DNA of 64,000 nucleotides from Methanolobus zinderi (lineage in GTDB: Archaea > Halobacteriota > Methanosarcinia > Methanosarcinales > Methanosarcinaceae): NCBI RefSeq assembly GCF_013388255.1, contig NZ_CP058215.1, positions 682,001 to 746,000 on the forward strand, given 5' to 3'. The translations under genes were made by a program, and so were the position numbers. Position 1 is the first letter of the stretch. The number at the start of each line of letters is the position of its first letter. Below, one piece after another: positions 1-64,000 of the stretch. The notes under the pieces are model-generated. The model was given only the letters and a program-made list of their open reading frames with translations, did no database searches and had not been told where the DNA came from.

Positions 1-917
1 TTATTATTGGAAGCACATCCGTCGGTTCCGAGAGAGACATTGGCACCAACAGCAAGCAGTTTTGCAACAGGGGCTATGCCTGAGGCAAGTTTCATGTTAC
101 TTGTCACGTTGTGTGAGATATTCACTCCGTGTTCTGCAAGTATCTTGATGTCGCCGTCGGAAAGCCATATGCAGTGTGCTGCAAGCACGTCATCTCCCCA
201 GAAATCGATATCCTTGAGGAAATGTATCGAACAGACTCCGAATTGCTCTTTCATATAGTTTAACTCGGCCTCTGTTTCCAGGACATGGATATGTATCCTG
301 ACATTGTCCTTTACGGCCTGCTCCTTGACCCTTATCAGGAAGTCCCTGGAACATGTGTTGGGTGCATGAGGTCCGTACATTGTGGTAATTCTGCCGTCTG
401 CCTTTCCGTTCCATTCCCTTACAAAGCGGCTGCCCTCTTCAAGCTCGACATCCGCCTTCTCTTTATCTCCAAAGTCTATCATGCCGTAGGAAAGTGCTGC
501 TCTTATTCCGGATTCATCTACAGCCTGCGCAACTTTGTCCATATGGATATACATGTCAGCAAAAGCTGTTGTACCGGACCTTATCATCTCCAGGCAGGCA
601 AGCTGTGTACCAATATAGATATCCTCGTCGCTTACCTTCGCCTCCGCAGGCCATATGTGATTCTCAAGCCAGTCCTGCAATGGCATATCATCCGCATACC
701 CTCTGAACAGTGTCATTCCCGCATGGCAATGGGTGTTCACCAGGCCCGGCATTACCACATTCCCTCCGGCATCTATTTCTTTATCAGCCTTACTCTCTGT
801 GGACTTACCGATCTCCTTGATCTTGCCATCTTCGATAACCACTACCCCGTTTTCTATATCCTCTCTATCGGGGTCCATTGTCAGTATGTATGCGTTCTTA
901 ATTATGATGTCAGCCAT
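1..917 (-). CDS. dadD: 5'-deoxyadenosine deaminase / MTA-SAH deaminase family amidohydrolase (partial)
   Basis: This amidohydrolase is cut by the left edge; about 305 residues are visible from the ATG at 917. The translation opens with MADIIIKNAYILTMDP, the usual beta-sandwich start of the family, followed by NTHCHAGM (the HxH metal site), HAPNTCS and HIHVLE (further metal and substrate histidines), and SLGTDG near the edge (the conserved aspartate). In methanogens this family deaminates 5'-deoxyadenosine, and also S-adenosylhomocysteine and methylthioadenosine, so that radical-SAM and methyl-transfer by-products can be recycled. The exact substrate preference is inferred. It is the last visible gene of a minus-strand run and begins 2 nt after the stop of the HD gene, so the two are probably cotranscribed. 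Confidence 0.88.
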   Translation of the reverse strand, partial: MADIIIKNAYILTMDPDREDIENGVVVIEDGKIKEIGKSTESKADKEIDAGGNVVMPGLVNTHCHAGMTLFRGYADDMPLQDWLENHIWPAEAKVSDEDIYIGTQLACLEMIRSGTTAFADMYIHMDKVAQAVDESGIRAALSYGMIDFGDKEKADVELEEGSRFVREWNGKADGRITTMYGPHAPNTCSRDFLIRVKEQAVKDNVRIHIHVLETEAELNYMKEQFGVCSIHFLKDIDFWGDDVLAAHCIWLSDGDIKILAEHGVNISHNVTSNMKLASGIAPVAKLLAVGANVSLGTDGCASNN

Positions 918-919
918 CT

Positions 920-1561
920 TTAGTTCTCCCGGTTGGTCTCTCTTTTTAGCTCTTCAAGGTACAGGTGCATTATCCTGAGCCGCTCCTTTGCTATTTCTTT
1001 TGCGGTTTCAGTGTTAAGTCTGTCCATTATCCTGAAAGGTTTTCTTTCCATATAATCATAGAATCCGTCAAAAGGATCTTCCGTGTATGCATTCATGGAA
1101 GTCTCCTTGACAGTACCTATCGTATGCTTCAGGGACCTCAACGCTCCCATGGAAACAAGTGATCTGAATATTCCCACCGCTCCAAGTGCATCCAGCCTGT
1201 CAGCATCCTGGAGTATGCAGGCTTCCATGGTTTCGGCTTTCATTCCCCTGCTGAATCTGTGGGTCAGGATGCAGGATGCAACATGGTCTGTGAGATCACT
1301 GTCAGCACCTTCGGATATCAGAAAATCCCTCGCGATCTGAGCACCGTATTCTGCATGGTTACCTCCTTCCTGATGCTCTTTAACGATTCCCACATCATGT
1401 AAAAGGGCCGCAAGTCTTAACACCCGGAGATCACCACCTTCCTCCCTGTGTATCCTGGCACAAAGTGTCTCTACACGCTCTATATGAGAAATGTCGTGTG
1501 TACTTGGCTCATCGGCAAGTACTTCTGTAACAAATCCTCTTGTACGCTCAATCAGATCCAT
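920..1561 (-). CDS. HD-domain metal-dependent phosphohydrolase
   Basis: A 213-residue HD-superfamily protein. It has the ordered HD motifs: an N-terminal histidine in THDISHIERV (about residue 26), the LLHDVG doublet around residues 54-59, histidines in ILTHRFS, and the late aspartates of LQDADRLDALGAVG. This arrangement resembles the YedJ/YpgQ-like group of small HD phosphohydrolases; a nucleotide or other phosphomonoester is the likely substrate, but it cannot be fixed from sequence. Its start overlaps the end of the phosphopantothenate synthetase gene by 10 nt, which implies translational coupling. No signal peptide or membrane segment is seen. Confidence 0.8.
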   Translation of the reverse strand: MDLIERTRGFVTEVLADEPSTHDISHIERVETLCARIHREEGGDLRVLRLAALLHDVGIVKEHQEGGNHAEYGAQIARDFLISEGADSDLTDHVASCILTHRFSRGMKAETMEACILQDADRLDALGAVGIFRSLVSMGALRSLKHTIGTVKETSMNAYTEDPFDGFYDYMERKPFRIMDRLNTETAKEIAKERLRIMHLYLEELKRETNREN

Positions 1562-2322
1562 TGTACACCTCTTTCTTCTGCCTGGTGCTTCAGTCTTTCC
1601 TGAATCGCATACAGGGCATCAGGTATGAATTTACGGTTATCGTATGAGTTAATAACCTCCTGAAGGGATTCTCTGCTGTCGTGTTTCATATCCCTTGCAA
1701 ACTGGGTCATGTTCTGCAGTGCACGGGTCACATTATCTATTATAGATACGCTGGCATTCAGGGATGTTCTGGAAAGGGGGTTCAGGTCTATGCTGATAAC
1801 AACTTTTCCCATTTCCACCAGTTTCTGACAGCGATCCCCGTCCTCAAGTGGTACAAGTACCACATCCGCACTGAAAATACCTTCCTCGTCAACGATCGCC
1901 CGGTCATGGGACAGGTCAAGTCTTTTTTCTGCACTGCCACCCAGTACCCTCCCGGCACCATGGGATTTGAGATGTTCTATGATCCTGTGAACCCTGGCAT
2001 CGCTTCTGTGGAAAAGATTTACTTCCAGCGTAGCCCCGGTCACGTCCGCAAGCGTGACCATACTTTCAGGTACAAGGGCTGCAGTGTTTCCGTTTACAGA
2101 GATTATGGGATTTTCAGCAAGAAGAATATGCGCCACAGCAGCCCTTTCGGCAAATGCAGCGGATTCGGTCGTCCGTTCTCCTATGAGATAATCGAAAGCC
2201 TCTCCTCGTCCCTGTGCCACCAGGCCCTGTTTGCTCGTAATGCCGATACCGATTCCCTCTACGATCTTTTCCCTTGTCATAAGGGATTCATATCTGGGAT
2301 GTTCTCTGGGAATGTCTGTCAT
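1552..2322 (-). CDS. 4-phosphopantoate--beta-alanine ligase (phosphopantothenate synthetase)
   Basis: A 256-residue protein of the archaeal DUF137/PPS family. The enzyme condenses 4-phosphopantoate and beta-alanine with ATP to give 4'-phosphopantothenate, which replaces bacterial PanC in archaea. Recognisable blocks are the N-terminal REHPRYESL, ISVNGNTAALVPE around residues 76-88, the FHRSDAR segment and SIDLNPLSRTS. The length is normal for the family. The gene sits downstream of pantoate kinase and coaBC on the same strand, so three consecutive archaeal CoA steps are grouped here. A 127-nt gap with a good TATA box separates it from pantoate kinase, so it probably has its own promoter that also serves the HD and deaminase genes. 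Confidence 0.93.
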   Translation of the reverse strand: MTDIPREHPRYESLMTREKIVEGIGIGITSKQGLVAQGRGEAFDYLIGERTTESAAFAERAAVAHILLAENPIISVNGNTAALVPESMVTLADVTGATLEVNLFHRSDARVHRIIEHLKSHGAGRVLGGSAEKRLDLSHDRAIVDEEGIFSADVVLVPLEDGDRCQKLVEMGKVVISIDLNPLSRTSLNASVSIIDNVTRALQNMTQFARDMKHDSRESLQEVINSYDNRKFIPDALYAIQERLKHQAEERGVQWI

Positions 2323-2352
2323 TGGGTCTGTCTTCTCCTTGTCCTGGTGGTG

Positions 2353-2361
2353 TATTTAAAT
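2353..2361 (-). promoter_or_regulatory. Archaeal TATA box upstream of the phosphopantothenate synthetase gene
   Basis: Reading the minus strand, the gap before the start codon at 2322 contains ATTTAAATA about 31 nt upstream, preceded by an A-rich stretch. This matches the archaeal TATA consensus and would place transcription a few nucleotides before a short leader containing AAGGAG. It is the only good TATA match in the 127-nt gap. Confidence 0.5.
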
Positions 2362-2449
2362 CAAGAATTTTGCTGTTCTTTTCCTTTTGAGACCTTTGTT
2401 CAATGAGTTAAGATACTATTTCAGGGTGCATCTATAATTACCCATATCC

Positions 2450-3334
2450 TCAAATGATCTTTATACTGCCGGTATTGATCTTGTAATTCAGCACTTCCCC
2501 GTATTCGGAAAGTGCATCTGTGATCTTTTCATCAGCTTCTGTTTCCCTTGCCACCGCAAACACGGTGTTCCCGAGCATCGCCTGGGATGCTATTCCGCCT
2601 TTGGATTCCACAGTTTCCATTATATCTGTTATCGTATTGTCCGCCAGGCCTGTATTAACAGTGAAATCCCTGGAGCAGAGCATGAAGTTCTCCAGTGTGG
2701 GTTTTTCCATTAACCTCTGCATTGCAGACCTTCCGGCAAGATTGATGCTCTCAACAGCTTCCCTGTTGCTGAGTACGGATGATGTTGACAGCTCGCCAAG
2801 CACCACACACCAGATGTCCTGCTTTTTTACCGGAATCCTGTCATAGTTTCCGATTCCAGGAGCACCGGGTGTCTTTCTTATCACCACTCCTCCAAGTGAC
2901 TGGGCAGCCACGTCCCCAAGCCCGCTGCTGTTCTTAACTTCCGCAACATGTGCTATCTGGTTCAGTTTACTGGCTGTGAGGTTCAGCTCAAGTGCGCAAT
3001 TGAGTGCATATGCCGTTCCGAGGGCGCCTGCACCCGATGCGCCAAGGCCTGATTCAATGGGTATGTATGCTTTACATTCTACTTTCACAGGTCTGTCAGT
3101 TAAACTTTCAACAACAGTACGGATCGTACTTCCCTTTACTTCTACACCGTCAAGCAGTACGGTTGTTTTTTCAATCCCCTCTCCGCAACTTACGGTGGTC
3201 TCAATACCTTCATTAAGTACTATTCCGCAACCTGTAGAGCATTTTCTTAAGGGGTCAGTACTATCATGCACTTCAAAAAATCCGGTAATATGAGCCGGTG
3301 CAAAAGCCTTTGCACTGATCCTGTCCGCTGGCAT
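2450..3334 (-). CDS. Pantoate kinase (GHMP family)
   Basis: A 294-residue GHMP-superfamily kinase. The phosphate-binding motif ESGLGASGAGALG lies at roughly residues 92-104, and the N-terminal APAHITGFFEVHD is typical of archaeal pantoate kinase, which makes 4-phosphopantoate from pantoate and ATP. With the next gene it forms the archaeal PoK/PPS route that stands in for PanC plus PanK. Its ATG overlaps the coaBC stop by one base (TAATG), so it is translationally coupled to coaBC. The Gly-rich segment SSGLGDVAAQSLGG near residue 136 also fits the family. Confidence 0.92.
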   Translation of the reverse strand: MPADRISAKAFAPAHITGFFEVHDSTDPLRKCSTGCGIVLNEGIETTVSCGEGIEKTTVLLDGVEVKGSTIRTVVESLTDRPVKVECKAYIPIESGLGASGAGALGTAYALNCALELNLTASKLNQIAHVAEVKNSSGLGDVAAQSLGGVVIRKTPGAPGIGNYDRIPVKKQDIWCVVLGELSTSSVLSNREAVESINLAGRSAMQRLMEKPTLENFMLCSRDFTVNTGLADNTITDIMETVESKGGIASQAMLGNTVFAVARETEADEKITDALSEYGEVLNYKINTGSIKII

Positions 3335-4578
3335 TAGTTTTCTTCCCCTGAAGAAAGTATTATAGTGATCTCATCTATGAGGGCAGCAGCAATCGCTGAT
3401 TTAGAACCGCTGATACTGGGCTGATCTTTCCTGCCCGGTCGGATTATGTGTACACTGTTCTCATCCGTTCCCATTCCTCCGGAACTGACATCATTAGCAA
3501 CGATAATGTCAAGCCCCGAGTTTTCCAGTGTAGCCTGTGCACGCCTGAAAAGTTCCTCTTTACCAATGCCGGTTTCAGCCTTGAATCCAACGATTTTCAC
3601 TTCAGGATATGCGGCTCTTGCCTCTTTGATGAGCTTGCGTGTGGGTTTAAAGGATAATGTAAGATCATCTCCTGACTTGATCTTGGTCTGAGCCGGGTCA
3701 ACTGTATAATCGGCAATTGCAGCCGCACTTATTAGTAAATCATAACCTCTTCCGAGCTCCTCAAGCACAGCATTTGTCATCTGCTCTGCGCTTTCTGCAT
3801 GGATCTCATTAATTCCGCTTATTCCAAGCCTTTCCCTGTGTGTAATGGTTACCTCTGCTCCTCTGCGGTAGGCTTCCAGTGCCAGTTCGATTCCGGTTTT
3901 TCCCGATGCCCTGTTAGTGAGTATACGTATCGGATCAACGGCTTCGGCAGTGGAACCGCTTGTAATGAGTATCTTTTTCCCTTCCAGGCTTTTGTTGTCT
4001 GTCCGGCGTTCGACCTCTAGCACAATCTCGTCATTGCCTGCTATCTTGGCAATCCCTTCCTCAACCCTGGGGCCGACAGAAAGGATGCCCCATTCCTTGA
4101 TTTTCTCTATATTCTCCACAACGGCGGGATGATTGTACATGTCTTCATGCATTGCAGGCACCACCATCACAGGCTTTCCTGCCCCTATAGCAGTTGTAGC
4201 AAAGGTTGTCACAGGTGTATCGTCTATACCTGCAGCTATTTTCCCTATGGTATTTGCTGTAGAAGGTGCGATAAGCAGAAGGTCCGCCCTGCCCTGATCC
4301 CCAAAGAATTCCACATGCTCCACCTTCCCGGTGATTGAGGTGATAACCTCGTTACCCGTGGCATAGTGCAGGGCCATGGGGTTGATTATCCAGGTGGCTG
4401 CCTCGCTCATAACAGCATGTACATCAGCACCCCTTCGGATAAGTTCCCGTGCAAGCTCCACTGCCCTGACAGCAGCTATGCTGCCTGTGACTGCAAGCAC
4501 GATGGTCTTTCCCTGGAGTGACCGGGATTTGCTGGATTTTATCCAGAGGGTGGGGTGTTCATTTGGATTTTGAGGCAT
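3334..4578 (-). CDS. coaBC: Bifunctional phosphopantothenoylcysteine decarboxylase / phosphopantothenate-cysteine ligase
   Basis: A 414-residue two-domain CoaBC (Dfp) protein. The N-terminal flavoprotein decarboxylase spans about residues 24-200 (LAVTGSIAAVRA, PSTANTIGKIA, and PAMHEDMYNHP, the substrate clamp usually written PAMNxxM). The C-terminal ligase spans about 205-405 (GKKILITSGSTAEAVDPIR, NRASGKTG, and the AIADY motif). It makes 4'-phosphopantetheine from phosphopantothenate. It is first in the minus-strand CoA operon; pantoate kinase follows with a one-base overlap. Its promoter is the segment duplicated at the far side of the Argonaute island, so the island abuts this gene upstream. 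Confidence 0.95.
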   Translation of the reverse strand: MPQNPNEHPTLWIKSSKSRSLQGKTIVLAVTGSIAAVRAVELARELIRRGADVHAVMSEAATWIINPMALHYATGNEVITSITGKVEHVEFFGDQGRADLLLIAPSTANTIGKIAAGIDDTPVTTFATTAIGAGKPVMVVPAMHEDMYNHPAVVENIEKIKEWGILSVGPRVEEGIAKIAGNDEIVLEVERRTDNKSLEGKKILITSGSTAEAVDPIRILTNRASGKTGIELALEAYRRGAEVTITHRERLGISGINEIHAESAEQMTNAVLEELGRGYDLLISAAAIADYTVDPAQTKIKSGDDLTLSFKPTRKLIKEARAAYPEVKIVGFKAETGIGKEELFRRAQATLENSGLDIIVANDVSSGGMGTDENSVHIIRPGRKDQPSISGSKSAIAAALIDEITIILSSGEEN

Positions 4579-4601
4579 ATTATGTCCTTATTTTGATTAA
4601 A

Positions 4602-4642
4602 TAAGTGGATTTTTAGTATTTAAGGGGGTTGGGTAGTAATTT
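4602..4642. repeat. Left direct repeat bounding the Argonaute island; contains the coaBC promoter
   Basis: This 41-bp segment recurs in the same orientation at 16236-16273, with 35 of 38 aligned bases identical and one 3-base gap. Key shared blocks are TAAGTGG, TTTTTAGTATTTAAG and GGTTGGGTA. On the minus strand it holds the coaBC TATA element CTTAAATA at 4617-4624, about 40 nt before the coaBC start codon. Finding the same promoter-bearing segment on both sides of an AT-rich block suggests either an insertion boundary or a recombination-generated duplication. Confidence 0.75.
4617..4624 (-). promoter_or_regulatory. TATA box of coaBC
   Basis: Minus-strand CTTAAATA, preceded by a C-rich stretch in the BRE position, lies 39-46 nt upstream of the coaBC ATG at 4578. 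That is appropriate for archaeal TBP/TFB-dependent initiation with a short leader. The element is inside the island-bounding repeat. Confidence 0.55.
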
Positions 4643-4758
4643 GAATTATGCATTTGAAATCACTTATCCTTTCTATCCTTAAAATTCTTAACTTATTTAA
4701 GGAATTAAACTGATATTGTATTCAAATATTTCATTATTTCCTAAGTCAAGATGATTAT

Positions 4759-5445
4759 ATGGCTTTTATCAATTTAGAAGGGGAAAGGGAAGCAACAACT
4801 CAAAAAAGTGAGGAATATGGAAAAAAAGTAATTGAGTTGTTAGGTCTAAAGGGTTATTTCTTAGAGTATGATTCAAATATTGAAGGCGTTTTTCAAGATA
4901 AGATTTTTAGGAATCCAAAAGTCGATGGTAATAAAAAAACCGTAGTTGAAATAAAAGATACAAAATTAAGCTTGACTGATTTAAATTTTTTGGTAGAATA
5001 CGGAAAGTACTGTTTATTATATTCAAAAGAGGAATTTAATTTAATTATTTTCGCTGCAGATGTATCTAATGCACGCAAATGGAAACAAATATTTGAATTA
5101 ACGAAACAATCTGAAACAGAGTTAAAATCATTTTATACTAAAGTTTGTGGTACATTAAAAGAACAAAGTTTAAATTTTGAAAAATTTTGTTCATTTGTGA
5201 ATTCTACCGATGTTTGGAAAACTAGTTACATTAAACTGTTGCAGACGATTGAGCAAATAAAAGCTGATAATATTTACGATTCTAAAGCAGATTATCTCGA
5301 TGATACTGAAAAAATTGTATATGAAACTGAGAAATTGGATAGCAATATATTTTTAGTTGATTCTTACCCTCAATTTTTATTTAAAGCTAAATTGAAGGCT
5401 AAAAGTAAATTTAACAACTTTCAGTACTTCGCTAATTTTGAATAG
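4759..5445 (+). pseudogene. SPARDA-type nuclease-APAZ effector gene, 5' part (interrupted)
   Basis: The first 221 codons (to 5421) are native; the reading frame then runs into the ISH3 left end and stops at 5445, giving 228 residues. The N-terminal part has a PD-(D/E)XK nuclease core: D56 in KVDG, then E64-I-K66 in VVEIKDTK, followed by a helix that fits the family. This is the expected effector domain (DREN) of SPARDA systems, where it is fused to APAZ and partners a short Argonaute. The missing C-terminal half is present at 13138-13878, beyond the insertion, in the same frame. As it stands this fragment would be a nuclease domain without APAZ. The domain assignment is by motif and context, not by profile search. 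Confidence 0.75.
5417..5421. repeat. Target-site duplication ACTTT, left copy
   Basis: These five bases immediately precede the outer end (CAGTA) of the left ISH3 copy. The same five bases immediately follow the outer end of the right ISH3 copy at 13133-13137. Removing 5422-13137 restores an uninterrupted reading frame across the junction. Confidence 0.75.
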
Positions 5446-6699
5446 GCCACCGAATTATACTTCCCGATAGCTTTATATGCGGCGGGAACGCCGCCATATG
5501 TCATTTCTAGCATCCAATTCACGAACCAATTCTAAACTTGAATTAAGACCAAAACAATGTATTGATGCTGTTCTGAAACCACTTATAGATAATATCGATA
5601 TCAAGATAAACGGTCAACTTAGCTCTAAAGATCTATTTAACACTGCCATATGTATGGCAGTGGATAAAAGTTCAGTTCATTCTGCGTCAAAACACTATCA
5701 AGAGATTCCCTGCGAGACATCTTTACGGTACCATCTCAGGAAACTAAGTCTTGAAGAGCTTGTTCAGGCAAATCAAAGCATTCTTCTTCAAAGTTCTGTC
5801 AGTACTCTAAAACCAGAGAAAAAGTATGAGTTTGCTATCGATTTTACAAATGATCCATATTATGGAAAAGTTGATTCATCCAATGAAGACTACGTGATAC
5901 GTAGTCAGGCCAAGAAATCCACTAACTCTTTTTATTCATATGTATCACTCTCTATCATAAACAAGAACGAGAGATATACTCTTGCAGTTATTCCTGTTGA
6001 AAGGAATAAAACAAAGGTTGATTACCTCACTTATTTCATAGATCTTATCGATGAACTGGATTTCAATATCAAGGTGCTTTGTCTGGATCGAGAGTTCTAT
6101 TCAGTTGATGTGTTTGAGTTCTTACAGAACAAAGATATCCCTCACATTACACCAGTCGTAAGAAGAGGAAAAGCAATCAAGCAACTGCTTAAAGGGAGAA
6201 AAGCAAGGTCTGCTGAATATGTAATGAAGAATGCTCAAAAGAAAGAAGTTCATCTGGATATTGTAATTGATGTCAAGTATCTGAAAGGTAAAAGAGGCAA
6301 ATATGGGTGTGAAAACCTTGCTTTTGTTGTTTATGGAATTAAATGGTCTCAAAGGAAGGTTAGTAACGTCTACAGAAGACGGTTTGCTATCGAGTCATCA
6401 TATAGGATGAGAAATATCGTTAAACCAAGAACATCAACAAAAGATGTAACTTTCAGATACTTCTTTACACTAATATCGTTCCTGCTGAGAAATGCATGGC
6501 TCTGTCTCCAGAAAAAACATTTCACAATAGTAAAAACAGGTCCTCTAACCATTGATGAGGACAAGTTCAGGTTTGCAAGATTTATTCTGTTTGTTGAAGA
6601 GTGGCTTAGGAGAAAGTTAAGAATTCAGTTAGTAATACAGTGTTTAAGGTAATTCAATAGTGGCAGGAACAAGATGGAGGTAAAATTAGAGAACTACTG
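5422..6699 (+). mobile_element. ISH3-family insertion sequence, left copy
   Basis: A 1278-bp element with 18-bp imperfect terminal inverted repeats. The left end begins CAGTACTTCGCTAATTTT and the right end, read inward, begins CAGTAGTTCTCTAATTTT, with two mismatches. It holds one transposase gene. A strong hairpin at about 5475-5500 covers the region just before the transposase start. The first 1.1 kb appears identical to the right copy, whereas the last 165 bp differ at about 17 positions. Confidence 0.85.
5498..6652 (+). CDS. ISH3-family transposase (left copy)
   Basis: A DDE transposase of 384 residues from the ATG at 5498; an in-frame ATG at 5477 would add seven residues but lies inside a hairpin. 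Family features include FAIDFTNDPYYG (first catalytic Asp region), VLCLDREFYSVDVF (second Asp) and RRRFAIESSYRMRN (the catalytic Glu region typical of ISH3 transposases). Only a few residues near the C-terminus differ from the right copy (TGPLT versus PGPIT, LVIQ versus LVVQ). The gene looks intact. Transcription runs in the same direction as the pst genes and the interrupted effector gene. Confidence 0.88.
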   Translation: MSFLASNSRTNSKLELRPKQCIDAVLKPLIDNIDIKINGQLSSKDLFNTAICMAVDKSSVHSASKHYQEIPCETSLRYHLRKLSLEELVQANQSILLQSSVSTLKPEKKYEFAIDFTNDPYYGKVDSSNEDYVIRSQAKKSTNSFYSYVSLSIINKNERYTLAVIPVERNKTKVDYLTYFIDLIDELDFNIKVLCLDREFYSVDVFEFLQNKDIPHITPVVRRGKAIKQLLKGRKARSAEYVMKNAQKKEVHLDIVIDVKYLKGKRGKYGCENLAFVVYGIKWSQRKVSNVYRRRFAIESSYRMRNIVKPRTSTKDVTFRYFFTLISFLLRNAWLCLQKKHFTIVKTGPLTIDEDKFRFARFILFVEEWLRRKLRIQLVIQCLR

Positions 6700-6854
6700 A
6701 ATGAACAAATTAAAAGTGTGATTTGTTGAGTTAAAGACTATAGTTACGCTGCCAATTATTACCCATTTCGTTACAAATTTATACGTCCCGGTTTATTCGT
6801 AGCCTGATTTGTTGTAAACGGCCAACAAAAAGTTAAACAATTCGAGGTGAATTA

Positions 6855-7859
6855 ATGAATAGAAAAATTCTCATAACTGTTATACTTACGGTTTTCATTG
6901 TAGCATTGTTATCCGGATGCGTTGACAGGTCTGAATCCGAAACCCAGATTACATCTTCGAGCGATACACAGACACCAGCAGCGGAAGAACCTGAAGGTAC
7001 AATACGTATCTCAGGTGCTTTTGCTCTGTATCCTATGATGCTCAAATGGGGAGAGGAATACCAAAAACTGCATCCGAAAGTGAAGTTTGACATCAGCGCC
7101 GGAGGAGCGGGCAAAGGTATGGCTGATACTCTGGGAGGGCTTGTGGATATCGGCATGGTCTCAAGAGAAATTACACCTGAAGAAGAGGAAAAAGGTGCAT
7201 ACTGGATAGCAATAACAAAAGATGCCGTTGTGCCAACAGTCAATAGTAATAATCCTGCAGTTACACAACTTAAGGAAAATGGACTAAAAAGAGATGTGTT
7301 TGAGCAAATATACATCAATGGTACCATAAAAACATGGGGACAGGCGACAGGGGATACGGGCAACAATGACAAGATCAACGTATACACTCGCTCGGATGCC
7401 GCAGGTGCACCTGCAACATGGGCAAAATACTTGGGCAACTATAAGCAGGAAGACCTTAAGGGTGTTGGTGTGAATGGTGATCCGGGACTTGCCGAAGCTG
7501 TTAGGCAGGACAAATTGGGAATCGGTTATAACAACATTAACTTTGCATATGATCCAAACACACGAAAACCTGTAGAAGGTATCGAGATAATACCTCTTGA
7601 TCTGAATGGGAACGGCAAGATCGATACTGATGAGGACTTCTACGGAACACTGGATGAGCTAGTAGAAGCTATCGGGAATGACCAGTTTCCTTCACCGCCT
7701 GCAAGAGATCTGAACCTCGTAACAAAAGGCAAACCAACCGGTATTGTGGATGATTTCATCAAATGGACACTCACTGACGGACAGAAGTTCATTTCTGAAT
7801 CAGGGTACATCGTTCTTCCACAGGATCAGATAAACGAGGGAATAGAAAAAGTCGATTAA
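6855..7859 (+). CDS. pstS: Phosphate ABC transporter, phosphate-binding lipoprotein PstS
   Basis: A 334-residue periplasmic-type phosphate-binding protein. The N-terminus is a signal sequence ending in the lipobox LLSGC (Cys near residue 22), so it should be anchored to the outer face of the membrane. The mature part has the PstS phosphate-loop features SGAFALYPMM and SAGGAGKGMADTL. The start at 6855 is preceded by GAGGTGA at a good distance. It is first in a four-gene pst operon. A conserved acidic segment near the C-terminus (DLNGNGKIDTDED) resembles an EF-hand-like loop. The operon lies between two ISH3 copies. Confidence 0.93.
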   Translation: MNRKILITVILTVFIVALLSGCVDRSESETQITSSSDTQTPAAEEPEGTIRISGAFALYPMMLKWGEEYQKLHPKVKFDISAGGAGKGMADTLGGLVDIGMVSREITPEEEEKGAYWIAITKDAVVPTVNSNNPAVTQLKENGLKRDVFEQIYINGTIKTWGQATGDTGNNDKINVYTRSDAAGAPATWAKYLGNYKQEDLKGVGVNGDPGLAEAVRQDKLGIGYNNINFAYDPNTRKPVEGIEIIPLDLNGNGKIDTDEDFYGTLDELVEAIGNDQFPSPPARDLNLVTKGKPTGIVDDFIKWTLTDGQKFISESGYIVLPQDQINEGIEKVD

Positions 7860-7914
7860 CCGGCATGAACAAACAAGAAAAACCCACTGGATGTAAGAAA
7901 GAGCAGAAATTACT

Positions 7915-8808
7915 ATGAACATCAGAAGACTCAAGGACAGTATTTCAAGCAGGATGATGCTCGCAATGACAGCATTTGCCTGCCTGCTGTTCTTTTTCAT
8001 GCTTACTAGCCTTTATTACAGAGCAAGTCCCATATTATCGACAGTACCTATCTACGATCTCCTGTTCTCAAAAGAATGGAGCCCTTATTCAGGAAAGTTT
8101 GGTTTCTTTCCGTTTATCCTGGGGACACTGTGGGTTACAGTACTTGCTCTTGCAATTGCAGTACCTGTAAGCCTGTTAAGCTCAATATACCTTTCAGAAT
8201 ATGCAGATAAAGGTCTGAGGACTGCTGTCAATCCTCTGATTGATCTGCTTGCAGGAATCCCTTCGGTTGTATACGGTCTCTGGGGTGTGCTCGCAGTAGT
8301 ACCTTTCATTAAAAATACCCTTGCTCCTGCCCTTGACGTGGAAACCGTAGGAGGGTACAGTGTCCTTGCAGGAGGAATTGTGCTTTCGATTATGGTATTC
8401 CCAATAATTATTTCGGTTACAAATGAAGTTATAAGAAGCGTTCCCCAGGATTTGAGAGAAGTTTCCCTATCCGTCGGTGCTACAAAGTGGCAGACCATCA
8501 AATATGTAGTTCTGAGGAAGGCAAAACCCGGGATATTTGCGGCAATAGTTCTTGGTTTTTCAAGAGCGTTTGGTGAGACAATGGCTGTGCTTATGGTTGT
8601 AGGAAACGTATCCAGAGTACCTTCATCAATTTTTGATCCGGCTTATCCCCTTCCCGCTCTTATCGCAAATACTTTCGGTGAAATGATGTCTGTCCCTCTC
8701 TACGATTCAGCGATACTGCTTGCGGCATTGATGCTTTTTATCGTTGTATTGGTATTCAATATCTTTGCAAGGATGGTACTTATTAAAATAGAAAAGGGTG
8801 TTATTTAG
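7915..8808 (+). CDS. pstC: Phosphate ABC transporter permease PstC
   Basis: A 297-residue integral membrane permease with about six predicted membrane segments, the first at residues 16-37. The cytoplasmic EAA-type loop, where PstB docks, is visible as REVSLSVGATKWQTIKYVVL around residues 180-199. The AGIPSVVYGLWG motif is characteristic of PstC/PstA. It follows pstS by 55 nt and its stop abuts the pstA start directly. With PstA it would form the membrane channel for high-affinity phosphate import. Confidence 0.93.
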   Translation: MNIRRLKDSISSRMMLAMTAFACLLFFFMLTSLYYRASPILSTVPIYDLLFSKEWSPYSGKFGFFPFILGTLWVTVLALAIAVPVSLLSSIYLSEYADKGLRTAVNPLIDLLAGIPSVVYGLWGVLAVVPFIKNTLAPALDVETVGGYSVLAGGIVLSIMVFPIIISVTNEVIRSVPQDLREVSLSVGATKWQTIKYVVLRKAKPGIFAAIVLGFSRAFGETMAVLMVVGNVSRVPSSIFDPAYPLPALIANTFGEMMSVPLYDSAILLAALMLFIVVLVFNIFARMVLIKIEKGVI

Positions 8809-9660
8809 ATGGAGATTCGAAGGATTGAGGAATTGATTTTTCGTGTATTGATGATACTGTCTCTTGCAATAGTAGTGAGCAGCCTCCTTACAGTGATCGG
8901 GATAATACTCTGGAAAGGCTTACCTGCTCTGAGCCTTGATATGCTCACAAAGACAGCAGAAGGCGGTTATTACTTAGGAAAAGGAGGAGGTATCCTGAAT
9001 GCCATCATAGGTTCGCTGTATCTTGCATCGGCTAGTACTATACTGGCGTTTTTCCTGAGCATCGGGATTGCTTTCTATCTCCAGAAAGAATATTCTGGAG
9101 GAACAAAACTATCAAACCTGACACGCCTCTCACTTGATATTCTTTGGGGCACCCCTTCCATTGTGTACGGGGCATTTGGGTTCACAATTTTGATGCTTTT
9201 TCACATGAGAGCATCCCTGCTTGGGGGAATAATAGTTCTCACACTTCTGGAACTCCCTATCATGACGAGATCAATGGAAGAGGTCATAAAAACAGTTCCC
9301 TATGAACTTAAAGAAGCATCATTTTCCCTTGGAGCAACAAGACTTGAGACCGTACAGAGAGTTGTTGCAAAACAGGCTCTTCCCGGTCTTATGACCGGAG
9401 TGTTGATAGCTTTTGGAAGAGGAATAGGGGATGCCGCATCCGTACTTTTCACAGCAGGATATACTGATCGCATTCCCACTTCTCTTTTTGATGCCACAGC
9501 ATCTCTCCCACTTGCTATATTTTTCCAGCTAGGGACGCCCCTGCCGCAGATTCAGCAGAAAGCATATGCATCGGCTATAATTCTCTTGATAATAATTTTA
9601 GTCATCAACATAACTGCAAGGATTCTTTCAAGAAAATATGCGAGATACATCATAAAATAG
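8809..9660 (+). CDS. pstA: Phosphate ABC transporter permease PstA
   Basis: A 283-residue membrane permease, the second pore subunit. Shared PstA features are ILWGTPSIVYGAFG, the EAA-type loop KEASFSLGATRLETVQRVV around residues 166-184, and GRGIGDAASVLFTAG. It starts immediately after the pstC stop and ends immediately before pstB, so the four proteins are made in a tightly coupled operon. About six membrane segments are evident. Confidence 0.93.
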   Translation: MEIRRIEELIFRVLMILSLAIVVSSLLTVIGIILWKGLPALSLDMLTKTAEGGYYLGKGGGILNAIIGSLYLASASTILAFFLSIGIAFYLQKEYSGGTKLSNLTRLSLDILWGTPSIVYGAFGFTILMLFHMRASLLGGIIVLTLLELPIMTRSMEEVIKTVPYELKEASFSLGATRLETVQRVVAKQALPGLMTGVLIAFGRGIGDAASVLFTAGYTDRIPTSLFDATASLPLAIFFQLGTPLPQIQQKAYASAIILLIIILVINITARILSRKYARYIIK

Positions 9661-10464
9661 GTGTATGAAATGTCCGAAACCCATATTAAAATCGATAATG
9701 TAAAAGTATTTTACAGCAAAAAACATGCGTTAAAGAATATATCCGTGGAAATACCGAAAAATCAGATCACTGCTATAATAGGCCCTTCTGGCTGCGGTAA
9801 ATCCACGTTGCTCAAGTGCATGAACAGACTCATTGACCTTACAGATGAGGTTACCTATTCAGGGAAGATCCTGATAGACGACGAAGACATCTTTGACAGG
9901 AAAACAGATGTTGTAAACATCAGGAAGAAAATGGGATTACTTGCTCAGAAGCCCACCCCGCTTCCAATGTCTATTTACGAGAACATCGCATACGGTCCAA
10001 AAATTCATGGCATGAAAAAGAAACGTGATCTTGATATTGTTGTTGAGAAATATCTCAAGCTTGCCGGTTTGTGGGAAGAAGTCAAAGACAGACTAAAATC
10101 TCCGGCATCGCAGTTATCAATAGGTCAGCAACAGAGACTATGCCTTGCAAGAGGACTTGCAGTTGAACCGGAGATCATTCTCTGCGACGAGCCTACATCC
10201 GCCCTTGACCCCGTATCATCACAGTATATCGAGCAGCAGCTTCTGAAATTGAAGAATGACTATACCATTGTAATAGTCACGCACAATATCCACCAGGCAA
10301 TGAGGCTTGCCGACTATGTAATTCATCTTTATCTCGGAGAAATAATCGAGCATGGTCAGGCTGATGAAGTATTAGAAAATCCAAAGGATGAGAGGACCCA
10401 GGCTTATATTAACGGAACTTTCCTTACGGAAACAAAAATCGACAGAGTTCGAACATGTACTTGA
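9661..10464 (+). CDS. pstB: Phosphate ABC transporter ATP-binding protein PstB
   Basis: A 267-residue ABC ATPase if started at GTG 9661; ATG 9670 (MSETHIKID) is also possible and gives a more typical N-terminus. It carries Walker A (GPSGCGKST), the PstB-type NRLIDL segment, the signature LSIGQQQR, Walker B (IILCDEPTSALDP) and the switch His (VTHNIHQAMR). It energises phosphate import through PstC/PstA. Unlike many pst operons there is no phoU downstream; after the stop there are only a hairpin, a T-tract and then the IS1-like element. Confidence 0.94.
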   Translation: MYEMSETHIKIDNVKVFYSKKHALKNISVEIPKNQITAIIGPSGCGKSTLLKCMNRLIDLTDEVTYSGKILIDDEDIFDRKTDVVNIRKKMGLLAQKPTPLPMSIYENIAYGPKIHGMKKKRDLDIVVEKYLKLAGLWEEVKDRLKSPASQLSIGQQQRLCLARGLAVEPEIILCDEPTSALDPVSSQYIEQQLLKLKNDYTIVIVTHNIHQAMRLADYVIHLYLGEIIEHGQADEVLENPKDERTQAYINGTFLTETKIDRVRTCT

Positions 10465-10501
10465 GGACGGAGACAGTATCATGGTCATTATAGGGTTCTG
10501 T

Positions 10502-10563
10502 GGCGGATGAACAGTCCGCCCAAAAAAGAGTTGGCGAATAATTTTCTACGTATCCTTTTTTTT
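10502..10563 (+). terminator. Hairpin and T-tract after pstB
   Basis: A perfect 6-bp stem (GGCGGA and TCCGCC, 7-nt loop) lies at 10502-10520. About 35 nt further on is an eight-T run at 10554-10561. Archaeal termination relies mainly on T-tracts, so the run is the more likely terminator of the pst operon; the hairpin may be incidental. Confidence 0.4.
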
Positions 10564-10615
10564 GACAGCAGGCAGGAGATTTTAAGTTTACTCAATAAAT
10601 TAAAAAAAAACAAGT

Positions 10616-11355
10616 GGTATTGGTAACCATATATAGTTATATACTATGACAACGTATGTTTAATCATGGATTGTCCAAAGTGCAATAGTTTCAGTAACAA
10701 AAAGAATGGTATAATCAATGGACGTCAACGTTATAAATGTCATGATTGTGGATATAATTATACAGTCGAACTTAAATCAACTGCTTTTCCCCGATCGGTC
10801 AAAAGACAAGCCTTGCAGCTATATCTTGAAGGATTGGGATTTCGTTCAATCGGACGTTATTTAGGAGTTAGTCATGTTTCTGTCCAAAAATGGATAAAGA
10901 AATTTGGACAGGAGTTAGAGGATCTAAAAAGCGAAAACGAGATAGGTGTTGTTGACTTAGATGAAATGCATACTTACATCAACCAAAAAAAAATTACTGC
11001 TGGATCTGGATTGCTGTTGATAGAACTGGGAAAAGATTCATCAACTGCTCTTTTGGGAACAGAGGAACCAAAACTGGAAAAGAGCTCTGGAGAAAACTAG
11101 AGAAAAAGCAGATCGGAGAAGTAATGACCGATAGCTGGAGAGCATATTCAGAATTCCTTCCTGAGAACATTCATACAACCTCAAAGGCAGAAACATATAC
11201 AGTAGAAGGATATAACAGTATATTCAGACACTTTCTGGCAAGACTGAGGAGAAAAACAAAGTGTTATACCAAAAGTCTTGAAATGCTAAAATACTCTGTT
11301 CTTCTGTTAATGAAGTATAGGAATAAAGAATTAGCTATGGTTGATTAACAATACC
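10616..11355 (+). mobile_element. IS1-like insertion sequence
   Basis: A 740-bp element. The left end begins GGTATTGGTAAC and the right end, read inward, begins GGTATTGTTAAT, a good imperfect inverted repeat. It encloses a two-frame IS1-family transposase. No 8-9 bp direct duplication is visible at its flanks, so a flank may have been rearranged after insertion. Confidence 0.65.
10666..11348 (+). CDS. IS1-family transposase in two overlapping frames (-1 shift at an A9 tract)
   Basis: The first frame (10666-11100) starts with a zinc-ribbon (CPKCNSF, YKCHDCGYNY) and a helix-turn-helix (FRSIGRYLGVSHVSVQKWIKKF), then the first catalytic Asp (VDLDEMHTYI). The homologous catalytic remainder continues in the -1 frame: after CAA AAA AAA at 10984-10992, a one-base slip reads NYCWIWIAVDRTGKRF and runs to 11348, including MTDSWRAY (second Asp region) and YNSIFRHFLARLRRKTKCY (third acidic region). 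IS1 elements classically use a -1 frameshift on an A-rich slippery site, so programmed frameshifting is plausible here. A one-base deletion is the alternative. Confidence 0.75.
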
Positions 11356-11534
11356 TTTTTGGATTCGTTAAGACACTACAATGCCAGTATATTTTAGCTT
11401 ACAACCTGAGATACGGTTGCAAAATAATTTAGTTAAGTTGAAACTATATGCCATTTAGTTTTTTATATGCACTCCGTAAATACAGGAATTTTAGAGAAAT
11501 ATATTTATATATTATATGTTTTAAGAAGCACTGA
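11356..11534. other. Non-coding AT-rich segment between the IS1-like element and the gene fragment
   Basis: I see no supported gene, tRNA or repeat here. It contains several AT-rich runs and the 3' flank of the minus-strand fragment that follows. It is part of the cargo of the composite element. Confidence 0.4.
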
Positions 11535-11854
11535 TTAGAGAAAAAATGCATTGAGATTGAAACATTTGTCGTAAAACCGATTATAATTCTTTGCATAAAT
11601 TGTGCACTCCGGAAAATTTTTTAACTCTTGATTCAATGTAAGGATTGATTTTCCAGAATCTATTATAATATTTTTATTATTTCCGTAGTTGAGAACAGTT
11701 ATAATATCCATTTCTTCTGGAATATCCTGATTAATTTTTGTTTCTGATGAATGGAAATACTTTATTTCATCATACTCCATTGTGCGGGTTATACTTCTAT
11801 GGCGAATAAAGAATCTATCATTTGTTTTTACAGCTTTTGACGTTTTTAGAATGT
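11535..11854 (-). pseudogene. 3' fragment of an unrecognised gene, truncated by the right ISH3 copy
   Basis: On the minus strand an open frame enters from the ISH3 boundary at 11854 without a start codon and runs to a stop at 11535, with about 106 residues visible; the first internal ATG is at 11780. The segment TNDRFFIRHRSITRTMEYDE faintly recalls the C-terminal end of AlbA_2/Schlafen-type domains (FYIR..SSTR..S.EE), but this is a weak resemblance and I do not assign a function. It shows that DNA to the left of the right ISH3 copy came from a locus where that IS had interrupted, or lay next to, another gene. Confidence 0.45.
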
Positions 11855-13132
11855 CAGTACTTCGCTAATTTTGAATAGGCCACCGAATTATACTTCCCGA
11901 TAGCTTTATATGCGGCGGGAACGCCGCCATATGTCATTTCTAGCATCCAATTCACGAACCAATTCTAAACTTGAATTAAGACCAAAACAATGTATTGATG
12001 CTGTTCTGAAACCACTTATAGATAATATCGATATCAAGATAAACGGTCAACTTAGCTCTAAAGATCTATTTAACACTGCCATATGTATGGCAGTGGATAA
12101 AAGTTCAGTTCATTCTGCGTCAAAACACTATCAAGAGATTCCCTGCGAGACATCTTTACGGTACCATCTCAGGAAACTAAGTCTTGAAGAGCTTGTTCAG
12201 GCAAATCAAAGCATTCTTCTTCAAAGTTCTGTCAGTACTCTAAAACCAGAGAAAAAGTATGAGTTTGCTATCGATTTTACAAATGATCCATATTATGGAA
12301 AAGTTGATTCATCCAATGAAGACTACGTGATACGTAGTCAGGCCAAGAAATCCACTAACTCTTTTTATTCATATGTATCACTCTCTATCATAAACAAGAA
12401 CGAGAGATATACTCTTGCAGTTATTCCTGTTGAAAGGAATAAAACAAAGGTTGATTACCTCACTTATTTCATAGATCTTATCGATGAACTGGATTTCAAT
12501 ATCAAGGTGCTTTGTCTGGATCGAGAGTTCTATTCAGTTGATGTGTTTGAGTTCTTACAGAACAAAGATATCCCTCACATTACACCAGTCGTAAGAAGAG
12601 GAAAAGCAATCAAGCAACTGCTTAAAGGGAGAAAAGCAAGGTCTGCTGAATATGTAATGAAGAATGCTCAAAAGAAAGAAGTTCATCTGGATATTGTAAT
12701 TGATGTCAAGTATCTGAAAGGTAAAAGAGGCAAATATGGGTGTGAAAACCTTGCTTTTGTTGTTTATGGAATTAAATGGTCTCAAAGGAAGGTTAGTAAC
12801 GTCTACAGAAGACGGTTTGCTATCGAGTCATCATATAGGATGAGAAATATCGTTAAACCAAGAACATCAACAAAAGATGTAACTTTCAGATACTTCTTTA
12901 CACTAATATCGTTCCTGCTGAGAAATGCATGGCTCTGTCTCCAGAAAAAACATTTCACAATAGTAAAACCGGGTCCAATAACCATTGATGAGGATAAGTT
13001 TAGATTTGCCAGGTTTATTCTGTTTGTTGAAGAATGGCTTAGGAGAAAGTTAAGAATCCAGTTAGTAGTGCAATGTTTAAGGTAATTCAATAGTAGAAGG
13101 AACAAGATGAAGGTAAAATTAGAGAACTACTG
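11855..13132 (+). mobile_element. ISH3-family insertion sequence, right copy
   Basis: Same length (1278 bp) and orientation as the left copy, with the same 18-bp imperfect terminal repeats. Reading both copies side by side, no difference is found up to about 12968, then about 17 substitutions occur in the last 165 bp. This mosaic pattern points to recombination or gene conversion between ISH3 variants. The outer flank is ACTTT (13133-13137). Confidence 0.85.
11931..13085 (+). CDS. ISH3-family transposase (right copy)
   Basis: 384 residues from the ATG at 11931. It is identical to the left copy until near the C-terminus, where PGPIT and LVVQ replace TGPLT and LVIQ. All catalytic regions are retained (FAIDFTNDPY, VLCLDREFY, RRRFAIESSYRMRN). 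Either this protein or the left copy could act on the shared terminal repeats. Confidence 0.88.
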   Translation: MSFLASNSRTNSKLELRPKQCIDAVLKPLIDNIDIKINGQLSSKDLFNTAICMAVDKSSVHSASKHYQEIPCETSLRYHLRKLSLEELVQANQSILLQSSVSTLKPEKKYEFAIDFTNDPYYGKVDSSNEDYVIRSQAKKSTNSFYSYVSLSIINKNERYTLAVIPVERNKTKVDYLTYFIDLIDELDFNIKVLCLDREFYSVDVFEFLQNKDIPHITPVVRRGKAIKQLLKGRKARSAEYVMKNAQKKEVHLDIVIDVKYLKGKRGKYGCENLAFVVYGIKWSQRKVSNVYRRRFAIESSYRMRNIVKPRTSTKDVTFRYFFTLISFLLRNAWLCLQKKHFTIVKPGPITIDEDKFRFARFILFVEEWLRRKLRIQLVVQCLR

Positions 13133-13137
13133 ACTTT
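13133..13137. repeat. Target-site duplication ACTTT, right copy
   Basis: The five bases directly following the outer end (CTACTG) of the right ISH3 copy equal those preceding the left copy at 5417-5421. The next base (13138) continues the effector gene in frame. Confidence 0.75.
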
Positions 13138-13878
13138 TGGAAACAACCATTTGCCGATAGTTTTGTACAGTACAATGGTATATTGTACTCAGTTGAAGAA
13201 ATTCCTGAGGATGTATTGTCAGAATATTGTGAAGTAAATTCATATGGCAGTTTTAAGTTTTCAAATATTGATATAGTACAGGAGAATAAGCTTGTTTCTC
13301 AGTTAATTAGAAGTCAAATTATCTTAAGTGCATTCCAAAAGGGTTTTTATTATGATCGAAAACGAAAGGCTCTGTATAATCCTCATAGAAATTTAAATCA
13401 AGATGAAATAAAGGTAAAAGTCAAAGATGAAAAATTAAGATATCTATCAAAAGTATATAGAAGGGCTGATGGTTCAGTTAATTTTGTATCTCATCGAAGT
13501 ATTAAATTTGATGTTATAGAACTAAATGGCAAGTTTTACGCTATATTTGACAACTTTAGATTGTTTAGTACTAATGGGAAGCGACTAATTAAAGGTGAAA
13601 ATGCAAAGAAATTGAATTATAAGTTTGCTCCAATTAAAGCATTTAACGATAATGAAAAAAGTAAATTATTCTTTTTATTGAAGGCTATTGGTCTTCCAGA
13701 GTGGACTAAGCATTCGCAATCAAATTTATTTAACTTTGATCATTTTTCAAAGAATCAGTTTTCTTTTAAAGAAATGTTATTTGAAATAGACTGCAAAGCA
13801 CAAATTGGAGAAGTATTTAATGAAAATTTTGATTATGAGGATAATTTCTATTCTCAAATAACCGACTATGAGGAATAA
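13138..13878 (+). pseudogene. SPARDA-type nuclease-APAZ effector gene, 3' part (APAZ region)
   Basis: From 13138 the frame is open for 246 residues to the stop at 13876-13878. A TTG at 13183 could serve as a makeshift start. Joined to codon 221 of the 5' part, it reconstitutes a 467-residue protein of the size expected for nuclease-APAZ partners of short Argonautes. The APAZ assignment rests on position: directly upstream of a short Argonaute gene, 2 nt apart, and C-terminal to a PD-(D/E)XK nuclease. APAZ is poorly conserved and I cannot confirm it by eye. The composition is AT-rich like the 5' part and the Argonaute gene, and no internal stop or frameshift is seen, so the interruption looks recent. 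Confidence 0.72.
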
Positions 13879-13880
13879 CT

Positions 13881-15281
13881 GTGGATGACTTTCACGTTGA
13901 TTATATCCAAGAACCACATTTACTTTTCAAAAACGGTGGCACTTCATTAAATCCTTGTATTGGATTAATTAAATATGGGCCACGTTTTTCGGGTTTACAG
14001 ATTCAAGATTTGAGGGAATTCAAAGTTGGTATAATTGGTTCATCGAAATCAATTGCCTTAACAAAACAATTATTCAAATCGTTCCAAAATAAAATCTCTC
14101 CCTCAGGTGAGATTAAACCATGGAAAATCCCTTTTCCAGGGTTAGATTCCAGTTCAAACTTGGGTTTTAAATTTGTATTTAATCCAGAGTGGGAATCTGT
14201 TATCGATATGCATGATTTTCATGAAATAAAAAATGCAAGATTTTCGTCGAAGAAAGCTTTGGATATTATAAAATGGAAATTAAAAATAATTTATGAAAAG
14301 GAAACTCCTCCTGATATTATTTTAATAAGTATACCTCAACAATTCTATGAAATATGCGAATGTTCTGGTACAAATAAACCTACTATAAAAGTCGGAGTCG
14401 ATGATTTTCATAGTCGAATTAAACTAGTTGGGATGCAATTGAAAATCCCTACACAGGTAATAAGATATGAAACGCTCTTGCTTAAAGGAACCCAAGAGAG
14501 ATGTTTAGTCGCTTGGAATATTGTTGTAGGAATGCTATACAAATGCCAAAGAGGTCACCCTTGGAAACTAACACATTTAGAGGAAAATACTTGTTATGTA
14601 GGTATTTCCTTCTTCAAAGAAAAAGGAGAAGAGACAAGAAGGGCAAGTCTAGCGCAAATTTTCTTAGATACAGGAGAAAGTTTTGTGTTGAGAGGTGAAT
14701 CTTTCAGTTGGATAAACAAAGAATATCCTAATAGTCCTCATCTTTCTAAAAATGATGCTTATAATCTAATAACTTATGTTTTAGAACATTATAAATCAAT
14801 AAGAAAAAATTATCCTTCAAGAATTGTAGTTCACAAGAGTTCCAACTTCTGGGATGATGAACTAGAAGGATTCAAAGATGCCACAAACAATGTTGAGTTA
14901 AGAGATTTCATAACTATTTTAAATTCAAATTTAAAGTTATTCACTCAAACATCTTATCCTGTTTTACGAGGAACTTTTTTGTCACTGAAAGATGAGTCTA
15001 TCGGATTTTTGTTCACAACAGGTTTTGTTCCATCACTAGGTACCTATCCCGGTTTTTCAATCCCTAGCGCTCTTAAAATTAAACCTTTCAATCTAGATAC
15101 CTCTTTATTACAGGTTTGTCAGGAAATAATATCACTAACTAAGCTTGACTGGAATAATACATTTGTATATTCTAAAATGCCAGTTACTATTTCAGTTTCG
15201 CGAAAAGTGGGTAAAGTAATGGGAGAAACTGAAGCACAAAATATGGAGTACTTGGATCCACATTATTACTTTTATATGTAG
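13881..15281 (+). CDS. Short prokaryotic Argonaute (MID-PIWI)
   Basis: A 466-residue protein starting at GTG 13881, 2 nt after the APAZ gene stop and preceded by GAGG. Its length and organisation fit short pAgos, which keep only MID and PIWI. The MID-type segment is PPDIILISIPQQFYE around residues 150-164. The PIWI start is CYVGISFF around residue 238, where the first catalytic Asp of cleaving Argonautes is replaced by Ser, as expected for inactive short pAgos. The C-terminal LDWNNTFVYSKMPVTISVSRKVGKVM block is the PIWI end. Short pAgos pair with APAZ effectors and use RNA guides to sense invader DNA, whereupon the effector degrades nucleic acids or NAD. Here the effector gene is split, so the system is probably off. 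Confidence 0.85.
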   Translation: MDDFHVDYIQEPHLLFKNGGTSLNPCIGLIKYGPRFSGLQIQDLREFKVGIIGSSKSIALTKQLFKSFQNKISPSGEIKPWKIPFPGLDSSSNLGFKFVFNPEWESVIDMHDFHEIKNARFSSKKALDIIKWKLKIIYEKETPPDIILISIPQQFYEICECSGTNKPTIKVGVDDFHSRIKLVGMQLKIPTQVIRYETLLLKGTQERCLVAWNIVVGMLYKCQRGHPWKLTHLEENTCYVGISFFKEKGEETRRASLAQIFLDTGESFVLRGESFSWINKEYPNSPHLSKNDAYNLITYVLEHYKSIRKNYPSRIVVHKSSNFWDDELEGFKDATNNVELRDFITILNSNLKLFTQTSYPVLRGTFLSLKDESIGFLFTTGFVPSLGTYPGFSIPSALKIKPFNLDTSLLQVCQEIISLTKLDWNNTFVYSKMPVTISVSRKVGKVMGETEAQNMEYLDPHYYFYM

Positions 15282-15354
15282 CATTGTCTATTTCTATCAT
15301 TTATTCAAGCCATATTAATTTTGATAGAATTGTCAATAATATTCATTATTTTTG

Positions 15355-16200
15355 TTATTCAGCTTCAATTGAAAGTCTTTTTTGAAATAGATATTTATTG
15401 ACACGATCAAAAATAATATTTGATTTTTCGATTCCACCACAAAAATCAGGCTCCTCAGCAATAGTTATTAAAGCAGCTCGACTAATAAATTCCTCCAAAA
15501 ATTTTGCAGCATTCCATCCAGACGTTGTTGAATGCTGGCTAGGTCTGAAAAATTCATTTTCAAAGACTTCATGTGGCCATGGAAAATGGTATTCTCTCCA
15601 AAAGACAGCAAAGCAGTCAAGATCAATATCTAAAAGAATACTTTTTTTATCGTCTGAAAACATGAACCCATGTTCGGGACTATATTCCCAACCTAAAATA
15701 TCCCATAACCCGCAAAGCTCTTTACTTCTAGCTAAATCATTCAGATCTCCTTGATTATCACTTAATTCACTAATTATGGACTGTATCATTTCGATTCTGT
15801 GTTTAACTCCACAATGATCTTCATATTCTCGAAGTTTTTCTTTATCAAAATAGTTATCAACTCCAAATATGACTACATCATCAATAAGTCCCAGTTCCAT
15901 TCCTGCTTTTAACCAATCGTCATCCATCTTTTTCAACTTGTTTTTGCATAAATCAATTAAATCAGAAGTGTCAAAACCAGATTTTCTTAACTCACGAATA
16001 TCTTCAGGACAAATTGGATCTGAAGCGTCATGATGTGCATCAAATATAATTATTGTACAGGGCTTTGGAAGTATTTCTTTTACCTGGGCATCATGGATAA
16101 CTGGTAAAACCCACCGATGATCTTCATGTATAAAGCAATTGCAGCCTTCGAAAGAAACACTTCTTAAATTGTCTAGTTTTTTCAGTGGTTCTAAGTCCAT
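15355..16200 (-). CDS. UPF0489 (arginase-fold) family protein
   Basis: 281 residues from ATG 16200. The frame is open up to 16308, but a TATA element at 16251-16258 and AAGGAAG before 16200 favour the shorter start. Motifs IIIFDAHHDASD and LLDIDLDCF are the metal-binding signatures of the UPF0489/C5orf22 family, which is related to arginase and deacetylase folds. The characterised bacterial member OspR is a peptide arginase, but no maturation genes are nearby, so the substrate is unknown. It converges on the Argonaute gene with a 73-nt gap and shares its AT-rich composition, so it probably arrived with that locus. Its promoter copy duplicates that of coaBC. Confidence 0.72.
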   Translation of the reverse strand: MDLEPLKKLDNLRSVSFEGCNCFIHEDHRWVLPVIHDAQVKEILPKPCTIIIFDAHHDASDPICPEDIRELRKSGFDTSDLIDLCKNKLKKMDDDWLKAGMELGLIDDVVIFGVDNYFDKEKLREYEDHCGVKHRIEMIQSIISELSDNQGDLNDLARSKELCGLWDILGWEYSPEHGFMFSDDKKSILLDIDLDCFAVFWREYHFPWPHEVFENEFFRPSQHSTTSGWNAAKFLEEFISRAALITIAEEPDFCGGIEKSNIIFDRVNKYLFQKRLSIEAE

Positions 16201-16235
16201 TAGTTTTTCTTCCTTTAAGTCCGATATATTTGTGG

Positions 16236-16273
16236 TAAGTGGCTTTTTAGTATTTAAGAAGGTTGGGTAATTT
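16236..16273. repeat. Right direct repeat bounding the island
   Basis: Same orientation as 4602-4642, with three substitutions and a 3-base gap. It places the coaBC-type TATA box upstream of the UPF0489 gene on the minus strand. The possible longer UPF0489 reading frame passes through this repeat, which argues that those extra codons are not translated. Confidence 0.72.
16251..16258 (-). promoter_or_regulatory. TATA box of the UPF0489 gene (copy of the coaBC promoter)
   Basis: Minus-strand CTTAAATA about 51-58 nt before the ATG at 16200, embedded in the island repeat. The spacing is slightly longer than for coaBC but compatible with a leader that carries AAGGAAG. Confidence 0.5.
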
Positions 16274-16373
16274 CTAATCTGTGTATCTTTTAATTCAATC
16301 GATACCAATCCCTCTGGATATGTTCGGCTTATAATTGAAAACAGGTAGCAAAATCAATAGAAAAATAAAAGAT

Positions 16374-16391
16374 AGTGGTGCAAGGCACCAC
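16374..16391 (-). terminator. Intrinsic terminator after the branched-chain type binding protein
   Basis: A perfect 7-bp stem (GTGGTGC and GCACCAC, 3-nt loop) sits directly after the stop at 16395. On the minus strand it is followed by a T-rich run (TATCTTTTATTTTTC). Confidence 0.6.
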
Positions 16392-16394
16392 CAT

Positions 16395-17642
16395 TCACTC
16401 AACAAATATCAATTTTCCTTCTTCTCCCGGATCGACCTGGTATCTTGCGGCACGTTCCCACTGATGGCCAGAATCCGTTTCGGAAATTGTCCAGATGTCA
16501 TAGTCCCAGTTTTCCCTGTCACCGTTCTCATCGAGTTTTGTCCAGCCGGTGACTCCGAAGTATGTGTCAGTCAGGGTGTTCATTGCCAGCCTGATACTTT
16601 CATCGCTTTCCGGTACAGAATCAAGATCTACGAATGTAGCTATCCAGAGTGCATCATATGCGGCCAGTGCATATGTTTCAGGAAGTCTTCCCAGTTTTTC
16701 CTCCACTCTTGATTCGATGGCCATGTACCTGTCATTCTCTTCCTCATATCCGTATATCGGTGTCATAATATTCGCTTCAGCAGCAAATGCGGCAGAATCA
16801 TTGTCCCTTATGAGCTCCTCGTTCAGTGCTATGCCGTCACTGCCATACCATTTGATATCAGAGAGTGCAGAATAGTCCTGTGCAAGGGAGAAAATCTCAG
16901 TTGCTTCACTGTATGAGGCAAGGAACACGGCTACATTTTCATTTCCGTATTCTGTAGTGGCTGACGTAACCTCATCATTTAGCTTTTCTATCTCTGTGGA
17001 GAGATTCTCATTATCTGCATCGTAGACCACACCTTCGAGGAATGTGCCATTACGATCTTCAAAGTTCTTTTTCACTTCATCAGTTAATCCGCTTCCCCAT
17101 ACGTCATCCCTGTATACAGGTACAACCGCGGTAACATTGTCTTCTCCCATGAGTGTGGCCAGTACTGCGCCCTGGTTTGTGTCATCAGGAACAAACCTGT
17201 ACAGATTATCATCGGGGATTGCTAAAGAGGGAGCCGTTGATGCAGTGCTGATAAGTACGATACCATTCTCAGTTGCGTATTCAAGAACAGCTTCAGCTTC
17301 CTCACTTGCCTGAGGTCCGATAACGATCTTTATTCCCATCTCGTCAAGTTCCCTGAGCTTCTCCAGTGCGGTTTCCGGATCGCTCTCAGTATCTTTCACG
17401 ACAATTTCCACATTTTTTTCGGAGCCAAGTCCTGAAAAATAACCGTTTACATCCTCTTGCGATTCTTCAAGCGCAGTCTGGCTTGCCTGCCCTATTGACT
17501 CGAGATTGCCGGTAAGTGGCAATAATGCACCTATTGTAATATCGCCTGATTCAGGAGATGCTTCTTCAGACAAGCCGACGCAACCCAGTCCTGTGCTTGC
17601 TATAAGTAATATGCTTATAAGTAGTACTCTTATTCTTTTCAT
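16395..17642 (-). CDS. ABC-type branched-chain amino acid-like substrate-binding lipoprotein
   Basis: A 415-residue type I periplasmic-binding-fold protein. The N-terminal signal ends in a lipobox-like STGLGC (Cys near 21). The mature part has the LivJ/LivK features ITIGALLPLTGNLESIG, IGPQASEEAEAV and YALAAYDALWIA. It would bind a small extracellular ligand at the membrane surface. No permease or ATPase genes lie next to it, so it is an orphan in this window. Its ligand cannot be predicted. It probably forms a single-gene transcript, with a clear terminator hairpin just downstream. Confidence 0.85.
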   Translation of the reverse strand: MKRIRVLLISILLIASTGLGCVGLSEEASPESGDITIGALLPLTGNLESIGQASQTALEESQEDVNGYFSGLGSEKNVEIVVKDTESDPETALEKLRELDEMGIKIVIGPQASEEAEAVLEYATENGIVLISTASTAPSLAIPDDNLYRFVPDDTNQGAVLATLMGEDNVTAVVPVYRDDVWGSGLTDEVKKNFEDRNGTFLEGVVYDADNENLSTEIEKLNDEVTSATTEYGNENVAVFLASYSEATEIFSLAQDYSALSDIKWYGSDGIALNEELIRDNDSAAFAAEANIMTPIYGYEEENDRYMAIESRVEEKLGRLPETYALAAYDALWIATFVDLDSVPESDESIRLAMNTLTDTYFGVTGWTKLDENGDRENWDYDIWTISETDSGHQWERAARYQVDPGEEGKLIFVE

Positions 17643-17817
17643 CTTCTAACCACAAACCAGTCTGAATGATGTTATTATTTATATATTTATTTTGAATTAA
17701 AACTGTACACTGCCTTATGGTTATATGAAAATAATGCATAAGTAACTACTGTCGCCATGCAACAAAATAGACATCTATTAATATCATAATGTCTGAAAAA
17801 ATGAATCAAGTGGTATT

Positions 17818-18648
17818 ATGCGGATTGGCAGAAAAAAACTAATAACGATCCTGGCAGTGCTCCTTGTGGCTATATCAGTTGCAGGATGCGCTTCCGATGA
17901 TAGTGGCAGCGGTAGCACAGTAAGCAGCTCGGCAGCAAGCGGCGATTCCGGTGATGAGTTTACCAACTCTATCGGAATGGAATTTCAGAAAATAGAAGCC
18001 GGAAGTTTTGACATGGGTACATCAAAGTATGCATACTCTCAACCCATTCATGAAGTAAGGTTCAACGATGCATTCTATATCGGAACCTATGAAGTAACCC
18101 AGGCACAGTGGGAAGAAGTGATGGAAAATAATCCTTCCGAGTTCAAGGGCGATGATTTGCCTGTTGAAAGTATATCATGGAATCAGGTACAGGAATTCAT
18201 CGACAAACTCAATGAGATGGAAGATACTACAAAGTACAGGCTTCCGACCGAGGCCGAATGGGAATATGCTGCAAAGGCAGGGACAAGCACTCTTTATTCC
18301 TTCGGGGAGGTTGATGACGAAGAAGGTCCTTTCCTCGGTGACTACGCATGGTATCAGGAAAATTCCTACGATAAAACACATGAGGTAGGTCAAAAACTCC
18401 CTAATCCCTGGGGCCTTTACGATGTTCATGGCAATGTATGGGAGCTGGTACAGGATAGCTGGTTGGACAGTTATTCAGATGCACAGGAAGATGGCAGTGC
18501 AGTCGATAAAGGGGCCGGATCCTTAAGGATTGCCAGAGGCGGTGGCTATTCTAGCAATGCAAATGCACTGGAGTCAGCATACAGAAAAAGACAGGATCCC
18601 CGTGACGGTGATTCTACCATAGGCTTCCGTCTTGCGATGGATGCCTGA
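17818..18648 (+). CDS. Lipoprotein with formylglycine-generating-enzyme-like (SUMF1) domain
   Basis: 276 residues. The signal peptide ends in ISVAGC (Cys near 24), followed by a Ser/Gly-rich linker and an FGE-sulfatase fold domain from about residue 50: EFQKIEAGSFDMGT, LPVESISWNQVQEFIDKLN, YRLPTEAEWEYAAKAGTST, PNPWGLYDVHGNVWELV, ARGGGY and GFRLAMDA. The catalytic cysteines of true formylglycine-generating enzymes are absent (the only Cys is the lipid anchor), so a sulfatase-activating role is unlikely. The fold may instead bind a ligand or surface partner. It stands alone, divergent from the upstream binding lipoprotein. Confidence 0.85.
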   Translation: MRIGRKKLITILAVLLVAISVAGCASDDSGSGSTVSSSAASGDSGDEFTNSIGMEFQKIEAGSFDMGTSKYAYSQPIHEVRFNDAFYIGTYEVTQAQWEEVMENNPSEFKGDDLPVESISWNQVQEFIDKLNEMEDTTKYRLPTEAEWEYAAKAGTSTLYSFGEVDDEEGPFLGDYAWYQENSYDKTHEVGQKLPNPWGLYDVHGNVWELVQDSWLDSYSDAQEDGSAVDKGAGSLRIARGGGYSSNANALESAYRKRQDPRDGDSTIGFRLAMDA

Positions 18649-18757
18649 TATTTTTCATTTTTTTATTTCATTATTCTTTTTAATCGCCGCAAAGCAGCGT
18701 TATCCGGCATTCGACAATAGACAGATTTTTTATACAGGACATCTCTATTGCATTTAG

Positions 18758-19783
18758 ATGTCTGAAAAAGAAGGAGTCTTTGACAATATCAACTACATCT
18801 TCAGAAAATACTCCGGTAAAGAAGAGCTGGAAAAAGAGATCAGTAAGCTTCAGTCGCATCTCTTCGAACTTGAACTGGATGTAAATACCGCCAATAAAAG
18901 GTATGAAAAAAGTGCTGTATCGGAAAAGAAGGCGGTTGCTGCAAAACAGGAAGCTGAGGAGAAGCTCAAAGCAGCTGAGGTAAGACTACAAACTCTCGAA
19001 CATGAACTTGAAAAGGCAAGAAAGGACACGTCGGGAGAACTATATTTCAGTCGTACTGACCGGTTCAGTAAACAAAGGACAGAAGAATTCCTTCTGGCAC
19101 TCTCATCCGTAAAAGATCCTGCAGATTCTCTGGTTACTGTGTATATTGCTGCAGGTTCAAAGATGGAAAATTTAGAGTATCATGATGATGCTCTGAAAGT
19201 GCTGGACAGTGAAACCATTGCAATGGTGGATAAAGTGGATTCACCCACCGGTCTTGTGCTTTTCTATTCTCCGGATTTCATGATCACTGAATTAATTGTG
19301 CCTCCTTTGCCTTTAAAACGATCCTGCTGGAGCACAGGAAATACTTTTGACACCGCTCCTGTACTCAAACTGCTAAGGACCAGAGCCAGCATCCTGTTTT
19401 TGGTAGCACATGCGGGGGAATCATTGATTGGATATTCTCATGATTCGGAGAATCTTGATTCTTTTCAGCTGGTAAAAAGCAGTGTCAAGGCAAAACATGC
19501 TAAAGGAGGATTCAGTCAGAGAAGGTTTGAACGTCTCAGGGATGAGGATATAGCACACCATATCGACAAGGTGAAGCCGGCTCTCAGGGACCTGATCGAT
19601 GAATATGGAGATTCAGCGGACTATTTTGTCATAGCAGGTGATCGCCAGCTCGCAGAAGAAATGACCTCTGACTTGGCTCTGGATATTGAGCGGGTCTTCT
19701 CTTCGTCGGATATCCGTGTCGAGAAGCACAATATCCCCGATCTGATGAAACAATTGCTGATCTATCGCAGATACAGGATTTAA
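18758..19783 (+). CDS. VLRF1-domain (Vms1/ANKZF1-like) peptidyl-tRNA release factor candidate
   Basis: A 341-residue protein with a coiled coil (about residues 20-92) followed by an eRF1-superfamily domain. The hallmark is KGGFSQRRFERLRDEDIAHHI around residues 249-268: in Vms1/ANKZF1 the GSQ-type loop carries the glutamine (here Q254) that hydrolyses peptidyl-tRNA on stalled 60S subunits, and this loop aligns with it. Archaeal and bacterial VLRF1 proteins have been proposed to rescue stalled large subunits; the role here is inferred. The next gene encodes an acidic coiled-coil protein 14 nt downstream, and RlmE follows, so the context is ribosome-related. Confidence 0.72.
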   Translation: MSEKEGVFDNINYIFRKYSGKEELEKEISKLQSHLFELELDVNTANKRYEKSAVSEKKAVAAKQEAEEKLKAAEVRLQTLEHELEKARKDTSGELYFSRTDRFSKQRTEEFLLALSSVKDPADSLVTVYIAAGSKMENLEYHDDALKVLDSETIAMVDKVDSPTGLVLFYSPDFMITELIVPPLPLKRSCWSTGNTFDTAPVLKLLRTRASILFLVAHAGESLIGYSHDSENLDSFQLVKSSVKAKHAKGGFSQRRFERLRDEDIAHHIDKVKPALRDLIDEYGDSADYFVIAGDRQLAEEMTSDLALDIERVFSSSDIRVEKHNIPDLMKQLLIYRRYRI

Positions 19784-19797
19784 CAGGTTGAATTAGG

Positions 19798-20355
19798 ATG
19801 AAAAATAAAGAAGAGCTCTGTGGAATTATCGACGCGTTAGGTGCCCTGAATATCGAAGAATTATATTCCATATCAAAGGAACTCTCTCTTCTAAGGGATG
19901 ATGTTACGCTATCCGAGTCTTCTATAAGGGATATGTGTGATGAAGCTGAAAAGGGGCATCTTGTAGCCGTTGTTTCCTGGGAGGAAGTTGCAGGACTTGA
20001 AGAAGATGAGCATTCATACTATATTCCCGGTCCGAATGCTTTTCCTGAAGTGCCTTTCGAATTGAGCGAAGTGATTGATATACTGCAGATGTCTGAAAGG
20101 GAAGTGGACCTTAGTAAGGCAGCAGACAGATTTCATAGCAACCTCCATAAAAGAATAAAGAACCTTGAAAGTAAGATCGATTCTCTGGAGCAGGGAAAGG
20201 CCTGCTTCGAAGACCTTGAGGGACTTGAAGAGTGGTACAGTGACATTCTGAACCAGTATTATGATTATAGTTTCTGGCTTCAGGACGATATGTCTGATCT
20301 TGAGTCGGAGATAAGTACTCTCAGTGAGAGAATAGAATCCCTGAAATCGGCATAA
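19798..20355 (+). CDS. Acidic coiled-coil protein of unknown function
   Basis: 185 residues, very acidic, with no family that I recognise. Heptad-like stretches occur at about residues 117-135 (NLHKRIKNLESKIDSLEQG) and 165-185 (DLESEISTLSERIESLKSA). There is no signal peptide or membrane segment. It begins 14 nt after the VLRF1 gene and is very likely cotranscribed with it, so a partner or adaptor role to that protein is a reasonable guess but only that. Confidence 0.6.
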   Translation: MKNKEELCGIIDALGALNIEELYSISKELSLLRDDVTLSESSIRDMCDEAEKGHLVAVVSWEEVAGLEEDEHSYYIPGPNAFPEVPFELSEVIDILQMSEREVDLSKAADRFHSNLHKRIKNLESKIDSLEQGKACFEDLEGLEEWYSDILNQYYDYSFWLQDDMSDLESEISTLSERIESLKSA

Positions 20356-20394
20356 GTTATTTGATAGTTGGATTTAATCAGGTAGCAGATTCTT

Positions 20395-21171
20395 ATGGCA
20401 AGAGACAGACGGGATACTTATTACTGGAGAGCCAAGGACGAGGGTTTTCGATCCAGGGCTGCTTACAAGCTTTTCCAGATCAATGAAAAACATAATGTGA
20501 TCAAACGCGGGGACACGGTAGTGGATCTTGGAGCCGCACCCGGTGGATGGCTCGAGGTTGCAAAAAAGCTCTCCGGCGGTAGGATAGTTGGTGTAGATCT
20601 TAAGAAGATCAGTCCCATCGAAGGTGTTGAAACCATAAAAGGCGATATCACCTCGGATAAGACCATAGCACAGATATTTGATATGGTTGGTAAGGCGGGT
20701 GCCGATGTTGTCATATGTGACGCTGCACCGAACCTTTCGGGAAACTGGAGCCTGGATCACGCAAGATCCATAGACCTCACCACCTCAGCCCTTGAATGTG
20801 CCAAGAAGATATTAAAACCCGGGGGCAACTTCGTTGTAAAGGTCTTCCAGGGCGATATGTTCAAGGATTTCCTTGATGAAGTGAGAAATAATTTCACATT
20901 CACACGTTCCTACTCTCCGCAGGCTTCACGCTCCCAGAGTGCCGAGACCTATGTGGTTGGTAAGAAATTCCTTACGGCCCCGGTTCGCAGAGGGGATGAG
21001 TTCGATGTTGAGATAGATGAGCTTGGCTCAAGCGGAGACGGAGCGGTTCTTATAGAAGGCTTCGTGGTCTTTGTCAAGAATGTTGAAATTGGCGACCGTG
21101 TGAGGATTAAAATTAAGGACGTAAAACCCAATTTCGCCTTTGCGGATGTTGTCAGTAAAGTGGATTCCTGA
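20395..21171 (+). CDS. rlmE: 23S rRNA (uridine-2'-O-)methyltransferase RlmE with C-terminal TRAM domain
   Basis: 258 residues. The RrmJ/FtsJ domain (about 1-195) shows the start DTYYWRAKDEGFRSRAAYKL, the SAM-binding VVDLGAAPGGW, and the K-D-K-E catalytic set: the Lys in RSRAAYKL, Asp in VICDAAPNLSG, Lys in NFVVKVFQG and Glu in SQSAETYVV. A TRAM domain at about 200-255 (VLIEGFVVFVKNVEIGDRVRIKI) is typical of the archaeal form and binds RNA. It methylates the ribose of a uridine in the peptidyl-transferase centre. It follows the coiled-coil gene by 39 nt. Confidence 0.93.
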   Translation: MARDRRDTYYWRAKDEGFRSRAAYKLFQINEKHNVIKRGDTVVDLGAAPGGWLEVAKKLSGGRIVGVDLKKISPIEGVETIKGDITSDKTIAQIFDMVGKAGADVVICDAAPNLSGNWSLDHARSIDLTTSALECAKKILKPGGNFVVKVFQGDMFKDFLDEVRNNFTFTRSYSPQASRSQSAETYVVGKKFLTAPVRRGDEFDVEIDELGSSGDGAVLIEGFVVFVKNVEIGDRVRIKIKDVKPNFAFADVVSKVDS

Positions 21172-21279
21172 AATTTCGTTTTTTAGTCCGGCTGGATATT
21201 ATTGATTTGCCTGACATAGTAACTTATTTTTACCGCTGCGTTAATACTACGTTCATAATAACGGTGGGGATCCGGCTCA

Positions 21280-22269
21280 ATGTCATATGTTCCAATGAAA
21301 TTTCCCAAATACATTGTTATAATTGCGTTACTTGCGATTTTCATAGTAGCTGGATCCATGCTTTTTGATTATTATACAACAGAGCAAACAATAAGTAAAG
21401 TAGAAAGCTTATGGGAAAGAGCTGATAATCACCGCAAAAACGGGAATTATGAACAGGCTGTAAATACCTATAACTCGGTTTTTGGATTAATCTCACCTGA
21501 TAATTTTCAAAAAGAATACGGTCTTAATTATTATTATCTCGGTAAAACCTACGAAGAAATAGCTTATCAGACTCATAATTCTACAGATTTACAAAAAAGT
21601 ATCTCTTCATACACAATGGCGGAAAACTATCTTACGCAGGATTCTTGTCCCCGGGAGTTTGCCCTTGTCCGGTATGGTATGGGTGATGCATATTTAAAGT
21701 TACATGGAATGAACAACAGGGAAAATGATATTCAAATTTCTATAGCTTCCTATGAGCAATCGCTCCAGTACTTCTCAATGGCACGTGATTCTTTTTATTT
21801 TGCTTCGCTTAACAACAAGCTTGGAAATGCCTACAGGAAAATGGGTGTTCATCACAATAATTCAGAATACTTCCTGACTGCCATAAGTCACTATAATGAG
21901 TCATTAAGGGTTTTCAGAAAAGATGTATATCCCGTTGAATATGCAGGTGTACAGAACAATCTCGGGAACACCTATCTGGAATTGTCAAAGATTTCTGATC
22001 AGGAATTTCATATCAATAAGGCAATTACTGCGTATAAAGAAGCTCTTACAATTCTGTCCATGGATACTCAACCATTGGAATATGCTACTGTTCAAAATAA
22101 TCTGGGCAATTCATATTTCGAACTTTCTAAGATTGAAAACAAGAAAGTAAATTCAGAAAATGCAGTAAATGCCTATCACGAATCATTAAAGATATTCACC
22201 TCTGATCGATTCCCTGTTGAACATGAAGGAATCATGGACAATCTTGTAAAGGCTTACAAAAATACCTAG
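21280..22269 (+). CDS. Membrane-anchored TPR repeat protein
   Basis: 329 residues. One N-terminal membrane segment (about 11-30) is followed by tetratricopeptide-like repeats of about 50 residues with the pattern ISSYTMAENYL, ISHYNESLRVF, ITAYKEALTIL and VNAYHESLKIF, and recurring NNLGN(T/S)Y blocks. Repeats of this kind form a helical superhelix for protein-protein contact. The N-in signal anchor would place the repeats outside the cell. No partner is evident next to it. Confidence 0.75.
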   Translation: MSYVPMKFPKYIVIIALLAIFIVAGSMLFDYYTTEQTISKVESLWERADNHRKNGNYEQAVNTYNSVFGLISPDNFQKEYGLNYYYLGKTYEEIAYQTHNSTDLQKSISSYTMAENYLTQDSCPREFALVRYGMGDAYLKLHGMNNRENDIQISIASYEQSLQYFSMARDSFYFASLNNKLGNAYRKMGVHHNNSEYFLTAISHYNESLRVFRKDVYPVEYAGVQNNLGNTYLELSKISDQEFHINKAITAYKEALTILSMDTQPLEYATVQNNLGNSYFELSKIENKKVNSENAVNAYHESLKIFTSDRFPVEHEGIMDNLVKAYKNT

Positions 22270-22292
22270 ACTATGATTACAGATTTAAGATT

Positions 22293-22583
22293 TTATCTTT
22301 CCTGAAGCGTTTCCACTTCCTCAACCAGCCTCTTACCTGCAGCGATCTCATCCACGCTGTGTATCACGGCACCGAGATTCTCTATAGAATCTTTTATGGC
22401 CTCATAGTCCAGATCGTCCCCTTCGATCGTTATCTTTACAGTTTCTGTTTGCTGATCCACTTCATAAAGACTGAGGTTTACACCATAGACACCGTCAATT
22501 ACACTGAGTGTCTGGGAGAACTCTACGATCGATGGATGGTGAGGCTTTAGTACATCAAGCACCAGTCTTCTGATTCCTGTCAA
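22293..22583 (-). CDS. DUF211 family protein
   Basis: 96 residues matching the small archaeal DUF211 family, a ferredoxin-like fold: [20 protein letters not shown] at the start, [16 protein letters not shown] in the middle and [17 protein letters not shown] near the end. The biochemical role is unknown. It is a single gene convergent with the TPR gene. Confidence 0.85.
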
Positions 22584-22741
22584 TTTTTCATCCTTCCTGA
22601 TAGAAATACGATAGTAGCTAGATTATAATTATGGAATATGAATCTTGCCGATAAATAAAGGCTCCCGGATTTTAAGCTCATGGATGGTTTTATTAGAGTT
22701 AGATGCATAGGCATGTATAAATTTCGGATAAAGGTGTTTTC

Positions 22742-23383
22742 ATGATAGATATGCATACTCATTCTATTTTCAGTGATGGGGAACTGATTCCCAGTGAGCT
22801 GGTAAGAAGGGCTGTGGTAAAGGGTTACAGGGCGATCGGAATTACCGACCATGTTGATTTCTCCAATGTCGAGCATGTCCTGAAAAATGTCAGCAAGGCC
22901 AAATATCTGGAAGATGAGCTTGACATACAGGTTGTAGTGGGTGTCGAAATAACACATGTGCCACCAAGAAAGATCGCTCCGCTGGCAAAAAAGGCAAAGG
23001 ATCTTGGCGCTGAGATCATTGTAGTGCATGGTGAAACTATCAGTGAGCCCGTCATGCCTGGTACCAATGCCGCATCCGTTGAACTCAGTGATGTTGACAT
23101 TCTTGCACATCCCGGATTTATCACTCTTGAGGAAGCTGAGAATGCCCGTGAAAATGATGTGTGCCTTGAGATCACTGCACGTAACGGACATAACAGGACA
23201 AACGGTCATGTAGCAAATACCGGAATGGAGGCAGGTGCCACACTTGTTGTGGATACCGATGCACATAGTCCCGATAATCTCATTACCCGTGATTATGCGA
23301 AACTGATTGCCATGGGCGCAGGACTTAGTGAAAGACAGGCAAATGCGGTACTTGATAATTCCTTGCGTTTTCTGAAAAGTTAG
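22742..23383 (+). CDS. PHP-domain phosphohydrolase (histidinol-phosphatase-like)
   Basis: 213 residues forming a complete PHP domain. Metal-ligand motifs are MIDMHTHSIFSDGE at the N-terminus, GITDHVDF, VVVGVEITH, IIVVHGE, DILAHPG and VDTDAH near the end. Proteins like this hydrolyse phosphoesters such as histidinol phosphate or act on nucleotides; without other his genes nearby the substrate is not fixed. The cyclase-family gene follows closely, suggesting a two-gene operon. Confidence 0.85.
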   Translation: MIDMHTHSIFSDGELIPSELVRRAVVKGYRAIGITDHVDFSNVEHVLKNVSKAKYLEDELDIQVVVGVEITHVPPRKIAPLAKKAKDLGAEIIVVHGETISEPVMPGTNAASVELSDVDILAHPGFITLEEAENARENDVCLEITARNGHNRTNGHVANTGMEAGATLVVDTDAHSPDNLITRDYAKLIAMGAGLSERQANAVLDNSLRFLKS

Positions 23384-23403
23384 TCCTGTTATAAGTGTTT
23401 AAA

Positions 23404-24060
23404 ATGCACAGGAAAATCATCGACATCACTGAAGGCATATCTCCTGAGACTCCCGTATATCCTGGCGACCCGGAAACTGTGATTGAATCTGTTGCCTCGG
23501 TTGATTTCGAAGGATATGCTGTCTCCAGGGTCACATTCGGTACTCATACAGGGACCCATGTGGATGCCCCTGCTCATATATTTGAAGGCGGGTCTCATGT
23601 TGAAAAGATTCCAATTGAATCACTGATGGGTCTGGCTCTTCTTCTTGATCTGTCCTTTGTGAGCGCGGACATTTCCGCTGAGGATCTGGACCTTGCTCTG
23701 GAAAGTTTTAATGGTGATGCTGATGATGCCTGTATTTTGCTGATAAGGACCGGTTCTTCCTGTGACAGTGAGGATAGAAGTTCTCCGGCGGATCCAATAT
23801 TTTTGGGATCAGATGCAGGTTCCTGGATAGTGGATCATGGTTTCAGGACAGTCGGCATTGACACTCTTTCCGTGGATATCGCTCCGTCTCTGGAAAATCA
23901 CAGACTTTTTCTGGAGAATGGAATAAATATTGTGGAAAACCTGAACCTTTGCGAAGCTGAGTCCGGTCTGTATAGTTTTATCTGCCTTCCTTTGAAACTT
24001 CATGGATGCGAGGCAGCACCGGCAAGAGCTATTCTTCTGGATAAAGCTTATTTTGTCTGA
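23404..24060 (+). CDS. Cyclase family (kynurenine formamidase-like) metal-dependent hydrolase
   Basis: 218 residues from ATG 23404; an in-frame GTG at 23395 would add three. It carries the family signature HTGTHVDAPAHIF (metal-binding His and Asp residues), preceded by YPGDPE, and the later GIDTLSVDIA block that closes the active site. The family includes kynurenine formamidase and related amidases or isatin hydrolases. In methanogens the substrate is unknown. It follows the PHP gene by about 20 nt. Confidence 0.85.
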   Translation: MHRKIIDITEGISPETPVYPGDPETVIESVASVDFEGYAVSRVTFGTHTGTHVDAPAHIFEGGSHVEKIPIESLMGLALLLDLSFVSADISAEDLDLALESFNGDADDACILLIRTGSSCDSEDRSSPADPIFLGSDAGSWIVDHGFRTVGIDTLSVDIAPSLENHRLFLENGINIVENLNLCEAESGLYSFICLPLKLHGCEAAPARAILLDKAYFV

Positions 24061-24291
24061 TATGTTTCATATTATATTTGAAATAACATATTAATGGTAT
24101 AATTTAAATATTAGGTATGTTATATTATGTTGTGTAACGTTTGAGATGATATGGTATCTCAGTATATTAGTCTGTTAATTTCAACTTCTGTTAAATAACA
24201 GCATTAATATACTATAAACTATATACTCTTGTTACACGATTGCTAAAACGTTGATGAGGGAAGTCGCACGAAAGCAAATCAGAAGCAGACA
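24061..24291 (+). promoter_or_regulatory. AT-rich leader and promoter region of the archaellin gene, with nested inverted repeats
   Basis: This 231-nt gap contains TGAGAT/ATCTCA arms around 24143-24162, CTGTTA/TAACAG arms around 24187-24203, and outer AGTATATTA/TAATATACT arms enclosing the latter. A TATA-like AACTATATAC at about 24217-24226 precedes a leader with GAGG. The arrangement could serve a regulator of archaellum expression; this is speculative. Confidence 0.35.
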
Positions 24292-25170
24292 ATGCACAGC
24301 GACAGCCGTGCACAGGTAGGTATAGGTACCCTAATCATTTTCATATCCATGGTACTGGTAGCTGCAGTAGCATCAGCACTCCTTATCAAAACATCCGGTG
24401 TACTTCAGCAGAAGGCATCTCAGACAGGTCAGGAGACTACCAGGGAGGTAGCTTCCAACATGCGTGTTGACCGTGTGGAAGGTGAACGTGCAGCTTATTC
24501 TACAGTAACGGTTTCAAACGGAACTGTGTCTCCTGCTAATTTATCGATTTCTAAAGGCCATATGGTTGAATGGATATCTGATGCCGAAGCTTTCAATGTT
24601 TCAGTTGATGGTCAATCTGCTGTTCCCATAGAGGCTGGCTCTTTCTATGAGTATCGTTTTTCACAGGAAGGCAATCATAATTTCACGGTAGATACGACTT
24701 CAGGTACTACTTCCGGTACTATAGTTGTTGATGATATTGTGGATTACGGTGAGATCACAAAACTGCACATTTCAGTATCCCTTGGTCCGGGTAGTGAGGA
24801 TGTAGATCTTTCACAACTGATCATATATCTTTCAGACGGTGAGCATGTTGCCAATATAAGATACGATACAGCGGATACAAGCACTGAGATACACACTCCT
24901 ACAGAAGAGTACTTCTCAGTCAGTCCGATACGCTCCCGTGATCAGGCAGCATTCAAAGCCACTCAGCCTGTGCTGAGGACCGGGGATATCATGGAGATCA
25001 TAGTGGATATCCGTCAGGTATTCGGAGAAGATGATGAGGACTACGAAGGTCTCAAACCAAGAACCGAAGTATCATTCCAGGTCAGGCCGGAAGCAGGAGC
25101 TCTTGTGGTGTTCGACTTTACAACTCCTGGTGCTTACTTCAATGAAAAGTATATCCTGCTGAGATACTGA
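24292..25170 (+). CDS. Archaellin-like protein with an inserted cupredoxin-like domain
   Basis: 292 residues. Residues 1-60 are a classic class III signal and archaellin N-terminal helix ([20 protein letters not shown], then [20 protein letters not shown]). Residues 155-292 match the archaellin outer beta domain ([32 protein letters not shown], and the terminal [14 protein letters not shown]). Between them, about residues 66-150, is a segment resembling a plastocyanin-like fold ([37 protein letters not shown]) but without the copper-binding Cys, His and Met. Other archaellum genes are not in the window. It could be a minor or specialised filament subunit. Confidence 0.78.
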
Positions 25171-25191
25171 TCGGTAATCCGGATCGGCAAC

Positions 25192-25812
25192 TCAAAAATG
25201 GGAAAGGGTGTATTTTTTATCGTATAGTACAAGTTCGAATATGAATTCACCTGTAACAGGATTCTGAACCACGATTCCTTTATTTTCGGAGAGATTATTG
25301 GTATCCAGGTTCCAGTTTCCGTTTTTATCAAGACTACCTTTGCGGAAATTAATTTTCTCACCGCCGATCAGAAATCTCTTCTTAACACCATTATAATGCT
25401 GGATGATAATGGTATTGTTTTCAGCATTCCAGACGGAGTTACTGAGATTTCCGTCAAGGTCAGGATCGGGATCCACTCCCAGCGACAGGTACTGCACGCT
25501 GTCAGGGAGAGATAATTGTACCACACACATGGAGCCTTCGGTACCGTCCACTTCACTCAGGTCCCTCGGGTATCCTTTCTGTATTGAAAGCAGTTCTACC
25601 GAAAGGCTGTTGACCTCTTTTTCAATCTGTGAATCAGTAAGGTATATAGAAACATTGTTCCACGAAACTGCAACAAGTACAAGGATTACTCCGGTGATCA
25701 TGAGGTAAAAGATCATTTTCTGGGGAACTGTATCGATACCGTTCGTGTCCTTCCAGAAACTTCTGTCTTTCAACCCAATCCTCCCCTGTGCATTATGTCT
25801 TAATCCAGCCAC
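25192..25812 (-). CDS. Membrane-anchored extracytoplasmic protein of unknown function
   Basis: 206 residues. The charged N-terminus is followed by one membrane segment at about 33-53 (FYLMITGVILVLVAVSW) and then a beta-rich domain of about 150 residues (VQLSLPDSVQYLSLGVDP, KKRFLIGGEKINFR). Small proteins of this type with a pilin-like N-terminal anchor are frequent in euryarchaea near archaellum or type IV pilus genes, and the neighbouring archaellin gene is in keeping with that. It overlaps the rdgB end by 13 nt and is the last gene of the kae1-bud32-rdgB run. Confidence 0.6.
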   Translation of the reverse strand: MAGLRHNAQGRIGLKDRSFWKDTNGIDTVPQKMIFYLMITGVILVLVAVSWNNVSIYLTDSQIEKEVNSLSVELLSIQKGYPRDLSEVDGTEGSMCVVQLSLPDSVQYLSLGVDPDPDLDGNLSNSVWNAENNTIIIQHYNGVKKRFLIGGEKINFRKGSLDKNGNWNLDTNNLSENKGIVVQNPVTGEFIFELVLYDKKYTLSHF

Positions 25813-26345
25813 TCAAAGAATTTATCCAGGGCTCTTCTGCGATGTGAGACCTTATTCTTTTCTTCATTTCCAAGCTCGCCGAATGTCTTTCCGTTATAGT
25901 CGAAAATAGGATCGTATCCGAAACCACCTGTGCCGCGTTCTTCAAAGGATATATTTCCCCCTACGGTTCCTGTGAACACTTCGGGCTCGCCGCCGGGTTC
26001 GCAGTATCCGATGACGGATTTAAATGTCGCAGATCGGTCCTTTTCATCTTCCATCAGCCTGAGAACCTTCTTATTACCCAGGTTCTCCTCTACAAAAGCG
26101 GAATATGGTCCGGGAAAGCCATTAAGTGCTTTGATGAACAGGCCGGAATCATCTACCATTACCGGCATTCCCAGTTTTTCAGAAGCCCATTTTGCACCGT
26201 AGGCTGCTATTGGCTCAAGGTCATCTTCCTGTAGCTCGGGGTATCCGTCCCTGTTCTGGATAACTTCGATGTCTTTTGCCTCAAGTATTTCCTTTACCTC
26301 TCCGAACTTGCCTTTATTTCCCGTCACAAAAACTATCTTATGCAT
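25800..26345 (-). CDS. rdgB: XTP/dITP diphosphatase (RdgB/Ham1)
   Basis: 181 residues of the ITPase family. It opens with VFVTGNKGKFGEVKEIL, the nucleotide-binding entry, followed by MVDDSGLFI, FPGPYSAF, GGFGYDPIFD and SHRRRALDKF. It hydrolyses XTP and (d)ITP to monophosphates and keeps deaminated purines out of nucleic acids. It overlaps the bud32 start by 8 nt; the kae1-bud32-rdgB order is common in euryarchaea. Confidence 0.95.
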   Translation of the reverse strand: MHKIVFVTGNKGKFGEVKEILEAKDIEVIQNRDGYPELQEDDLEPIAAYGAKWASEKLGMPVMVDDSGLFIKALNGFPGPYSAFVEENLGNKKVLRLMEDEKDRSATFKSVIGYCEPGGEPEVFTGTVGGNISFEERGTGGFGYDPIFDYNGKTFGELGNEEKNKVSHRRRALDKFFEWLD

Positions 26346-26910
26346 ATCTTCCTCTCTTTTCTATTTCCTTTACTCTTTCCAGAACTTCCTCTGCATTTTC
26401 GCATGTCTGTCTGTATCCTTTGCAGAATGCATCTGTAAGTGCTTCATGATCGTGGTGTGTGCTTTCAAAAGTCTGGAAGAGGACATGTATGTCCACGCCT
26501 TTTGCCTCTATCCCGGGATCCATGAAAGCCAGTCCGAAATCTATCATATATATCCTGTCCTTGTAATGCAGGAGATTTGAAGTCGTGAGGTCTCCGTGAA
26601 TGATTCCTCCTGTATGCAGTCTGCCCACGAGCTCCCCAAGTTGCTGGCTAAGGCTTTCGTCGATCACATGTTTGAGTGGGGTTCCCGGAACGTACTGCAT
26701 CACAATTGTCGAGTTCTGAATATCATGTATTATTGGTGTAGGAATTCCCAGACGCCTGGCTTCGGATATCAGGCGTGCCTCGGCCTTTGTACGTTCCTTC
26801 CGGATTCGCTCGTCAAGTTCCTTGAGGCGGTACCTTTTAGGCACTCTTTCTTTGACAATTAATTCATTTTCCAGTTTGACAGTGGCTTCGGCACCCCTTG
26901 TAAGATACAT
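26338..26910 (-). CDS. bud32: KEOPS complex atypical kinase Bud32
   Basis: 190 residues of the piD261/Bud32 family. Key sites are the N-terminal GAEATVKLE, the Lys in IVKERVPKRYR, TSNLLHYKD with the catalytic HGDLTTSN, and the IDFGLAF magnesium loop. It is an ATPase/kinase subunit of KEOPS, which together with Kae1 makes the t6A modification of tRNA. In many archaea Kae1 and Bud32 are fused; here they are separate neighbours 17 nt apart. Confidence 0.94.
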   Translation of the reverse strand: MYLTRGAEATVKLENELIVKERVPKRYRLKELDERIRKERTKAEARLISEARRLGIPTPIIHDIQNSTIVMQYVPGTPLKHVIDESLSQQLGELVGRLHTGGIIHGDLTTSNLLHYKDRIYMIDFGLAFMDPGIEAKGVDIHVLFQTFESTHHDHEALTDAFCKGYRQTCENAEEVLERVKEIEKRGRYA

Positions 26911-26927
26911 CTTATAACCTCATCATT

Positions 26928-27920
26928 TTACTCACGCCAGCTTACATCCACGGCATCAGGTCTGAAATTGGGGTTCACATGTGAATCTTCAATGTCCAGA
27001 GTGTCTCCTGCTTCGTACATCAGAAGTCCAAGATACGCTATCATGGCCCCGTTATCTCCCATGAACCTCTTTTCAGGCACATAGAAGGATGCTCCCCTGT
27101 CCTCACACATTATGTCCAGCATTTCCCTGAGACGTGCGTTAGCTCCCACACCACCGGCAAGCAAAACCTCATTCTTTTCTGTATGGGCAAGTGCACGCTC
27201 CGTCACCTCCACAACCATGGCAAAGGCATTTTCCTGCAGGGAGTGACACACATCCTCAAGAGGATACTTTGTCAGGCTTTCGGTTGCTGCTGTCGAGAGT
27301 CCTGAGAAAGAAAGATCCATTCCCTTTACAACATAGGGCATGGGTATGTAGTTATCTGACTGTCCGGCCAGCTGCTCGATCTTCGGACCCCCTGGATGGC
27401 TGAGACCGGCACTCCTTGCAAACTTGTCCAGGGCATTTCCGAGACCTATGTCCAGGGTTTCACCAAAAACGCGGTACTTTCCCATCCTGTATGCAAGCAC
27501 CTGTGAATTGGCACCACTGACATAAAGTGTAACGGGATCATCAGCAGGTGTCTTCCAGCGACCCACTTCGACATGGGCCAGACAGTGATTCACACCAACG
27601 AGCGGAACATCCAGAGTTATCGCAAGCATCCTTGCAGCGGTTGCCACGGTACGCAGGCAGGCACCAAGTCCGGGTCCCTGTGAAAAAGAGATGGCGTCGA
27701 TATCGGATACTTCGATACCCTTTTCCTGAGCTTCGTCCAGGGCCTTTTTTACCATAAGTGAAGCATACTTTGCATGATGCTGTGCCGCTTCACGTGGGTG
27801 AATCCCTCCGCTCGGAGGAACGTACATATCAGTGGCTTCTGATATGACATCTTTTTCATTTACGATAGCAACGCTGAGATTCCATGCGGTGCCCTCTATA
27901 CCAAGGACTGCTTTTTTCAA
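26928..27920 (-). CDS. kae1: KEOPS complex tRNA N6-threonylcarbamoyltransferase Kae1
   Basis: 330 residues of the Kae1/TsaD family. Signatures are GIEGTAWNLSVAIV at the start, the metal-binding NHCLAHVEVGRW, SGANSQVLAY, FSGLSTAA and the C-terminal LAGGVGANARLREML and MGDNGAMIAY. It transfers the threonylcarbamoyl group from TC-AMP to A37 of ANN-decoding tRNAs. It heads a minus-strand operon with bud32 and rdgB. Confidence 0.96.
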   Translation of the reverse strand: MKKAVLGIEGTAWNLSVAIVNEKDVISEATDMYVPPSGGIHPREAAQHHAKYASLMVKKALDEAQEKGIEVSDIDAISFSQGPGLGACLRTVATAARMLAITLDVPLVGVNHCLAHVEVGRWKTPADDPVTLYVSGANSQVLAYRMGKYRVFGETLDIGLGNALDKFARSAGLSHPGGPKIEQLAGQSDNYIPMPYVVKGMDLSFSGLSTAATESLTKYPLEDVCHSLQENAFAMVVEVTERALAHTEKNEVLLAGGVGANARLREMLDIMCEDRGASFYVPEKRFMGDNGAMIAYLGLLMYEAGDTLDIEDSHVNPNFRPDAVDVSWRE

Positions 27921-27958
27921 GTCTGATTCTCCAGCGTTTAATGGTCAGCATCATAATA

Positions 27959-30900
27959 TTAATTTTGCTGTTTTCTTACGAGGAGATAGGCGATGGCAAG
28001 GATCAGTCCTGCAAATCCGGCATAGACCCATAACATTGCATAAGATGTTGAAGATTCCGTTCCTGATCTTGATGTGTTCTCTGCAAGAGGATCTTCATTC
28101 GTTTCGATTTCTTCTTCCATCAGGACAGTACCGTCAACGATATTCTCTGTTTGAATCTCCGTACTCATGCCTGTAATGGCAAAAGGTGAAAAACCAGGTG
28201 TCTTTGCTTCAAAGTAAAGGTATTCCTCATCAGAGCCACACAGTTCGGTGGATAACTTATTCCATACCCCTCCTGAGTATCTCTGAAGCTCTAAGGATGA
28301 CTGATCAATATCATTTTCAAGCAACCATTCCCTGTCAACCCTGAATCCGATTACAGGGTCCCTGATGTTTTCCTCTGTGGCATAACCTGTTTTTCCGACC
28401 CAGATATTTATATTCTTATAAACTGTGCCGGAGGCTACGCTATTGGAAAATGTGGAAGTATTCTTTAAAACCTCTATAGTCACAGTGATTTTTCCCGCAT
28501 TCTTCAGTGACAGGTAGCGGACATAATCTATGTCGTTCTTATCATCATTGAAATCAAAGTCCACAACCTCGTCCTTTCCGGCATATAATGTGAGTACATC
28601 CTTGAAGACGATATTTTCATATTTTTCACCTGTGGAGCCGCCTCCGCCACCACCGCCTCCTCCGCCGGAGGAGCTGGATGTGGTAGTTATTACTGCAGCC
28701 GTTGTAGCACTGATATTGGACCAGTTACCTGTATTGCCTGCAAAATCTATGGCTCTGAGCCCGTAATCGTAGTCTGTGGCTTCAGAAAGTCCTGTATCCG
28801 TGGTCTGTCCTGCAGAACTGTTCTTTAAGAATACTCCGTTCTTCCATATCTCCACATGATCTGTGTCCTGAGATTGGTTCCATGTCAGTGTTACTGATGA
28901 CCGGGTACTTGAGTACGTAAGATCACTGATTACAGGTGCAGTATTATCTTCCAGCGGCGCATAAATGCTTAGGTGGGTGATATTTGCTGTTACCGTGTGT
29001 GCAGATGTATTTCTACTAGTCCTGAAGGAAATCCAAGCGTCTTCCTCTGGATTGTACCAGGCAAGCATCAATTTTTCTGCATTTGTTACAAGGTAGGTGT
29101 CATATCCGAGGGTAAGGGATACATTTCTTCCGAACTGATACGAATAGTTAACATCGGACTCATTAATCACTCTGATATCGATTGGACTTGCTGCAAGAAT
29201 CGAACCGTCCACAGGCTCCTCTCCTCTTACAATAGCAGCAGAGATGTTTCCGGGATTTGCTGATGTGCCTGTGATATTGAAGTTAAGGACAGAATGACTG
29301 ACATTATTGCTGATACCCGGGACAGAAAGGATGGCTTCATCATTTCCTTCAGTATTGAAAGTCTCTCCAAGACTAAGATATATTGTTGTGTTGGAACTGA
29401 AATAGTTGTTCTCGGAATTATTGTAAATTGAAGTAACGTTGATGGTATTCGTTCCATTCGACAATGGGATGTTTGTTAAATTGAACATGCCGTTTGAAAC
29501 AGGCCATGACTCATTGGTAATGATTCCATTGACATATACTGATATATTGGTCGCTATTCCTGCAGTTCCGTTAAGTGAGAAATTATCTGCTGGCAGGTAG
29601 TAGATAGTTCCTGACTCTGGTGAATCAATTGTTGGCTGACTGTTGAATACTGTGAAGTTCACAGTGGTTGAATTTACGAATCCAGTTATGTCCTCAGCAA
29701 AGACTGTAAAGTTATGCTGACCTTCTGTCAGGTTGAGGGTTGTATTGAACCAGAATCCTGTTTCTGTGGAGGAATTCTCTCCATTGTCAACGTTGTACCA
29801 GAAGTTACAGTACTTACTGTCACTGATGTTGATATTGACTGTATTTTCCTGTATTACTGAACTCTCTGCAATATCGTCTATTGTTATTACATTATCTTCT
29901 ACACTTACGTAGAATGTCCATTCGTAGCTTATCTCTTCGCTCTGGTTTGTCAGAGCAGTTATGGATACATTGTAATATCCTTCCTGGTATGGTTCTGCAG
30001 TCTGGTTCGATACATTGAATCCGCCATCTATGGGATAGGGGGTGGAATTAACACACAAACCATTTATTGTCATGTTTATTGAATCTGGGTTGATTCCATG
30101 TGCATGTGTAAGGTTAATCGAAACAGGAGTTAAGCCATTAGTTGTATAATTATTATTTTTAGGGTATTCATTTACATCAGCTTTGTAATATAGGACAAGT
30201 GAGAAGTTCTGAGGTCCTTTCTGGATTGCTGTTGCATTCACTATTATGTTATATGTTCCAGGAGCAGGGTCTTGTAATTCGATACCTTCAACGTTATTCA
30301 AAGTATCAGGTACAGATCCAAGATTTCCATATTTTTCGCTGTTGTCTGGCGTGACTAATATCATATCCAGGTTATTCACAAGCACGTTGTCTGCAGCATC
30401 AAATCCTGGATAGTCTGTCCAGACAAGCGTTGCCCTTAAATTGTCTGAATTTTCAGCTACATTATAACTGATATTCCATTCAGGATTGTAACTAACATTA
30501 TCCTGGTCATCATTTAATGCTTCAGGATTATCGAAATATTCAATGACATAAGGATACTGGGGATATATCGAGTTCTCAATATCAACGCGACCCCATCCCT
30601 GGGAATAATCTGGTCTGCCGGTACTTTCCGGATTTATATCACATGCTCCGTTAATCAATGTGGCTTTTATGAGTGCAGCACTCGGATTGGACACGTTATC
30701 TATATCGGTGTAGTACTGTCTGATAAGAGCAGCAGAACCTGCAACAATTGGTGTTGACATACTTGTGCCGCTCAGGTAAAGATAATTGCTATTAATTGCT
30801 TTACCATGTATAGTATCGGTTGTTGCCTCACTCGATCTTGTAGAAGCAATGAATGTTCCCGGAGCAACAACATCTGGTTTTATTCGGCCATCTGCGGTAG

Positions 30901-32230
30901 GTCCACGACTACTAAAAGATGCAACATCATTGACGTTATCTGAATAGTGTCCTTCTTCAGGTCTGTCATTTTCAGAAGCACCTACAGTCAGCGCATTTTT
31001 TGCAGTTGCCGGATAACCAATTGTGTTACTATTTGGACCTTCATTGCCAGCAGCAAAAACGATTAGCATGTCTGGATGTTCCCATACGAAAGAATCAACC
31101 TGTTGAGATTCAGTAGTATACTCACCACTTGAATCTCCTCCCCAGCTATTGGTATGTATTCTTGTACTCGTATCGGTGTTATAGGCTTGAAAGAAAACGT
31201 CTTTCAGGTTAGCTGGCAAATCTAAAACTTCTTTTTCTTTCTCATGACTATATTCCCCAATTGCTTGGAATACTAATTTTGCTTCAGGCGCCATCCCTGC
31301 ATACAGTCCATTTGAAAGATTTCCATTTCCCAGAACAGAACCAGCTACATGTGTCCCATGGCCTGAATATAAGTCTCGCTTATCCCCGTCATCTGCCACA
31401 TCAAAAATATCTATTACTCTTCCTCTAAAATCGTCATTCACCGTCTCTTTATTTCCCGTGTCAAGTCCGGTATCACAGACTGCCACGATCTGTCCGCTAC
31501 CGTTTAATCCGTATGTGTTGCGGACGGTATCCACAGTGATGATTCCTGCGGCAACATCATTGTTAATAGTCGGTAGGACGTATTCTTCGATCCAGCTGAC
31601 ACCACTGATGGATGCTATCTCAGGAATTTTGTCGGCAGAAGTTTCTACTCGAAGTACATTTCCTGAACCGGAAAGGATCCTGACTCCGAGATTTTCAATA
31701 TTAGAAATAATTCTCTTGTAATCGGATTCAGAAAACAGGATTACATGGTATGTTTCTTCTGTATCTGTATCTGCTTTGGATGTCAGAATCCCTTCCTCGC
31801 CTGTCAGCTCTGACTCGTACTTGTATGATGGTTGATATTCGCCTACCCATTTGACAAAATCCAGGGATTCGACATTTGCTTTTACATCAGTGCTCATCTT
31901 GAAAATGAAAGCGTTGTTGGGAACATAATTGTAGATGGTGGCTCCTCTGGCTGTTATATTCTGTCTCCATGTTTCCCGGGCTGGTCCGGTAAATTGTACG
32001 ATATAATATCTATCAACATCTTCTGCAGACTGGATGGAGTATTTACTGGTCGTCTTCTCTTCAGTCTGCAATTCCTCTTCTCCTGAAGTATCTGTATTTA
32101 TATGAGCGGCTTTTAAGAGGATGAGATTATTGTCATTAAGATCTGTATTATCCGTACTTCCGGAAACTGCAAGCGTAGTGGGTAATAATATGAGAATAAT
32201 GGCTACAAGTATCGTGTTTTTAGTATGCAT
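27959..32230 (-). CDS. Secreted subtilisin-family (S8) serine protease with Ig-like repeats and PGF-pre-PGF domain
   Basis: 1423 residues. A Sec signal peptide (about 1-24) is followed by an inhibitor-like prodomain (about 70-225) and an S8 catalytic domain with D253 (VAVCDTGLD), H294 (SGHGTHVAG), N395 (FAAGNEG) and S490 (SGTSMSTP). After that come a jelly-roll-like domain, several Ig-like modules, a poly-Gly linker, the PGF-pre-PGF domain (VWVGKTGYA-type block, PGFSPFAITG) and a C-terminal membrane segment ending in VRKQQN. It should be displayed on the cell surface. The adjacent upstream gene is a paralogue with the same layout. Confidence 0.9.
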   Translation of the reverse strand: MHTKNTILVAIILILLPTTLAVSGSTDNTDLNDNNLILLKAAHINTDTSGEEELQTEEKTTSKYSIQSAEDVDRYYIVQFTGPARETWRQNITARGATIYNYVPNNAFIFKMSTDVKANVESLDFVKWVGEYQPSYKYESELTGEEGILTSKADTDTEETYHVILFSESDYKRIISNIENLGVRILSGSGNVLRVETSADKIPEIASISGVSWIEEYVLPTINNDVAAGIITVDTVRNTYGLNGSGQIVAVCDTGLDTGNKETVNDDFRGRVIDIFDVADDGDKRDLYSGHGTHVAGSVLGNGNLSNGLYAGMAPEAKLVFQAIGEYSHEKEKEVLDLPANLKDVFFQAYNTDTSTRIHTNSWGGDSSGEYTTESQQVDSFVWEHPDMLIVFAAGNEGPNSNTIGYPATAKNALTVGASENDRPEEGHYSDNVNDVASFSSRGPTADGRIKPDVVAPGTFIASTRSSEATTDTIHGKAINSNYLYLSGTSMSTPIVAGSAALIRQYYTDIDNVSNPSAALIKATLINGACDINPESTGRPDYSQGWGRVDIENSIYPQYPYVIEYFDNPEALNDDQDNVSYNPEWNISYNVAENSDNLRATLVWTDYPGFDAADNVLVNNLDMILVTPDNSEKYGNLGSVPDTLNNVEGIELQDPAPGTYNIIVNATAIQKGPQNFSLVLYYKADVNEYPKNNNYTTNGLTPVSINLTHAHGINPDSINMTINGLCVNSTPYPIDGGFNVSNQTAEPYQEGYYNVSITALTNQSEEISYEWTFYVSVEDNVITIDDIAESSVIQENTVNINISDSKYCNFWYNVDNGENSSTETGFWFNTTLNLTEGQHNFTVFAEDITGFVNSTTVNFTVFNSQPTIDSPESGTIYYLPADNFSLNGTAGIATNISVYVNGIITNESWPVSNGMFNLTNIPLSNGTNTINVTSIYNNSENNYFSSNTTIYLSLGETFNTEGNDEAILSVPGISNNVSHSVLNFNITGTSANPGNISAAIVRGEEPVDGSILAASPIDIRVINESDVNYSYQFGRNVSLTLGYDTYLVTNAEKLMLAWYNPEEDAWISFRTSRNTSAHTVTANITHLSIYAPLEDNTAPVISDLTYSSTRSSVTLTWNQSQDTDHVEIWKNGVFLKNSSAGQTTDTGLSEATDYDYGLRAIDFAGNTGNWSNISATTAAVITTTSSSSGGGGGGGGGGSTGEKYENIVFKDVLTLYAGKDEVVDFDFNDDKNDIDYVRYLSLKNAGKITVTIEVLKNTSTFSNSVASGTVYKNINIWVGKTGYATEENIRDPVIGFRVDREWLLENDIDQSSLELQRYSGGVWNKLSTELCGSDEEYLYFEAKTPGFSPFAITGMSTEIQTENIVDGTVLMEEEIETNEDPLAENTSRSGTESSTSYAMLWVYAGFAGLILAIAYLLVRKQQN

Positions 32231-32351
32231 GAACCAACATCCTTGGCTATTTGGGATGTCTGGATATTGGCCTAAATATATTTATACATACTGATTAATA
32301 AAAAAAGATTTGTTGATACAGTTTCTTATAATAGTCCTTTTGAAACATGAA

Positions 32352-35300
32352 TCACTTTTTCCTTATAAGCAAACAGGCAAGGCAAATAAGCAAAAGGCTG
32401 ATCGGACCGGATAGTGCATCTAAAGTACGTTCTGCTTCAGTCTCGTTTACCGTGACTTCTCCTTCCAGTACTGAATCGTTATCGCCATTTTCCGGTGTGG
32501 AATACAGAGTTTCCGACCCATCGGCCAGTTTTGCTTCATCCTGTATCTTTATTCCTGTGATCGCAAAGGGAGAAAAGCCCGGTGTCTCTGCTTCAAAGTA
32601 AAGGAAATCCTCGTCAGAGTCCACGATCTCAGTTGCCAATCTGCTCCATGAACCATCGCTGTATCTGTTGAGACTAATAGAGTCATCATCTATGTCTTCT
32701 TCATTGATCCAGGATTTGTCGACTCTGAATGCTATGACAGGGTCGGCAATGTTTGCATCAATAGCATAGCCGGTTTTACCGACCCATATATTCATGTTCC
32801 TGTAGATCTCTCCGGAAGGCAAGGTATGAACAAATGTTGATTTGTCCTTCAGGGACTCGATTGTTACGCTTATTGTGCCTGCATTCTTCAATGAAGTGTA
32901 TTCAACGTACATTATGTCAAGATCCGGATTATCGAACTCGAATCTGGCTACCTTGTCCTTTCCTACGAAGAGTGAGTTTACGTCTTTGATCTCGATGTTC
33001 TCATATTCTTCCCCGGTGGTGCCTCCGCCACCGCCACCGCCTGAACTGCCGGAGCTTATTGATGTGGCTGGTGTTGTGGATGCTGATAATTCTTTTACAG
33101 TTATTGTAACTGTTTGATTATCACTTTTTTCACCATCGGTCACGCTGAAATTTATATCGTAAGTTCCTTTTTGGTCAGTTGTTGGGGTCCAGTTGAATAG
33201 AAGGGAAGTATCGTTGAATGTTGCTCCATCTGGCAAAATACTTTCATTAGAGTACGTAAGGTCATTACTATCTATGTCGGTTGCGTTGATGAAGAATTGT
33301 AGATTCTTGGTTACTTCTATAATCTTTGGGGAAATTGAGTCAAATTCAGGAGGAGCATTGTCCTCATAAACTGTTACTGTTATAGTTTCACTGTCTGTCA
33401 AAGAACCATCCGATACCTCTACATCAAACGTGTAAGAATCAGGTCTCTGTGACTCTGTTGGTGTCCATGTGAATACTCCGTCAGATGTTATTGCTGCACT
33501 ATTTGGTACTGTTCCTGAAAGACTGAAAGTAAGTGTGTTTTCAGGAATGTCAGAATCAGTTGCCGTTGCTGTAAATGTAAGTTCTGTAAGTTCATCAATT
33601 GTCTGATCGCCTATTGAATCAAGTACCGGAGCAACATTGACTTCTTTAACTGTTACTGTTATGGTCTCACTGTCTGTCAGAGAACCATCCGATACCTCTA
33701 CATCAAACGTGTAAGAATCAGGTCCCTGTGACTCTGTTGGTGTCCATGTTAATACTCCATCAGATGTTATTGCTGCACCATTTGGTACTGTTCCTGAAAG
33801 ACTGAAAGTAAGTGTGTTTTCCGGCAAATCTGAATCATTTGCCGTTGCTGTAAATGTAAGTTCTGTAAGTTCATCAACCGTCTGATCACCGATTGTATCA
33901 AGAACAGGAGCATGGTTAGTGACAGGTGAAGCATTCATATTAAATTCCCAATTATATGAGAATTCCTGTCTGCTAATCGTCTGCGCATTCACTGAAACAT
34001 TATAATCTCCATTCTGGTAAGCAGTTGGCGTACTATAAGAGATTCTATATCCACCGTCGATTTCAACGGCAGTAAAGTCCACAGTTGAGTCGTTGATCAT
34101 CATCTGTATGGAACTCCGGTCCACTCCTCCAGGATGAACTACATTCGTGGAAACAACTGTAGAACTATCATCTGTAGATGATCCGTTTGCGGGGAATTCA
34201 TTGTTGTCGCAGGTGAACGACAGTACAAGGGAGAAGTCCTGTGGTCCTTCCGGTACATTTGTACCGTCAACTCTGATTTTATAATCTCCGGCTATGGTTT
34301 CATCTATTTCCACTCCCTCTACGTTGTTAGCAGTATCTGGAGCATTATTCAGATCATAATTTCCGTAGTATGTGTCAAATGAGTCTGTGATTGTAAGATC
34401 AAGATTGTTCACAAGTACTTTTCCTGCAGCCTCGGATCCCGGATAGTCGGTCCATACGAGTGTTGCACGCAGGGGCTCGCCTTCTTCTATGTATCCGTAA
34501 TCAAACTCCCAGAAATCATCTGTGTCAGAGATTGTCTCCTTATCAAAATAGGCGATGACTTCCGGATATCGTGGGAACAATGAATTTTCCAAATCGATTC
34601 GCCCCCATCCCTGTGAGTAATCTGGCCTGCCTTCAATCTCCTGATACTCTTCAGTTCCATACTGTCCGGGGGTCATGTCGTGGGCACCATTAATCAGGGT
34701 TGCCTTGATTAGTGCCGCACTTGGGTTTGAAAAACCTTCAGTATCACTGTAGTATTGCCTGATAAGAGCTGCAGAGCCGGCGACTATCGGTGTTGCCATA
34801 CTGGTTCCACTCATAGGGGCATAGTTTTCATTTAAATACCATGAGTTAATACTGGCTTGGCTGGACTTTACTGACACGATATATGTTCCAGGTGCGATCA
34901 AATCGGGTTTTATCCTTCCATCAGTTGTAGGTCCCCTGCTGCTTGTGGCTGCAATGCCTTCAATATTATCTGCTCTTTTATCTACATCAATCGGGAAACC
35001 GTAAGAATCTCCCCATGTATTAATAAAACTGCTTCTGTTATTTTCAGAAGAGCCTACTGCAATACAGTTCTTAGCAGTTGCCGGATCCTGTATAGAATTC
35101 TGATCCACAATACCGTCATCATCCTGGTCTACACCGTAGTTACCAGCTGCAAACAAAATCAGCATATCAGGATTTTCCCACATAAACTGGTCTACCTGCT
35201 TTGAAAATATCGTATAATTTCCATACTCTCCTGTGTAACCCCAACTATTGGAGTGCATCTTTGCACCAAGATCATACGCAGGCTGAAAAACTGATTGGTT

Positions 35301-36305
35301 AATATAATATGGAACAGACAAAGTACCATTTGAATTCAGAAATTCTAAAAAAACAAGGCTTGCTTCGGGTGCCATTCCTTTATACTGGCCGCCTGACTCC
35401 GCACCATTACCGAGGATCGAACCAACAACATGTGTTCCATGACCATGCATATCTGCTGCACCGTCATCAGAAAGATAGACAAAATCCAGTATCCTTCCTC
35501 TAATATCTGCATGCATGGATTCATCATCAACACCTGTATCTACACCGGTATCACAAACGGCAACTATCTGTCCACTACCATTCAATCCGTGTGTATCGTG
35601 AACAGGCGTTACGCCGACAATACCTGCGGCAATGTCATTCAAAAGAACAGGTTCCCGATATTCCTCTATCCAGCTAACACCATTGATAGCCGCAAGTTCA
35701 TCTATTCTGCTCTTTGGGATCTTTATCCGAAGGATATTATTGGAATTCTCTGTCACAGTTCCTTGTATCTCAGTGATCTCTTCATCTATTCTGGAATTTT
35801 CACTTGCATCAAAGACCATTACCAGCAAATCTGCTTTTTCCACTTCTGATTCAGACGTCAGTTTGTTTGCTGTGACTGTGATTGCAGGTTCATACTTGTA
35901 GGAGGCCCGGTATTCGCCTATCCATTTTACAAAGTTTAGTGAACTTACCTCTGGTATAACAGAAGCGTTCATTCTCACAATGAATGCATTGTCAGGTAGA
36001 TAGTCGTACAGTACTGCCCCTGTCTGACCCAGTTCTTCTTTCTGATCTTCAAAGACAGGTCCTCTGAACTGTGCAATGTAGTATTGTTCTGTAACATCAA
36101 TGGCTTCTTCAATTGAATTTGAAGATACGGCAACTTCCTGTCCGTCTTCCTCTGCAAGTTTATCCGTATTTATCGTAGTTGTTTTAAGAAAAATATGATT
36201 TCCGCTGTTATCTGCCAGACTTATGTTTTCATTATCTGAACATGATGCTGTAAAGATCATTAAAAAAACAAGAATCAAAAAGAACAAGGTACGTTTTGTG
36301 TACAT
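32352..36305 (-). CDS. Secreted subtilisin-family (S8) serine protease with cadherin-like repeats and PGF-pre-PGF domain
   Basis: 1317 residues from ATG 36305, which has AGGTGG about 10 nt upstream; the frame is open to 36344 but that start lacks such a site. The signal ends in a lipobox-like FTASC. The catalytic triad is D252 (VAVCDTGVD), H292 (GHGTHVVG) and S502 (SGTSMATP), with N389 (FAAGNYG). Downstream are two nearly identical 93-residue cadherin-like repeats and a third diverged one (about 795-1080), a Gly-rich linker, a PGF-pre-PGF domain and a C-terminal anchor ending LLIRKK. It is a paralogue of the next gene and probably arose by tandem duplication. Confidence 0.9.
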   Translation of the reverse strand: MYTKRTLFFLILVFLMIFTASCSDNENISLADNSGNHIFLKTTTINTDKLAEEDGQEVAVSSNSIEEAIDVTEQYYIAQFRGPVFEDQKEELGQTGAVLYDYLPDNAFIVRMNASVIPEVSSLNFVKWIGEYRASYKYEPAITVTANKLTSESEVEKADLLVMVFDASENSRIDEEITEIQGTVTENSNNILRIKIPKSRIDELAAINGVSWIEEYREPVLLNDIAAGIVGVTPVHDTHGLNGSGQIVAVCDTGVDTGVDDESMHADIRGRILDFVYLSDDGAADMHGHGTHVVGSILGNGAESGGQYKGMAPEASLVFLEFLNSNGTLSVPYYINQSVFQPAYDLGAKMHSNSWGYTGEYGNYTIFSKQVDQFMWENPDMLILFAAGNYGVDQDDDGIVDQNSIQDPATAKNCIAVGSSENNRSSFINTWGDSYGFPIDVDKRADNIEGIAATSSRGPTTDGRIKPDLIAPGTYIVSVKSSQASINSWYLNENYAPMSGTSMATPIVAGSAALIRQYYSDTEGFSNPSAALIKATLINGAHDMTPGQYGTEEYQEIEGRPDYSQGWGRIDLENSLFPRYPEVIAYFDKETISDTDDFWEFDYGYIEEGEPLRATLVWTDYPGSEAAGKVLVNNLDLTITDSFDTYYGNYDLNNAPDTANNVEGVEIDETIAGDYKIRVDGTNVPEGPQDFSLVLSFTCDNNEFPANGSSTDDSSTVVSTNVVHPGGVDRSSIQMMINDSTVDFTAVEIDGGYRISYSTPTAYQNGDYNVSVNAQTISRQEFSYNWEFNMNASPVTNHAPVLDTIGDQTVDELTELTFTATANDSDLPENTLTFSLSGTVPNGAAITSDGVLTWTPTESQGPDSYTFDVEVSDGSLTDSETITVTVKEVNVAPVLDSIGDQTIDELTELTFTATATDSDIPENTLTFSLSGTVPNSAAITSDGVFTWTPTESQRPDSYTFDVEVSDGSLTDSETITVTVYEDNAPPEFDSISPKIIEVTKNLQFFINATDIDSNDLTYSNESILPDGATFNDTSLLFNWTPTTDQKGTYDINFSVTDGEKSDNQTVTITVKELSASTTPATSISSGSSGGGGGGGTTGEEYENIEIKDVNSLFVGKDKVARFEFDNPDLDIMYVEYTSLKNAGTISVTIESLKDKSTFVHTLPSGEIYRNMNIWVGKTGYAIDANIADPVIAFRVDKSWINEEDIDDDSISLNRYSDGSWSRLATEIVDSDEDFLYFEAETPGFSPFAITGIKIQDEAKLADGSETLYSTPENGDNDSVLEGEVTVNETEAERTLDALSGPISLLLICLACLLIRKK
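33371..33928 (-). repeat. Tandem 279-bp repeats encoding cadherin-like modules
   Basis: Two adjacent units of 279 bp (starting at 33371 and 33650) are nearly identical at the DNA level, including silent positions, which indicates a recent in-frame duplication. Each encodes a module beginning APVLD.IGDQT and ending SETITVTV. A third, more diverged module precedes 33371. Copy number may vary between strains. Confidence 0.8.
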
Positions 36306-36508
36306 TACCAGACATCCACCTTTTTGTTTGAAATTTGAACTCACAATATATCTCTAAGTATGAGATACGCAAGTGATCAAAAGAATGTTAATAGCCAGCC
36401 CCTGCTTTACATCCTTAAAAAGGTAAAACATTCAATATTATATATCTTTTTGCAATTTTTTTTAAAAAAGTAAATAATAAAAATCAGATGCATAAAAAAG
36501 TAAAAATA

Positions 36509-36531
36509 GGCGCTTTTTAGATAAAAGCGCC
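36509..36531 (-). terminator. Intrinsic terminator after the CobN-like gene
   Basis: A perfect 9-bp stem (GGCGCTTTT and AAAAGCGCC, 5-nt loop) lies about 10 nt after the cobN-like stop codon at 36541. On the minus strand it is followed by TATTTTTACTTTTTT. It closes the DUF2162-ExbB-DUF2149-CobN transcription unit. Confidence 0.75.
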
Positions 36532-36540
36532 AAAAATGTT

Positions 36541-39500
36541 TTACAACTTCCTCCTCTTCCAGAATCCGAAGTACATAGCCCCGACTCCGGCAAACACCAG
36601 AATAGAGGCTACAATATCCGAACCTGTAAATGAGAAGCTACTGCTATCCGGATTGCTGACACTTTCCTTTGTCATCTCGTAGCCCTCAACATAGTCATCT
36701 GGGGCGGATTTTGTCGAATCCTGGGCCGGTGAGTTCATATCTGTTCCTGCTCCGGAATCACTTATCATTGTCTGGTTGGAGGTACCTGTTCCCGGCTCAG
36801 TAACTTTTAAGTCTGATCCGGTTGAACTGCTTCCGGAAGATGATTTCGTCTGTGGCTGTGACTCAGGCGCCTTATGTTGGATTGCATCATTCAATTTAGC
36901 TTCATATTCATCCTGAACTTCCTGGCTAACGCCGGCAGCTCCCATATTCCCCTGCACGAATTCATCGAGTAACATGTTTCCACATGTATGGTGGCAGCAG
37001 GTAGCTCCGTTCTCCGCAACTGATTCGGTATATTCTTTCACAAGGTTATTGACCATCTCATCCGGCAGGTCTACATATCCTTTACGAACCGCTTCCAGCA
37101 TTCTTCCGGTAATGGACTGATAGGCTCCGGGATTGTTTGCATTGAAGAATTCCTTCATCTCTTCATTTATGTAGGTGTTATAGACGGTCTCCCACATGCT
37201 ATCATCAACAAGCTCCGGATTTGAAACTTCCCATCCCCAGAGATTGTCCACAAATTCGGCCATCATCCTGCCTCCTGAATAACCCGAGTTCATCATGCCC
37301 TCGATCCATTTGTCATTGAGATATCTGGAGCGGATGTTGATATTCAGGTACTCCTGCATGCCTATTATGCGTGCATCGTCAGGATTGCGGGTATCCGAGA
37401 CATACATTTCCGGTGTTTTGCCGCTGACATATCTTGTCGCAATGTTCAATCCACCGAAATACTGGTAGAAGTCGTCGTTGTCAAGTGTATCATAGAGGTT
37501 TGAGGAGTCAGAGTGTACAGATGCATCAACATTTCTGAGATTGCCGATGAGAAGCTCTGAACAATCGAATCCCCACAGGTCAGTACCGTAGGCATATCCC
37601 ATCTTGTCAATGTATAGTTCAGCGATTTCGGTATCGTTCTCCCAGGTTCCGCTTGAATCGACTGCATTTGCCACGGCTATCTCATAGGTACCATCCTTTA
37701 CGGCAAAACAGCGCATTGTAGATAGTTTGGAAGCCATTTCGGCAGCATATGTCTCGTTGCCTGTACTGTTGAGGAAAGAACTGTAAAGCTCTCCATAGAT
37801 TGCCTGGGTGCTGATATTGACATAGTTTGGATAATTGGTCGATTCTGCAAGGTTTGCCATCCTGGCAGCTTCATCCAGCATCTTCAGTTTGTCAGGGAAT
37901 GCATCTCTCATGCCCGCGGTGGTGTAAACAATGTCAATGCGCGGTCTTCCAGGTTTTGAGGAATCGTAGTTTGGTAAAAGTTCTTCCTCTGAGAGAAGTG
38001 TAAGACCGTCAACAACTCCGTTCTCGTCCCAGTGTGGCTTCACACCCAGCAGATAGAGTGCTTCTGCTTCAAGTGTTCCATGGTCTCTTATGAACTCCAC
38101 TCCGAATCTGGAAAATGATACTTTACGCGGATATTCTCCATGTTCCTCATAATAGTCAATGAGTAATTCCTGTGCAAGTGCCTTTCCAAGGTTCCAGGTC
38201 GCAACTGATGGGTAAAGGTCAGGGTTCACTCCATAGAAGTTGCGGCCGGTTGGTACTGCATTTGTGTTCATTATAGGGTCCGTACCCGGTCCGGCCGGTA
38301 TGAACCCGCCATTAAGAGCTGAGATCACTCTGTCCATCTCGATGGCGCTATCAAGAAGCCGTTGCCTGTACAGGAGTCCTGAGCTAAGGCTTTGAGTGAC
38401 AGATTCGTTTGTACCCCCGTAGACCATTATTTGTGAGTCGTTGATGTCGGTCTCATTCGTGACAACTTCCCAGACGAGTCTGTCCACTTTTGTATCATTT
38501 GAAGGGATACCAAGCGGATATTCGTCTTCCGGATAAAAAGCTGTAGTGACATTTGCCTCGAACTTGCTTCCCATCATCTGCCTCACCATTGCAGAGAGTT
38601 CATCTCTTTCGGGACCGGAGGTATTCATTGCAGGCACCACTCCAAGAACATGCATCCCGTAAGGTATATTCTCTCCCTCAATTTCTTCGATATATTCGTG
38701 AAGGGTGTTCCGGATGAAGTTATCGAACTGTGTCTCATTATAGAGATAAAGTTCTGTTGCATTGACTTCCAGGTCCGTATCCAGTCCGCAGCTTACCATT
38801 TCATCGATAATTGACATCTGGTATGCCTGCTTGGTCTGGACTGAAAGTTCAGGTCCGTAGTATTCCTGCATTAGCAGGGACATATTGGCGATTTCACCGT
38901 ATGTGCCTGCTCTTTCTATCGTAGGTGTAAGATGATCTATGATGAGCGCATTGCCCCTATACTCAGCGGTTAATCCTTCACCTACGTTTGCAACGATATA
39001 CGGGTAGATGTTGGGAAGGTCCTGCAGTAGCAGAGGGGCCCACTCGGACGAACGATTCATTCCGTATGATTGTCCTGGCAGCCATTCATGTGTACCGTGT
39101 GTTCCAAGGTGGATTATTGCATCGGCATCCCAGTCATCATTCAACCAGAGATAGAATGCGATGTACTGATGTGGTGGTGGAACAAGACTGCTATGGTAGA
39201 GTGTATCATCGTTCTGCATGAATCCTCTTGCAGGTTGTGGCATGATCCACACGTTGTCAAATCGGACTGTGGGTATAACAATATACTGTTCTCCTGTATT
39301 ATCTTCCCATATCATTAAGCTCTGATTCTGTGGTAGCTCCTCTGCCCAGGGCTCTCCCCATTGTTCGATAACATCCTCTCTAAGGTCTTCCGGTATTTCC
39401 TGCTCGAACCATTGCCTGTATGTTTCCATGGGTATGAGTTGAAGTCCCCACTCCGTTCTGTTCTCGACCATCTCATCCATAACTCCCGGTGCCCAAGAAC

Positions 39501-41355
39501 CTGCGTTTATACCCTGTGCCCATATCATCTCCAGAAGCTGGCTGTTGTTTTCGGGGACATTGCTAACAGTGTAATTTTCATTTTCCATCCTGTCGAGCAA
39601 TAATCGCATACTTGAGATGGTATCGAGGTAGCTTGCACCGATATTATCTTTTCCTGACGGATAATTGTAATAGATAATAGCTACCTTTTTGTCCTGGTTC
39701 TCTTTAAGTTTGAGCTCAGCCCAGTTGATAGAACGGTTTGCTATCCAGTCGATCTGATAATCCATTGGCACATATTCACTGGCCCCGGTCTCCTCGTCAT
39801 ACACTTCAGTGCCAAGTACGATAAACTCGAATATTCCGTCTACGTTCGGGCCGATAGTTTTGTAGACTACCTGTCCGCTCGGGATTCCCCTGTTAGCGTC
39901 CGCAGGATCAGTGGATTCTCCGACAACCATTCCCCGGAGAACCGGCACGTTCAGCTCTTCAAGTTCCTCAAGACCTTTTTCATTATCCCAGTAATTAAGC
40001 CTGAAACTCTTCAGTGAAATAACGCATTGTACTAGTGGTTCACCTGAGTCGTTACAATAGTAATTTATGATATTGTCATTGAATACATCAAATCCTGCTA
40101 TCACGTTACAGTCCTTGGCTTCCAGATCTCTTATGAGTGCATCAATTATTTCAAGATCTCCGTTCTGGACGTCATCCCTATGGAACCACATTCCAATGGT
40201 CGGTCGATCTGGATCATAGATCCGGTGCTCCCCGTAATTGTACTGCTGGTACCATTCGAGGTACTGTTCTGTGGTCTCAAAGTAACCATCAGTATAATCC
40301 GGATGATACAGACCCATGGCTGGCAGTGTCTGGTTCACACTCACGTAATTCCAGCTACCGGTAGTTTCGGTTTTATCAGAATACTCCTTTGCAAGACATA
40401 TCAGGAAATTCTCGGCATTCTTTGGAGCGCTGGCAAATTCCGATTCAATGTTGTTGTATGAATTGATCAGCGTTATATTTTCAGAACCATTGTATTTGTA
40501 GTCGAAGTACTCAGGTACTTCTGATGAGGATGTATAGATATCAATTAGTGTAGTTCCATTGTCATGTGCCTGAAGTAACCACTGATCGGTGGCATTGTAA
40601 ATGGAACCTTTCATCATCTCGCAGAAGATAGCATCCTGCTCAGCCAGGGTCCCATTCTCTCCGGCAGCTATTATCTCATCTGTATGTGCGCTTAAATCGC
40701 TGTAGTTGTATGTAGGGATGAATCTGAATTCCATGTTCTGGCTGTACGGATTTGTCCAGCTTGCCCTTTCCAGGGTATTGGCATACGTCCCCCATCCGGC
40801 ATATGTAATTTTTATAACCGGCCAGTTATCGGTAATTTCAGAATTATTCCCGTATTCTTTGGCAAGATACATCAACAAATTCTCTCCGTATCTCTTGCTG
40901 ATATTGGAATCGATTCCCATATTATCGTAATAATAGCATATGGGATCATCCCGATCTCCATCGGAAGTGTAATCAAAGCAAACGGGAACTCCTGCAGATG
41001 TCAGGTCTATTAAAGAAACACCGTTCTCATGAGCCTCTTCAAAATACTGTTCCAGTGGCTCATAAACCGCAGAGTTCAGCATATAGCAGAAAATAACATC
41101 CTGCGTGTTAAGGTATCCGTTTTCAGATGCGTTCAGCAATTCGTCGCTGGGACCTGAAGTCCCATAACCCTGTATATATGTGTATGAAATGTCATCTGCA
41201 ATGGAACCGTTCACACTGGCTTCTTTAAGAGAGGCGTGGGGTGCAAATGAGATATATGTTATGTTTATCTTCTGTTCTTCTGCCGATACAACCGTTGTTG
41301 CTGATGCAAACAACAATACACTTAATACCATTACCAGTATAGTTCTTTCTTGCAT
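36541..41355 (-). CDS. Membrane-anchored extracellular CobN-like chelatase
   Basis: About 1604 residues from ATG 41355, preceded by GGTGG; a TTG at 41400 in the same frame lies inside a hairpin and is not preferred. A signal peptide (VLLFASATTVVSAEE) is followed by two N-terminal repeats of about 150 residues (the NDVIFCYML and QDAIFCEMM blocks), then the CobN/magnesium chelatase H-like body (LGTHGTHEWLPG, SNYPNYVNI, FGWDCSELL-like region). Near the end is a Cys/His cluster TCCHHTCGN, a Ser/Gly linker and a C-terminal membrane anchor (LVFAGVGAMYFGFWKRRKL). Cytoplasmic CobN inserts cobalt into hydrogenobyrinate diamide; this one faces outside, so it more likely handles metal or corrinoid uptake or remodelling, powered by the adjacent ExbB/ExbD-like pair. 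Confidence 0.85.
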   Translation of the reverse strand: MQERTILVMVLSVLLFASATTVVSAEEQKINITYISFAPHASLKEASVNGSIADDISYTYIQGYGTSGPSDELLNASENGYLNTQDVIFCYMLNSAVYEPLEQYFEEAHENGVSLIDLTSAGVPVCFDYTSDGDRDDPICYYYDNMGIDSNISKRYGENLLMYLAKEYGNNSEITDNWPVIKITYAGWGTYANTLERASWTNPYSQNMEFRFIPTYNYSDLSAHTDEIIAAGENGTLAEQDAIFCEMMKGSIYNATDQWLLQAHDNGTTLIDIYTSSSEVPEYFDYKYNGSENITLINSYNNIESEFASAPKNAENFLICLAKEYSDKTETTGSWNYVSVNQTLPAMGLYHPDYTDGYFETTEQYLEWYQQYNYGEHRIYDPDRPTIGMWFHRDDVQNGDLEIIDALIRDLEAKDCNVIAGFDVFNDNIINYYCNDSGEPLVQCVISLKSFRLNYWDNEKGLEELEELNVPVLRGMVVGESTDPADANRGIPSGQVVYKTIGPNVDGIFEFIVLGTEVYDEETGASEYVPMDYQIDWIANRSINWAELKLKENQDKKVAIIYYNYPSGKDNIGASYLDTISSMRLLLDRMENENYTVSNVPENNSQLLEMIWAQGINAGSWAPGVMDEMVENRTEWGLQLIPMETYRQWFEQEIPEDLREDVIEQWGEPWAEELPQNQSLMIWEDNTGEQYIVIPTVRFDNVWIMPQPARGFMQNDDTLYHSSLVPPPHQYIAFYLWLNDDWDADAIIHLGTHGTHEWLPGQSYGMNRSSEWAPLLLQDLPNIYPYIVANVGEGLTAEYRGNALIIDHLTPTIERAGTYGEIANMSLLMQEYYGPELSVQTKQAYQMSIIDEMVSCGLDTDLEVNATELYLYNETQFDNFIRNTLHEYIEEIEGENIPYGMHVLGVVPAMNTSGPERDELSAMVRQMMGSKFEANVTTAFYPEDEYPLGIPSNDTKVDRLVWEVVTNETDINDSQIMVYGGTNESVTQSLSSGLLYRQRLLDSAIEMDRVISALNGGFIPAGPGTDPIMNTNAVPTGRNFYGVNPDLYPSVATWNLGKALAQELLIDYYEEHGEYPRKVSFSRFGVEFIRDHGTLEAEALYLLGVKPHWDENGVVDGLTLLSEEELLPNYDSSKPGRPRIDIVYTTAGMRDAFPDKLKMLDEAARMANLAESTNYPNYVNISTQAIYGELYSSFLNSTGNETYAAEMASKLSTMRCFAVKDGTYEIAVANAVDSSGTWENDTEIAELYIDKMGYAYGTDLWGFDCSELLIGNLRNVDASVHSDSSNLYDTLDNDDFYQYFGGLNIATRYVSGKTPEMYVSDTRNPDDARIIGMQEYLNINIRSRYLNDKWIEGMMNSGYSGGRMMAEFVDNLWGWEVSNPELVDDSMWETVYNTYINEEMKEFFNANNPGAYQSITGRMLEAVRKGYVDLPDEMVNNLVKEYTESVAENGATCCHHTCGNMLLDEFVQGNMGAAGVSQEVQDEYEAKLNDAIQHKAPESQPQTKSSSGSSSTGSDLKVTEPGTGTSNQTMISDSGAGTDMNSPAQDSTKSAPDDYVEGYEMTKESVSNPDSSSFSFTGSDIVASILVFAGVGAMYFGFWKRRKL

Positions 41356-41376
41356 GTTATCCACCCGATAGCGTGC

Positions 41377-41419
41377 AGAGCACTTCGGGAGTGCCGCCAA
41401 GCTTTTTCCGAAGTGCTCT
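41377..41419 (-). promoter_or_regulatory. 12-bp perfect inverted repeat in the cobN-like leader
   Basis: Arms AGAGCACTTCGG and CCGAAGTGCTCT (41377-41388 and 41408-41419) with a 19-nt loop lie about 20 nt before the preferred start codon. The stem would form a stable leader hairpin next to the ribosome-binding site. It could be a metal-responsive operator or an RNA control element between DUF2149 and cobN. No known riboswitch sequence is recognised. Confidence 0.55.
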
Positions 41420-41508
41420 AACCATCTTTTGTTTTTATCTATTTCATATTATACTAAATCAATATTATCTGTTTTTAAGCAAATTAAGTTGTTTTAATCG
41501 AGAAAAAA

Positions 41509-41874
41509 TTAAGTTGAAGTTTTATTTTCCTCCTCAGGTACATATACCACTCTTCCGTCAGCCAGTTTGTAGGCCGTTCCCAGAGCCTCCCCGGTTCCGC
41601 CTCCTATCTCGTCTGTCATGTTAAGGACCTCAATGGGTTTTCCCTGATCCTTTACAATAATCTTCATATCCTGCTGTCCCGGATTCTTTACGATGGTGAT
41701 ATCATCCGTGGGACTCAGGAGTTCCGGGAGCTGGTATGACATTACGAGTGCAATAAGCAGTGCCACAGAGAAGACCATGGCAATGTCGAAGAGATTGGCA
41801 ACACCTGTGAGAGGGCTCTGCTCATCCTCATTGGTAAGAAGTCCTGTTCGTCTGTATCTTCTCCTTCTTTTCAC
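41509..41874 (-). CDS. DUF2149 protein (ExbD-like partner)
   Basis: 121 residues: a basic N-terminus (KRRRRYRRTG), one membrane segment at about 28-46 (NLFDIAMVFSVALLIALVM) and a small extracytoplasmic domain. This layout is that of ExbD/TolR. DUF2149 genes recur next to MotA/TolQ/ExbB genes in methanogens. It overlaps the TolQ-like stop by 4 nt, so the two are coupled. With that protein it would form a proton-driven motor that energises the CobN-like surface protein; this function is inferred. Confidence 0.85.
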   Translation of the reverse strand: MKRRRRYRRTGLLTNEDEQSPLTGVANLFDIAMVFSVALLIALVMSYQLPELLSPTDDITIVKNPGQQDMKIIVKDQGKPIEVLNMTDEIGGGTGEALGTAYKLADGRVVYVPEEENKTST

Positions 41875-42494
41875 TCGCTTACCTCCAGTGTATCAAGGAT
41901 GTAATCAATATCAGCCATGTCCTGCCAGTACCATCTCTTTCTGACCTGTGTGAGCACATAGGCTATGGTTCCGGCGAACAGCCCTACTACGGTTGTTGCA
42001 AAAGCGATCATGAGATTATTTGCAAGCTGTACGATATCACCCTGGGACAATCCGATGAGTGCCGGTCCCAGTGGGATAAGTGTGCCCATAAGTCCAAGCA
42101 TAGGTGCGATGGTTGCCACGATCCGTGTTTGCTCAAGACGTTTTGCCATCTTTATTTCATATTCCTGTGACAGCCACTCTATTGCAGGAATAGTATTCTT
42201 TTCAAGATGAGCTGCAGCTTCCTTTGCAAAACTTGTGACCATGAAGTTCTGTTTGAGGTTGCGAAGGCCATCTGCTGCTGTTCCGAAGGATTTTTCAGTG
42301 AGTCTGTCCCTGACCTCAAGGCAGCAACTCTCAAGGTTTTTCATATCACGGTTGCGTTTTGCATATTCCGAAAGGAACTCTCCGATTAGTACCAGTGAAA
42401 AAAGTACCAGTAACAGGAGTATGATCACTACCGGGTACAGTAGTGAAGACGAGAACGTGTATAATATACCGTACAAAGACGAAGTTGTATCCAT
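41871..42494 (-). CDS. MotA/TolQ/ExbB-type proton channel protein
   Basis: 207 residues with three membrane segments (about 12-36, 112-140 and 155-178). The family signature is visible in the second and third: VATIAPMLGLMGTLIPLGPAL and AFATTVVGLFAGTIAYVL. Proteins of this family form pentameric proton channels around an ExbD/TolR dimer. It follows the DUF2162 gene by 2 nt and overlaps the DUF2149 gene, forming a tight operon upstream of the CobN-like gene. Confidence 0.93.
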   Translation of the reverse strand: MDTTSSLYGILYTFSSSLLYPVVIILLLLVLFSLVLIGEFLSEYAKRNRDMKNLESCCLEVRDRLTEKSFGTAADGLRNLKQNFMVTSFAKEAAAHLEKNTIPAIEWLSQEYEIKMAKRLEQTRIVATIAPMLGLMGTLIPLGPALIGLSQGDIVQLANNLMIAFATTVVGLFAGTIAYVLTQVRKRWYWQDMADIDYILDTLEVSE

Positions 42495-42496
42495 TT

Positions 42497-43171
42497 TTAT
42501 TGACCTCTCATATGATTAAAAGCAAAACCTCCAAGGATGAAGATTGAAAAAACGATCAATGGAAGTATCTCAAAATTAGCGCTTTCGATAGCTGAGATAT
42601 TCATCTGCTTTGCTTTGATATATGCCGGAACAAGCATTGCTCCGAGCATATAGAATATCCCGAGGAACATCATCACGGTTCCCAGATCTTCGGGAGAGCG
42701 TTTCATCTTCCTGAAAATAAAGGTTGATGATACTACTGATAAGAAGAAAACGATTCCGACTATAATACCTACTTTCCATCCACTGATCTCAAGACTTGAA
42801 GCAAGTATCATACAGGAAACAAACAGAGCCGTCAGGCAGACCGGGCAGGGAACTGATATCACCAGAAATGTCTTCTTTGAGACGTCATGCCCGCAGTTCC
42901 ATTTCTTCTGCGTATAGATCCCTGCCGCTATCAGGATAACTGCGATAAATACGTGTAATGTCATCCCTAGGCTTGCAATACTTTCCAGATATGATTGATT
43001 CACAAAGCCCACGAGACTTCCCAGTATCACAGATAACAAAAAGTAAGAACCTGCCAGGAAGAGCACTTTCTTCTTTTCCAGATTTGAAAATCCACATCCT
43101 ACTCCTGTCTTCAGGCCGAATATGGATATGCCGATAAGGATGCCTACTACTGCTGCGTAAAGTGTATTCAT
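42497..43171 (-). CDS. DUF2162 predicted membrane transporter
   Basis: 224 residues with about six or seven membrane segments. Notable residues are GLKTGVGCGFS in the first segment, NCGHD in a loop and SVPCPVCLTALFVS, a paired-Cys motif inside a membrane segment that could bind metal or undergo redox change. DUF2162 proteins sit next to CobN-like and ExbB-like genes in methanogens. A role in moving a metal or tetrapyrrole across the membrane is inferred from context only. It is first in the operon. Confidence 0.85.
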   Translation of the reverse strand: MNTLYAAVVGILIGISIFGLKTGVGCGFSNLEKKKVLFLAGSYFLLSVILGSLVGFVNQSYLESIASLGMTLHVFIAVILIAAGIYTQKKWNCGHDVSKKTFLVISVPCPVCLTALFVSCMILASSLEISGWKVGIIVGIVFFLSVVSSTFIFRKMKRSPEDLGTVMMFLGIFYMLGAMLVPAYIKAKQMNISAIESANFEILPLIVFSIFILGGFAFNHMRGQ

Positions 43172-43459
43172 TTCAACCTACCAACCAATAAGATTTTAGT
43201 TCGTTTTAGATAGTATACATTATTTATAATTGCAACTTTTATTCTGCCAATGCTTTATACAAATAAATATGACATTATCATATGTTACTGGTTCAGATAA
43301 TACACATCTTCTATTTTAATCTTACTGAACAAAGCTAAAAAATAAAATTAAAAAACTATGCTCATGGGTTTGTACAGTACGATGATGTAATTGATATCAG
43401 TTCAAAAGCCCAAAGCTAAGGCTGGTGGTAGTTGCTCAAAAAACCAGAATTTTATGGGA
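43172..43459. other. Intergenic region between the DUF2162 operon and the ribosomal operon end
   Basis: Apart from promoter-like AT-rich sequence for the minus-strand DUF2162 operon (for example TTTATAATT near 43224) I find no gene, tRNA or conserved RNA. No open frame of note and no repeat is seen. The stretch near 43365-43420 has mixed composition and could hold a small RNA, but nothing supports one. Confidence 0.4.
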
Positions 43460-43496
43460 AATTAAAAAAGAAGTTCACAACCCCGGAGGCTGTGAA
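43460..43496 (-). terminator. Intrinsic terminator of the aIF2 gamma to S27ae operon
   Basis: On the minus strand a 9-bp stem (TTCACAGCC with GGTTGTGAA, one G-U pair, loop TCCGG) at 43496-43474 is followed by CTTCTTTTTTAAT. It lies about 19 nt after the rps27ae stop codon. Confidence 0.75.
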
Positions 43497-43514
43497 AAAA
43501 GTAGATGAAATAAA

Positions 43515-43664
43515 TTATTTCTTAAACTCAGTGTAGCCGCATTTTCCGCAGGAACGCCTGTCCTTGTGCTCTGCAAGGAATACGCCTTCACCGCAGCGGG
43601 GGCATGCCTGGTGTGTCCTTTCGATAGAATCGCCGCTTACCTTGTAGTAATCCTTTACTGCCAT
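43515..43664 (-). CDS. rps27ae: 30S ribosomal protein S27ae
   Basis: A 49-residue protein. The translation [17 protein letters not shown] is followed by a four-Cys zinc ribbon: CPRCGEG and, later, [10 protein letters not shown]. This matches the archaeal S27ae (eS31) family, a zinc-binding small-subunit protein. The gene lies 9 nt after rps24e and is the last in the operon before the terminator. Confidence 0.95.
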
Positions 43665-43673
43665 TGTATCACC

Positions 43674-44039
43674 TTATTCTGCAGGGGCTTCCTCAGCTTC
43701 AGTCTCTTCTGCTGCACCTTCTTCTTCAGCAGCTTCCTCTGCCTCTTCTTCAACTTCAGGCTCAGGCATTGCATTTCTTTCAATGACATACTTTGCTTCG
43801 ACCTGCTTCATACGGTCGGCATTCTCATATATCTTCACATATGCGCTTACTGCCTGCTTACCGAACTGCTTTTCCATCTTCTGGATGATTACAAGTTCCT
43901 GGGCTACGTTAAGCATAGCTGCCACTTTTGCTTTAAGCTCGCTACGGGAGGGGGTTGCCCCGTCAAAGCCGATATCCAGGTTCAACTCACGCCTGTTCAG
44001 GAGTGCGTTGTTTTTCTCCTTAATGATTTTGATGTCCAT
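43674..44039 (-). CDS. rps24e: 30S ribosomal protein S24e
   Basis: 121 residues. The eS24 core is seen in MDIKIIKEKNNALLNRREL, GATPSRSELKAKVAAMLN and GKQAVSAYVKIYEN. The last 35 residues are an acidic Glu/Ala tail, longer than the minimal family and unusual in composition. The start overlaps the end of the dephospho-CoA kinase gene by 20 nt. Confidence 0.95.
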   Translation of the reverse strand: MDIKIIKEKNNALLNRRELNLDIGFDGATPSRSELKAKVAAMLNVAQELVIIQKMEKQFGKQAVSAYVKIYENADRMKQVEAKYVIERNAMPEPEVEEEAEEAAEEEGAAEETEAEEAPAE

Positions 44040-44610
44040 CTAATTTTCTCCAAATGGTTCTTAATTCTTCCTTATTATCCTGCGCGCCAATTATCTTGCT
44101 TAGCAGGTCTCTGATCTCTTCCTTTTTGGATTGAGTGATTTTTACGAGTACGACACCTTGATCCGGTTGTCCGTACAGAACAACTGAACCCTGTGGTGCC
44201 ATGAGAATGGCGGGTAAAGCTGCAAGGTCTTCTTCGCCGCGCACGAATATCCTGACATTTTCATCTGAACTGATGGCGTTATCAACGGCATCTATCAGAT
44301 CTTCGGTTATTACCCCGGCTGGATTGTCTACGAATATTTCAGTGAAGCCCTTATGCTTTGTGCCTACAACGACCCGGTCTGAAGCCGGTCCGCGTTTTGT
44401 CCGGTCATCCACTATCAGGACATCCGGTATGATATTTAAGTTGAGCAAGTGGAATGTAGTAACATCACCGACGGATATAAGTTTTGTGGGACTTTCCAGG
44501 TCTGAGGAAAGCTCCCTGATGGTGTCATCACCGTTCCCTGTATACAGAACGCCAAATATTTTGTTAAAAAGTGGCCTCAGCTCTTCGTACAGAACGATCT
44601 GCGAGCCCAA
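44020..44610 (-). CDS. GTP-dependent dephospho-CoA kinase (DUF359)
   Basis: 196 residues of the DUF359 family, shown in Thermococcus to phosphorylate dephospho-CoA with GTP, the last step of CoA synthesis. Family blocks are ISVGDVTTFHLLN, LIVDDRTKRGP, NPAGVITEDLIDAV and VRIFVRGEEDLAALP, which contain the conserved acidic residues. It adds a fourth CoA-pathway gene to this window, though separated by about 40 kb from coaBC. Its position between spt4 and rps24e is typical for euryarchaea. Confidence 0.92.
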   Translation of the reverse strand: MGSQIVLYEELRPLFNKIFGVLYTGNGDDTIRELSSDLESPTKLISVGDVTTFHLLNLNIIPDVLIVDDRTKRGPASDRVVVGTKHKGFTEIFVDNPAGVITEDLIDAVDNAISSDENVRIFVRGEEDLAALPAILMAPQGSVVLYGQPDQGVVLVKITQSKKEEIRDLLSKIIGAQDNKEELRTIWRKLDGHQNH

Positions 44611-44796
44611 TTAACGCACCTTCAGAGCATACTTGTCGGCAACTTTCACATCGATCTTCTTTGCGATCTCTGAACGTTCCGGATCAATTACTATGACCAT
44701 GCCGCTCCAGTCAGCACTGAGGTTACTGGATCCGCATATGGGGCATGTCTGTCCGGAGATTATACGATGGCATTCTCGACAAACCTGGTCACTCAT
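44611..44796 (-). CDS. spt4: Transcription elongation factor Spt4 (RpoE'')
   Basis: 61 residues with the Spt4 zinc finger: VCRECHRII and CPICGSSNLSADWSG, followed by VIVIDPERSEIAKKI. It pairs with Spt5 to form the elongation factor on RNA polymerase. It lies 15 nt after rpoE1 and directly abuts the dephospho-CoA kinase gene. Confidence 0.96.
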   Translation of the reverse strand: MSDQVCRECHRIISGQTCPICGSSNLSADWSGMVIVIDPERSEIAKKIDVKVADKYALKVR

Positions 44797-44811
44797 CTGT
44801 CTGCCTCCTTA

Positions 44812-45378
44812 TTATTCCGCCTTCTCGGCTTTAGGCTTTTTAGCCTCTTCTATCCATTCTATCTTTCCGAGGGAATGCTGCCTCATGGTGAGTCCGATCT
44901 TACTTTCCCTGGGTTCCCTTTCGTTGATACTTACTGCTACTATGCGGGCTCTTACCCTGTCACCCTCTGAAAGGGACCTACCGCCACCTTTGCTTACAAG
45001 CCTGCCGTTCTTCCCGTCATAGGACATGAAATCGTCGGTTATCTGGCTCACATGTAAAAGCCCGTCCATTGCGCCTATACTGATAAAGGCACCGAAATCA
45101 ACGGTTTCGACAACTTCTCCTTCAATGACTTCCTGTATCACCGGAACGAAGACTATAGCTTCAAAAGTAACATCATAGTACACAGCACCATCGCCCACAA
45201 GGATGTGCCCTTCTCCTATCTTATCTATTTCGGTAACGGCAACAATGGCACCCAGGGCTTTGTCTATCCTGCCTTCCAGCTTATCCTTCAGGGCAGCTTT
45301 GACATTTGTTTTCACGTCTCCGCCAAGAAGGTCTGGTGCCACACGAATCGTGTCCGCTAGTTTCATCTTTTTGTACAT
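44812..45378 (-). CDS. rpoE1: DNA-directed RNA polymerase subunit E' (Rpo7)
   Basis: 188 residues: an N-terminal RNP-like domain (MYKKMKLADTIRVAPDLL) and a C-terminal S1 domain (VVETVDFGAFISIGAMDGLLHVSQI). Rpo7 forms the polymerase stalk with Rpo4, which binds nascent RNA and helps open the promoter. A Lys/Glu/Ala tail ends the protein. It stands in the usual order upstream of spt4. Confidence 0.96.
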   Translation of the reverse strand: MYKKMKLADTIRVAPDLLGGDVKTNVKAALKDKLEGRIDKALGAIVAVTEIDKIGEGHILVGDGAVYYDVTFEAIVFVPVIQEVIEGEVVETVDFGAFISIGAMDGLLHVSQITDDFMSYDGKNGRLVSKGGGRSLSEGDRVRARIVAVSINEREPRESKIGLTMRQHSLGKIEWIEEAKKPKAEKAE

Positions 45379-45428
45379 GTGATCGGCTCCAATTATCCTG
45401 ATATGATTAATTTGATATTCATTTGATT

Positions 45429-45806
45429 TTAAACTTCATCTGTGATCCTTTCAAGCCTGTTCTTCTGGCGCAGGCATATGATGGGAATATTTTTGTCTTC
45501 AAGTCTTTTTTTCAGGCCTATGTCGTTGGTAAGTACGGCTGCATCACAGTTTCCTGCAAGGTCTACTATGACATCGTCGGCATGTCCTGATGTCTCGACG
45601 ACCTCACATCTGCGGGCAAGTGAATACGCGACCTTTGCAGCGGTTTTATCCTTCCCTCTCAGTCCCTTTTGAAGCGATTCCAGTTCCCTTATCACAGAAA
45701 GCGGCACAATGAACCTGTTATATCCAAGTCTTCTGAGCTCATCAAAAATATCGACATTGAACTGTACAGGTATCATCAGGCCGTTTGTATCTATAATTAC
45801 TTTCAA
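45429..45806 (-). CDS. PIN-domain protein of the Fcf1/Utp24-like group
   Basis: 125 residues from a TTG at 45806 that overlaps the aIF2 gamma stop codon (TTGA). Longer starts in the frame run through aIF2 gamma and are unlikely. PIN-domain features are [11 protein letters not shown] (first Asp), SVIRELESL (Glu), [26 protein letters not shown] (the TNDxxL motif). In archaea this PIN protein beside aif2g resembles the nuclease family that trims rRNA precursors. The nuclease role is by family. Confidence 0.85.
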
Positions 45807-47029
45807 TCCTGGATTACTCCTACACCGATAAGGCGCCACCTGGATCCTACACGTCTGCTGATGGCCACTGTCCCTCCGATGTCTGCGCACACCGGTCTTT
45901 TGAGCTTGACCTCTGCAACATCCTTTCTGGCGCTGGTAACTACTCCCACAGTGGTAGCAGTACCGACATTTAACATCAGTGGTTCACTTGTCTTTATGGG
46001 GTCGATCTCTTCCTCGTCGCTTACTCCTACAACTCTCTGGAGAAGGTGTAACTCAAGTGTGAAATCATCATGAGTAGGTGGAAGTGTTCCGGGCAGACCT
46101 GCAACCTGTCCAGTGAGGGTGTCACTCTTTGTCAGTGAAGGGTCAAGGGTTGTTCCCACTGCAAGCAGACCTCCGGGGGTTGCTTCTTCCACAGGCTCTT
46201 TTCCGGCTACGATCCTGGTAACCGTGGTCTTTATGGGTTCCCATCTGGTAGTGCCTTCACTTTCGATCTTGATACCGGGACATATCTCCAGCTCATCACC
46301 TGCACTCAGTGAGCCTTCTGTGAGAGTACCGCCGATAACTCCGCCTGTTATGTCCTTGATAGGAGTTCCGGGTTTGTTGATATCAAATGATCTTGCGATA
46401 AGCAGGTGCGCGTCTTTATCCATTTTATGTACAGGCGTGGGTATGATCTCTTCCATTGCCTGTATCAGGAAATCAACATTTGTGTTCTGCTGTGCGGAAA
46501 CCGGTATGATAGGCGCGTTCTCGGCGACGGTTCCCTTGACAAAGTCCTTGATCTGGTGATAGTGCTCGATGAGCTGTTCCCTGGACACCAGGTCTATCTT
46601 ATTCTGCACGATTATGAGGTTCTTGATCCCTATAATATTCAGGGCCATCAGGTGTTCCTTGGTCTGTGGCTGCGGACATTCCTCATTCGCAGCAATTACA
46701 AGGATTGCTCCGTCCATGATGGCAGCGCCTGAGAGCATGGTCGCCATAAGTGTTTCGTGCCCGGGCGCATCTACAAAGGATACTGTCCTGAGTTCTTCGG
46801 ATGGCTCGTCGCATCCTTCACATTTTTTAGAAACGGTGTAACATTCCGGTTCCGGGCAGTTGGGGCACTTCCTGAATGTTGCATCCGCATATCCGAGGCG
46901 GATTGATATACCACGCTTCATCTCTTCGCTATGTGTGTCTGTCCAGACACCTGACAGTGCGCTGACAAGTGTGGTTTTTCCATGGTCGACATGGCCTACC
47001 ATGCCGATATTAACGCTAGGTTGACTCAA
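45803..47029 (-). CDS. aif2g: Translation initiation factor aIF2 subunit gamma
   Basis: 408 residues. GTPase motifs are GHVDHGKTT (G1), VDAPGHE (G3) and NKIDLV (G4). The zinc knuckle CPNCPE...CEGCDE sits at about residues 55-75. Domains II and III follow. It is the GTP- and initiator-tRNA-binding subunit of aIF2. It is the first gene of the long minus-strand operon that runs through the PIN protein, Rpo7, Spt4, the dephospho-CoA kinase, S24e and S27ae. Confidence 0.97.
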
Positions 47030-47130
47030 TTTTTAATTTCCCTCCGGGTTGAGCAATAATTCGAATGTACAAAATGTATGAAAGATCTTATTGATTGCAA
47101 TTTAGATTTGTGCTATCATTCAATTAATCA

Positions 47131-47140
47131 TATTTAAATG
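47131..47140 (-). promoter_or_regulatory. TATA-like element upstream of aif2g
   Basis: ATTTAAATAT on the minus strand lies about 100 nt before the start codon at 47029, implying a leader of roughly 70-80 nt. It is the best TATA match in this 274-nt gap. Confidence 0.4.
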
Positions 47141-47303
47141 ATTTCAACCGCTCAATCAATAATCAAATTTATTCACCATACTCTGAATCGAGACATTATT
47201 CATTTTATATAGTAAATATTTTGCTCCTGCAGGATATTTATCTCTACCGGAACAGTTGAGCAAGCTACGGCAGATCAATGCTGTACAAACCGATGCAGTA
47301 TCC

Positions 47304-48059
47304 TCAGACAGCCGATTCCAGTGCGTCCCTGAGTATCTCATCCCTCTGGAAGATATTCTCTATCTTTATACCTGCTGGTGTTATCCTGAAACTCACGGGT
47401 TCCAGAGAAATGTTGGTACACCTCATTTTCGGTATATATAGCTGCCTTATGCCCTTTCCTGTTCTCTCATCCCTGTTGGTATAGAGCATAAGGCTGCCAA
47501 AGGCAATGTGTTCTGCGATACTGTGTTTTATACCTGATTCTTCCTGCCCTATGAGAAAAAGGCTGGTACATCTTTTTGTTGAAAGCAGGTCATTGATGGT
47601 AAAGAACTTATCAGCAAATTCCTCTACATTATGATAGAGAGACAGCATGTCAAGGTTATCAATGACAACGACCTCAATATCATCGGGTATTTCCTGTACG
47701 TTCTCAACGCAGTCCTTCTCTACAAAACCGATTCCGCTTCCCAGCCTGGAGGCGTTCTGTATCTTGTTGGTGCGTACCTCGAAGGATTTTGTTATCAGAA
47801 GTGTTCCGTTCTCCAGGCAGCGCCTGAAATCAAAACCTATGTTCTCTGCCTGTTCCAGAAAGCTTTCGACATTTACGTGTGTGAGCATCAGCATGCATTT
47901 TTTCCCGTCCTTGCATGATTGATGCAGAAAATGAGTTGCAAGTATGGTCTTCCCGGCACCTGGGGGTCCGCTTACAAGCATGCCATGTCCTTTCGGATAT
48001 CCGCCTTCAAGCAGGCTATCAAGTTCTGATATTCCGGTCGCTACTCTCTGGACATTCAT
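47304..48059 (-). CDS. KaiC-like RecA-superfamily ATPase
   Basis: 251 residues with one RecA/KaiC domain: Walker A GPPGAGKTIL at about 31-40, and VVVIDNLDML as Walker B. Single-domain KaiC-like proteins of this kind are abundant in archaea and are linked to signalling and archaellum regulation rather than clocks. The neighbouring genes do not indicate a partner. It is a monocistronic minus-strand gene with flanking AT-rich gaps. Confidence 0.88.
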   Translation of the reverse strand: MNVQRVATGISELDSLLEGGYPKGHGMLVSGPPGAGKTILATHFLHQSCKDGKKCMLMLTHVNVESFLEQAENIGFDFRRCLENGTLLITKSFEVRTNKIQNASRLGSGIGFVEKDCVENVQEIPDDIEVVVIDNLDMLSLYHNVEEFADKFFTINDLLSTKRCTSLFLIGQEESGIKHSIAEHIAFGSLMLYTNRDERTGKGIRQLYIPKMRCTNISLEPVSFRITPAGIKIENIFQRDEILRDALESAV

Positions 48060-48205
48060 ACAGAGATTATAATATATGTAATTATATAAAAACTATTGTA
48101 TTTACTTTTCTCTGTTTTGTAAGAAAACTAAAAAAATATGTCCGGGAGCACCAAATTAGTTTAGCGATTCCCGGGTTACACGTCAAATGTTCTATATTTT
48201 GATAT

Positions 48206-49363
48206 TTATGTTATGATCCTGTCAAGCTGATCGGTCTCGATGGCCCTGCGAACCTCATAAGCCAGACGTCTTCCTGTGCTCATGGGCTTGCGCCAGAGAG
48301 TGTTACCATACGGGTGACCGACTGACATGTGTACGTTTGTTCCGCCGCCGACCCTTGGTGCTACATCATATATGTAGTAGTTCAGATCTTTATCGACACA
48401 TGTCTGCAGGCAGAAGGGACCGATGATTCCGGGATCATAATACTTCTTTGCGGCTTCCACATACTTTTCACAAAGCCTGAATGCCTCTTCAAGCAGGGAT
48501 TCCCTGAGGGTTGCGGAATTGTGACCACATACGGTATATTCCGGAGTGAGCTGATGCTCTGCAAGGTTCATCTGCTGTGGTGCAGGCAGTCTTACGTGAC
48601 CGTCCAGGCTTGTCTCGAACCTCCAGTCTACGCCAAGTAACTCCAGTTTGTTCATCTCGGACTCTATGGGTGAGTAGAACATATCCAGGTTGAATACAGG
48701 ACCAATGATGTATCTCTCGATCCTTGCTTCTTTCAGTGCTTCTTCAGTGATAACTCCCTGTTTCAGAAGAGACTGTGACTTTTCCTGATACTCCTCGTAC
48801 GTGCCTGCAGTAAAGAAACCCCTTTCCAGCTTCTTGACAGCGTGCGGCAGCTTGACCATCACAAGCTCGTCGATATCCTGTGGGTCCTCTATCCTTTCAG
48901 GGAACGGGAGGCCTGCCTTCTCAAGCAGCCAGTAGTAGTCCTTTTCCAGACCTCTCTCCTCACTTCTGAGCATGTTCCTGCTGCCGACCAGTGGTACTTT
49001 GAACTTGTTCTCCACATCGTCAATACCACAATATGAAGTAAATGACCTGTTGGGGATGAAAAGCACATTGTCATCGACCAATCTCTGCTGGTTCTCAGGC
49101 CTTATGACCTCGTTGAACTTTTTCAGACACACGGATTCATCCACTATGCCCCTGGTGATCTGACCGCTTGCATCTCTCTGGGATTTGAAGTAGTCAGTAT
49201 AAGTTTTCTCACGCCCTTCCTGGCAAACAGCCAGTGTCCTGAAATCCTCTTCAACAGCACCATCAAAGATATCCAGTGCCGAGTGTGAGGCCACGGCACC
49301 TATCTTTAATTTATCAGTATCATAATCTTCGATAATCTCTATGATCTCTTTTCTGTCAATCAT
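48206..49363 (-). CDS. purP: Formate-dependent AICAR formyltransferase PurP
   Basis: 385 residues of the archaeal PurP family (ATP-grasp fold). PurP formylates AICAR to FAICAR using formate and ATP in purine biosynthesis, replacing the folate enzyme PurH. Visible blocks are KIGAVASHSALDIFDGA at the N-terminus, GIDDVENKFKVPLVGSRNMLR, VMVKLPHA, CLQTCVDKDLNYYIYDVAPRVGGGTN and the C-terminal GRRLAYEVRRAI. The length is normal. Confidence 0.95.
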   Translation of the reverse strand: MIDRKEIIEIIEDYDTDKLKIGAVASHSALDIFDGAVEEDFRTLAVCQEGREKTYTDYFKSQRDASGQITRGIVDESVCLKKFNEVIRPENQQRLVDDNVLFIPNRSFTSYCGIDDVENKFKVPLVGSRNMLRSEERGLEKDYYWLLEKAGLPFPERIEDPQDIDELVMVKLPHAVKKLERGFFTAGTYEEYQEKSQSLLKQGVITEEALKEARIERYIIGPVFNLDMFYSPIESEMNKLELLGVDWRFETSLDGHVRLPAPQQMNLAEHQLTPEYTVCGHNSATLRESLLEEAFRLCEKYVEAAKKYYDPGIIGPFCLQTCVDKDLNYYIYDVAPRVGGGTNVHMSVGHPYGNTLWRKPMSTGRRLAYEVRRAIETDQLDRIIT

Positions 49364-49445
49364 CTTATGACCTCGATTTTGTCCGAAAGATGTAAATTGT
49401 GGTTAATAAACCTGTTCACACTTTCAACAGGCCTGCTTCATTGTT

Positions 49446-50051
49446 TCATGTTCCTGAAACAAGGAAAATAACCAGTGGTGTTATAAATGTCTCGATAACT
49501 GAGGCAATGAATATCAGTGGCAGAAGTACATAAAAGAACAACTTGATTCCTTTTATAAGCTCACCCTTAAGGTCGGATGGCCTGCCAAGAATTGTCCTGA
49601 AGGCTTCATGGCCAAGCCTTATTCCGATTGCCGATGAAATTATCAGCATGGGCAGTTCAATAATACCATGAGGTGTCAGGCCTGCGATAATGAACAGAAG
49701 GCCGTTCTCAACTATTTGAATATGGGCAAAGACACCAAGGACAAAACCGTTGATCAACAGGAATGCCAGTGGTGCTATACCAAGCAAAGGTCCCAGAAGT
49801 ATTGAAAACAACATCTTGGAAGCGTTATTTATGAAGATCAGAAGCATGATCTCAATGGCTGAAAGATTCTGAAGCATTTCCGCAAGCTCTTCAAGGCCTG
49901 AGAGTGAATCTGCGGAAGATTCCGGACTGAGGCCGTATCCTATGTAACCTGCAGCAATCGAGAAAACAAAAAGCAGTGTACTTATCAGTATATAAGGTTT
50001 AAGCTCTGCAATATAGCTTCCAAAAGTAGTTCTGATCTCTTCATTGAACAT
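49446..50051 (-). CDS. SpoIIM-family membrane protein
   Basis: 201 residues with about five membrane segments (about 18-38, 72-92, 95-115, 118-142 and 170-196). The loop GLTPHGIIELPMLIISSAIGIRLG is the hallmark of the stage II sporulation protein M (DUF95) family. The family occurs in archaea outside sporulation and its role there is unknown. It follows the DUF63 gene by about 20 nt, so both form a small operon. Confidence 0.88.
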   Translation of the reverse strand: MFNEEIRTTFGSYIAELKPYILISTLLFVFSIAAGYIGYGLSPESSADSLSGLEELAEMLQNLSAIEIMLLIFINNASKMLFSILLGPLLGIAPLAFLLINGFVLGVFAHIQIVENGLLFIIAGLTPHGIIELPMLIISSAIGIRLGHEAFRTILGRPSDLKGELIKGIKLFFYVLLPLIFIASVIETFITPLVIFLVSGT

Positions 50052-50072
50052 TATTTAAACACTCCCCATAAA

Positions 50073-50924
50073 TTAGATTCCCAGGGTCATTCTGATGGTA
50101 TTCCTGCATGCAGGCGCGAGTCCGAGAACTATTATAACAAGTTTCAGGAATTCTTTGAGGGTCTTTGACTCGTCATCATCGTCGAACTGGGTATCCAGTA
50201 TATATATCACTGGTATGAAGATTGAAAGTTTTAACGGATACATTACCAGTGCCGTACCAGTGAGGTCAATGAGATAGGCCGGTACCACATGTTTCTCATA
50301 GTATCCAAGCAGGTCCACTCCCACTATTGTGGAGGATGCATCAAGCAGGTGGACAAACAGTATCGAAAGGTTAAGCTTGTCCTTAAGCATTGAGGAGCCT
50401 GCCCTGTCAAACACGAGGTATGTAAGATAGAGGATCAGGCCGGCAGCGCCGATAACAAAGAACGGCACCCAGGGAAGCACAACATTTTCAATATACAGCA
50501 GGGCAGCGATGTTGACAGCAAACCAGGCGGTTCCAAAAAAGGCGAAAACACGATGGAAGTCTCTTTTGCTGTCGAAATTGCTTATCAATCTTGAAATGAA
50601 AAGCAGTATCACAGTAATGAAAGCTACAAGGAAATAGATATTGGGGGTTATGAGCAGATAACTAAGGGGTGGATCGATGGCACCCGTATCTTCTATCACC
50701 CTGAAGGACGCACCTGCCAGTATATAGGGTATCAGGGAACCTATCAGTCTGTCATTGATACTGACATCATATCTTTTGAGAAGTTTTACCATTCCGAATA
50801 CACAGATTCCCAGAATGATGGCCCATGTTATGGTATTTACAATATTGTAACCGCTATCCTGTAAGATGGGTTCAATATAGTACCTGTTAATGAGCTGATT
50901 TATATCTTGTATGAGTGAAATCAT
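50073..50924 (-). CDS. DUF63 integral membrane protein
   Basis: 283 residues with about eight hydrophobic segments. The sequence DASSTIVGVDLLGYYEKHVVPAYLID and the start NQLINRYYIEPI are typical of the archaeal DUF63 family. No biochemical function is known. It pairs with the SpoIIM gene and is divergent from egsA. Confidence 0.88.
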   Translation of the reverse strand: MISLIQDINQLINRYYIEPILQDSGYNIVNTITWAIILGICVFGMVKLLKRYDVSINDRLIGSLIPYILAGASFRVIEDTGAIDPPLSYLLITPNIYFLVAFITVILLFISRLISNFDSKRDFHRVFAFFGTAWFAVNIAALLYIENVVLPWVPFFVIGAAGLILYLTYLVFDRAGSSMLKDKLNLSILFVHLLDASSTIVGVDLLGYYEKHVVPAYLIDLTGTALVMYPLKLSIFIPVIYILDTQFDDDDESKTLKEFLKLVIIVLGLAPACRNTIRMTLGI

Positions 50925-51096
50925 TTTAGATCACAAGTAACTACTATAGGAATATCCTAATACAACCAACATTTAAGAGTTTATGGTAGAAGGTAATTCT
51001 GACAACAGGTATTATTTTATAAGGGCAGACCTTCTATATTGCTATCATATTACAAAGTATATCCAAAGTGAATCAGCAGGTATAGAATTGATCCCG

Positions 51097-52155
51097 ATGC
51101 AAGATGGAATGAAGAAATGGATGCAGCTACCACGAGATATTCTGGTAGGCCATGGTGTCATAAATAATATCAGTGATGTCTGCAGAGACCTGAAGCTCGG
51201 AAAGGACCCTTTGATCGTTACGGGTACTACCACTAAGAAAATAGCAGGTGATGTTGTCTGTGATCTTCTGGAAGATTGCGGCTACAATGCACATGTAGTC
51301 AGTTCCACCGATGCATCCATGTCCGAGGTTGAAAGGGTTAAAAAAGAAGCAACCGAACACAAATCTTCCTATCTCATTGGAGTCGGCAGCGGTAAATCCA
51401 TAGATGTTGCAAAATATGCAGCTACACAGGCGGATGTTCCGTTCCTGAGTGTCCCAACTGCAGCTTCACACGACGGCATTGTGTCTTCAAGAGCATCGAT
51501 CCGTACCGAGGGTAAGGCCACTTCTGTGGAAGCGAATGCACCCATGGCTGTTATTGCCGATACCGAGATCATATCAAAGGCTCCCTTCCGGCTACTTGCG
51601 GCGGGATGTGGTGATATCATATCCAACTATACTGCTGTGAAGGACTGGGAACTTGCACACCGGCTGACCAATGAATCTTTCAGCGAGTATGCTGCTGCCC
51701 TGTCCCTTATGACCGCGAGGATACTTATCGACTCGGCGGATTCGATTAAGCCAGATCTTGAAAGCTCTGTCCGGATGGTTGTCAAAGCCCTTGTTTCAAG
51801 TGGTGTTGCCATGAGCATTGCAGGATCTTCAAGACCTGCGTCCGGCTCGGAACATATGTTCAGCCATGCTCTTGATATGGTTGCCCCGGAACATGCCCTG
51901 CACGGAGAGCAGTGCGGACTGGGAACAATTATGATGATGTATCTTCATGGTGGTGACTGGCGCAGCATTAAGGAATCTCTTGAAACCATAGGGGCGCCCA
52001 CAACTGCTGAAGAACTTGGTATTGAAGATAAGTATATATTAGAGGCGCTTCTTGTTGCACATACGATCCGACCTGAAAGATACACTATACTTGGAACAGG
52101 CCTGACGCCTGCTGCCGCTGAAAAAGTTGCACGCATAACGAAAGTAATCTCATAA
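51097..52155 (+). CDS. egsA: sn-Glycerol-1-phosphate dehydrogenase
   Basis: 352 residues from ATG 51097; the frame is open from 50983, but those codons lack family similarity. It reduces dihydroxyacetone phosphate to sn-glycerol-1-phosphate, the backbone of archaeal lipids. Family blocks are [32 protein letters not shown] (NAD(P)-binding), [17 protein letters not shown], and the zinc ligands in [12 protein letters not shown] and HGEQCGLG. It is divergent from DUF63 and followed by UPF0179 21 nt later. Confidence 0.93.
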
Positions 52156-52176
52156 TTAATTATTCAAGGTGACCCA

Positions 52177-52626
52177 ATGACAGATACAGATACTATTATC
52201 ACTCTTGTTGGCTCAAGACTTGCAAAAGAAGGGGAGGAGTTCGTATTCCTCGGCGAGTCACGCGAATGCCAGAAATGTAAATTGAAAAGAACATGTCTGA
52301 GCCTGGATACCGGACGCAAGTACCGTGTTGTGAAGATCAGGAGTGATACGGTTCACGAATGTTTCATCCATGAAAACGGAGTACTTGCAGTTGAGGTAGT
52401 TAGCTCCCCAATCGTAGCTGCCATTGATTCCAATAAAGCGATCGCCGGTGCAAAAATAAGTTATGAACCACCGAAATGCACTGATTTCGATGACAGTCTT
52501 TATGATCTGATATACCCTGAGGGTATCAAAAAGGGAGACAAGTGTGTCGTAAGCAATGTAATAGAAAACATTGACGAAAAACTCCTGTCGGGATGTTCCC
52601 TGAAAAAGGTGGAACTTAAGTTATAA
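52177..52626 (+). CDS. UPF0179 family protein
   Basis: 149 residues of the archaeal UPF0179 family. The Cys-rich segment ECQKCKLKRTCLSLDTGRKY around residues 29-48, plus further Cys in HECFIHE, PPKCTDFDD and CSLKKVEL, suggest a bound metal or iron-sulfur cluster; that is an inference. It begins 21 nt after egsA and is likely cotranscribed. Confidence 0.9.
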   Translation: MTDTDTIITLVGSRLAKEGEEFVFLGESRECQKCKLKRTCLSLDTGRKYRVVKIRSDTVHECFIHENGVLAVEVVSSPIVAAIDSNKAIAGAKISYEPPKCTDFDDSLYDLIYPEGIKKGDKCVVSNVIENIDEKLLSGCSLKKVELKL

Positions 52627-52737
52627 CTGAATATCTAATATTGAGATTTGTCTCGAATATGTTTTATATAACGACATAAATCGTATTAATATAGCAAACT
52701 TTACGATTAATAATTTAAAAAAAATAGAGGTAAGGAA

Positions 52738-53364
52738 ATGTCTGGTACTGAAGATGATTTTCTTCATCATGATTTTTATACGGAAGAACGCTGGAAGAAC
52801 TGGTTGAACAAGGTCAGGGAAAGCGATTTCAAGTTTGAGGAGTCCGAGGAGCCACAGGGGAAAGAAGGAGCGATCTTTGTCAATATGGAAGACGACATCA
52901 TCCTTGCCTGTCTTAAGATCATTGCAAAATACGATCGCGGTCAGATATCTGCCGAATCCGCAATGCAGATGTTGTCTCGCATCAGGGATATAGCGCTTAC
53001 AGAAGTCGATCCCATATCCGAGGATGCGGACCTTATGATCGATTCCCTTCAGACATCCCTGATAGGCAGCTTCGCAGCATGTGAATGCTACCTGAGCGGG
53101 GACTACGATGAAAAGGATAATGTTGATGATCTGGTAAAGGTTGCCCTTGAAGCCGAGTCATCGGATGATATAGAGATTGCCCTTGCCACTGTCGCAGAGA
53201 TCGGGGCATTGATCCTGAAAGGCAACGAGCTGTCCGACAAGACCATGGAGGAAGTTCCGTTCGGACTTGTGGCGGAATGGCTTGATGGTATAGACTCAAT
53301 ATCTGCTGCAATGGTAGGTGCTGACAGCTACAAGGAAGATGAAGAGGACGACGAGTTCTGCTGA
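52738..53364 (+). CDS. DUF2150 family protein
   Basis: 208 residues, highly acidic and predicted mostly helical (YTEERWKNWLNKV, DDIILACLKIIAKYDRGQIS). It matches the DUF2150 family found in methanogens and halophiles, with no known function. The C-terminus is a run of Asp and Glu. A promoter-like TTTATATAACG near 52660-52670 precedes it. Confidence 0.82.
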   Translation: MSGTEDDFLHHDFYTEERWKNWLNKVRESDFKFEESEEPQGKEGAIFVNMEDDIILACLKIIAKYDRGQISAESAMQMLSRIRDIALTEVDPISEDADLMIDSLQTSLIGSFAACECYLSGDYDEKDNVDDLVKVALEAESSDDIEIALATVAEIGALILKGNELSDKTMEEVPFGLVAEWLDGIDSISAAMVGADSYKEDEEDDEFC

Positions 53365-53500
53365 TACTCGCCTCCTTATTCTTTGTTTAGTTTAGATCTT
53401 TGTATACTTTTTACCTTTTCACCTTTTTTCTATCTTCGTATATGCCGATACCACAGGATAGCGTTAAATAGACATGTAACATCCTCTGGCCTGAGTTTTC

Positions 53501-54877
53501 ATGTTCTCTCCGAAAAGCAATGTTGCAGTTCTCGACCTGACACATGCGGGTATGATAATTACCCGTAAACTCAGTGAGCTTGGCCTGAATGTCACCGCGA
53601 TTGATGTCTATGATACTGTAGATGATAATACTCTCCATGGTCTGGAAAGTGACTACGGTATCAGGGTATCAAAAAAAGCTGTTCCCGTGGACAATCTGGA
53701 TCTGATCATAAGCCCGGTTCACCTGGATCCTTCATATGAGATGTTGAGGTCCGCAATGGAGGAAGGCACAGATATCATCAGTCATCACCGTGCGGTGGGA
53801 CTGATCCTGTCAAATGAGAGATCCCTTGATGGTGTCAGGGTCATTGAGGTCACAGGCTCGAAGGCCAAGACCAGTACCGCATCTCTGCTTGCTGAAATTC
53901 TGTCAAGGAATATGACTGTGGCCCTCCATACCTCCCGTGGGCTGGAGATATGGAAAAATGGTGAAGCTGAAAGGATATATTCGGGATTGAGTATAGCACC
54001 TGGCAGTGTGCTTCATGCTGTTGATATTCTCAAGTCTGAAGAAGTTCACATGGATTGCTGTATCTTCGAGATCTCCATCGGAGGTACAGGTAATGCTGAT
54101 ATCGGTATTATCACCACTCTGGAGCCGGACTATGGTATTGCCGCCTCCAGTTCCATGGCAAGCGATGCGAAGCTGAGTATGGTGGAATATACAAAAGAGA
54201 ACGGTGTTCTGTTTCTCAATGCACAGGACGCAAAAGCTGTGGAACTGGCCCGTAAACGTGGCATAAAATTCCTTACTTTCAGTGATTCGGATAGCTTTTC
54301 CGCTGATTCTCAGATGATCTTTGACGGGGAAAAAGTGACTCTATCCTTTGATAATTCACAGCTTACTGCTGTGGTGAATTCATTTTATAATGCCTCTTCA
54401 TATACGACCGCTTTTACAGTTGCGGGTACTGTTGCCCTGTACATGGGAGTGGCTGAAGACGTGGTTGCTGATGGAATATCCGGTTTTGCAGGTCTTGCGG
54501 GCCGCATGCAGGAAAAAAAACTTGAAGGCAGGATCCTCATAGACAACTCTAACTCAGGAATGGATATCCGCTCTGCAGAGAAATCCCTTGACTACGGACT
54601 TGCAAGGCCTGATAAGGATGCTTCCGGAAAGGTGTTAATGGTGCTTGGCGAAGAGGCTGCACAGGTGTGTGAGGGCCTTCCTCCTGGGGATGTAGCGGAT
54701 CTTGTCTCAAGGAGGATTGAGGACATTGATTCACTCATACTTGTCGGTGAGAGAATGAGATCTGTTCAGCATGATAAGATCACCCATCTGTCACATCTGG
54801 AAGAAGGGCTTGAACATGCTCTGGACCTGTCATCAAAAGGTGATCTGATCCTGTCATGTGTGAAATGTTTCCGTTGA
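53501..54877 (+). CDS. cfbE: Coenzyme F430 synthetase CfbE (Mur-ligase family)
   Basis: 458 residues of the Mur-ligase superfamily. The ATP-binding loop is IEVTGSKAKTSTASL, followed by HTSRGLEIWKNGE and CIFEISIGGTG, then the C-terminal domain with IDNSNSGMDI. CfbE converts 15,17(3)-seco-F430-17(3)-acid to F430 with ATP, the last step of coenzyme F430 synthesis. It is followed by cfbD, cfbC and cfbB on the same strand. A 220-nt gap with a possible operator separates it from cfbD. Confidence 0.93.
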   Translation: MFSPKSNVAVLDLTHAGMIITRKLSELGLNVTAIDVYDTVDDNTLHGLESDYGIRVSKKAVPVDNLDLIISPVHLDPSYEMLRSAMEEGTDIISHHRAVGLILSNERSLDGVRVIEVTGSKAKTSTASLLAEILSRNMTVALHTSRGLEIWKNGEAERIYSGLSIAPGSVLHAVDILKSEEVHMDCCIFEISIGGTGNADIGIITTLEPDYGIAASSSMASDAKLSMVEYTKENGVLFLNAQDAKAVELARKRGIKFLTFSDSDSFSADSQMIFDGEKVTLSFDNSQLTAVVNSFYNASSYTTAFTVAGTVALYMGVAEDVVADGISGFAGLAGRMQEKKLEGRILIDNSNSGMDIRSAEKSLDYGLARPDKDASGKVLMVLGEEAAQVCEGLPPGDVADLVSRRIEDIDSLILVGERMRSVQHDKITHLSHLEEGLEHALDLSSKGDLILSCVKCFR

Positions 54878-55048
54878 TAGTCGGATATCTGTCACTTAAA
54901 CTCTTTCAAAATATGGCTTTTTTTAGAATGAACGATGCTTTTATAAGATGAAGAAGTAGATTATGCAGAAAAATTGCAGCCTTTGCAGTATACAATTTCA
55001 TACTTATATTGACATAAATAGCAATAAAATATAAGTTCCAGAGACACT

Positions 55049-55066
55049 TTGACAATCACCTGTCAA
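55049..55066 (+). promoter_or_regulatory. Perfect inverted repeat upstream of cfbD (candidate operator)
   Basis: TTGACA-ATCACC-TGTCAA lies about 30 nt before the cfbD start and about 20 nt after the TATA-like AAAATATAAG at 55026-55035, so it overlaps the predicted transcription start. That is where archaeal repressors often bind. It does not match the GGAA-N6-TTCC site of NrpR. Confidence 0.4.
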
Positions 55067-55097
55067 TCATATAATACTTATCAAACACAGTTACGGA

Positions 55098-56237
55098 ATG
55101 AATATGATGGGAAACGATTTAGCAATCATACATCCGCGGCCAAGCTCTATAGTGGCGGCGCTTTACACTTTACGTGACCTGAATGTTGATGTTGCCATCC
55201 TTCATGGTCCGCCTGGTTGTTCTTTCAAACACGCAAGGCTTCTGGAAGAGGACGGGATACATGTTGTGACAACAGCTCTTGATGAGAACGGTTTTGTTTT
55301 CGGAGGCCGTGATGAGCTCTCTTCTCTGCTTGAAAAGGTCAATGATATGTTCCAGCCGAAGTTAATAGGCGTGGTGGGAACATGTGCCAGCATGATCATC
55401 GGTGAGGAACTTCGCGAACCTGTCCAGGATGCCAATCTTGATGTGCCTGTTATAGAGGTTGAGGTTCATGCAGGATATCCGAACAATACCAAAGGCGTGC
55501 TTCTGGCACTGGAATCAGCTTGTGATGCAGGTATCATAGATCCGGAAGAACTTGAAAGACAGAAATTCCTGCTTGAAGAGGCCACAAATGTTGAGAAACG
55601 TCATGGTGCGGCCAGTAGGGAGTATCTTGAACCTTCCAGGGGCGATGTGAAATACAAAGTTGCCCAGAAGATCATCAACTATCTGAAAGAAGGCAAGCGC
55701 TGTCTGACCATTATGAATGCCAAGAAAGAGACCGGCTACATGTTCGCTGATATCACGGTTGCCATTAACGAAGTCGCTGCACAGCTTGGTAAAGAAGACA
55801 ATGTTATCAACATGGCAAATGTGGATGACAGTCTCGGTCTTCCTCGTGTACGTCATCATGCAAAGAGCATAATGAATGATTTCAGGGAAAAGGGAGTTAC
55901 AATCCATGAGAATATAGGCGGCATGGATGAGTATCCGGTTACCGGGGAGAAGGTCAGTAATATTATCGCTGAAAAGTATTCGGGTTTTGATTTTGCTGTG
56001 ATTTCCGGTGTGCCTCATGCAATACCCATGGACAGTATGCAGGAAATGGAGGTAATATCCGTGACCAATGGGCCGAGACAGGTGATTCCACTAAGGGAAA
56101 TGGGCCATGAGCATGTGCTTGTTGAGATTGACCTGCACCCGAAGACCCTGGGTGTTAGCAATATTGTGGAATCCGATTTCGGAGCCACCATGCGCGAGGT
56201 AGCAAAGGATATGCTTGATACTGAGGAGGGAGTATAA
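55098..56237 (+). CDS. cfbD: Ni-sirohydrochlorin a,c-diamide reductive cyclase, catalytic subunit CfbD
   Basis: 379 residues of a NifD-like protein. The Cys-containing [16 protein letters not shown] near residue 35 and [14 protein letters not shown] near residue 95 are likely ligands of the iron-sulfur cluster between subunits. CfbC and CfbD together reduce Ni-sirohydrochlorin a,c-diamide to the seco-F430 acid. Further blocks are [15 protein letters not shown] and [12 protein letters not shown]. The cfbC ATG overlaps the stop by one base (TAATG). Confidence 0.95.
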
Positions 56238-57028
56238 TGGCACAGAAGAGGATTGCCATATACGGAAAAGGCGGAATCGGTAAATCCAGTACTGCTTCCA
56301 ATGTTGCGGCTGCCTGTGCCGACCAGGGTCACAGGGTAATGATAATTGGATGCGATCCGAAAAGCGATTCCTCCATCACACTTCTTGGTGGAAAGAGAAT
56401 ACCTACCATCCTTGACCTTCTAAGGCAGAAGATCGATGTAACTGAAAAGGACGTTGTTTTCGAAGGCTATAAAGGTGTCAAGTGTGTGGAGGTCGGCGGA
56501 CCCGAGCCTGGAATTGGTTGTGCGGGACGCGGTATCATTGTTGCGATCCAGAAGCTGAGTAAGGTCTGTGAATCCATGAAAGATATGGACCTGATCATCT
56601 ATGATGTGCCAGGCGATATCGTCTGTGGCGGATTTGTTGCCCCCATTCGCAAGGGTCTGGTGAATGAAGCCTATATTCTTACCTCCGGGGAATACATGCC
56701 CCTCTATGCAGCTAATAACATATGCCGGGGACTTGCCAAGATCAACACGCCTCTGTCCGGTATTATCTGCAATTCCAGAAGTGTTACAAGGGAAGAGGAG
56801 ATCGTCAGGAAGTTCTCGGAGGAGATCGGCAGCAAGCTTATGGCTTTTATCCCGAAGGAGCAGATAGTTCAGGATTGTGAGAGAGATGGCTTCTCCGTTC
56901 TTGAAAAAGCTTCGGATTCCTCTGTTGCGAGTGTTTATCGCGAACTTGCAAATGCTATAATGAACAACGACAGCTCGGTCATGCCTGCAGCTCTTGAGGA
57001 TGCAAGGCTGCGTGAGCTCACAAGATAA
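56237..57028 (+). CDS. cfbC: Ni-sirohydrochlorin a,c-diamide reductive cyclase, reductase subunit CfbC
   Basis: 263 residues, a NifH-like ATPase. The deviant Walker A is [13 protein letters not shown]; Cys ligands for the subunit-bridging [4Fe-4S] cluster are in GIGCAGRGI and [15 protein letters not shown] is switch II. It delivers electrons to CfbD using ATP. The partnership with cfbD, cfbB and cfbE, rather than nifD/K/E/N, shows that it belongs to F430 synthesis and not to nitrogen fixation. Confidence 0.95.
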
Positions 57029-57040
57029 AAGCTGGTAATC

Positions 57041-58504
57041 ATGTCAGTTGCTTCTTCATCTTTGGAAAAAAAACATATACCAAGAATACTCCTGTCAGCG
57101 GGAAGTTCTTCCTCTGGCAAGACTACCATAACCATCGGTCTGCTTGCGGCTCTTACGGAGGCTGGATATAAAGTCCAGCCCTATAAGGTGGGTCTTGATT
57201 ATATCGACCCGAGCTACTATTCCGAGATCACGGGTCGCAGGGCCAGGAATATCGATGGTTTCCTGATGGATGAGGAAGGTGTGAGAGATGTTTTCATTCA
57301 TGGTGCGGAAGTGGATGAGGAAGCCGATATCGCAATCATTGAAGGTGTGCGTGGCCTGTATGAAGGTTTTGACAGCTTTACGGATACAGGCAGCACATCA
57401 CAGATAGCAAAGATCCTGCAATGTTCTGTTATACTTATCATCAATGCAAGAAGTATCACCCGCTCAGCGGCTGCCCTTGTAAGCGGATTCAAGGAATTCG
57501 ATAAGGATGTTCACATAGCAGGTGTTATCCTCAACAATATCGGCGGCCCAAGACATGAGAAAAAAGCAACAGAGGCAATTGAACATTATACCGGTATTCC
57601 TGTTGTTGGTGTGATCCGCCGCAACAGTTCCATGAAGATATCCATGAGGCACCTCGGTCTTGTACCGGCTATAGAGGAGCGTCGCCGTGCTGATAATTTC
57701 GATGAGAGGATCGAATTTATCCGGGACACAATCAAGGACGGCATCCGGATTGACAGGCTGCTGGAAACAGCCAACGCAGCTCCTGATCTTGAGAGGCCTT
57801 CAGAAACTGTTTTCTCCCCAAGGGATATTGAGGATGAAGCTCCGGTCATTGGAGTTGCTCTTGATGAGGCTTTTAACTTCTATTATCACGATAATCTTGA
57901 ACTGCTGGAGATGGCAGGAGCAAAGATCGAATACTTCAGCCCGGTGAACGATAGCAAGTTACCGGATGTGGACGGCCTGTACCTTGGAGGAGGCTACCCT
58001 GAGCTTTTCGCAGAACAACTCGAGAACAATGTATCCATGCGTGAGGATATCCTCGATGCTTCATGTTCTGGAATGCCAATCTATGCTGAATGCGGGGGGC
58101 TTATGTATCTTACAGAGAAGCTGAGCACAGGTGTGAAAGGCAAAGGGGCACACCACATGGCGGAAATGCCCGAATCCACACATGAGATGGTGGGAGCTCT
58201 CCCCGGACATACCCTTATGGGTCATAAACGTGTGGTAAGTTACAATATAGGTTCCCTGGCAACGGATTCAGTGATCGGCAAAACAGGTAATTCCTTCCGT
58301 GGACATGAGTTCCATCATTCTGAAGTTACCGAACTTCCAAAGGATGCAAGCTTTGCAATCAAACTCTCCCGTGGAACCGGTATAATTGATGGCTGGGACG
58401 GACTCACTGTAAATAATACGCTGGGCTGCTACGCTCATCTGGTTGCAAGCTCATACCGGGAATTTGCGGGAAGTTTTGTGGATTTTGTGAAGAAAAATAA
58501 ATGA
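57041..58504 (+). CDS. cfbB: Ni-sirohydrochlorin a,c-diamide synthase CfbB
   Basis: 487 residues of the CobB/CbiA family. An N-terminal ATP-binding domain (GSSSSGKTTITIGLL, YKVGLDYIDPSYY, EGVRGLYEGFD) precedes a C-terminal class I glutamine amidotransferase with the catalytic Cys in YAECGGLMYLT and GHEFHHSEV near the end. CfbB amidates the a and c acetate side chains of Ni-sirohydrochlorin with glutamine. It is the last of the four cfb genes; cfbA is not in this window. Confidence 0.94.
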   Translation: MSVASSSLEKKHIPRILLSAGSSSSGKTTITIGLLAALTEAGYKVQPYKVGLDYIDPSYYSEITGRRARNIDGFLMDEEGVRDVFIHGAEVDEEADIAIIEGVRGLYEGFDSFTDTGSTSQIAKILQCSVILIINARSITRSAAALVSGFKEFDKDVHIAGVILNNIGGPRHEKKATEAIEHYTGIPVVGVIRRNSSMKISMRHLGLVPAIEERRRADNFDERIEFIRDTIKDGIRIDRLLETANAAPDLERPSETVFSPRDIEDEAPVIGVALDEAFNFYYHDNLELLEMAGAKIEYFSPVNDSKLPDVDGLYLGGGYPELFAEQLENNVSMREDILDASCSGMPIYAECGGLMYLTEKLSTGVKGKGAHHMAEMPESTHEMVGALPGHTLMGHKRVVSYNIGSLATDSVIGKTGNSFRGHEFHHSEVTELPKDASFAIKLSRGTGIIDGWDGLTVNNTLGCYAHLVASSYREFAGSFVDFVKKNK

Positions 58505-58514
58505 AATAAGGTTT

Positions 58515-58748
58515 TTATAATCCCTTTTCCCCTTCCTGGAAAAAGAAAATGTACAATATCGGCAGTATTCCTGCTGTATTCAATATCAGCATGGCAATGA
58601 ACCAGTAGTTCTGATCCTTTCTTGCAGCTTTCCAGAGACCGATACCTTTCCAGATAAGCTCCCAGATAGCAAGTGCTATTATGATTATCCAGAATCCTGT
58701 AGACTGGATATCCGTTGCCATATATGACATGTAAACCATATTTACCAC
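58515..58748 (-). CDS. Small membrane protein (DUF5652-like)
   Basis: 77 residues, possibly starting at ATG 58721 (MATDIQSTG). Two membrane segments (about 18-36 and 47-68) flank a loop with WELIWKGIGLWKAARKDQNYWF, which is the typical DUF5652 pattern. Function unknown. It converges on cfbB with a 10-nt gap. Confidence 0.75.
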   Translation of the reverse strand: MVNMVYMSYMATDIQSTGFWIIIIALAIWELIWKGIGLWKAARKDQNYWFIAMLILNTAGILPILYIFFFQEGEKGL

Positions 58749-58857
58749 CCGGGTATTGTTTATGCCTGCCTGGATAATAAATTTTGTTTTAATATCTCTT
58801 TATCCAGAATTTTTGTACCGGGGTTAATATATAGCATTCAGTTCTAACTATAAACGG

Positions 58858-59367
58858 GTGGTAAGGTTGGATACCGGGAATATCGACTGGAAAAAACTGA
58901 TAGCATCAATAGTTATCTGTCAGCTTGTTGGAATACTTGGATCGATATTCACAGCGCCTGCGATCCCGACCTGGTATGCTTCTCTTGAAAAGCCTTTCTT
59001 TGTGCCCCCGAGCTGGACATTCTCGGTGGTATGGACCATACTTTATCTTCTGATGGGTATAGCCCTGTATCTTATATGGAAGAAAGGATGGGAGAAACGT
59101 GATGTAAGAACAGCCATAGGTATATTTGGTATTCAGTTGTTCCTGAACTTCCTGTGGTCGCTATTATTCTTTGGCTTTCAGTCACCACTTCTGGGCTTGA
59201 TAGAAATCATCTTTCTCTGGATAGCCATTGTGGCAACTATCTGGCTCTTCTACAAAATATCAAGAGCTGCAGGATTGCTGCTTATTCCATATCTGATATG
59301 GGTATCCTTTGCAGCTCTGCTGAACTACAATATCTTTATACTCAATCCGCAAATGACAGATCATTGA
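58858..59367 (+). CDS. tspO: TspO/MBR family (tryptophan-rich sensory) protein
   Basis: 169 residues from GTG 58858; TTG 58867 is an alternative just after GGTGG. Five membrane segments fit TspO. Hallmarks are YASLEKPFFVPPSWTFSVVWTILYLLMG and LNFLWSLLFFG, PLLGLIEIIFLW, and the final WVSFAALLNYNIFILN. TspO proteins bind porphyrins and related tetrapyrroles; the location next to the F430 cluster is suggestive but not proof of a link. Confidence 0.92.
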   Translation: MVRLDTGNIDWKKLIASIVICQLVGILGSIFTAPAIPTWYASLEKPFFVPPSWTFSVVWTILYLLMGIALYLIWKKGWEKRDVRTAIGIFGIQLFLNFLWSLLFFGFQSPLLGLIEIIFLWIAIVATIWLFYKISRAAGLLLIPYLIWVSFAALLNYNIFILNPQMTDH

Positions 59368-59405
59368 GAGCCTGACAGGTGTCCAGACCCGTCAGGCAAA
59401 AAAGT

Positions 59406-59705
59406 TCATAGCACTTCCTGAAGGGCTCTGGAAGCTATAAAAACACTGCCAATCCCTGATATATACTGGGCTATACGTATTGCTTCCATTATCTCTTCTT
59501 TTGTTGCTCCTTCATCCATGGCCTGCATGGCGAGCACTTTCACGCCTTCCACCGCGCCGTCGGCTGCATCAAGGGCCATTGCCATGAGCAACTTATACTT
59601 CAGAGGAATAGTTCCTTCCCCAAGTGCTGTGTTGCGTGTTATTTCCGTGAGGTTGAAAAGTTCCGGGTCTGCGTCCATGATTGTCTTTAAAGGATGTTCT
59701 TCCAT
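59406..59705 (-). CDS. Carboxymuconolactone decarboxylase-like (AhpD-fold) protein
   Basis: 99 residues. The central helix pair (LLMAMALDAADGAVEGVKVLAMQAMDEGATKEEIMEAI) matches the CMD/AhpD fold. The redox CxxC of AhpD-type peroxidases is absent, so it is not a disulfide reductase of that type. The substrate is unknown. It precedes nothing obvious; the VOC gene lies upstream on the same strand 17 nt away, so both may be cotranscribed. Confidence 0.82.
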   Translation of the reverse strand: MEEHPLKTIMDADPELFNLTEITRNTALGEGTIPLKYKLLMAMALDAADGAVEGVKVLAMQAMDEGATKEEIMEAIRIAQYISGIGSVFIASRALQEVL

Positions 59706-59722
59706 TTCGATATCTCCATTGA

Positions 59723-60166
59723 TTATTTGTTTTCTGGTTTATTGTATGATGCTTTAGGGGTTAATATTTTGCTTTCTCTCTTCACAAGCTGTATGCAATT
59801 GCCCCACGGATCCTCCAGTACGATAAGATAATCTCCGGGTCTGCTGAGAGGACATTTTTCAATAAATCTGGCTCCATTGCTGACAAAATGCTCCACATCA
59901 TTTTCCGGGTCATTGCTTTCAACGGCTATATGGAACTGGAGGTGATGGTCTGTTTGCCTGCTGAGTGGTGATACATCAGGGACTTTTCCGAATTCGAGCA
60001 TAACTTTTTCACTGCTATCTGTGACAAAGGCAACTGCCTTCTCTTCATCCTGTGCTTCGAATCTGATATTGAATCCCATGACCTTTTTGTACCAGTGTCC
60101 CATTTCTATGGGATTTTTCACAATGATTCCAATGTGCTCTATGTTATAGTGTTTCAACCAGGTCAC
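59723..60166 (-). CDS. VOC (glyoxalase) family protein
   Basis: 147 residues from GTG 60166. Two betaalphabetabetabeta units are seen: YNIEHIGIIVKNPIEMGHWYKKVMGF, then HHLQFHIAVESNDPENDVEHFVSNGA and VLEDPWGNCIQLVK. Metal-ligand His and Glu positions are partly present. The family covers lyases, dioxygenases and resistance proteins, so the substrate is not predicted. Confidence 0.85.
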   Translation of the reverse strand: MTWLKHYNIEHIGIIVKNPIEMGHWYKKVMGFNIRFEAQDEEKAVAFVTDSSEKVMLEFGKVPDVSPLSRQTDHHLQFHIAVESNDPENDVEHFVSNGARFIEKCPLSRPGDYLIVLEDPWGNCIQLVKRESKILTPKASYNKPENK

Positions 60167-60304
60167 CTTCCAATAATCACTTTAATTTATTGCATGAAGA
60201 TGTCGATAAGCTTATCCTGACCTGAGAGTCTTCTGTTTATCAGTTCCACTATGATTAAATAGATTGTATGATATCTGTCCCCTGATTTACTTTTCAATTC
60301 ACAG

Positions 60305-61372
60305 GTGAGCTCATTGATAGGAAGACTAATGCAGGACCGTGTAATTTCCGGAAAACAGGCAATAAACGAGCTTTACAGAAATGGCTATTACGGACGTCCC
60401 AAAGACGATAGCCTCGAACTGACACTGGTAGAAGCGGCGTATCTCCTTTACAAGAACAAGCTTGATATTGAACTGGATGATGGGGTCCTGGGATTTGAGG
60501 ATTTCTTCACTGAAGCTGCAAAAAGACAGCAATACTTCGAGCTCAAGTATATCGTCTACAAAGACCTCAGGGAAAGGGGCTTTTATGTGCAGTCCGGTGT
60601 CACCGACTTCAGGGTATATCCCAGAGGCGGTCATCCTGGGAAAACTCCTGCAAAGAGTTTTGTGTATGTTAGGTCCGAACGTATACCAATGCCGTTGTCA
60701 GACCTGCTTCCTTCGGTCAATGCAGCAGAGAACGTACGCAAGCAGATGATCCTTGCAATCGTTGACGAAGAAAGTGATCTTACCTACTATGAGGTCAAAA
60801 AAGTAAAGGTCAAAGGTAAAACAAAACTTATCAATCCGGCTCAGGATGAGATCAGGACCACTCTTCTCGAAGATCGTGTAATCGTATGGGATTCAGAATC
60901 CTCTCAGTATCTTCATGGAAACGGATTCTACGGAAAGCCTCTTGATAATGAACGTCTGCAACTCTCTCTTGTGGAATCGGCCTATCTTCTGGAACTTGGT
61001 CTGATAGATATTCAGAAAAGCGACTCAGAAGAAAGTATGGACCTGAATGATTTCTCTTCTGTAGCCTCTTCCATCGAACCTGATTTCATGCGTAAGTACA
61101 TGGCATATAATGATCTGCGTAACTCCGGCCTTGTACCAAAGACCGGTTTTAAGTTCGGAACACATTTCAGGGTTTATGCAGAGATGGTATCCGTTGACAA
61201 AATTCCGCACTCCGAATACCTGATACACTCCATTGCAACAGATCATGTGTTCATGCTCCCGGTTATGTCAAGGGCCATAAGGCTTGCCAACAGCGTCAGG
61301 AAAAGAATGCTTTATGCAATTGAGGACAGGGATGGGATCACGTATGTTGATATTGGCAGGATAAAGATGTAA
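60305..61372 (+). CDS. endA: tRNA-splicing endonuclease EndA (two-repeat alpha2 type)
   Basis: 355 residues from GTG 60305. It contains two endonuclease repeats: residues about 1-175 (degenerate) and about 190-355 (catalytic). The C-terminal repeat has the triad region FRVY (Tyr), HSEYLIHSI (His) and SVRKRMLYAI (Lys). Such enzymes form homodimers that excise introns at bulge-helix-bulge motifs in pre-tRNA. A degenerate copy of its 3' end is found 1.3 kb downstream. Confidence 0.92.
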   Translation: MSSLIGRLMQDRVISGKQAINELYRNGYYGRPKDDSLELTLVEAAYLLYKNKLDIELDDGVLGFEDFFTEAAKRQQYFELKYIVYKDLRERGFYVQSGVTDFRVYPRGGHPGKTPAKSFVYVRSERIPMPLSDLLPSVNAAENVRKQMILAIVDEESDLTYYEVKKVKVKGKTKLINPAQDEIRTTLLEDRVIVWDSESSQYLHGNGFYGKPLDNERLQLSLVESAYLLELGLIDIQKSDSEESMDLNDFSSVASSIEPDFMRKYMAYNDLRNSGLVPKTGFKFGTHFRVYAEMVSVDKIPHSEYLIHSIATDHVFMLPVMSRAIRLANSVRKRMLYAIEDRDGITYVDIGRIKM

Positions 61373-61396
61373 TCTTATTCTATCATTTTTTACATT

Positions 61397-61708
61397 TTAC
61401 AGTTCCATTAATATGTCTAGATAAATCATTGCTATTATTAATCCAGACATAATTAAAATCCACAGTACAATCCACAAAATGTTAGCCAGCAACTTTAATA
61501 TTTTATTATCTTCTCTTTCACATACAAATGCTATAATAGTCAGCAAAATGCAACTTAATACATATACAAGAGTACTATTTTTAGGACCAGGCCTCATTAT
61601 AAAGCCTATTGATTGCATTTGTAAAATAGCAAACACAATTAATAATATCGCTACTGATGTACCAAGAACTATTGATATTTTCTTTGATTTCAGGGCTGCT
61701 AGATTCAT
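61397..61708 (-). CDS. Small hydrophobic membrane protein of unknown function
   Basis: 103 residues with three predicted membrane segments (about 12-30, 42-62 and 72-98). AT-rich composition unlike endA. No recognisable family. With the next gene it forms the insert between endA and the endA remnant. Confidence 0.5.
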   Translation of the reverse strand: MNLAALKSKKISIVLGTSVAILLIVFAILQMQSIGFIMRPGPKNSTLVYVLSCILLTIIAFVCEREDNKILKLLANILWIVLWILIMSGLIIAMIYLDILMEL

Positions 61709-61760
61709 AGTTTCCTCAAAATATAAAAAAAATGAATATGCTTTAGTTCATATTTAATTT

Positions 61761-62408
61761 TTATAAGTTTTCCCATCCAGATGATGATGTACAAGTAATT
61801 ACTGCTGGAGCATAACCAGGTGGAGCAACTGCCTCATGGACACCATCAACTTTATAGGTTCCAGATGAATAATGCTTATATGCCGTTACTTCTATTTCTT
61901 TGGTTGATGCAGCTGTTTTTGCACAAAATCCAATTAAGTTACTACTAGAATCATACAATCCCGAGTATACATATACCTCTACTGGAGTTGCTCCATAGAA
62001 ATTTGACTTGCTTGAAAATTTAATATTTGATGACTCTTTTTCAATAGATGATGTACCCATCATAATACCAAATGGTAAACTTTTTGTACCCAAGTCAGTA
62101 TCAATTGTTTTATTTGTTACATCAGATGAACCAAACCATACTTTTTCTTGTTGATAATATCCACTAGTAGCTTTGCTTGGGGATTCATCATATAATTCAG
62201 GTAATGCTATTTTGATAAATTCGCCGTTTGTTATATTTGTACCTTCTAATTTAGTAATTAATTCTAGTCGCTCTTCATCAGTTATTGTTACTGATTTTTC
62301 ATCAGACGCACTCGCAAATCCTGCCATCAAGATTAACGAAGCTAAAAATACAATACCTATTCGTTTCATATTCATTATATTTGGCTCCTTTTTAATTTTA
62401 CATTGCAA
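61761..62408 (-). CDS. Secreted protein of unknown function
   Basis: 215 residues. A signal peptide at about residues 16-34 (IVFLASLILMAGFASASDE) is visible; the first ten residues may not be translated, and ATG 62375 (MNMKRIG) gives a better signal. The rest is polar and beta-rich with Thr, Ser and Asn (TSSIEKESSNIKFSSKSNFYG) and is probably exported. I recognise no family. It is AT-rich compared with its neighbours. Confidence 0.55.
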   Translation of the reverse strand: MQCKIKKEPNIMNMKRIGIVFLASLILMAGFASASDEKSVTITDEERLELITKLEGTNITNGEFIKIALPELYDESPSKATSGYYQQEKVWFGSSDVTNKTIDTDLGTKSLPFGIMMGTSSIEKESSNIKFSSKSNFYGATPVEVYVYSGLYDSSSNLIGFCAKTAASTKEIEVTAYKHYSSGTYKVDGVHEAVAPPGYAPAVITCTSSSGWENL

Positions 62409-62463
62409 TATAGTATTTTTTTAGGTGGTATTGTGTTATTTTTACAATGTAACGTTTGTCTAA

Positions 62464-62506
62464 AGTATTTGCTACTATATAAGTATTTGCTACTATATAA
62501 GTATTT
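62464..62506. repeat. 18-bp tandem repeat
   Basis: AGTATTTGCTACTATATA occurs twice in a row (62464-62481, 62482-62499), followed by a partial third copy. It is in the AT-rich gap upstream of the secreted protein gene and could be part of its promoter region. Confidence 0.6.
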
Positions 62507-62634
62507 TTATCAATAGTTGAGTTAGGTCGATTGATTATGTTTATTCTTGTTTGCTGATTTTAAGTCATTATTTTAATTTAAGCCCACTTTTATTATAATC
62601 ATCTTATGTATTATAAACACTAAAAATAGATACA

Positions 62635-62916
62635 GGCTACTATCTTGACAGTGATATTTCTTCATCACTTGCATCATCAATTGAGTCAGATTTTCCAAAA
62701 ACCTTGCAGCATATTCTGACCTTAGATATTCAAGAATTGTACCAAAAACTGGATTTTAATTTGGAAACTCATTTTAGGGTATATAACTATGAATTTATAC
62801 TTCCTGTAATGTCAAGAGCAGTAAGATTTGCCAATAGTGTAAGAAAAAGAATACTCTATGCTATTGAAGAGCATGAACAGATGATGTATCTTGATATCAG
62901 AAGGATCAAGATGTAA
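62635..62916 (+). pseudogene. Degenerate duplicate of the endA 3' end
   Basis: An open frame reads SSSLASSIESDF, FNLETHFRVYNYEF, then ILPVMSRAVRFANSVRKRILYAI and the terminal DIRRIKM, closely matching EndA residues about 250-355. About 28 residues between FRVY and LPVM, including the catalytic His segment, are missing. It has no start of its own resembling endA and lacks the N-terminal 240 residues. It is best read as a remnant of a partial duplication or of an older endA copy. Confidence 0.8.
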
Positions 62917-62988
62917 TTTTGGTTTTAATAATGCTCAGGACCGAGCAGTCGTATACATTAAATATCATACGCCATTTTCTTTCAAAGG

Positions 62989-63381
62989 ATGTTTGAGATA
63001 ATTGCGGTGGACATTTCGGGCAGGCACAGGGTGGATGATTATTATCTTATGGTCTGTGCTGCGGTTGCTGCATCCGTAACCCCGGATCATGTTGAAAAGG
63101 TGAACCAGATCAGCATACGTTCCTTCAGGGAAGATTCCGCACCCGATGTTCCCATGGTTGTGAGGATGATCGAGGATACGGTCTCAGAAATACGCTTCGA
63201 GGGTACAATCGTCACCGAGCCGGGCGACATGTATAACCGGCCGCAATGGCTAATAGACAGTATGTTCACAATGGATTTCAAATATGAAGAATCCTTAAGT
63301 GAAAGGCGTTGTATGGAGATCACGCACCATGTATCTCTCAGTGCAAGGAATCTTCTGCTCAGGGAACTCAATATCAGGTAA
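62989..63381 (+). CDS. DUF2209 family protein
   Basis: 130 residues matching the archaeal DUF2209 family: EIIAVDISGRHRVDDYYLMVCAA at the start and SLSARNLLLRELNI at the end. The opening VDISGRHR recalls RNase H-like strands with an acidic residue, but no activity is known. The hflX gene follows 22 nt after its stop. Confidence 0.8.
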   Translation: MFEIIAVDISGRHRVDDYYLMVCAAVAASVTPDHVEKVNQISIRSFREDSAPDVPMVVRMIEDTVSEIRFEGTIVTEPGDMYNRPQWLIDSMFTMDFKYEESLSERRCMEITHHVSLSARNLLLRELNIR

Positions 63382-63403
63382 ACAAACTTATTGTTGTCAT
63401 ATC

Positions 63404-64000
63404 ATGAAACGTGCTATTCTTGTTAAAAGAAACGATCCCCGCAGCGAGGATCATGATAACGAACTTCGTTTGAGGGAGCTTGAAGAGCTTGCAGGGTCCG
63501 CAGGTTATACCGTGGTCTCTGAACTGACACAGACAAGGCATCCTGATCCCAAGTACCAGGTCGGAAGTGGAAAAGTGGAGGAGCTTGCCCAGCTTGTTCA
63601 GAATGTGGAAGCTGACAAGATCATCTTTTATAATCAGCTCAGTACAATGCAGGTCTACAACATATCCGAGATCTGTCGCTGTGAAGTGATCGATAAATTC
63701 CAGCTTATCCTGGAAATATTTGCAAGCCGTGCCACAACACACCGCTCAAAGTTACAGGTCGAGCTTGCAAGGCTTGAATACGAACTGCCAAAGGCAAGGG
63801 CAATAGTATCCATACTGAAAAAGGAAGAGCGCCCTGGTTTTATGGGTCTTGGAGGCTATGAGGATTCCTATGCACAGGATGTTAAGAATCGTATTGCACG
63901 TATAAAGGATGAGCTACGTGATGTGGACCGTGACAGGGATTCACTGCGCACTTTCCGTCACTCCAAGGGCTTTTCCCTTGTAGCCCTGGCAGGTTATACC
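63404..64000 (+). CDS. hflX: GTPase HflX (partial)
   Basis: About 199 residues before the right edge. The N-terminal HflX domain is complete: MKRAILVKRNDPR, LTQTRHPDPKYQVGSGKVEELA, FYNQLSTMQVYNI, and the coiled-coil segment RSKLQVELARLEYELPKAR and RPGFMGLGGYEDSY. The sequence ends at FSLVALAGYT, just before the expected P-loop. HflX binds the ribosome and helps split or rescue stalled ribosomes. Confidence 0.94.
   Translation, partial: MKRAILVKRNDPRSEDHDNELRLRELEELAGSAGYTVVSELTQTRHPDPKYQVGSGKVEELAQLVQNVEADKIIFYNQLSTMQVYNISEICRCEVIDKFQLILEIFASRATTHRSKLQVELARLEYELPKARAIVSILKKEERPGFMGLGGYEDSYAQDVKNRIARIKDELRDVDRDRDSLRTFRHSKGFSLVALAGYT

Follow-up and report, generated by a model that had tools for sequence, protein, structure and literature searches.

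The cobaltochelatase CobN (CobNST) and ChlH (with ChlID) are cytosolic members of one fold family which act with ATPase partners and possess neither signal peptide nor membrane anchor. Their relative HmuS, from the hmuYRSTUV operon of Bacteroides and Porphyromonas, was shown experimentally in 2025 to be a membrane-bound periplasmic enzyme that takes iron out of heme in an NADH-dependent reaction yielding PPIX, a function for which His-538 is needed (PMC12583661). Its operon neighbours include HmuU, a MotA/ExbB-type protein, and HmuV (PMC12583661), the latter confirmed here to be a DUF2149 protein (E=2e-34, Prevotella locus). In the published models HmuU and HmuV energise the TonB receptor HmuR, while what archaeal HmuS/CobN homologues do is considered unclear and complete hmu operons are described as lacking in archaea (PMC10100974, PMC12583661). 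For exported CobN-like proteins named BtuS, metalloporphyrin salvage was proposed earlier, according to the portion of PMC6460266 that cites Rodionov 2003. A plasmid-borne CobN of Trichlorobacter (Geobacter) lovleyi (pSZ77/pGLOV01) belongs to a cassette of DUF2162, MotA/ExbB-type, DUF2149 and CobN genes (PMC3403914).

The window considered here, that is the whole 64,000-nucleotide stretch of DNA from the methylotrophic methanogen Methanolobus zinderi, carries this four-gene set, in identical order, on its minus strand between positions 36541 and 43171 (Table 1). All four had been recognised at these positions by the first-pass annotation, and each has a strong Pfam match. Since the order DUF2162-MotA-DUF2149-CobN returns in many archaeal families as well as in bacteria, it is far beyond chance. 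The CobN protein of T. lovleyi, with about 32% sequence identity, shares a CCxHxC motif and the absence of CobS/CobT with that of the window, and differs in its Gram-negative setting with TonB receptors, a separate exbBD-tonB set and B12 riboswitches. Only one CobN-family gene, that of the window, exists in the 2.70-Mb genome (one contig). Directly downstream of it (27959-36344) lie two tandem genes whose products are large surface proteases of the subtilisin-like type, related to each other in their C-terminal regions.

Table 1. Features of the cobN operon, in window coordinates
Feature	Position	Strand	Basis
DUF2162 membrane protein, operon gene 1	42497..43171	-	PF09930 (DUF2162), E 2e-68
CPVC motif in DUF2162, residues 109-112	42836..42847	-	invariant columns P108, C109, P110, C112
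MotA/TolQ/ExbB-type channel protein	41871..42494	-	PF01618 (MotA_ExbB), E 5e-12
DUF2149, small one-TM partner, HmuV homologue	41509..41874	-	PF09919 (DUF2149), E 2e-34
Conserved two-hairpin RNA leader of cobN	41353..41422	-	covariation, model R1, no Rfam match
CobN/HmuS-superfamily protein, predicted exported and membrane-anchored, 1604 aa	36541..41355	-	PF02514 (CobN-Mg_chel), E 2e-302
Predicted signal peptide MQERTILVMVLSVLLFASATTVVSA, about residues 1-25	41281..41355	-	hydrophobic segment after basic start
N-terminal head domain, tandem duplication (residues 26-178 and 179-335)	40351..41280	-	34% identity
Class I chelatase core, PF02514	37054..40428	-	Pfam positions 8-1089 of 1090
Catalytic-type His of GTHG, residue 753, equivalent of HmuS His-538	39097..39099	-	alignment
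Asp at the HmuS His-1209 position (TLDNDDFYQYFGG)	37474..37476	-	alignment with HmuS and CobN
CCHHTC motif (residues 1453-1458), after the chelatase core and before the anchor	36982..36999	-	alignment
C-terminal transmembrane anchor, followed by KRRKL	36559..36618	-	hydropathy and sequence

The true start of cobN is the ATG at 41355 rather than the listed TTG at 41400, which is too early, because a leader that is conserved in the Methanosarcinaceae precedes it and ends in GGATAACATG. With the start so moved the protein gains a classic signal peptide. The repeat region that had been reported at the N-terminus is real, consisting of two copies of about 155 amino acids each (Smith-Waterman score 229 against 32 +/- 5 in shuffles), and the CCHHTC cluster and C-terminal anchor are likewise present; signal peptide and anchor together support the earlier claim that the catalytic body faces outward. 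The motif, as CCHHTC or CCxHxC, is near-invariant in CobN proteins whose genes adjoin MotA/DUF2149 and is found in neither cytosolic CobN nor ChlH. Two variants were encountered among the relatives. Six cassette loci (L061:4687-9426, L065:9235-13965, L101, L111, L154 and L115) encode a CobN subfamily without the pocket histidine of GTHG, in which LEHP/LDHP replaces DNDD, and L042:9834-17288 is a single reading frame of 2484 amino acids specifying an exported CobN that is very much extended at its N-terminus.

The closest PDB match of the window CobN is the HmuS heme dechelatase of Bacteroides thetaiotaomicron (9d26), and the two have in common export and anchoring, the neighbouring MotA/ExbB-type and DUF2149 genes, a branch of the family tree and the pocket histidine, the HFG(T/A)HG motif around HmuS His-538 reading HLGTHG in the window. 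Where HmuS has LSLDHxxEFMGG with His-1209, the window protein has TLDNDDFYQYFGG, with Asp in that position and a CobN-like DNDD; this conforms to the DxDD pocket motif of cobaltochelatase, which reads DSDD in Sinorhizobium meliloti CobN. His-254 (HGR) is replaced by SFR, and the column matching Met-79 is ambiguous in the alignment. His-1209 and the heme-ligand histidine of HGR are regarded as family-defining by the authors who described HmuS (PMC12583661). The window protein also differs from HmuS in its duplicated head, CCHHTC motif and RNA leader, and its operon differs in the absence of HmuY and HmuR and in the presence of DUF2162 in the place of HmuT, to which it has no detectable homology; there is, moreover, no outer membrane. 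With two HmuS-specific histidines missing and a CobN-like pocket motif, the window protein is by its residues a sister form and not HmuS. Delivery of Fe(II) to the cell by a heme-iron dechelatase of the Bacteroidota kind is an improbable account of the archaeal operon: it has in its favour that HmuS is the closest solved relative, with the same two neighbours, and that the BtuS proteins of Methanosarcina barkeri respond to the iron/sulfur source (PMC10846266), and against it the two absent histidines, the lack of recognised HmuY or iron genes near archaeal cassettes, and the want of detectable homology between DUF2162 and HmuT. Within the Bacteroidota, two Prevotellaceae loci (L140, L151) carry an HmuS-like gene with a long MotA-family reading frame and DUF2149; in L140 CobQ-like genes adjoin it, and these loci are likely to represent a corrinoid version.

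The choice of partner was followed through 130 CobN-family proteins with their neighbours (a few of them redundant), drawn from a DUF2149 search of 247 genomes belonging to the phylum, from fetched loci and from plasmid records. A hydrophobic N- or C-terminal segment occurs in 105 of the 109 homologues beside MotA/DUF2149, the other four being truncated or borderline sequences, and in none of the nine beside ChlD/ChlI ATPases or the ten unpaired archaeal CobN; two further unpaired rows do have a C-terminal segment, and these belong to the motor clade, the neighbour being uncalled or the contig cut. In a tree of 92 rows, inferred by a quick method with SH-aLRT as the single support measure, a branch supported at 100% has all motor-linked CobN, HmuS included, to the same side. 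That side also holds three exported or unresolved rows, and CCHHTC/CCxHxC is limited to it. As far as sequences can tell, CobN proteins are of two kinds with exclusive partners: the cytosolic kind keeps to ChlD/ChlI ATPases, the exported kind to MotA/DUF2149, and the latter makes up one branch. Split and clade together suggest that a proton motor replaces the ATPase; the chelatase may have exchanged the one for the other when it moved outside, where ATP is absent.

The M. zinderi protein conforms to the exported kind. It is predicted to lie outside the cytoplasm and reaches 1124 bits with the best NCBIfam model, against the 1619 required by the equivalog cut-off for cobaltochelatase CobN. A profile search of the genome gave no CobS over the cut-off, so that the standard CobS/CobT setting, which the first-pass annotation had named as evidence against its reading, was not found. 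Elsewhere in the genome (L188:12959-15700; C1:2374042-2376586) there is a split ChlI and ChlD ATPase pair with no cytosolic CobN partner; it would, however, be separated from the exported CobN by the membrane.

The putative motor resembles ExbB/ExbD, TolQ/TolR and MotA/MotB in its channel family and in the layout of a channel with a one-TM partner. The channel protein scores 46 bits against PF01618 (cut-off 22.9), and the GTLIP and T/V segments in its channel helices are invariant. In DUF2149, whose model has a confidence too low for a fold search (pLDDT 58), a near-invariant membrane Asp sits in NLFD. Of the ExbB/ExbD-like motor proposed earlier, the ExbB-type channel and small one-TM partner hold good, whereas comparison of DUF2149 with ExbD sequences was negative; the label 'ExbD-like' would refer to topology and the conserved Asp, and proton coupling of the pair is presumed. 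Archaea also lack a TonB or Tol partner. Since archaea have no outer membrane and the Trichlorobacter cassette has its own exbB-exbD-tonB adjoining, the pair is probably more than a TonB energiser; the recurrence of the same two motor genes without an outer membrane, taken with the partner split, points to a motor that serves the chelatase itself.

MotA-DUF2149 pairs also exist without CobN. In Methanolobus and relatives they lie beside S-layer proteins (PF07752; L037:9419-13284, L045:5931-9721, L040, L043, L110, L130, L145), where they may form a proton-driven motor of the surface layer, and in ANME-1-like loci (L064:1525-12021, L071, L067) they adjoin NosD/beta-helix or CARDB surface proteins. 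Such neighbours would suit a CobN body that is enzymatically dead, the motor and surface protein forming a pair for envelope mechanics or sensing. The chelatase core and pocket motifs are strongly conserved and CobN cassettes occur in riboswitch and metal contexts, and we regard this explanation as highly improbable.

DUF2162, the product of the first gene, is a candidate permease for metal or tetrapyrrole. The paired-cysteine motif ascribed to it in the first-pass annotation is borne out, PCPVC being invariant in 44 of 44 homologues. The predicted model is helical and membrane-embedded (pLDDT 83); a fold search of it against the PDB yielded nothing significant (best E 0.19, TM at most about 0.39), and for this reason no transporter family was assigned. 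Kinship with HmuT or UreH was considered and rejected, no homology being detectable by sequence comparison. In two of the ANME-1-like loci (L064 and L071) DUF2162 is fused to TPR domains.

The cobN gene of the window is preceded by a 70-nucleotide leader comprising a stem of 10–12 base pairs with the loop consensus GCCKSCAAGCAA, a second small hairpin whose loop holds the ribosome-binding site, and then the ATG. In an alignment of 21 sequences, both-side changes occur in eight of the ten stem pairs and 95.8% of cells pair; covariation is 0.374 (shuffled versions give 0.172, slid ones no more than 0.126), with 53 both-side changes in all. The window copy scores 48.1 bits with the covariance model R1, and a separate calculation for the leader gave z -3.24. 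The model has 54 hits, spread over 37 of 61 Methanosarcinaceae genomes. Among 28 sampled loci with a reading frame downstream, that frame was identified automatically as CobN in 23 and has a second-CobN-type N-terminus in two; the remaining three (L255, L261, L269), for which another ATG was chosen automatically, are left unassigned. Tandem cobN genes have one leader copy each. Applied to 1.2 Mb of other loci (S-layer-linked motors, cytosolic CobN, bacterial cassettes and the Nik/Cbi/ChlID regions of the same genome), the model matched only L129, L122 and L066, and an exported cobN follows in each. The copies of the window, L132 and L066, and one of those in L142 (9442), have the same arms with an inverted apical loop between them. 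No Rfam match was obtained at the gathering score or at E values up to 5, and the leader differs in structure from the cobalamin riboswitch (RF00174). The covariation argues that this two-hairpin leader before exported cobN across the Methanosarcinaceae is a previously undescribed structured RNA.

Cobalamin riboswitches lie upstream, on the same strand, of 10 of the 12 Desulfobacteria/Geobacter-type four-gene cassettes with upstream sequence (L072, L078, L079, L080, L081, L082, L083, L084, L085 and L124). L096 and L139 have none upstream, the sole riboswitch of L090 follows the cassette, and L077 is cut. A further one directly precedes a MotA-DUF2149-CobN operon of the Comamonadaceae (L158). 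No known riboswitch model, RF00174 included, matched the window DNA. As the homologous bacterial operons are switched by B12, the archaeal system probably helps to scavenge cobalt or corrinoids. Archaeal cassettes are in places adjoined by Co/Ni ECF transporters, namely CbiMN-QO in Methanoculleus (L148), CbiMQO in L066 and, in ANME-1, ECF genes at L183/L091, which stand on both sides in L183; this adjacency is a modest enrichment and not a rule. The corrinoid or cobalt connection made by the first-pass annotation is likely on the strength of these bacterial riboswitches and archaeal transporters, and its suggestion of a metal insertase gained no positive support.

Four Methanosarcina genomes have a TGTTAYC-N6-GRTAACA site either 58–77 nucleotides ahead of DUF2162 or within that cluster. 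Each repeats it in the intergenic region of nrdHD, whose product is the ribonucleotide reductase that does not need B12, and each has a gene for the B12-dependent NrdJ as well. The shared operator fits the logic of a B12/cobalt regulon. It is rated as suggestive because the nrdHD site is about 400 nucleotides upstream of nrdH and about 300 from a divergent gene. Neither NrdJ nor the operator was found in the window genome. An ATATGA-N5-TCATAT palindrome upstream in the window was dropped, not being conserved among Methanolobus relatives, and the genes beside the Methanosarcina cassettes that, judged by size, gave the look of a transport operon proved to be chance neighbours, encoding fibrillarin, Nop and a GHMP kinase. 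In one of the four genomes (L054:17375-17929) a secreted protein with a B12-binding domain (PF02310, E 9e-24; DxHxxG motif DSHTFG; signal peptide) is encoded between CobN genes; in the other three no such gene is adjacent.

Capture and import of corrinoids or tetrapyrroles with the metal retained, CobN being an outer-face receptor that hands the corrinoid to DUF2162 with release driven by the ExbBD-like pair, appears somewhat unlikely. It would accord with the B12 riboswitches and TonB receptors that precede the cassette in bacteria, with the duplicated, PBP-like head domains and with the persistence of the operon in the subfamily without a pocket histidine. It is opposed by the BtuFCD-type ABC genes that often adjoin the cassette in bacteria, by the retention of the catalytic histidine in most members, and by the small size of DUF2162 and its metal-like CPVC motif.

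Nickel could also be the metal acquired, from F430 or other Ni-tetrapyrroles of dead methanogens under NikR-type control. The cassette of Azospirillum adjoins nikR and an ABC/TonB-receptor set, that of Runella lies inside a hyp/[NiFe]-hydrogenase cluster with a UreH-like permease in the place of DUF2162, and NikR is encoded in the window genome. A CobN1 of Methanothermobacter, which may or may not be of the exported form, responds to nickel limitation (PMC12350162). The archaeal contexts do not part nickel from cobalt (CbiM and NikM alike) and the riboswitches point to cobalamin; a dedicated nickel system is accordingly rated as unlikely.

The explanation preferred here, held with a little less than even confidence, is an extracytoplasmic, proton-powered machine for processing metallo-tetrapyrroles, which would most likely strip cobalt from extracellular corrinoids or tetrapyrroles. 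CobN, exported and anchored on the outer face of the membrane, would bind tetrapyrroles with its head and neck and process them within the pocket of the class I chelatase, the work being drawn from the proton gradient through the ExbB-like channel and DUF2149, where cytosolic relatives use the ChlID or CobST ATPase. Cobalt (nickel in some lineages) would be removed, and the freed metal would pass to the CCHHTC site and from there to DUF2162, through CPVC, or to Co/Ni ECF transporters. By analogy this agrees with HmuS, the nearest biochemically known member, a de-chelatase of the periplasm accompanied by the same pair of genes, and it would fit the retained pocket histidine and CobN-like DNDD motif. 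Removal of cobalt from intact corrinoids is chemically hard. Against the machine so described count the origin of the riboswitch signal in bacterial relatives, the lack of NrdJ and of the Methanosarcina operator in the window genome, the one cassette subfamily without the pocket histidine, the adjacency of the secreted B12-binding protein in just one of four genomes, the negative comparison of DUF2149 with ExbD, and the iron and nickel responses of archaeal homologues. Proton coupling, demetallation in preference to import, the identity of the metal as cobalt in M. zinderi, and the part given to DUF2162 are those elements of the scheme which we infer. A bolder version is offered tentatively: a PMF-powered archaeal surface chelatase might strip Co/Ni from corrinoids or F430, an ExbBD-type motor replacing the AAA+ partner here and in HmuS, while the new leader, possibly ligand-sensing, would control the translation of each exported cobN.

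An extracytoplasmic chelatase with MotA and DUF2149 partners had been put forward as new by the first-pass annotation; in that form it is already known as HmuS/HmuU/HmuV (PMC12583661), the exported CobN-MotA-DUF2149 arrangement being known in the Bacteroidota; of the archaeal system no account was found in open-licence papers on archaeal CobN with ExbB. What is new is the partner split, the cobalamin riboswitches on bacterial cassettes together with the Co/Ni transporters beside some archaeal ones, and the covarying leader, a structured RNA that brings with it a candidate regulon, the members of a single gene family. The exported clade would be widened from heme to the salvage of cobalt and corrinoids, and perhaps of nickel, with relevance to the metal supply of methanogens and ANME archaea.
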